Shown piece after piece: positions 1 through 24,795 of a stretch of DNA of 24,795 bases. Where the stretch lies: IMG/VR virus record IMGVR_UViG_3300020424_000026, positions 1 through 24,795 of that record; one strand, written 5' to 3'. Made by a program: the position numbers and the translations under genes. Position 1 is the first letter of the stretch; each line of letters opens with the position of its first letter. The notes beneath the pieces were generated by a model that saw nothing but the letters and a program-made list of their open reading frames with translations, ran no database searches and was not told where the DNA came from. Source of the stretch: a virus.

Positions 1-1010
1 ATGTAGTCCATTGAACGCATGAATAATACTGCTTCAAGACCATTGACATTGATGCCCTCTGAGAGTATGCTGTGATGAAGTACAACAAACTTTTTGTCTG
101 TCCTACCCCACTCATTAAGTGTATCAAAGAAAGTCTCTCTGTCAACCTTCTCTCCATCAATCATCGCACCTGTCTTTGCTGTGATAAACATATAAGAGTA
201 ACCACGAATCGCAAGTTGCTGAACAAAATCAGTTTGAGAAACAAGTGCAACAATTTGTTTTGTTGACTTGGCACATATTAATACTTTGTTCTTGTCAAGA
301 TTGTCAATCGCACCAATCATCTGCTCATTGTCTCTATCAGCAACCAACTCATCTTTCTTCAATATTCTTGAACGATACACCTTAACTTTAGGTGGTAGAA
401 TGTAACCTTGCTTGACTAACTTTGGTGCAGGTACTTGACATATTACACCACCATACACCTCTGTCCAGTTCATACCTGCTTTCTCAGGAGAACGACTATG
501 CTTTGGTGTTGCTGTAAAGAAGTAGCATCTACCTGCATACTGTGAGAAGTAATCAGTAGCAGGGAAAAAGTTTTTCTGTACTGAGTTGTGTGCTTCATCA
601 AAGTAGATAGTATCAACCATAATACCACTTTCTTCAATCCTGTGTAATGAATGATAAGTTGTAAATATAATAGTTCTACTGAAGAAATTTACTAAGTTCT
701 GTTCAACAAATCCCTGTATCTCAAGTGGATTAGTGGTGCTGAACATACCTTTGATTTTACCACTATGAACGTGCATCACATCTACATCATTGTATTTCTT
801 ATCAATGATTTCCATAAACTCTTTGCATAGTTGCTCTGCAAGTAGTATGCGTGGTGCAACGACTACAACTGTACCATAATCTTCCAACTGCTTGACAGCA
901 TCCATAATCATACAGATGGTCTTACCACCACCAGTAGGAACAATGACTTGTCCTTTGTCATTGTCTAACATTGATTGAATTGCTTGCTCTTGATGTGGTC
1001 TTAGTTGCAT
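1..1010 (-). CDS. SF2 DEAH-box helicase, C-terminus cut by window edge
   Basis: The minus-strand frame from ATG at 1010 stays open to base 1, giving 336 residues without a stop, so the C-terminus lies outside the window. Visible SF2 helicase motifs are Walker A PTGGGKT (residues 25-31), the Walker B box DEAH (138-141), motif III TAT (166-168), and near the window edge a motif V-like stretch (LSEGINVNG). The N-terminus, MQLRPHQEQAI, is a Q-motif-like start typical of ResIII/UvsW-type helicases. T4 UvsW has an extra N-terminal domain that is missing here, so this is more likely the shorter ResIII-like helicase of marine T4-like phages. It probably remodels DNA or RNA using ATP; the substrate is unknown. 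It starts 19 nt after the methyltransferase stop and is probably co-transcribed with the restriction-modification pair. Confidence 0.88.
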   Translation of the reverse strand, partial: MQLRPHQEQAIQSMLDNDKGQVIVPTGGGKTICMIMDAVKQLEDYGTVVVVAPRILLAEQLCKEFMEIIDKKYNDVDVMHVHSGKIKGMFSTTNPLEIQGFVEQNLVNFFSRTIIFTTYHSLHRIEESGIMVDTIYFDEAHNSVQKNFFPATDYFSQYAGRCYFFTATPKHSRSPEKAGMNWTEVYGGVICQVPAPKLVKQGYILPPKVKVYRSRILKKDELVADRDNEQMIGAIDNLDKNKVLICAKSTKQIVALVSQTDFVQQLAIRGYSYMFITAKTGAMIDGEKVDRETFFDTLNEWGRTDKKFVVLHHSILSEGINVNGLEAVLFMRSMDY

Positions 1011-1029
1011 TAGTGTTCTTTAGATATTA

Positions 1030-2121
1030 TTAGTATAGTAGAGATTCAAGTGTATTGGGGTTTGATTGTGATAGTTCTTTAATTGTCATAGGTAGGTTTT
1101 TCCATATTGTTTTTTCTATTATATCAAATCTTAAATTAAATGCTCCATTAGTTGATGGAAATGCAACTTCCGACCAATTAATTTCATTCATAATATCTTG
1201 AATATTGTTCTGATGATTGATTGCAACTATACCATATCCCCTTCGATGTGGTAACTCTTCAAAGTCATCATATATTTTCATACAATCCTCTCCAAAGCAA
1301 GTTGATGGTAAGTAATAATCACAAGTATATAAATGTTTTTTATTTCTTGTGCTACCCGAAGTTCCACCATCTGACAATGAATATATTTTAATTAAGTTTG
1401 ATAAATCAATCTTTTCTTCATAAATTTGATGATGCTTAGACCATATCTGAAATACAACATTAACATCAACATCCTTTCCGTCTGGATAATAAAATGCTGA
1501 GTCAACTATTTCACTATGAATAAGATTAAGACCTTTCACTCTACTCTTACAACTACCTTTACCATCACTATCAAACAACTGTGGTAAAACAAAACAAACA
1601 AAATCTGAAAACTTTGCACTATGATTAATAAATTTAAGTGCAAGATTCCCTCTTAATCCAAAGGGGGGATTACCTAAACATATATTTTTATTTGTTGTTG
1701 GTTTCCATAATAAAAAGTCTGATTGTATAACATCATCACATCTTGGTTCTATGTCTATTCCTATTCTTCTCTCTCTTGGAAATAATGAAAAGAAACTTCC
1801 ATCCCCTGCTGATGGTTCAATGAAAGTATAATCAGATAAATCTACATCCCACTCAGATAATACTTGTAGGCATTTATCATAACAATACTTAGCAGTATCT
1901 TTACTTGTAAAAAATTGGTCTTTTTCTTTTTCTGTGTAGTTTGTATAATCAACTTGAATACCATCCAATCTACATAAATCAAAATAGTATTGTGGTGGCA
2001 CTTCTTTTAGTAATTCCCACCTTTTTATTGTACCTTTATTCACACCCAAAGATGATGAAATATCATTAAGGGTGTGTCTATTCGTAATATCTTTATAAAA
2101 ATTGTAAATATTACTTTCCAA
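1030..2121 (-). CDS. DNA adenine-type methyltransferase with N-terminal HTH (modification subunit)
   Basis: 363 residues. A helix-turn-helix-like segment lies at about 18-36 (LNDISSSLGVNKGTIKRWE). The SAM-dependent methyltransferase core follows: motif X-like FTSKDTAKYC (71-80), motif I EPSAGDGSF (102-110), an acidic loop GIDIEP (121-126) and catalytic motif IV NPPF (151-154). NPPF with order X-I-IV points to an N6-adenine (less likely N4-cytosine) enzyme; the C-terminal half would hold target recognition. The start is TTG at 2121, overlapping the end of the upstream nuclease by 11 nt, and a good Shine-Dalgarno lies 6 nt before it. The upstream PD-(D/E)XK nuclease makes a Type II-like restriction-modification pair the best reading. 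The HTH may let the enzyme repress its own promoter, as some R-M methyltransferases do; that is inference. Confidence 0.85.
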   Translation of the reverse strand: MESNIYNFYKDITNRHTLNDISSSLGVNKGTIKRWELLKEVPPQYYFDLCRLDGIQVDYTNYTEKEKDQFFTSKDTAKYCYDKCLQVLSEWDVDLSDYTFIEPSAGDGSFFSLFPRERRIGIDIEPRCDDVIQSDFLLWKPTTNKNICLGNPPFGLRGNLALKFINHSAKFSDFVCFVLPQLFDSDGKGSCKSRVKGLNLIHSEIVDSAFYYPDGKDVDVNVVFQIWSKHHQIYEEKIDLSNLIKIYSLSDGGTSGSTRNKKHLYTCDYYLPSTCFGEDCMKIYDDFEELPHRRGYGIVAINHQNNIQDIMNEINWSEVAFPSTNGAFNLRFDIIEKTIWKNLPMTIKELSQSNPNTLESLLY

Positions 2122-2719
2122 GTTTTTCCTCTAAGAAATAAGTTAATCCTTCGTCATCTGGGTTATTCAAATCATACTCGAATGTTAAACCTTTGTCAAT
2201 ACCATTTTGAATAGATTTCATACTGAAGTCTACCTTTGCTTTTCCCTCTTCATTCTTTCTCTTGTGTCCTGATTTACCAAATAGTGATAGGTCAATTGTA
2301 TTGTTTTTTACTATTTGATTATAGTCAACAACGGTAACAAATATAACGTCATTTGCATCGTAATCAAGAAAAACTACATTGTCCCACTTATTGTCTTCAT
2401 AATAAACATTTTCGTGTTGCCAACCAATGGGTCTTCCATTTGATACTGTTCTCCCAGAAGTTTTTACCTCTACACGTTTTTTGTTACCATTAAGAGTCCA
2501 GAATAAGTCGTAAACTCCATCGTCATTCGCAGTATTTGAATCTGCATCCCACTCAACTGGGATTTCTGTATGTTTTTTGATTAAATTAAATAGAAGTTCC
2601 TCTCCAAATTTACCTTTATAATCAGTAGAAAAATGTGTAACACTTTCAAAAATAGAACCAGACCAATATGAAGCAGATTCTTTGTAGTCCTCAATCAAGT
2701 CGGTAATAATGGATTTCAT
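2111..2719 (-). CDS. PD-(D/E)XK restriction endonuclease-like protein
   Basis: 202 residues. The catalytic pattern of a PD-(D/E)XK nuclease is visible: a helix with Glu40 (GKFGEELL), then D71 in VYDLFW on the first core strand, and E84-V-K86 in RVEVKTSGR on the next. This is the usual arrangement of Type II restriction enzymes and related DNA nucleases. It is the first gene of a two-gene unit; its last 11 nt overlap the methyltransferase, so the two are probably translated together. An extended -10 promoter lies just upstream. I do not recognise the specific family or recognition sequence. Alternatives are a nuclease attacking host or competitor DNA or a repair nuclease, but the partner methyltransferase favours restriction-modification. 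Confidence 0.75.
   Translation of the reverse strand: MKSIITDLIEDYKESASYWSGSIFESVTHFSTDYKGKFGEELLFNLIKKHTEIPVEWDADSNTANDDGVYDLFWTLNGNKKRVEVKTSGRTVSNGRPIGWQHENVYYEDNKWDNVVFLDYDANDVIFVTVVDYNQIVKNNTIDLSLFGKSGHKRKNEEGKAKVDFSMKSIQNGIDKGLTFEYDLNNPDDEGLTYFLEEKLGK
2128..2132 (-). promoter_or_regulatory. Shine-Dalgarno for the methyltransferase TTG start
   Basis: AGAGG on the minus strand, 6 nt before TTG at 2121 and inside the 3' end of the nuclease gene. Most genes here lack a clear Shine-Dalgarno, so this one supports the TTG start, which also keeps the HTH complete. Confidence 0.6.
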
Positions 2720-2740
2720 TTTAATTGTTTAATTACACTT

Positions 2741-2749
2741 ATTATAGCA
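2741..2749 (-). promoter_or_regulatory. Extended -10 sigma70-like promoter of the R-M pair
   Basis: The minus strand reads TGCTATAAT, a perfect TATAAT with the TGn extension, about 22 nt before the nuclease ATG at 2719. It sits in a 75-bp gap between two otherwise tightly packed gene groups. No convincing -35 box is seen, which an extended -10 does not strictly need. The predicted leader is about 15 nt. The same nine bases occur upstream of the small gene at 14898. Confidence 0.6.
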
Positions 2750-2794
2750 CATTAAAAACATCTGTGTATGTGATTGTGACAGTTAAATTATTGT

Positions 2795-3418
2795 CTAATC
2801 TACCTCTGAATCCCTATTAATCAAATTTAAATTAAAAGAAACTGAGATTCTATCCTCATCTGATTTATTTTCTAATACTTTATGTTCTAAATGTGCTGGA
2901 AATAACATTAAACCTCCCTCAACAGCTTCATAAGAATAATCAAAATGATAAGCATGATCATCCCTAAATTTTCTTGAATAACAAATCATTTCATTATAAC
3001 ACATATAATTATATGGAGATATGAACATTAACTTACCAGAATTTTTTGGTATTTTTATCCATAAAACTCCTGCAATATCACAATTAGGATGGCAATGTTT
3101 TACATTTAAAGAATTTGGTGGATTTATATTGACCCAAGTATGACATCTAACATCGACACCACTTTTAAATGATGGTATGTTTGATATAACATCAATAAGA
3201 AGGTCTTGAAGAACATCCCCACCTTTAACCTTAAATACCAAAGATTGAAACCCTCCACGATTAGATGCTGTTCTACCTCTTTCTGCATTATCCCTTAAAT
3301 TATATGCGTAATCAATTAGTGCTTGCTTCTTTGTATCAAAATCATTAATTTTTAGACAATGAATTGGTGTAGGAAATAAATTATGAACATTATAATCTAT
3401 ATTTAAAATCTCGTTCAT
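2795..3418 (-). CDS. 2OG-Fe(II) oxygenase
   Basis: 207 residues from ATG at 3418. A GTG start at 3427 is possible, but the ATG overlaps the upstream stop as TAATG, which fits coupling. The protein matches the putative 2OG-Fe(II) oxygenase family common in marine phages: metal motif HCHP (His108, His110) followed by DIAGVLWIKIP, then GKLMF and a distal block FPAHLEHKV...N with His179, and RISVSFNL with Arg190 as the likely 2-oxoglutarate contact. These residues build the iron site in a double-stranded beta-helix. The substrate is unknown; protein, lipid or nucleotide hydroxylation are all possible. It is the last gene of the coupled operon starting at 5476. Confidence 0.8.
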   Translation of the reverse strand: MNEILNIDYNVHNLFPTPIHCLKINDFDTKKQALIDYAYNLRDNAERGRTASNRGGFQSLVFKVKGGDVLQDLLIDVISNIPSFKSGVDVRCHTWVNINPPNSLNVKHCHPNCDIAGVLWIKIPKNSGKLMFISPYNYMCYNEMICYSRKFRDDHAYHFDYSYEAVEGGLMLFPAHLEHKVLENKSDEDRISVSFNLNLINRDSEVD

Positions 3419-3600
3419 TATTTCCACTCTGGTACGTCAGGATAATTTTTTTTAATATAATCATTTACTTTATTAAGACTATCTTCCATCCAATCTTCCC
3501 ATATAACTACACCATGAGGTGCATGTTTCATACCTTTATACATTCTTTTTGTATATAAAATTCCCCTTAATAACACAATCTCGTTACGATTGATATTCAT
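3418..3600 (-). CDS. Small hypothetical protein within the oxygenase operon
   Basis: 60 residues from ATG at 3600 (a TTG at 3609 would add three). I do not recognise it. It is basic at the N-terminus (RGILYTKRMYKGMKH), has a tryptophan pair (VVIWEDW) and ends PDVPEWK. No metal motif or membrane segment is seen. It overlaps the upstream oxygenase by 17 nt, and its TAA overlaps the next ATG (TAATG), so it is clearly part of the same translational unit. It could be a partner of one of the flanking oxygenases, but only position suggests this. Confidence 0.6.
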   Translation of the reverse strand: MNINRNEIVLLRGILYTKRMYKGMKHAPHGVVIWEDWMEDSLNKVNDYIKKNYPDVPEWK

Positions 3601-4078
3601 TTTCGACAACGGTATTTAATTCTACATCTATCATAACAAATTTCATAGGTTTTGTCGAGAGATTATATCCCTCGTGTGTTACATCCATGACAGGAAATGT
3701 TTTATGTTTACCCTCTTCCCACATTATTTTTTTATCTTTCCATATCATAAAACAATGAAAACTATGAGGTATTTCTAGAGGGACTTGTATTCTTTTGTAT
3801 TTTTTAGGATAAACGTCAGGATCTCGATGAGGATTTAATATTGTTCCACCATCAAAAATTGAATATGAAGCGTATATAATTTCACTTTTAGAAAAAATTT
3901 CAAAAATATCATCACTCATCAACTTTTTACGAATCAAAACTTTTTTACCAGCTCCCTTTAACCAACATAAATGTATATCTTTATTAGAATATTCTCCTGC
4001 GGTAGGAACCTTTTTTAGGGGAAATTCTGTTTCCTTAGCCCAATCATATATCTTTTTAATATCTAGATGAGTAATCAT
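3584..4078 (-). CDS. Aspartyl/asparaginyl beta-hydroxylase-like oxygenase
   Basis: 164 residues. The fold is suggested by the first metal motif H84-R-D86 in LNPHRDPD, then RIQVPLEIP (Arg96, typical of the aspartyl/asparaginyl hydroxylase family), and a distal His135 in THEGYNLS before a final strand KFVMIDVE. The family usually has an Arg before the last strand to bind 2-oxoglutarate; here the position appears to be Lys146, a possible deviation. It probably hydroxylates a protein side chain or a small molecule. Start ATG 4078 overlaps the upstream stop as ATGA. It is the middle of three neighbouring oxygenase-like genes. Confidence 0.7.
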   Translation of the reverse strand: MITHLDIKKIYDWAKETEFPLKKVPTAGEYSNKDIHLCWLKGAGKKVLIRKKLMSDDIFEIFSKSEIIYASYSIFDGGTILNPHRDPDVYPKKYKRIQVPLEIPHSFHCFMIWKDKKIMWEEGKHKTFPVMDVTHEGYNLSTKPMKFVMIDVELNTVVENEYQS

Positions 4079-4665
4079 ATTATATTATTTGATAATTTAT
4101 CAACAGCTTCATCCCACAATAGTCTTTTACCATATAAATCAAATACAGCTAATGTTATTACAAATCTTTTTTCATTTGTAGGATTATGAGGACTATGTAA
4201 TTTTCCCACATTTACTAGATGAGGAAGTCTCAAGTCTTTCTCGTAAATAATCTCAGCATCCTCTTCTTTAGATACTAAAATATCTACTGCGTGAGAAGAA
4301 TAATCTGTTTTACCTTCATCAGATCCGATAGTCGTGCTTACCCGTAATGTTTTTTTTGAATCCCACCATCTTAAAGTGCTTCCTTCAGCACCAAATTGAA
4401 AATATATTTTTGTGTATTGAGTATAATCTGTATTATCACAATGTATTATTCCATCCGACTTAGGAGGTGCGTAAAACAACTCTATCCATTTACAAGATAA
4501 ACCAAGTGATTCTAGATATTCAAATAAGTGATTATTATTTAATTCACTTGGTGAGGGTGTTTTATGAAATGTAGACCAATCATATCCATCAGTATTATAT
4601 TTTGAAAAATCTAGTTTAGGATATAATTCTGGTGTAAAATTTAATTCTCTGCAATAATTATTCAT
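4075..4665 (-). CDS. Probable cupin/2OG-Fe(II) oxygenase-fold protein
   Basis: 196 residues. A candidate iron site is H75-C-D77 in IIHCDNTDYTQYTKIYFQFG, a distal His157 or His160 in GKLHSPHNP, and Arg167 in RFVITLAVF. This H-x-D...H...R order is that of the 2OG oxygenase double-stranded beta-helix, but the match is looser than in its neighbours, so another cupin-type hydroxylase is possible. ATGA overlaps join it on both sides (4662-4665 and 4075-4078). No signal peptide or membrane segment is seen. Substrate unknown. Confidence 0.55.
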   Translation of the reverse strand: MNNYCRELNFTPELYPKLDFSKYNTDGYDWSTFHKTPSPSELNNNHLFEYLESLGLSCKWIELFYAPPKSDGIIHCDNTDYTQYTKIYFQFGAEGSTLRWWDSKKTLRVSTTIGSDEGKTDYSSHAVDILVSKEEDAEIIYEKDLRLPHLVNVGKLHSPHNPTNEKRFVITLAVFDLYGKRLLWDEAVDKLSNNII

Positions 4666-5138
4666 ATTTTTGTAAATACTCCCACAATTGAATTATTAGA
4701 TATTACATTATAATGTTTATTTTCTAGTTTAGCATAATCCATTCTGGAAAGTTCTACATCATTTATAACTGGTCTTCCATCAAAACATACCAACCAACTT
4801 TTATCATCACCTTCAAATGATTCATTAACAAGTTTACCATCCCAATGTTGATTTTTACTCAATGTATTGAATCCATATATGTGAAAAGGTTCATATGACT
4901 CAAATATAGTTTGACAATTTAAATATTTTTTTAAATCTATAAAATTATTTTTATGTGAATCACCTAAAATATAATTTGAATCAAAAATTTTTGCCATCCT
5001 TCCAGAACCTTTAACTATGATTTGGTACATAGTCATTCTATCTACAGATGGTTCAAAAAATATCAACCCTGCACTATCTCCAACTTGAGAGCAAATTGAA
5101 AACTCCTCACATCTCTTTAAATAACTCTTTACACTCAT
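4662..5138 (-). CDS. Hypothetical protein, cupin-like C-terminal half
   Basis: 158 residues, not recognised with confidence. Beta-strand-rich stretches such as TMYQIIVKGSGRMAKIF and, near the C-terminus, WLVCFDGRPVINDVELSRMDYAKL followed by a short strand IVGVFTK have the spacing of a cupin/RmlC-like barrel, but no clear metal-binding His motif is visible. It could be a non-catalytic barrel partner of the oxygenases downstream. Overlaps of 4 nt (ATGA) on both sides make it part of the coupled operon. Confidence 0.5.
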   Translation of the reverse strand: MSVKSYLKRCEEFSICSQVGDSAGLIFFEPSVDRMTMYQIIVKGSGRMAKIFDSNYILGDSHKNNFIDLKKYLNCQTIFESYEPFHIYGFNTLSKNQHWDGKLVNESFEGDDKSWLVCFDGRPVINDVELSRMDYAKLENKHYNVISNNSIVGVFTKI

Positions 5139-5476
5139 AATTCCACTCGTCTCATTTTTATTATTTGTTTTCTATCGTTTTCTACTTTACATTCAATCGT
5201 TTTTCCCACCAAGTCTTCAAAGTTTAATTCTCCAGATATAGTTTCTGCTTCATTTATAATTGGTTCGTTATCCTCTTGTTGTTTTACCAAATTATTACCA
5301 AATTTTCTCATAAGACTTTTTACAAAAGATTCTGAATCATAGCAATCTAGATGTGATAAATCTATCGCTACTTTTCTATATTTTTCGATTGATTCGGGTG
5401 CACGAAGTCTTGCAAATCTTACTACTATCTGTTGTCTCTCAGGCAAATACTCAATTATCTTAAAGATTGCTTTCAT
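5135..5476 (-). CDS. Hypothetical protein, first gene of the oxygenase operon
   Basis: 113 residues, not recognised. It has beta-rich N-terminal sequence (IFKIIEYLPERQQIVVRFARL), a middle helix region (SFVKSLMRKFGNNLVKQQ) and an ELNFEDLVGKTIECKVE segment near the C-terminus. It is soluble, charged, with no signal peptide. It begins 40 nt after the adhesin gene stop, the largest gap in this stretch, and a weak extended -10 element lies there, so it may begin a separate transcript. It overlaps the next gene by ATGA. Confidence 0.6.
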   Translation of the reverse strand: MKAIFKIIEYLPERQQIVVRFARLRAPESIEKYRKVAIDLSHLDCYDSESFVKSLMRKFGNNLVKQQEDNEPIINEAETISGELNFEDLVGKTIECKVENDRKQIIKMRRVEL

Positions 5477-5495
5477 AATATCAAATAATAATATT

Positions 5496-5504
5496 ACTAT
5501 AACA
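5496..5504 (-). promoter_or_regulatory. Possible extended -10 promoter of the oxygenase operon
   Basis: The minus strand reads TGTTATAGT (TGn plus TATAGT) about 19 nt before ATG 5476, giving a predicted leader of roughly 13 nt. No convincing -35 is seen and the gap is very AT-rich, so chance is a real alternative. Its layout copies that of the clearer elements at 2741-2749 and 14920-14947. Confidence 0.3.
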
Positions 5505-5516
5505 TATCTATCTCAT

Positions 5517-6557
5517 TTATGCAACACCTGTCGCAGCATTACCAGGATTAGCAAAGGATGATGGTCTAATTTCTCCATCATCTAAAGCTCCCGTGCCAAA
5601 TGTAAAACTTACTCCAGATGACTTTCTAATTGCAGCACCATTAGTACCTGCATCTCCACCTTGACTATCATCATCAGGTCCATCTCCTGCTGTTTGTTCA
5701 TTATCACCACCATCACCACCTTTCTGTCCACCTGCTTGGTCGTCATTATCACCACCGCTACCACCAACACCAGCAGTATTTTCAGTTGCATTAGTGCCAT
5801 CCTCTCCTATATCTTCATTCGCCTGTCTTGTACCTGCTTGTGGTACACCGCCATCACCACCCAATCCAAATGGAAATCCAGCACCACCGCCACCGCCTCC
5901 ACCGCCAGCTCTTCTATCATTCTTACTTGTCTCACGGCCACCGCCACCGCCACCGCCACCAGCAAAACCAGCACTAATAAGTGAACCAGATCTATAATTA
6001 ATTACAGTTCCCTGATGTTCGATACCTAATCCACTAGTACCATCTCCACCATCAAAACCATTACTTGATGTTCCATTTGCACCCCGACCACCATCTCCAC
6101 CAGCACCATATATTTCTGCACTACTACCTAAGTCAACAATAATTTGTGCTGGATTATTCCATGTTCCTGTTCTTAAAGCACAGTGTTGCTGATTACTTTT
6201 ATCAGACCCGAATTTTTTATTTACTCTAATGGTGATTTTTGTTCCTTGCTCTTTCTTTGAGACGGTGCTTGGATTTATGATTACAATGTTATTATTATTC
6301 CATTTGTTATTTTTTGCATTTATACGAAACTCATCGCCACCTGAGAAGCAATCAACCACTATATTCAAACTTTTGCCATAAAAATCACTAAATTTTATTT
6401 CACCTGATGAAGGAACTCCTGAGTCAATACCATTAAAAGTAAGACCATTAACAGTTTGAGTATGGCGATATGATCCCAAAGACCTTGGACTCTGAGCACC
6501 AAATTCTGCCTCAATTTCCTGAAAACCTAATTGTGTGCCAGATGCTTTAATAGTCAT
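5517..6557 (-). CDS. Glycine-rich tail-fiber adhesin (gp38-like)
   Basis: 346 residues in three parts. Residues 1-60 carry a short attachment module ending GEIKFSDFYG, found at the start of many T4-like phage fiber proteins. Residues 62-148 look beta-rich. Residues 151-308 are almost a third or more glycine in motifs such as GAGGDGG, with two runs of eight glycines (200-207 and 218-225) and loops between them (RETSKNDRRA, NEDIGEDGTNATEN). This matches the polyglycine-sandwich tip adhesin of T-even phages (gp38 of S16/T2), where loops contact the receptor. It probably caps the fiber encoded upstream; its ATG overlaps that gene's stop (TAATG). The GC-rich glycine codons explain the spurious Pro/Thr-rich reading frames on the plus strand. 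Confidence 0.7.
   Translation of the reverse strand: MTIKASGTQLGFQEIEAEFGAQSPRSLGSYRHTQTVNGLTFNGIDSGVPSSGEIKFSDFYGKSLNIVVDCFSGGDEFRINAKNNKWNNNNIVIINPSTVSKKEQGTKITIRVNKKFGSDKSNQQHCALRTGTWNNPAQIIVDLGSSAEIYGAGGDGGRGANGTSSNGFDGGDGTSGLGIEHQGTVINYRSGSLISAGFAGGGGGGGGRETSKNDRRAGGGGGGGGAGFPFGLGGDGGVPQAGTRQANEDIGEDGTNATENTAGVGGSGGDNDDQAGGQKGGDGGDNEQTAGDGPDDDSQGGDAGTNGAAIRKSSGVSFTFGTGALDDGEIRPSSFANPGNAATGVA
5883..5960 (-). repeat. Paired in-frame polyglycine codon repeats
   Basis: Two GGT/GGC hexanucleotide-like tracts (5937-5960 and 5883-5906) each encode eight glycines, separated by 30 bp encoding a charged loop. Length changes in units of three would keep the frame and change adhesin geometry. Confidence 0.6.
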
Positions 6558-8599
6558 TATGTACCTACATTCTTCCAGATTGAACCATTAAAGTATTGTA
6601 ATTTACCAACTGCTGTGTTGAATACCAACGCACCTAGAACAGGATTTTGTAAACCAGCAGTACCATTTATTTTTGGTGGTATCATAAATCGGTTAGTTGA
6701 TAGACCTGCTTGAGAGAAATCAATTCCAGCACCAAGAATTGTAACACCACATCCTACTCCACCAAATATAGCAGATCTATCTATAGCATTTATAGTAATA
6801 CCTGGTAAATGTTCTGTATTTCCTATCGCAACTTGACCTACATCATTTACTAAAACTTTATTAGTATCAGTTATTCTAATTGAAATTTTATCGGAGGGTA
6901 TGATTGCAGGATTTTCTCCGATAGCAAAGTTATTTGTTCTTATTTGGCTACTTGTCATAACACCAGCAACACTTAAGTTGTTAAGAGTTGATATACCTAC
7001 TGTAGCATTTGTGTTTCCAGCTAGAACTCCGATAACATTACCGATGACATTTCCCTGAACATTACCTATCATTGTTCCAGTTAGGTTTATATTACCACCT
7101 ACTGATAAAGCACCTGATACTGTAACTCCACCAGCAACATCAATTTCATCAGTGGGTTGTGTAACTCCAATACCTAAACGACCTGCATTGGTTAATGTCA
7201 TCAATCTGACATTATTAGAACCCTTATGCCAGAAGAAACTACCTGTAGTTCCACCAGGATTATTAGCACTTAAATGATAATTAAAATTACCTGTTCCATA
7301 GTTTATTATATCTAATGAAGTATCTGAACTATAAGTGAATCCAGAACCACCGCCATATCTTACTTCTGCATTATTAGTATTAGCATTACCTGTTTCTCGA
7401 CCAAAAGTTATACCTGCTATGCCAGATTCACTTGTTATCTGAATTTCAGCGTCACCAGTTTTTCTTAATTGTATATCATTTACAGGTGCTTCAGTTGTTC
7501 CTACTCCAAGTTTTGTAGTGAATACAGTTGATGATGCACCTACAAAAGATGCATTAAGATTACCACCAAATGTTGATGTCTCAATTACTTCTAGAGTTTT
7601 AGTGGTTGTTAAACCAACAACTCCAATATCATTACTAAATGTCGATACTCCTGTTACTGAGAAATGATCATTGACTATAACTTGTCCAGCTGCAGAATCT
7701 AATGTTAAATTACCAGTAGTAGTTCCAATTTCTTCATTTGTATCAATACCAATTTTTATATTATCAATAGTTGCTCCACCATTTGCGTCTACAAGTCCAG
7801 TAAATGTAGAGACACCAGCAACACTTAAATTATCAAGATTAGTATGTCCGTCAATGTCGATATCAGCGTTTACATCAACATTACTTGAAAAAGTAGTTAC
7901 TCCTGATATGCTAACATTATCAAGATGAGTATGTGCATCAACATCAATATCTCCTGAGAATGTTGTGATACCAGTAATACTTACGTTATCTAAATTTGTA
8001 TGACCTTCTACATCCAAATCTGCATTTAAATCTACATTTCCTGTAAAAGTTGATGGACTTACGATATTACCAGTGAAGTCTCCAACAAAAGAAGAGGCAG
8101 TTATAATACCAGATACTTTGATATTACCTGCAGAACTGATACCAACACCTTCCTCTCCACCATCAACATTTCCACCAGCTTGTATTGTAAACAAAGGATT
8201 ATCAGTTCCAACACCTACATTACCACCTGTGTTGTATATACTTGTAAATCCTAAACCAACATCAACATCTTCCCATTGTGAGGTTGGCATACCAAGTAAA
8301 TTACTCGCATCACCAAAATAAGTAAGTATTCCTGTTCCTTCTGCTGTAACAATTCCACTTACAACACTTAGACCAGCACCAATTATCTTTACAGGTGCTA
8401 CCTCAGTAATTGTTAATAAACCAACAGTGGCTTGAGTTATGGTTGCATCACCAATTACTTTTACGTTTCCTCGAACATCAAGAGCCTCAGTTGGTATAGT
8501 GGTTCCGATACCAACCAGACCAGTAGCGGTTACTAACAGGTTGTCATCATCTACCTGTACACCGTTACGAAAATTAAAATTCTTCTTGATATTTGCCAT
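6557..8599 (-). CDS. Tail fiber / virion structural protein with tandem repeats
   Basis: 680 residues rich in Thr, Gly, Val, Asn and Ile, with short beta-strand patterns typical of trimeric phage fibers (VGIGTTIPTEALDVRGNVKV, LGIGVTQPTDEIDVAGGVTV). Four imperfect copies of a 24-30 residue unit lie at 183-281 (core TF-G-VDV-A then HTNLDNVSI-GV). The N-terminus, MANIKKNFNFRNGVQVDDDN, is a typical start for fibers of marine T4-like phages. The C-terminus (ALVFNTAVGKLQYFNGSIW) resembles a fiber knob module. It is probably the distal shaft to which the glycine-rich adhesin binds, since the next gene's start overlaps its stop. It follows the giant fiber by 19 nt with a late motif between. Confidence 0.75.
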   Translation of the reverse strand: MANIKKNFNFRNGVQVDDDNLLVTATGLVGIGTTIPTEALDVRGNVKVIGDATITQATVGLLTITEVAPVKIIGAGLSVVSGIVTAEGTGILTYFGDASNLLGMPTSQWEDVDVGLGFTSIYNTGGNVGVGTDNPLFTIQAGGNVDGGEEGVGISSAGNIKVSGIITASSFVGDFTGNIVSPSTFTGNVDLNADLDVEGHTNLDNVSITGITTFSGDIDVDAHTHLDNVSISGVTTFSSNVDVNADIDIDGHTNLDNLSVAGVSTFTGLVDANGGATIDNIKIGIDTNEEIGTTTGNLTLDSAAGQVIVNDHFSVTGVSTFSNDIGVVGLTTTKTLEVIETSTFGGNLNASFVGASSTVFTTKLGVGTTEAPVNDIQLRKTGDAEIQITSESGIAGITFGRETGNANTNNAEVRYGGGSGFTYSSDTSLDIINYGTGNFNYHLSANNPGGTTGSFFWHKGSNNVRLMTLTNAGRLGIGVTQPTDEIDVAGGVTVSGALSVGGNINLTGTMIGNVQGNVIGNVIGVLAGNTNATVGISTLNNLSVAGVMTSSQIRTNNFAIGENPAIIPSDKISIRITDTNKVLVNDVGQVAIGNTEHLPGITINAIDRSAIFGGVGCGVTILGAGIDFSQAGLSTNRFMIPPKINGTAGLQNPVLGALVFNTAVGKLQYFNGSIWKNVGT
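7757..8053 (-). repeat. Four tandem fiber repeats (24-30 residues)
   Basis: Residues 183-281 of the 680-residue fiber contain four degenerate copies of a unit with core TFxG(N/D)(V/I)DV-A-(DIDIDG)-HTNLDN(V/L)S(I/V)xGV(T/S). One copy lacks the six-residue DLDVEG-like insert, so units vary by about 18 nt. The copies differ at the DNA level as well as in sequence. Confidence 0.7.
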
Positions 8600-8615
8600 C
8601 AGTTATTTTTTTAGT

Positions 8616-8623
8616 TATTTATG
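8616..8623 (-). promoter_or_regulatory. T4-type late promoter motif before the 680-residue fiber
   Basis: CATAAATA on the minus strand differs at one position from the T4 late consensus TATAAATA. It overlaps the stop of the giant fiber gene and predicts a start about 10 nt before ATG 8599. Reasonable by position, but the short AT-rich motif could be chance. Confidence 0.45.
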
Positions 8624-11600
8624 AACCCTCAAGTGCAGTAACTTTTGCAGAAAGTTCCTTGACAGCCTCTATGAGGACAGGTATTAATTTTTCATAACGA
8701 ACTGCCTTTATACCATTTGCCCTTGTTGTTGTTAGACCAACTAAACCAAGTGCTTCAACCTCTTGTGCGATTACACCTAGATCTTGTATGCTACCTGAAT
8801 CAGTTATCGTACCATCAATACCATTTTTCCAAGTAAATGTATTTCCACTTATCGCATTTATCTTATCAATTGCGTTAGTTATTGGAGTAATATTTTCTTT
8901 GAGTGTAATGTCAGATGCGTTAAACGCAACTATGTCATTTCCTGCATGGATTTTACCTTCAACCCCTAGTCCACCCTCCACAACTAGAGCACCTGTATCT
9001 TTACTTGTAGAAGGTGTGGTGGCACTAATAACAACTTTATTATTTGTAGATGTTAATTTTAAATCACCAGTGGTTGTATCTATTGTTGTACCATCTACAT
9101 TTCCAATTCTAACACCATCAACAACTAATTCACCTATTACTTTTAATTGATTATTACTTGCGAAAGAACCTGATGTGGTGAAGGTAAAATTACTTGTAGT
9201 AGATGTTGTATCTGTTGCTGTGTTAAATGGAACATGATTTGCACCACCAACAACGTTTGTTGCTAATGTTGTAGTATCTGCGTTACCAATTAAACTTCCA
9301 GCAAAGTTTACAGAGGATAAAGTATTAGTTGCAAAATTAAATGTAAGATCACTATCAGTCTTCGCAGCAGTCATTGTGCCACTTGTGATATCTGTCAAAA
9401 CCACTCTTTCAGTGCCAGAGCTTGCTGTTGTTAAATTTGCTCCTGTATTTGTTAGTCCAGCACCATCACCATAATATGCTGTTGCAGTGATTGATCCAAT
9501 TCCAAGAATATCAGGGACTCCAGAGAATCCAGTATTACTACCAATTAGATCTCCACCAATATAAACACTCTTCGCAATACCTACACCACCTTCAACAGTT
9601 ACAGCACCTGTAGTTGTACTTGTAGCATTTTCTGTGTCCTTAAAGTTAGCGTCTCTGGCTCTTATTTCTGGTTCAATTGTAATTTGTTTCTGGTCGTTAG
9701 ATAATCTAACATCGCTATTAAATGTAACTGGACCATCAAATTGAGATAATATCTGTTTCGATGAACCACCTTCAACTAAGAGTCTTTCTTTAACAATAAC
9801 TTCATCAGCGACTAAACTCAATCTGTTTGGATCTTCACCTGTAACCGTTGGTACGGGAATATCAAATGTTTTTTGCTGTCCACTGGCAGATTCTATCTTG
9901 GTATTTCCAATATAAAAATCACCTTTGTCATTCATTCCAGTGTAAACTACATTACCGCAAGATGTTTCCTGTGCTTGATTAAGGAACTCTTCCCTCTCAG
10001 TAAGTGATCTATTCTGTAGCTGTGGTAGGGCAGTTGAATAGTTACCTGGACCAAAACCAACATATTCAAATGTATGTCCTGATGATCTCAATATTGAAGG
10101 TCTACGAAGTTCAATTGGTAGAGGTTTAACTTTTTTAATTAATGAATTGATAGGGTGTATTAATGTATTAGTTCCAAGTGAACCACGAACAACTGTTATT
10201 TCATCACCACCTCCACCACTCAAACTATTGGAAGCAATACGCATTATTTCACTTCCAATCTGAATATACGAACCAAGTGGGAAACGATTTATTATTGATG
10301 TTGCAGTGGTAGACCCGTCAGGAAGTTTAACTTTAAATGCAACGTCTCCTGTATTAATCGCTTCATTTAGAATAAGTGTTTCATGGTCGAATATATTAAA
10401 TCCTCTTACATCTAAATTCTCACCAGCAGCTCCAGAAATTGCCTCATTATCAGATAATCCGTGTTTTAATATGTACTTTGGATCTACTAAGTCATTTGTC
10501 GTCTTAGCAGAGAATTGAGTTATACCAACGACTGATGTTACAACAAAATCTCCTAAGTTTACATCAGTGCTATTAAGAACTCTAAATTTATTACCAACAG
10601 ATAACCCATGATCTACAGGAGTTGTAAATTGTGTGACTCCAGACGTTGTTGATGCTGATCCAACTGCAACCCAAGGACCCATATCATGAATCTGTTGACC
10701 GTCAAGTAATGTATCAGTGGCAGATTTGGAAACTGTGATTTGTCTTGTGCTATTAACACTTGATATACGATGATAGGAATCAGTACCAGTTGTAATACCA
10801 GTAACTTGAATATAATTACCAGTTACTGATGATATACCAGCAGTCGCAATCGTAACATTCGCACTAGGACTACCACCTATACCACCAGTCGCTACAGAAG
10901 AACTGTCAAGGAATAATGTTTCGCCATTTGTATATCCAGAACCACCCTCAGTGATTTCAACTGATGTAACAGCTCCACTCGCAACAGTAACTTTTGCAGT
11001 TGCACCATCCCAAGTCGCAGTCGATGGTGCTGCATTTGAATTGAATAGTTTTATATTATGATAAGTTCCGTCAGTGTGACCTGATCCACCACTTAATGTA
11101 CTGATATATTTTAAAGATTGTAACCCATGTTCTTCATCAAGATTTATGACAGCGTTTGTATTATTATTAGTTACTGAAGTAATGCCAATAGAACCATCAA
11201 CATTCTTCAAAAATTGGTTGATTGTTTCTCTTGTTACACTTTTCTTTAAATCATTTGTGATAACGTCACCAATTGGAAAACGTTTTGCGTGTGATACAGC
11301 AGCAGGTGGGTTTGCATCGACATTATCTCTATCATATTCTGGGAATAAGTTAACAATATTCTGATTATATTTTAATTCAGAAAATTCATTCGATGGTTCA
11401 TCCATCGCATTATTACCATTCAAGACAAATAAGTGGAATACACCATCTTGAACTCCTTCAATATATGGTGTAACGACTTCAGTTCTGTATATAAAGAAGT
11501 TACCACTATTATTATTTCGATCAAATCTTGGTAATAATGTAGAACGTGTATGAGTTGTATTTGTAAAGTCACCAGTTGTATGAGTTATACCAGATGTATC

Positions 11601-14345
11601 AGTGGGTGAGTATTTAAACTCTTTATCATTTGTAATTTCAGATACAATGAAAGTTCCATTAAAACCTTTGTCATCTATTCCAGAAGTATTAAATGTACTC
11701 TGTACATTTTTTACGATTATTTGATCTCCAACACCTAAATTGTGAGGTTTATCAGAACGTATTTCTACTAATTGTAGTGTTGAATCAAAGTTGGCTTGTG
11801 ATATGAACCTTGTATTACGATCAAAAGCATAATCACTTGATGTTATTGATGTTTTACTAAAATCGCTATCTGCTATTACAGTTGTTGAACTTGAATCTTG
11901 AAGAACAAATCCATCTACAGGATCTCTTCCGTTTTGTAATTCTTTTGGAACAACATATCTTAACTTATAAATTTTCTCATCTAAACTTCTATCATCATCT
12001 TTCCTAAGAACATATGTAATGTCATCGGTGCTTAATGATGCAAGATTTGATTGTATTGTATTGTCAGTAGAACTTGTATGAACGAACCATTGATTTGCAC
12101 TTGTATCATATTGAATAGGGTGTCCTGCATCATTTGGTTTTTTATCTGATACTCTACTAATAACTCTAAACTTATCTGATGTATTAGCTACGGATTTTAC
12201 AAAAACAGGAACGGCCAATTCAGCGTTTGTTTTAGATGAAGCAATACGTATCTCTGTCGCTGATAGAGATGTATCTTGAGTGCTTGTTATTGCAAAGTAA
12301 ACTGTATGTGGATCAACATTTTCAGGTAAGTCACCATTATCAGCGATAATTCTAATTGATTCTCCATTTGCTAATTCGTGTCCTGCTTCAATTTTAAATA
12401 CAGATTTATTAGCTGCACTTGCATCTGAATGTAACGCTTCATAATTCTTTTCTCCAACATTTGATGTGCCTGTAGCACCATTTGGCATGACTACTGTTGC
12501 TGAATATGTGTTGCCAACTTTATCTATGTACAGTTTTTCATTAAAATTAGCACCAATTCTGAAACCCTGTGCTATGTGTGTAGGTGGTGTACTTAAATCA
12601 GTTTGTGCGAATAAGAATAACTTTGTAGTGGTTGTATTACTAGGATTAATCTGTAAAAATTCAATCTGCTGTTCTTCGTTTACAACCGAACGAGGAGTAA
12701 TTACAGATGTAATAAATCCTTTATTATCTTTATCAAATGCCTCTTTTTTAAATCCTTCAGCAAGAAGTGAGAAACTACCAAAGTTTGAGTTTGAGTTTGT
12801 GATAGATGCGTCTGCTCCATTTATCATCTCAAAGTGAGCGTGGAATCCAATCGCAAACACTGACACAATTTGAACCACTGCGTCATTTGACACTTTTATA
12901 TGTGTTGTTCTAAAATCCTTACGATAATTTGCTTCTTGGTCTAAATGAAATACTGTGCTAGGGTTAGTGGATGATGATTCAGAAGATAGTAATGCACCTG
13001 TCTGTTTGGAAAATGCAATACCACTGTATCTCCTATTTGTTTTATCATATTTGACGAACGCTCTGTCATCTTTCTGTAGGGATACTGCAGTAAACTGTGC
13101 AGTCACCATTGATCTAAAACCAGTCGCTTTTGAACCGTCAGCGTGTAAACCCTGCATACCATATACAGAACGCATTGATACGTTAAAGATATATGGTGAT
13201 GCACCCGTGACTGTATCAGTCTCGACTAATACCTGTCCATTCGCTGCACTTAATCCTCCAGCAGACCCCGCTGGTAAATTTGGTCTAACAAATGGTAATG
13301 AATATCTAAATCTAGTTGCATCAATAACACTTGATACTTTTGTTGAAATATTATAATCCGCTACGTTTATGCCACGAATTTTTATTGGTGTCCCAGCTGA
13401 TAAGTTATGATTTAGCGTAGTTTTTACAGTTACAACTTGACCTGGTGTTGCCCCATCTCCTGACTCAATACTAGATATTTTAAGTGGGTCAGTTGCAAAG
13501 GCACCAACAATTTCAAATTCTGGTCTTTGAGGTGCAAATGCTCTTGGTGAAGCGGGGTATTTTTGATCTATTTCTCGGTTTGTAGCCTGATTAAATGCAT
13601 TAGTTAACTTACTATAATATATGTCTAAGTCTGTTAAGTCGCTAAAATTATCAAGTTTATTAACACCATCAGCATATTCAAAGGCAGTTAATTTATGATG
13701 AGAAAATGTTGGTTTTGATTGATTATTAATACTAAAATCTGATGGGTCAGTATATACTAAACCTCCTTCACTTCCATCAAAAAATGTAAACTGCCAAAAA
13801 TAGCAAGCACCTGTTATTCTGAATAATGCTGTTTTTGGTGCGTTAGTGTCAGTTGGATTTGGAACATATAGTGGTCTAATTTTTGTCTTTCTTAAATCTA
13901 ATCCAACTATTGATGTACCTCTTGGAACAACAACACCACCGTGAACACTATTGAATTTGTATAGAATATTGTCTTCAGATGTTAAATCAAAATTGGAATT
14001 TAAAGTAAGTGTTAAAGTACTAATCGCTCCACTAGTTGCACCTGATGGACTTACTGCTCTAGCAGCGGTACCTGCAGATCTTATACCAAAACCTGGTCTA
14101 TTATCAACTACATGATCGCCTGGAAAAAGTAATATTGTTGTTCTTTCTACTAAATCATTATCATTTCCCTTTAAATACGAAAATCTAGCAGCCTCTATTA
14201 GTGCTCTTTGGATTGTTTTAAAAGGTTTGGTTAATGAATTACCTTTATTTTCAATACCATCGGTAGAATCAAGGTCATTTGGATTAACATAAAGAACACG
14301 ACCATCAGTATTCTTTATAAAATTCTCTAACTTATTAAGAGGCAT
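8619..14345 (-). CDS. Giant tail fiber with S74 C-terminal self-cleaving chaperone
   Basis: 1908 residues, the largest gene here. The N-terminus (RVLYVNPNDLDSTDG, then PFKTIQRALIEAARFS and LLFPGDHVV) resembles the start of right-handed beta-helix structural proteins in marine T4-like phages. The middle repeats beta-rich modules (for example VTTPVDHGLSVGNKFRV-like and GGSGYTNGE-like). The last 98 residues are a peptidase S74 intramolecular chaperone: Ser1811-Asp1812 and Lys1816 in SDITLKENI, then LGVIAQEVE and the helix YEKLIPVLIEAVKEL. In this family the domain trimerises and folds the fiber, then cuts itself off before the Ser, here between 1810 and 1811. Likely a long structural/side fiber. 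A late motif sits upstream. Confidence 0.88.
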   Translation of the reverse strand: MPLNKLENFIKNTDGRVLYVNPNDLDSTDGIENKGNSLTKPFKTIQRALIEAARFSYLKGNDNDLVERTTILLFPGDHVVDNRPGFGIRSAGTAARAVSPSGATSGAISTLTLTLNSNFDLTSEDNILYKFNSVHGGVVVPRGTSIVGLDLRKTKIRPLYVPNPTDTNAPKTALFRITGACYFWQFTFFDGSEGGLVYTDPSDFSINNQSKPTFSHHKLTAFEYADGVNKLDNFSDLTDLDIYYSKLTNAFNQATNREIDQKYPASPRAFAPQRPEFEIVGAFATDPLKISSIESGDGATPGQVVTVKTTLNHNLSAGTPIKIRGINVADYNISTKVSSVIDATRFRYSLPFVRPNLPAGSAGGLSAANGQVLVETDTVTGASPYIFNVSMRSVYGMQGLHADGSKATGFRSMVTAQFTAVSLQKDDRAFVKYDKTNRRYSGIAFSKQTGALLSSESSSTNPSTVFHLDQEANYRKDFRTTHIKVSNDAVVQIVSVFAIGFHAHFEMINGADASITNSNSNFGSFSLLAEGFKKEAFDKDNKGFITSVITPRSVVNEEQQIEFLQINPSNTTTTKLFLFAQTDLSTPPTHIAQGFRIGANFNEKLYIDKVGNTYSATVVMPNGATGTSNVGEKNYEALHSDASAANKSVFKIEAGHELANGESIRIIADNGDLPENVDPHTVYFAITSTQDTSLSATEIRIASSKTNAELAVPVFVKSVANTSDKFRVISRVSDKKPNDAGHPIQYDTSANQWFVHTSSTDNTIQSNLASLSTDDITYVLRKDDDRSLDEKIYKLRYVVPKELQNGRDPVDGFVLQDSSSTTVIADSDFSKTSITSSDYAFDRNTRFISQANFDSTLQLVEIRSDKPHNLGVGDQIIVKNVQSTFNTSGIDDKGFNGTFIVSEITNDKEFKYSPTDTSGITHTTGDFTNTTHTRSTLLPRFDRNNNSGNFFIYRTEVVTPYIEGVQDGVFHLFVLNGNNAMDEPSNEFSELKYNQNIVNLFPEYDRDNVDANPPAAVSHAKRFPIGDVITNDLKKSVTRETINQFLKNVDGSIGITSVTNNNTNAVINLDEEHGLQSLKYISTLSGGSGHTDGTYHNIKLFNSNAAPSTATWDGATAKVTVASGAVTSVEITEGGSGYTNGETLFLDSSSVATGGIGGSPSANVTIATAGISSVTGNYIQVTGITTGTDSYHRISSVNSTRQITVSKSATDTLLDGQQIHDMGPWVAVGSASTTSGVTQFTTPVDHGLSVGNKFRVLNSTDVNLGDFVVTSVVGITQFSAKTTNDLVDPKYILKHGLSDNEAISGAAGENLDVRGFNIFDHETLILNEAINTGDVAFKVKLPDGSTTATSIINRFPLGSYIQIGSEIMRIASNSLSGGGGDEITVVRGSLGTNTLIHPINSLIKKVKPLPIELRRPSILRSSGHTFEYVGFGPGNYSTALPQLQNRSLTEREEFLNQAQETSCGNVVYTGMNDKGDFYIGNTKIESASGQQKTFDIPVPTVTGEDPNRLSLVADEVIVKERLLVEGGSSKQILSQFDGPVTFNSDVRLSNDQKQITIEPEIRARDANFKDTENATSTTTGAVTVEGGVGIAKSVYIGGDLIGSNTGFSGVPDILGIGSITATAYYGDGAGLTNTGANLTTASSGTERVVLTDITSGTMTAAKTDSDLTFNFATNTLSSVNFAGSLIGNADTTTLATNVVGGANHVPFNTATDTTSTTSNFTFTTSGSFASNNQLKVIGELVVDGVRIGNVDGTTIDTTTGDLKLTSTNNKVVISATTPSTSKDTGALVVEGGLGVEGKIHAGNDIVAFNASDITLKENITPITNAIDKINAISGNTFTWKNGIDGTITDSGSIQDLGVIAQEVEALGLVGLTTTRANGIKAVRYEKLIPVLIEAVKELSAKVTALEGS

Positions 14346-14395
14346 CTTTTTTAACTACTATAAATGTGATCGATTAGACCAATACATACTAGGTC

Positions 14396-14403
14396 TATTT
14401 AGC
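14396..14403 (-). promoter_or_regulatory. Late-type promoter motif before the giant fiber
   Basis: GCTAAATA on the minus strand, directly after the stop of the preceding gene and about 50 nt before ATG 14345. A 6-bp inverted repeat (TAGACC/GGTCTA, 14375-14380 with 14392-14397) partly overlaps the motif and brackets the predicted start; it might be an operator, but there is no other support. Confidence 0.4.
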
Positions 14404-14703
14404 TCATAACTCATCCGTATCTAAATGAATCGAGATATCATCTGGCAATTCCTCTGGGTTTTCTAAATCAACCATAAACAAACACGGATGCAATTCTTCT
14501 TCTACAAGATAAGAATAATATTGATACATATCTGCATCATCATATGTTCGATGCTTATCTGCTTCTTTGATTAATTCTTGATCTCTCAAATGACCGTCAG
14601 GTAATTCATCAAAAGTAAAAGGCATACCATTTATATAATACATCTTGACGATCATACTACCACCACGAAACCAACAGAAGTTTGTGGTTATCTTGTATTT
14701 CAT
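14404..14703 (-). CDS. Small hypothetical acidic protein
   Basis: 99 residues from ATG 14703; an internal ATG at 14655 (MIVKMYYINGMPFTFDELP) gives an 83-residue form that may be the true start. I do not recognise a family. It is acidic, with aromatic residues in MYQYYSYLVEEELHPCLF and a C-terminal LENPEELPDDISIHLDTDEL. No signal or membrane segment is seen. It follows the 64-residue gene without a gap (TAA then ATG), so the two share a transcript, apparently from the sigma70-like promoter upstream. Its position inside the late structural block is unusual for a small accessory gene. Confidence 0.55.
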   Translation of the reverse strand: MKYKITTNFCWFRGGSMIVKMYYINGMPFTFDELPDGHLRDQELIKEADKHRTYDDADMYQYYSYLVEEELHPCLFMVDLENPEELPDDISIHLDTDEL

Positions 14704-14898
14704 TTATTTATCTGTGGTTAATGATAATTCTGCGTATTTAATCATGTATGGTTCAAGCATCTGGTCACATACCTCTAAAACTCTCATAAACTCTGCAGAA
14801 TCCTCACACGCAATTATCTTATTATCTCCATTACTACTTCTAAGTTTGAAAGTTCTAGCACAGATGTCTACAATAACTTCGTATACAAAATCTTCCAT
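14704..14898 (-). CDS. Small hypothetical protein behind a sigma70-like promoter
   Basis: 64 residues, not recognised. N-terminal strands FVYEVIVDICARTFKLRSS are followed by a helical region SAEFMRVLEVCDQMLEPYMIKYAEL. It has two cysteines (13 and 31) plus Cys44 and no membrane segment. It is the first gene after a near-consensus host-type promoter, unlike its structural neighbours, and pairs with the next gene. A small early regulator or host-takeover protein would fit, but that is only context. Confidence 0.55.
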   Translation of the reverse strand: MEDFVYEVIVDICARTFKLRSSNGDNKIIACEDSAEFMRVLEVCDQMLEPYMIKYAELSLTTDK

Positions 14899-14919
14899 AT
14901 GAGAATAATTTTTTTTCTT

Positions 14920-14947
14920 ATTATAGCATATGTATAAAAATCGTCAA
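14920..14947 (-). promoter_or_regulatory. Near-consensus sigma70 promoter (TTGACG-16-TATAAT)
   Basis: On the minus strand TTGACG (14947-14942), a 16-nt spacer, then TATAAT (14925-14920) preceded by TGC, an extended -10. The -35 overlaps the stop codon of the 70-residue structural gene. The predicted start is about 15 nt before ATG 14898. It is the best host-type promoter in the window, inside a block otherwise headed by T4 late motifs. Confidence 0.7.
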
Positions 14948-15156
14948 GAGAGAGTAAGACTTGTACTCCCAATACCAGCAACAGTGAATGTAAGTGTTGA
15001 ACCAACAACACTTATCTCAACACCATTAAAAGATTGTGCGTAAGAATTACCGTATACGAATAGATCTTCAGTGATTTCAGTTTTTTGATTGATATAATTT
15101 ATATCATCACTGTCATAATCGGGAGTGGGTACTCCACCATTTTTATAATCTGCCAT
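14944..15156 (-). CDS. Small virion structural protein
   Basis: 70 residues. The N-terminal part (PTPDYDSDDINYINQKTEI) is polar; the rest (TEDLFVYGNSYAQSFNGVEI...STLTFTVAGIGSTSLTL) is a beta-rich pattern seen in phage fiber shafts. It starts 2 nt after the needle protein stop and so ends the hub transcript. It may be a small fiber-like or needle-associated protein. I do not recognise a specific family. Confidence 0.55.
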   Translation of the reverse strand: MADYKNGGVPTPDYDSDDINYINQKTEITEDLFVYGNSYAQSFNGVEISVVGSTLTFTVAGIGSTSLTLS

Positions 15157-15158
15157 TA

Positions 15159-15767
15159 TTATATTGAATTAAGTGCATCACTAGGAACTGAGGTTCCAGC
15201 AAAAACTTGTGTAGCCCAGTTTACATCTCTTGCTACTATCCTTTTAACTTTAATTGATCCTTTGGGTGTTATTAAAGTAATATTTGTTTTACCACCAATA
15301 TCAATATTATTACCGCTTATTCTAGTTTTTCTTGCATTTATTCTTGTTGTATTTTGTGTTGTTGCTATCAACTCAGCTGAATCAATGTCAACTTTACCAC
15401 CTGTAGTTAACTCAATATTTTCTGCAGCATCTAAAAAAATGTTTCTTCCTTTTATTCTCACATCACCATTTGCCTCTGCAGATATTGCAACATCACCTTT
15501 TGTTCCTACAATATTAACACATAACCCTCCACCATCGACACTTGCTCCTCCTGCAATTGTGATACATTGATCTGCAAATATTTGAAACTGTCCATCACCC
15601 ATCATACCCACATTACTCACATCTTTTGAATCTGAGTACCCGTATAAATTATACGCTATGTTTCCACAAGCTCCTAGCTCTGGATTTGCTGTTTCGATTC
15701 TAAAATGTGGACCAAAAGAGTCATACTGTCTCTTTTGCCAATTTTGATTTTCTGCTGGTGTTGTCAT
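15159..15767 (-). CDS. Separate central needle (gp5 C-terminal beta-helix-like)
   Basis: 202 residues. From about 65 onward the sequence shows the periodic beta pattern of the membrane-piercing needle of gp5/VgrG proteins: GDVAISAEANGDVRIKGRNI, then FLDAAENIELTTGGKVDI, RINARKTRISGNNIDIGGKT and ITLITPKGSIKVKRIVA. In T4 this prism is the C-terminal domain of gp5; here it is its own gene directly after the gp5-like OB-fold protein, 7 nt apart. It probably trimerises at the end of the hub. N-terminal residues 1-60 may bind the hub. No PAAR-like or lysozyme domain is seen. Confidence 0.7.
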   Translation of the reverse strand: MTTPAENQNWQKRQYDSFGPHFRIETANPELGACGNIAYNLYGYSDSKDVSNVGMMGDGQFQIFADQCITIAGGASVDGGGLCVNIVGTKGDVAISAEANGDVRIKGRNIFLDAAENIELTTGGKVDIDSAELIATTQNTTRINARKTRISGNNIDIGGKTNITLITPKGSIKVKRIVARDVNWATQVFAGTSVPSDALNSI

Positions 15768-15774
15768 ACTTTAT

Positions 15775-18396
15775 TTAGTACCCTCCTCCATATCCACCGC
15801 CTCCCGACGATCCACCACCTGATCCCGAAGACCCGCCACCACTAGGAGGACTAGAAGGAGGAGGAGTGTAACTCTGTCCAGTCGTTTGTTGACTTGATGT
15901 GTCAACTGGGTCAGTTTGAGTGATAGTACTTGTATCAGACTGACTCGTTGTAGTGGTGTCGGAAACATTTGTCTGTACTGCTGATGAAGAAACGGTTGTA
16001 TAAGAAGTAGATGTGGAAACTATGGATCTAGATGTTCTACTTTCTTGTGGTGTATTATATATTATAGCATGAGGTGTGGTGGTGTGTGCTACACCTGTCA
16101 TTTTTGTTCCGTTAGGCATAACGTGAAATGCTCCATAATATGGTTCACCATTTATAAAACCAACAATGTTAGCATTACGTGGAGATATACAATCTATAAC
16201 TTGCTTTACCTCACCTTGATAGGAAGGTCTTGGTGCTAATTGACCTTTTAACAATGCTCCAAATCCAGTTGATGATTGAATTTCTAATTCTGGTAAAGTA
16301 GTAAATTCTTCTAAATTATTCGTAGATGGGTCAGGTGGAATTACGTTTAATATTCTACCCCTATCATCTAAAAATTTTTCATATACATTACCTTTCTGGT
16401 CTGTTATAACATCCTCTTGTTTATAATTTTGACCTGGTTTTACTACAACAACATGATCGACAGTATAAGGTCCTTCTTCCCCTTCCTCTGGTTCAATCAC
16501 TGGATAGTTTTCACCGCTAGTGACAACAAATACATCAGTTAGTTGCTGATATGTAGGTGATGCTGGATCATAATCAATAACTGACTTAGCAACTGCACCG
16601 TAACCTTTACGACATGTATCTTCTATCTCAATAAATGGTGGTGACGTATATCCTCTGCCAGGATTAACAACTTTCATCCCAATTAAACTTGCTGTTTGCA
16701 CTGCAAAAACGTCACTTACAATCGCTCCTAAAATAGGATTTACCTGTGCTCCCTGACCTCCACCTCCAAATACATTAACCTTTATTCCAGAACAATTAAG
16801 TGGAGGTCCTGTGTAACAATCACTTAAAGTGCTACTAAAACCTGGTGTGCTTACATCTGGTCTCATAAAATCAAATAATCCTAGATTACCAATTACACCA
16901 CCAGGACTTGCTGCTGCCTCTTTTAATTCCTGTGCTGCATTTGCAATATCTAATACCTTACCAGCAATATTTTCTAAATTTAAATTACCAGGTCCAACAC
17001 CTAGTATCCACTTGTTAGTTTTACCTCCTAAATCAGCAGTTGGTACTTCACAATCATCAAAAATGCTTGCAATACCAAGTAGACCCTCAGCCTTCGACCT
17101 TAATAGTCCTTCAATATCTCCACTTGGGAATATACTAGCCACACCTGCTATAGCGTCTGATAATTCTGAATTTATACCCTTAATCATATCATTAAATAAT
17201 GCACCTATAAACTGATCTCCAATACAATCAGTAAAATTTTCAACATTATTTGTAAACTCTGCAAGTAAATTCCCAACATCACCAGTTAACTTGTCCGTGA
17301 TGTTTTTAATAGCACAAGGCATAAGATTCTGAAGATTCATCACAGGACCTACCATTGCAACTTGAGCTGCTTGTGCTTTTTTCTTTGCAAGAGCTAAATC
17401 ACCTGTTTTTTCTAAAACTTCAGCTAATTTATCTTTATAAAGTTTATTCAAACCACCATTAAGTTGTGGTGCTAATTCATCAAAGGTTGTATTTACCATA
17501 TCTTTAATCATCGGTTTTGATGCTGATACAATTGATTTTGCACCTTCAGCTAAATTTTTAAACTTATCTTTTGGAACAGAATTGTTAACTTCATTAAGGG
17601 TGTTTTTAAGTTGATTTTTGATTTTATTTGTTGATTTAGTATTGGAAGTTGAAGCTTGTTTCCCACTTCCTAATATTAGTTCTTGACCTATTGCCTTAAA
17701 AGCTTGTGTATCAACATTTTCAAATTGTCTTTTTAAATTTTCAAGAATTGGTTTTGAATTAGCAGCTGTATTTTTCAACCCAGTTTGTGATGCTCCAGAT
17801 TTAAGGACTTGTTTTAGTTCATCAGCATCTACAAGTTGCTCTAATTTTGCTTTTCCTTTTTCCTGTTGTTCTTTTAAATCTTCGACTATTTCTTGAGGTA
17901 AAAATCTAGGTGATTTTTGACTCTTGTTTGAATCATCACCACCTTCATTCTTAGAAATAAATTCACTATTTGGTTTAATCTTACTTGTATATCCTGTGAA
18001 TGGTACGAATGGAGATTTATATTCTTCATCACTTGCATAGTATCCAGTATTTGCAAATATTCCCAATATAACAGGAAGTTGTGCATCATCACCATCAAGA
18101 AAAAATCCCATAACAGTATCACCTGGTGATATGCGAATTGATCTTGCTCGATTCGCTTTACCTGATCCACCCTGTGAAGATAACAGCACCTGAGCCCAAG
18201 GTAAACTTTTATCAGGTAATTCAGTTATATCAGCAGGATGATAACCATAGATTCTTACTTTTACTCTACATCCCCAAGCATCACCTAATTGGTTGATTTG
18301 ATCTCCCTGTGCTTCTTCTGGTGCTACCTGACCTATCCACCATCGAAATCCATCTTTTCCTGTAAAATTAGTTTTAATTAGAGAATTTTCTATCAT
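15775..18396 (-). CDS. Baseplate hub protein, gp5-like OB-fold, no lysozyme domain
   Basis: 873 residues. The N-terminal 125 residues have the OB-fold pattern of gp5 (RWWIGQVAP, GCRVKVRIYGYHP, LPWAQVLLSS, ISPGDTVMGFFLDGDDAQLPVILGIF). T4 gp5 then has a lysozyme domain; none is seen here. Instead come a helical, Lys/Gln-rich region (about 150-340), a Gly-containing middle, beta modules (VNPGRGYTSPPFIEIED), a His/Tyr-rich module (residues 747-779: YYGAFHVMPNG, GVAHTTTPHAI) and a low-complexity Ser/Thr-rich tail from about 780 ending in glycines and tyrosines. It overlaps gp27 by 4 nt and is followed by a separate needle gene. It would form the central hub with the gp27-like protein. Confidence 0.78.
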   Translation of the reverse strand: MIENSLIKTNFTGKDGFRWWIGQVAPEEAQGDQINQLGDAWGCRVKVRIYGYHPADITELPDKSLPWAQVLLSSQGGSGKANRARSIRISPGDTVMGFFLDGDDAQLPVILGIFANTGYYASDEEYKSPFVPFTGYTSKIKPNSEFISKNEGGDDSNKSQKSPRFLPQEIVEDLKEQQEKGKAKLEQLVDADELKQVLKSGASQTGLKNTAANSKPILENLKRQFENVDTQAFKAIGQELILGSGKQASTSNTKSTNKIKNQLKNTLNEVNNSVPKDKFKNLAEGAKSIVSASKPMIKDMVNTTFDELAPQLNGGLNKLYKDKLAEVLEKTGDLALAKKKAQAAQVAMVGPVMNLQNLMPCAIKNITDKLTGDVGNLLAEFTNNVENFTDCIGDQFIGALFNDMIKGINSELSDAIAGVASIFPSGDIEGLLRSKAEGLLGIASIFDDCEVPTADLGGKTNKWILGVGPGNLNLENIAGKVLDIANAAQELKEAAASPGGVIGNLGLFDFMRPDVSTPGFSSTLSDCYTGPPLNCSGIKVNVFGGGGQGAQVNPILGAIVSDVFAVQTASLIGMKVVNPGRGYTSPPFIEIEDTCRKGYGAVAKSVIDYDPASPTYQQLTDVFVVTSGENYPVIEPEEGEEGPYTVDHVVVVKPGQNYKQEDVITDQKGNVYEKFLDDRGRILNVIPPDPSTNNLEEFTTLPELEIQSSTGFGALLKGQLAPRPSYQGEVKQVIDCISPRNANIVGFINGEPYYGAFHVMPNGTKMTGVAHTTTPHAIIYNTPQESRTSRSIVSTSTSYTTVSSSAVQTNVSDTTTTSQSDTSTITQTDPVDTSSQQTTGQSYTPPPSSPPSGGGSSGSGGGSSGGGGYGGGY

Positions 18397-19733
18397 TTCC
18401 TTCCGTAAGTATCTCTTAATAATTTTAATCTAGTGAACGAACCCTCTACATCATAATAGTGAGACATCTCTTTAATCATATATAGACCACTTGAATCAGG
18501 ATCTGGAACGTGTCTTTTTTCTAAATCGTTGCGGGGAAATTCACATCTAATGACAGTGCCCGCAGATAAATTTGTATTGAGAGGTACAACAATCTCTGCA
18601 ACCTGAGTATGTAATAAACTATATCTCATTCTTGATTGTGCGTCAATCATCACTGGATCAGCATTTCTTTGAATGGGGTCATTCCAACCTTTCTTACTCG
18701 CATTTTCCTCTAATGTGCCAATATCATACATTGCACTGAATATACGAGTTGGTGCATTTCCTAAAGATTCAGCATCCTCTATTTCTGACATAGGTGCAGA
18801 TGGAAATTCTATTTTATTTTCACCTAAAGTTTTAATATTGTTAACATAATCTGATGACTTAAAATGGTTGATATAAGGAGCAAATGAAAGGGGATTAATA
18901 TAATATCTTTGACTACTATATGCACCTCTTTCTAGTTTATTCATCAAATCAATATTTTGATTTATGTTGTATTCTATAATTTTAAAATCTTTATTTGGAT
19001 CATTAAAATTTACTACATTTGGTGCATACCTATAATCTTTTTCAAAAGGATTTTGCTCTACTAAAGAGTCAATGGATCTAAAATTAAATCCATCTTTTGT
19101 TTGATAGAAAAAGAAACCAGCACTACTACCTTTTGATTCCTCCTCGGATTCACCAGACATAGATCTACTTGCTAACCAAGTTAATATTTGAAATGGTTTT
19201 TTCATATTTCCAATGAACCCATAATTATTCATTGTAGTCTCTATTTCATTTATTTTATCAGTTTTAATATAATTTTTTAAAATATCTTTTACAGCGGCAG
19301 AAATATTAGTCTCTGGGGTAAATTTTTTACCAACCCGTGCAGTCTCATTCGTAATTGCCTCTCTACTTACTAAATTTAAAACTAGACTCTCACGCTCTCC
19401 ATCTATCATCACATTTTCTATACCGCTAACGTAAAAATTTTTCGTGGGTTCTGAAAAATCTAGTGTTTGATTAGTGACTGAATTAGCAGCTATTTTTATC
19501 GATACTCTCTCACCACCTCTTAGTGGTAAACCATTATAAAGAGATTGTAATTTACCATCTTTACCACGTACAACTCCACCAGTATTAACTACAACTATTC
19601 TAGCTGTGATAATTGGTGAAAATAAATTTTCATAATATGTGAAGTTAACAACACCCTCTGCTATGTCAACGGTAGTAGAACCGTCTCCTGATTCGATAAT
19701 AAATTCTTCGTATATTGATGATTTTACTGACAT
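18393..19733 (-). CDS. Baseplate hub protein, gp27-like
   Basis: 446 residues (T4 gp27 is 391). Placement between tape-measure genes and gp5, and a beta-rich N-terminal part followed by a mixed region (LTWLASRSM, RYYINPLSFAPYINHF), agree with gp27-type hub proteins, which form the trimeric ring at the tube end. The C-terminus, GLYMIKEMSHYYDVEGSFTRLKLL, resembles the last strands of gp27/gp44-type hubs. I infer gp27 from position and fold pattern rather than a strong motif. Start ATG 19733 overlaps the upstream stop (TAATG); its end overlaps gp5 by ATGA. Confidence 0.65.
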   Translation of the reverse strand: MSVKSSIYEEFIIESGDGSTTVDIAEGVVNFTYYENLFSPIITARIVVVNTGGVVRGKDGKLQSLYNGLPLRGGERVSIKIAANSVTNQTLDFSEPTKNFYVSGIENVMIDGERESLVLNLVSREAITNETARVGKKFTPETNISAAVKDILKNYIKTDKINEIETTMNNYGFIGNMKKPFQILTWLASRSMSGESEEESKGSSAGFFFYQTKDGFNFRSIDSLVEQNPFEKDYRYAPNVVNFNDPNKDFKIIEYNINQNIDLMNKLERGAYSSQRYYINPLSFAPYINHFKSSDYVNNIKTLGENKIEFPSAPMSEIEDAESLGNAPTRIFSAMYDIGTLEENASKKGWNDPIQRNADPVMIDAQSRMRYSLLHTQVAEIVVPLNTNLSAGTVIRCEFPRNDLEKRHVPDPDSSGLYMIKEMSHYYDVEGSFTRLKLLRDTYGRK

Positions 19734-21295
19734 TAGCTATTCAATATGAGAGTCTGAGCTTTTTTGATTGGATCTTTATTGGTATTAAATTCAACTCCAA
19801 TACCTGAACCTCCTCCACCAACAAATGATCCACCATTACCTGTATTAACTGCGACCTCTTGTATAATGACAGTTGTTTTATTAGATTTTTTATTTTTAAC
19901 AAGATTCTGTTCATTTTTGGAGATAGGAACAATCAATCCCATATCATCTTTTCTTCCTGGAATGCTTATATTTACATTTGTTTGAATATCTCTGGTATTA
20001 ACACCAAATTTATCATTGAGAAGTATACTAAGTGATTTAAATCTAAAGTTTTCTTTTGCTGTTCTATTTAAATCTTTTTCTTTAAGTTTTAAAAAATTTG
20101 ATATTGCTTCTTCTTTAGTAAGTGCATCAACTCCTGTACCCTTTATCAATTTCAATGCACCCTGATCACCTCTATACACTACGGTTTCTCTTCTTTTTTT
20201 AGTGCCAGTAGTATTATTATTTTTTTTGTTTGTAGTTTGATTTCTCTTACTTACATCTCCAATGGTATTTTTTAATTTATTAGTCTGATTTTTTACTTCA
20301 TTATCAACGTCTTTTTCCGACACTACATCCTTTTCTTTTTGATTATTGACTAATTTGACACCATCATCAATTATTTTATCTGCCTGTCCCACTATTATAT
20401 CATCTTCAGTCTCCTCTTGGTCTATTGGTGTCTCGACAACATTTTCATTTTCATTATCACTATCATTAACAGGCACTGTTATTATGTTATCATCTTGTCT
20501 TACCTCACCATCTAAAGTTGCATCACCTACGTCACCCACACCTTCTTCTACTTCCGCTCCACTCTCCTTTGCCTCCTGTAATCCATCTTTATATGCCTTA
20601 TCAATTTCCTCACCATAGGTCATTTCTAAATTATTTTTATTGACATCACTTCTTAACACTTCATTATCAACACTTTTTTCAAACCCTTCAACTGCTTCTT
20701 GAAATTCAGTATTAAGTAAAAGTAAAGCGTTTACTGCCTTTTCATTCTCATCTTCCTGTTCTGCTTTTGCTTTTAAAAAATCAAATTTTGGTAAGGAATC
20801 CATAGCTTCTCTTATTCCTTGTCCCAATGAAGTGAAAAAATCACCAACTCCCTCTACGAAATTAGTTAAAATATTAGTTAATTGTTGAATTCTTTTTATA
20901 AGTGATGATATAGCATTTAATATTACTGGTAAAGAATTTATAAACCATCCTACTAAAATTATACCAAAGAAATCTAATATTCTCCCTAAAAATCCTTTTG
21001 TGCTTCTTTGAACTATATTACCTTGTTTTGTTTCTACACCTTTTATTGATGTTGATTCTAGTTCATCCTCTCTTTGTTTTCTCCTTACATTTTCTCTTCT
21101 CTTATTAAAATACTGATCATCCTTTCTTATCAATTTAGAAGTGAAAATATTTGTTTTGCGAGTTTGTTCTATAATTCCACTCGCAAGCAAACTTGTTCTA
21201 CCCAAACCTTTTGAAAAATTTGATACAGAATTACGTATAGAATTAATACTATTTGATGAACTTATTAAAGAATTACGTTGTTTTTGTATTGACAT
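19733..21295 (-). CDS. Second tape-measure-like protein
   Basis: 520 residues. Helical N-terminus with basic residues (RRENVRRKQRED near 67-78), then one hydrophobic stretch at about 102-133 with the motif LxRxxDxFxxxxxGWxxN, also present in the upstream gene. An acidic low-complexity middle follows (about 240-345), then a basic patch (KKRRETVVYRG) and a C-terminus with Gly-rich FVGGGGSGIGVEF. Architecture and place suggest a tape-measure-related tail interior protein, a paralog or partner of the upstream gene. A chaperone or hub-plug role is the alternative. TAATG overlap with both neighbours. Confidence 0.6.
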   Translation of the reverse strand: MSIQKQRNSLISSSNSINSIRNSVSNFSKGLGRTSLLASGIIEQTRKTNIFTSKLIRKDDQYFNKRRENVRRKQREDELESTSIKGVETKQGNIVQRSTKGFLGRILDFFGIILVGWFINSLPVILNAISSLIKRIQQLTNILTNFVEGVGDFFTSLGQGIREAMDSLPKFDFLKAKAEQEDENEKAVNALLLLNTEFQEAVEGFEKSVDNEVLRSDVNKNNLEMTYGEEIDKAYKDGLQEAKESGAEVEEGVGDVGDATLDGEVRQDDNIITVPVNDSDNENENVVETPIDQEETEDDIIVGQADKIIDDGVKLVNNQKEKDVVSEKDVDNEVKNQTNKLKNTIGDVSKRNQTTNKKNNNTTGTKKRRETVVYRGDQGALKLIKGTGVDALTKEEAISNFLKLKEKDLNRTAKENFRFKSLSILLNDKFGVNTRDIQTNVNISIPGRKDDMGLIVPISKNEQNLVKNKKSNKTTVIIQEVAVNTGNGGSFVGGGGSGIGVEFNTNKDPIKKAQTLILNS

Positions 21296-22950
21296 TAGAC
21301 CGTGCTTACATTAAACAAAGATTCTGCGACTATCACGTAATTATTGGCATAATCTGATGTTGAAAATTTAGGCACTTTTACTGCACCTACTTTGCTTGGA
21401 CCTGATGTTCCAGTTTGAGGTGTACTTTTTCCTTGTAATGGTAAGTTTATTACTTCTACATCTTCATTTAAAGCCAATTTCTGATCTAAATTTTCATCTC
21501 TTGTTTTAAATGGCACTATTCCACTAACAGAATCATAAGAAACTGGTCTTGCCATAATATTATCATTATTAGAGGTATTCGTTCCCTCTATATTACCAGA
21601 TGCAGAATTATTATTCATACTAGTATCACCTTCTACATTTTGATTCGCACCTGTTAACGAATCAACACCTCCACCAACGAAATTTGCTGCTGCCTCATCA
21701 CCACCAAATAAACTCACACCGATACCACCTAATAAACCACCGATAAGTGCACCAGGTGGTCCTCCTAAAAAACCACCAATCAATGCACCAGTTTTCATAC
21801 CAGCACCAAATGTTAAGTATTTGGTAACTCCTCTCGTTAGAGATCCTATAAATGCTTGGAAATTACTGTTACCTCTCTTTTTATAATCTGCAAAATCAAA
21901 TACACCCTCTACAACATAAAATAATTTATTAAATGTATTTAAAAGTTTTCCACCGAACTGTCCTAGTCTTGAAAATGCACCTACCTTAGTTGCTTTAGAT
22001 GCAGTAGCAGCAGCCATTTCTTTGGTAACAATTGGTTTACCAAACATATTACGAAATATGTTATTGAATTGTCTAATTTTATTTGGAAAGAACGCTTGTG
22101 TTGCTACGACTCCACCAGTTGCTGCTGCTGATCTCGATAATATTTTACTATCTCTTGTAGCCTGAGCTGCTGCTTTTGGATCTACATTCTTAACATTATC
22201 AACTAAACCGACTATTCCAAGTCGTAACATATTTTTAAATTTATTGAGATTTACTCCAATAAAATTGAATAATAATTCAAATGGTCTTTTTATGAAATTA
22301 GTGGAAACTACTAATAATAGAGTTGCTGTAAATGCTTTTGTTAGTGCGAGTAATTTACCAAATGCGATGGTTGCAGCTAATGTTATACCACCCATTATTA
22401 TCAGACTGCCTACTAATTTATCCTTAAATTTTTTTAATTCTTCCTCATTCCCCTCGGCATTTAATCTTAAGAACGTTAATGTTGTATTAACTAACCAACC
22501 ACCTGCTAAGAATAAAAAAGCATCTGTCAATCTTGATAAAATACCTTGAGCTACTTGCTTAACTCTTCTGACTGGAGTAAGTAATGCAAATTGTATTCTT
22601 TTTTCTAATTCTGATTCTTTACCCTCTCTTAATCCCTGCTCTGCTAATATAGCTTCCCTTCTTTCTTTTGCTGCTTGTCTTTGTCTTTCTAATGCATCAC
22701 TTACTTGTAAATTATTTTTTATTGCCTCTAACGAATTATTAATACTTGAGACTTGTTGAGTTATTCCTGAAAGTTGACCTGAAACACTTTCTAAAGTCAA
22801 TGAATTTTTTGATATTAAATTTTGTGATATTGTATCACCTTGAGCTTGTGGTGGAACAGCACGACCAGTAAAGATACTAGAAGATACGCTTCTTCTAATA
22901 CCTCTTAATCCACCTGCAATCGGTGACGCTAAACCTTGTTCCTCATCCAT
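21295..22950 (-). CDS. Tail tape-measure-like protein
   Basis: 551 residues, similar in length to T4 gp29 (590). Helical N-terminus, a basic helix ALERQRQAAKERREAI (86-101), then hydrophobic segments at about 138-163, 180-200 and 204-218, and a Gly-rich hydrophobic stretch near 385-410 (GALIGGFLGGPPGALIGGLL). Tape measures commonly have helical plus membrane-inserting segments. It is directly downstream of the chaperone pair, the canonical place of the tape measure. Its ATG overlaps the small ORF stop; its TAA overlaps the next ATG. It likely sets tail length and inserts into the host membrane. Confidence 0.65.
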   Translation of the reverse strand: MDEEQGLASPIAGGLRGIRRSVSSSIFTGRAVPPQAQGDTISQNLISKNSLTLESVSGQLSGITQQVSSINNSLEAIKNNLQVSDALERQRQAAKERREAILAEQGLREGKESELEKRIQFALLTPVRRVKQVAQGILSRLTDAFLFLAGGWLVNTTLTFLRLNAEGNEEELKKFKDKLVGSLIIMGGITLAATIAFGKLLALTKAFTATLLLVVSTNFIKRPFELLFNFIGVNLNKFKNMLRLGIVGLVDNVKNVDPKAAAQATRDSKILSRSAAATGGVVATQAFFPNKIRQFNNIFRNMFGKPIVTKEMAAATASKATKVGAFSRLGQFGGKLLNTFNKLFYVVEGVFDFADYKKRGNSNFQAFIGSLTRGVTKYLTFGAGMKTGALIGGFLGGPPGALIGGLLGGIGVSLFGGDEAAANFVGGGVDSLTGANQNVEGDTSMNNNSASGNIEGTNTSNNDNIMARPVSYDSVSGIVPFKTRDENLDQKLALNEDVEVINLPLQGKSTPQTGTSGPSKVGAVKVPKFSTSDYANNYVIVAESLFNVSTV

Positions 22951-23119
22951 TATTTTGTTGTGCTTTTAAATTTTCCTCTTCAACATACTGTTGCAATAGA
23001 GAAACGTAAATTTCTCTTTCCCAAGGTATCATATTCTCAAGTTCAGTTAAACTATATTTATGGTGCTGCATCAAGGCAAAATTTAACTTATAGTATGACA
23101 CAAGATCTTCATGTGCCAT
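22943..23119 (-). CDS. Small hub/tail assembly chaperone ORF, likely expressed by -1 frameshift
   Basis: 58 residues if started at ATG 23119. Sequence SLTELENMIPWEREIYVSLL, then QQYVEEEN, is the conserved core of the short chaperone ORF next to gp26/gp51 in marine T4-like phages. It lies 2 nt after the gp26-like stop, without a Shine-Dalgarno, and its ATG is inside a stable hairpin. Reading the gp26-like gene in the -1 frame after TTTTTTC enters this ORF in phase (R-I-S-M-A-H...), giving a 299-residue fusion of 238 upstream residues, 3 linker residues and these 58. This copies the G/GT arrangement that loads the tape measure in lambda-type phages. Independent translation from ATG cannot be excluded. 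Confidence 0.75.
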   Translation of the reverse strand: MAHEDLVSYYKLNFALMQHHKYSLTELENMIPWEREIYVSLLQQYVEEENLKAQQNNG

Positions 23120-23134
23120 ACTTATGCGAAAAAA
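23092..23134 (-). promoter_or_regulatory. Programmed -1 frameshift signal (slippery heptamer and hairpin)
   Basis: Minus strand: heptamer T TTT TTC (23134-23128) aligned to the gp26-like frame, spacer GCATA (5 nt, 23127-23123), then an 11-bp stem AGTATGGCACA (23122-23112) pairing with TGTGTCATACT (23102-23092), one G-U pair, and a 9-nt loop. The zero-frame stop TAA is at 23124-23122. This is the standard order and spacing for -1 ribosomal frameshifting. Confidence 0.75.
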
Positions 23135-23841
23135 TTCTGCAGCCCCTCAATTTTTATATCACTCTCAACTTTAGTGTTTGGATTGGTGACAGTAACAGTA
23201 TGAGATAATTTAGGCATAGTTTCAAAAAATGTTTCGACTTTTTTGAACTGACTAGAATTTAATGACTCTATAAAAGTTGTTAACTCTTTCTTCGTACATT
23301 CTTCCGAAGCCCAAGATTCCTCCTCTGAATAAACCTGATCTATACAAGATGCGATTAAATCAAAAGTATCATCTACGTTCATCTCCTGCATCGCACTAAA
23401 GTTATTTTTAATAAATTCAGTCAACGAAGGATATTTCATCCTTAAAGTATAAACATCATCTAAAGATATGTCAGTTGAATGGTTTTCATCCTTTTGCACT
23501 TTAATGCTATCAACATTAATGGATGCTGGTACTTGTGTTTTACCATCATCAGGACAAGTAACCATCACTTCAATTTGCTCTCCAACAGATTTTCCACGAA
23601 TGTTTAGAAAAAGATATTCTATATCAAAGGTTGCTAATTTTTCAACCTTTATTCCCTTTGAAAGTATACAATGAGAAATCACATCTTTGACTGCTCTCGC
23701 AATCTGTTTTGTATCTTGAGATTCCATCGCTAAGATAAGAATCTTTTCCTCCTTCACTAGAAACGGTCTATATTTAATTTTCCTGTTTGATGAAGGGAGA
23801 GTCAACTCGTATGTTGGAGTTGATATGGTTGGTAATGGCAT
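23122..23841 (-). CDS. gp26-like baseplate hub assembly protein / tail chaperone
   Basis: 239 residues. The N-terminus (MPLPTISTPTYELTLPSSN, then KIKYRPFLVKEEKILILAME) matches the T4 baseplate family represented by gp26. The middle has EYLFLNIRGKSVG; a helical part follows (FIKNNFSAMQEMNVDDTFDLI, CIDQVY), and the C-terminal end is IKIEGLQNFFA. T4 gp26 and gp51 act as hub assembly factors. Here the gene is immediately upstream of the tape-measure genes and its last codons form a slippery site, so it is probably the unshifted (G-like) chaperone with a longer shifted form. A perfect late promoter lies upstream. Confidence 0.8.
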   Translation of the reverse strand: MPLPTISTPTYELTLPSSNRKIKYRPFLVKEEKILILAMESQDTKQIARAVKDVISHCILSKGIKVEKLATFDIEYLFLNIRGKSVGEQIEVMVTCPDDGKTQVPASINVDSIKVQKDENHSTDISLDDVYTLRMKYPSLTEFIKNNFSAMQEMNVDDTFDLIASCIDQVYSEEESWASEECTKKELTTFIESLNSSQFKKVETFFETMPKLSHTVTVTNPNTKVESDIKIEGLQNFFA

Positions 23842-23865
23842 AATAATTACTACACTTCATAAAAT

Positions 23866-23873
23866 TATTTATA
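23866..23873 (-). promoter_or_regulatory. T4 late promoter, perfect TATAAATA
   Basis: TATAAATA on the minus strand in the 46-nt gap before the gp26-like gene, placing the start about 18 nt before ATG 23841. It matches the T4 gp55-dependent late consensus exactly and probably drives the whole hub operon. Confidence 0.75.
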
Positions 23874-23887
23874 GGGGTTTTAAAAAC

Positions 23888-24709
23888 TTATCTTTGGAAA
23901 ACAGGAAAAGGACTTCGACCAAATTGACTGCTATCCACACTACCTGTTACAGTTCCTCCATCTAATCGTCTTTGATATCCAACACTATCATTCAATAAAG
24001 ATACTCCACTCATAACTTCATTTAAAGCACCAGCATCATTATACCTTATATTATTATTACCAGATTTTCTTCTATTATTATTCAAATCAATACCTAACGC
24101 TCTTGCTAATGATGAGGTTTCCCCACAAATATATCTATCAAAACTAAATGACGCTGTTGCTTTTAATACCTGTGAATTTTGATATGAAACCCTAGTTGAG
24201 TTTAAGGCAATTGGAAATAATCCAACAAAGCGATACTCCAAAAATTGAAAATGATCTGCTTCAAATTTTACTATTCTCGTATCATTAGATTTATATTCTT
24301 CGGGATATGCCATTTTAAAATGATACGCATCCCTTGAAGGGTCAGAATTAGATTGTCCTGAAATATATTCCATCCAATGTTCGATAAATTTAAGTGATTT
24401 ATATTCCAAATCAACATAAAAATCAAAACTAATTTGAGTGAACTGTCTTGTATGTGCGAATTTTTCTACTAATCCCTGATAATCTCCAGCAGTATTCACA
24501 GATGCCATATTACTACCTGGTAATACTGCGTCACTACATAAAAGTCCAATATTATCAGAGATAAAACGATCATTTATCCCTTTTTTTCTCATTTCTGATC
24601 TTAATGGGCTATTTGGTAGTACAAATTTTACAAGAAACTTTGATGTCTGAGCTACTCTTTGTAACTTAGGCATTATATCTGATATCCCTCTTGGTCTTGG
24701 TGCTGGCAC
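23888..24709 (-). CDS. Tail-tube-fold baseplate protein (gp48/gp54-like)
   Basis: 273 residues from GTG at 24709; an ATG at 24673 would remove 12 residues, but the RPRGISD segment before it looks like part of the conserved N-terminus, so I prefer GTG. The pattern of tube-type proteins is visible: LCSDAVLPGSNM, VEKFAHTRQFTQISFDFYVD, KFIEHWMEYISG, and a late strand pair FRFVGLFPIALNST-like then VLKATASFSFDRYI. T4 has this fold in gp19 (tube), gp54 (initiator) and gp48 (cap). Length and location next to hub genes favour gp48/gp54; a tube protein is less likely. It is the first minus-strand gene, divergent from gp4. Confidence 0.65.
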   Translation of the reverse strand: MPAPRPRGISDIMPKLQRVAQTSKFLVKFVLPNSPLRSEMRKKGINDRFISDNIGLLCSDAVLPGSNMASVNTAGDYQGLVEKFAHTRQFTQISFDFYVDLEYKSLKFIEHWMEYISGQSNSDPSRDAYHFKMAYPEEYKSNDTRIVKFEADHFQFLEYRFVGLFPIALNSTRVSYQNSQVLKATASFSFDRYICGETSSLARALGIDLNNNRRKSGNNNIRYNDAGALNEVMSGVSLLNDSVGYQRRLDGGTVTGSVDSSQFGRSPFPVFQR

Positions 24710-24717
24710 TCTAAATA
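24710..24717 (+). promoter_or_regulatory. Late promoter motif for the gp4-like gene
   Basis: TCTAAATA on the plus strand, immediately after the start codon of the opposing gene and 22 nt before ATG 24740. Predicted start near 24724, leader about 16 nt. It differs from TATAAATA at one position. Confidence 0.5.
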
Positions 24718-24732
24718 GTTCTATAGTATAGT

Positions 24733-24740
24733 TATTTAGA
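24733..24740 (-). promoter_or_regulatory. Late promoter motif for the gp48/gp54-like gene
   Basis: TCTAAATA on the minus strand, an exact inverted copy of the motif at 24710-24717, overlapping the first base of the gp4-like ATG. Predicted start near 24726, leader about 17 nt before GTG 24709. Confidence 0.5.
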
Positions 24741-24795
24741 TGGCTTATAGGGGAAAATACTATCCATCCTTTCCTAGAAAGTATAAAGGTGATCC
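24740..24795 (+). CDS. 4: gp4-like head completion protein, N-terminus only
   Basis: Only 18 complete codons are in the window (MAYRGKYYPSFPRKYKGD). They closely follow the start of T4 gp4, as I remember it (MAYSGKWVPKNISKYRGD): MAY-GK--P-----KY-GD. T4 gp4 is a head completion protein, also called gp50/gp65 head completion factor in older maps, which finishes the filled head before the tail joins. In many T4-like phages it neighbours baseplate genes. The gene runs out of the window to the right and is the only plus-strand gene seen. Confidence 0.75.
   Translation, partial: MAYRGKYYPSFPRKYKGD

Follow-up and report, generated by a model that had tools for sequence, protein, structure and literature searches.

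Very likely programmed −1 frameshifting to a long tail assembly chaperone in a marine T4-like virus and its relatives

In phages lambda and P2, a tail tube gene precedes the tail assembly chaperone gene and a tape measure gene follows it. In lambda G/GT and P2 E/E', a −1 slip near the end of the short chaperone ORF leads into a C-terminal extension encoded in the −1 frame (Xu, Hendrix & Duda 2004; Christie et al. 2002). A 2016 review describes G-T frameshifting as widely conserved in long-tailed phages 'except T4' (PMC5009743), and chaperone frameshifting at a T-rich site is reported for Vandenendeviridae/Andersonviridae, as in phage Adele (PMC12846349). Tail assembly chaperone genes of T4-like phages were identified by Vladimirov, Gautam & Davidson 2022 (Virology 566:9-15), a study that later papers cite when stating that some T4-like phages have a short and a long copy of the gene (PMC10885494) and that chaperone genes of T4-like phages contain poly-T slippery sites (PMC12846349). 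The −1 slip yielding a longer chaperone is well known among long-tailed phages, and going by these citations its T4-like version is already reported in outline; the initial annotation of the DNA analysed here, which knew of no description of the mechanism in T4-like phages, is superseded on this point. Among the papers searched, which cover Vladimirov et al. 2022 through its citations, none was found that describes the cyanophage frameshift site.

The stretch of DNA under study (the window) comprises the 24,795 bases of an IMG/VR virus record and belongs to a marine T4-like virus. Judged from sequence, it carries a locus from which, in all likelihood, a programmed −1 frameshift yields a single tail assembly chaperone in a short and a long form. 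All structural genes of the window are encoded on the minus strand, in the order tail tube, gp26-like gene, small ORF, two large tape-measure-like ORFs, phrog_350 tail protein and phrog_1922 hub/lysozyme-like protein, which agrees with the earlier placement of the two ORFs upstream of tape-measure-like genes (Table 1). The gp26-like ORF matches PF12322 (T4_baseplate) at 5e-74, with 249 bits against a curated cut-off of 24.5, and phrog_150 at 7e-80. Its position between tail tube and tape-measure-like genes is that of a tail assembly chaperone, as is the presence of predicted short and long forms that would share their N-terminal part. At the curated cut-off, no Pfam family was assigned to the first tape-measure-like ORF; in Caulobacter phage Cr30, an annotated tape measure protein is encoded shortly downstream of the chaperone locus. 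This first ORF and the next one (19733-21295, minus strand) have a short similar stretch in a two-sequence comparison (28% over 80 aa, E 0.001) with GWLVN/GWFIN motifs, and may stem from the splitting or duplication of a tape measure gene. Elsewhere on the minus strand, the window encodes a fibre-like protein of 1908 residues (8619-14345) that ends in a Peptidase_S74 domain (chaperone of endosialidase; PF13884, 8e-12), as well as a cluster (2795-4665) with a 2OG-Fe(II) oxygenase (PF13759, 2e-18) and an aspartyl/asparaginyl hydroxylase-like gene (PF05118, 9e-7). Searches with NCBIfam and PADLOC returned nothing relevant.

Table 1. Features of the predicted chaperone locus and its neighbours in the window.
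Feature	Position	Strand	Remarks
Tail tube gene	23888..24793	-	PF23849 Phage_TTP_2 8e-16; phrog_45 tail tube 1e-33; upstream of gp26-like gene, runs off window
gp26-like gene, predicted short form of tail assembly chaperone, 239 aa	23122..23841	-	PF12322, phrog_150, predicted N-terminal fold
GAGGGG, Shine-Dalgarno-like putative 5' stimulator	23143..23148	-	8 nt (N8) before heptamer
Putative slippery heptamer U UUU UUC	23128..23134	-	In frame of gp26-like ORF; kept in relatives
Putative 3' stimulatory hairpin, 11 bp, one G-U pair	23092..23122	-	5 nt after heptamer; fold z -5.3; covariation
−1 frame extension, 61 aa + stop; predicted C-terminal domain of long form	22943..23128	-	phrog_634 6e-28; aligns with T4 gp51 C-terminus
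ATG-initiated 58-aa ORF	22943..23119	-	ATG 23119 inside stem, no near Shine-Dalgarno
First tape-measure-like ORF	21295..22950	-	ATG overlaps −1 frame end by 8 nt

The dnaX gene of E. coli offers a template for such a junction, with a Shine-Dalgarno-like stretch about 10 nt upstream and a hairpin about 5 nt downstream. These two elements and a slippery heptamer make up the dnaX signal (PMC5009743). At the end of the gp26-like ORF, the heptamer is followed by GCA and the stop codon TAA (23124-23122, minus strand), and five bases (GCATA) separate it from a stem with arms 23122-23112 and 23102-23092 and a loop of 9 nt. Heptamer, spacer and hairpin with its single G-U pair are exactly as given in the initial annotation, to which the Shine-Dalgarno-like stretch (23148-23143) is an addition. 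The 66-nt hairpin region has a predicted stability of -21.9 kcal/mol, as compared to a mean of -9.3 kcal/mol in shuffled sequences and equalled in 0/200 shuffles. As had also been noted, the small ORF continues in the −1 frame through an R-I-S linker: from base 23128 this frame reads CGC ATA AGT ATG (R-I-S-M-A-H) and remains open until TGA at 22945-22943, for a predicted fusion of 238+61=299 aa. Among the 83 in-frame XXXYYYZ heptamers in likely genes of the window, this is the only one that lies within 20 codons of the stop and has a −1 extension of at least 20 aa, which argues against a chance junction.

Most ribosomes would thus terminate at TAA and produce the 239-residue short form. A fraction, with GAGGGG paired to the 16S tail and stalled at the downstream hairpin, would slip one base back on U UUU UUC and read 61 further codons to yield the 299-residue long form. 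If lambda gpG/gpGT is taken as a model, the chaperone may cover the tape measure protein of the adjoining downstream gene, with many copies in the short form and few in the long one. The added domain of the latter may recruit tail tube subunits, and both forms may be absent from the virion.

The initial annotation had staked the frameshift on homologs keeping heptamer and phase, and they do so. Within a close set of 80 IMG/VR loci (67-100% identity), T TTT TTC stands at the same position wherever the gp26 end is present, and the small domain has the same −1 offset wherever it can be scored. Addition of distant groups gave a full set of 210 loci, window included, with groups defined by query: A, close to the window; B, MED4-213-like; C, L166-L199; and D, L093-L114. 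The small domain was found downstream of gp26 in 191 loci, invariably (191/191) in the −1 phase, and an in-frame T TTT TTN is present in 190 of these 191, with C (145), A (25), T (19) or G (1) as last base and a gap of 0 to 6 bases between heptamer and stop. In 190/190, no stop codon interrupts the −1 frame before the domain ends, which gives extensions of 42-67 residues. Isolates with the frameshift signal include P-SSM2, MED4-213, S-H34, S-CRM01, S-CAM1, S-WAM2, ACG-2014b and BUCT-ZZ01, as well as Caulobacter Cr30, Sinorhizobium phiM12, Stenotrophomonas Mendera, Pseudomonas pf16 and Milchi, Rhizobium LG08 and N34, and Vibrio QD01. In T4 relatives a single ORF, gp51, contains both parts, and a decayed or mis-sequenced single gene with an accidental frameshift might look alike; the recurrence of the junction in about 190 contigs and many isolate genomes refutes this explanation, which can practically be dismissed. 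Records of S-CAM1, S-WAM2 and ACG-2014b carry the small domain without an annotated CDS, and elsewhere it is annotated as a separate 'gp51'. The frameshift reading implies that many deposited marine phage genomes misannotate the small ORF or miss it.

Five Ackermannviridae-type loci (L085, L216, L217, L221 and L222) were rejected as T TTT TTN cases. Their site reads (C/G)TT TT(C/T), with the −1 phase kept, and these loci may use a different slip site. No ATG is present at the small domain of L217 and L222.

An alternative to slippage is translational coupling, by which ribosomes stopped at TAA would re-initiate at the ATG two bases on and produce a separate 58-aa gp51. This fits the TAAGTATG spacing and the presence of the ATG in 78/80 close relatives, a feature of the window's own group that was counted against the frameshift reading. 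However, at least 52/190 loci have no in-frame ATG, GTG or TTG in the linker or the first ten domain residues, including L074 and L076 of the close set, and 14 further loci have only GTG or TTG as a possible in-frame start. Conservation of the ATG may moreover be a by-product of the stem, since TCA is used in 69/70 for the Ser codon opposite it. Coupling also fails to account for the lack of variation in the heptamer codons, for the −1 phase, for the hairpin and for the Shine-Dalgarno-like stretch upstream, and is very improbable. Both processes could also operate, with frameshifting producing the long form and a free small domain being made in addition in ATG-bearing lineages: the window's group does keep the ATG, and the annotated internal in-frame start 26' of T4 gene 26 indicates that extra starts occur in this family. 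Nevertheless, as the initial annotation had observed, the ATG has no Shine-Dalgarno sequence in reach and lies within the stem, and a dual arrangement appears rather unlikely. The ATG-started 58-aa ORF is probably not the main product of the small-domain region.

Further evidence for a slip comes from codon usage. Both Phe codons of the heptamer (TTT, TTC) are invariant in 70 non-redundant close relatives, with TTC making up 26% of Phe codons, and the resulting zero synonymous diversity was never matched in random columns of the gp26 body. Elsewhere in gp26, T TTT TTN occurs at 25 of 43,647 codon positions, as compared to 190/190 at the gene end. The Glu codon of the Shine-Dalgarno-like stretch is GAG in 64/70 of the non-redundant close relatives, against a usage of 32%. 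The predicted duplex of this stretch with the 16S tail (anti-Shine-Dalgarno) has a median of -7.9 kcal/mol, a value attained by 1-2% of control windows from the same genes, for which the median is about -0.8 kcal/mol. In group B, GAA is preferred at this codon and 16S pairing is weaker; in the remaining groups, pairing is better than in their own controls to varying degrees.

The hairpin varies more between groups. In group A, 92.3% of cells are paired (64 distinct sequences), and one pair covaries (UA25/GC16/AU15), with both sides changed in 32 sequences. In group C, covariation is apparent at four pairs, with 20% of cells unpaired. The group B hairpin is 92% paired and too conserved for covariation, of which none was seen. 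No stable hairpin and little Shine-Dalgarno-like signal were detected in group D (21 loci, mostly U UUU UUU, some UUC). Covariation is found in two of the four groups, and its lack in group B and the missing hairpin of group D were counted against the frameshift reading; the shuffle controls for hairpins are indicative only, since counts include related sequences. Slippage of RNA polymerase on the T run, rather than of the ribosome, would give access to the −1 frame as well, and would accommodate a run of T6-T8 and the group with T8 and no hairpin. Yet most loci have only six T, interrupted by C, A or G, and the conserved RNA hairpin and Shine-Dalgarno-like element act on ribosomes and not on RNA polymerase, which makes transcriptional slippage highly improbable.

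Structural predictions bear on the nature of the short form. The models of gp26 (pLDDT 88.2) and of a T4-type gp51 (89.6) have a common order of elements, to which gp51 adds a helical C-terminal part. With residues 1-96 of the gp26 model, VIA-align gave 3fgx (Z 7.9), HK97 gp13 2ob9 (7.8) and YqbN 3klu (7.3), followed by rows with Z 5.0 and then 2.6; by the program's own warning, Z below 8 can reflect a common arrangement. The title of 2ob9 is tail assembly chaperone, and 3fgx and 3klu are likewise regarded as tail assembly chaperones (Pell et al. 2013). As the top three rows all belong to this family, a chaperone fold of the gp26 N-terminal domain is suggested with moderate weight, at Z below 8. 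A Foldseek search of the gp26 model against PDB gave no significant match, HK97 gp13 being among the rows of highest probability; a PDB sequence search with the gp26 alignment yielded one chance-level match, and no chaperone was among the VIA-align rows for the T4-type gp51 model. Conserved heptamer and phase, open −1 frame, lost starts and covarying hairpin together make programmed −1 frameshifting very likely in this virus, and with the predicted fold they bear out the analogy to G/GT drawn in the initial annotation.

T4 itself is not a frameshift case, as its genes 26 and 51 are divergent, on opposite strands. T4-like pairs of divergent genes likewise led to the rejection of IME13 and phiAS4, and short and long chaperone genes in tandem to that of Vibrio phage SRILMA, in which both lie on one strand (L215:787-2153), unlike the divergent pair of T4. 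Both T4 proteins match PF12322, and they cover positions 14-235 (gp26) and 13-280 (gp51) of phrog_150. The small ORF, besides its match to phrog_634 ('baseplate hub assembly catalyst'), also matches the end of phrog_150 (positions 239-278 of 282), suggesting that some members of that family comprise both parts in one chain. Indeed, T4-type gp51 aligns colinearly with gp26, past the F-F junction and into the small domain, from end to end, which indicates that the T4 long form comes from a second gene. By alignment, T4 gp26 is the counterpart of the short form, as initially annotated, and T4 gp51 that of the whole frameshift product, not of the small ORF alone as had been assumed. In T4 and its near relatives, gene 26 would thereby supply the short form and gene 51 the long one. 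A comparison of 2010 found cyanophage gp51 to be much shorter than other gp51 proteins, at about 20% of their length, and to lack the first ~200 residues (PMC3037559); this apparent truncation is explained if the missing part comes from gp26 via the slip.

The start of the tape-measure-like ORF raises a further point. Its ATG lies at -5 from the −1 frame stop codon in 67/75 group A loci, and in group B 32/42 loci have the start at +2. The associated Shine-Dalgarno pairing is weak in either group. Given this overlap and weak pairing, mainly slipped ribosomes would reach the tape measure start, and it is tempting to speculate that a single RNA signal sets the ratio of long chaperone, tape measure protein and short chaperone. 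Such a tie of tape measure synthesis to the frameshift is nonetheless doubtful, because the gp26 start is likewise weak in groups A and B.

To the reported outline, the present analysis adds how the signal is built, where it occurs and why cyanophage gp51 appears 'truncated'. The 'except T4' statement (PMC5009743) is thereby qualified, T4 being an exception inside its own wider group and not the rule. Like lambda G/GT and P2 E/E', the locus combines a short ORF, a predicted late −1 slip, a −1 extension, flanking tube and tape measure genes and a predicted chaperone fold. It differs from lambda G/GT in its heptamer, and from both systems in its additional putative Shine-Dalgarno-like and hairpin stimulators and its longer gp26 (239 aa); the likeness is one of layout and predicted fold. 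With E. coli dnaX it has all three signal elements in common at similar spacing; the dnaX heptamer, however, is A AAA AAG rather than U UUU UUC, and in the present locus the slip is predicted to give the longer of the two proteins. In the phage Adele type, too, the −1 frameshift takes place on a T-rich site where the chaperone gene ends, with the motif GTTTTT as compared to T TTT TTN, and the Ackermannviridae-type loci L217 and L221 look closer to this kind of site. With gp26 and gp51 of T4-like phages, finally, the locus shares family PF12322, the long form being predicted to arise from one gene by frameshift here and from a second gene in T4.
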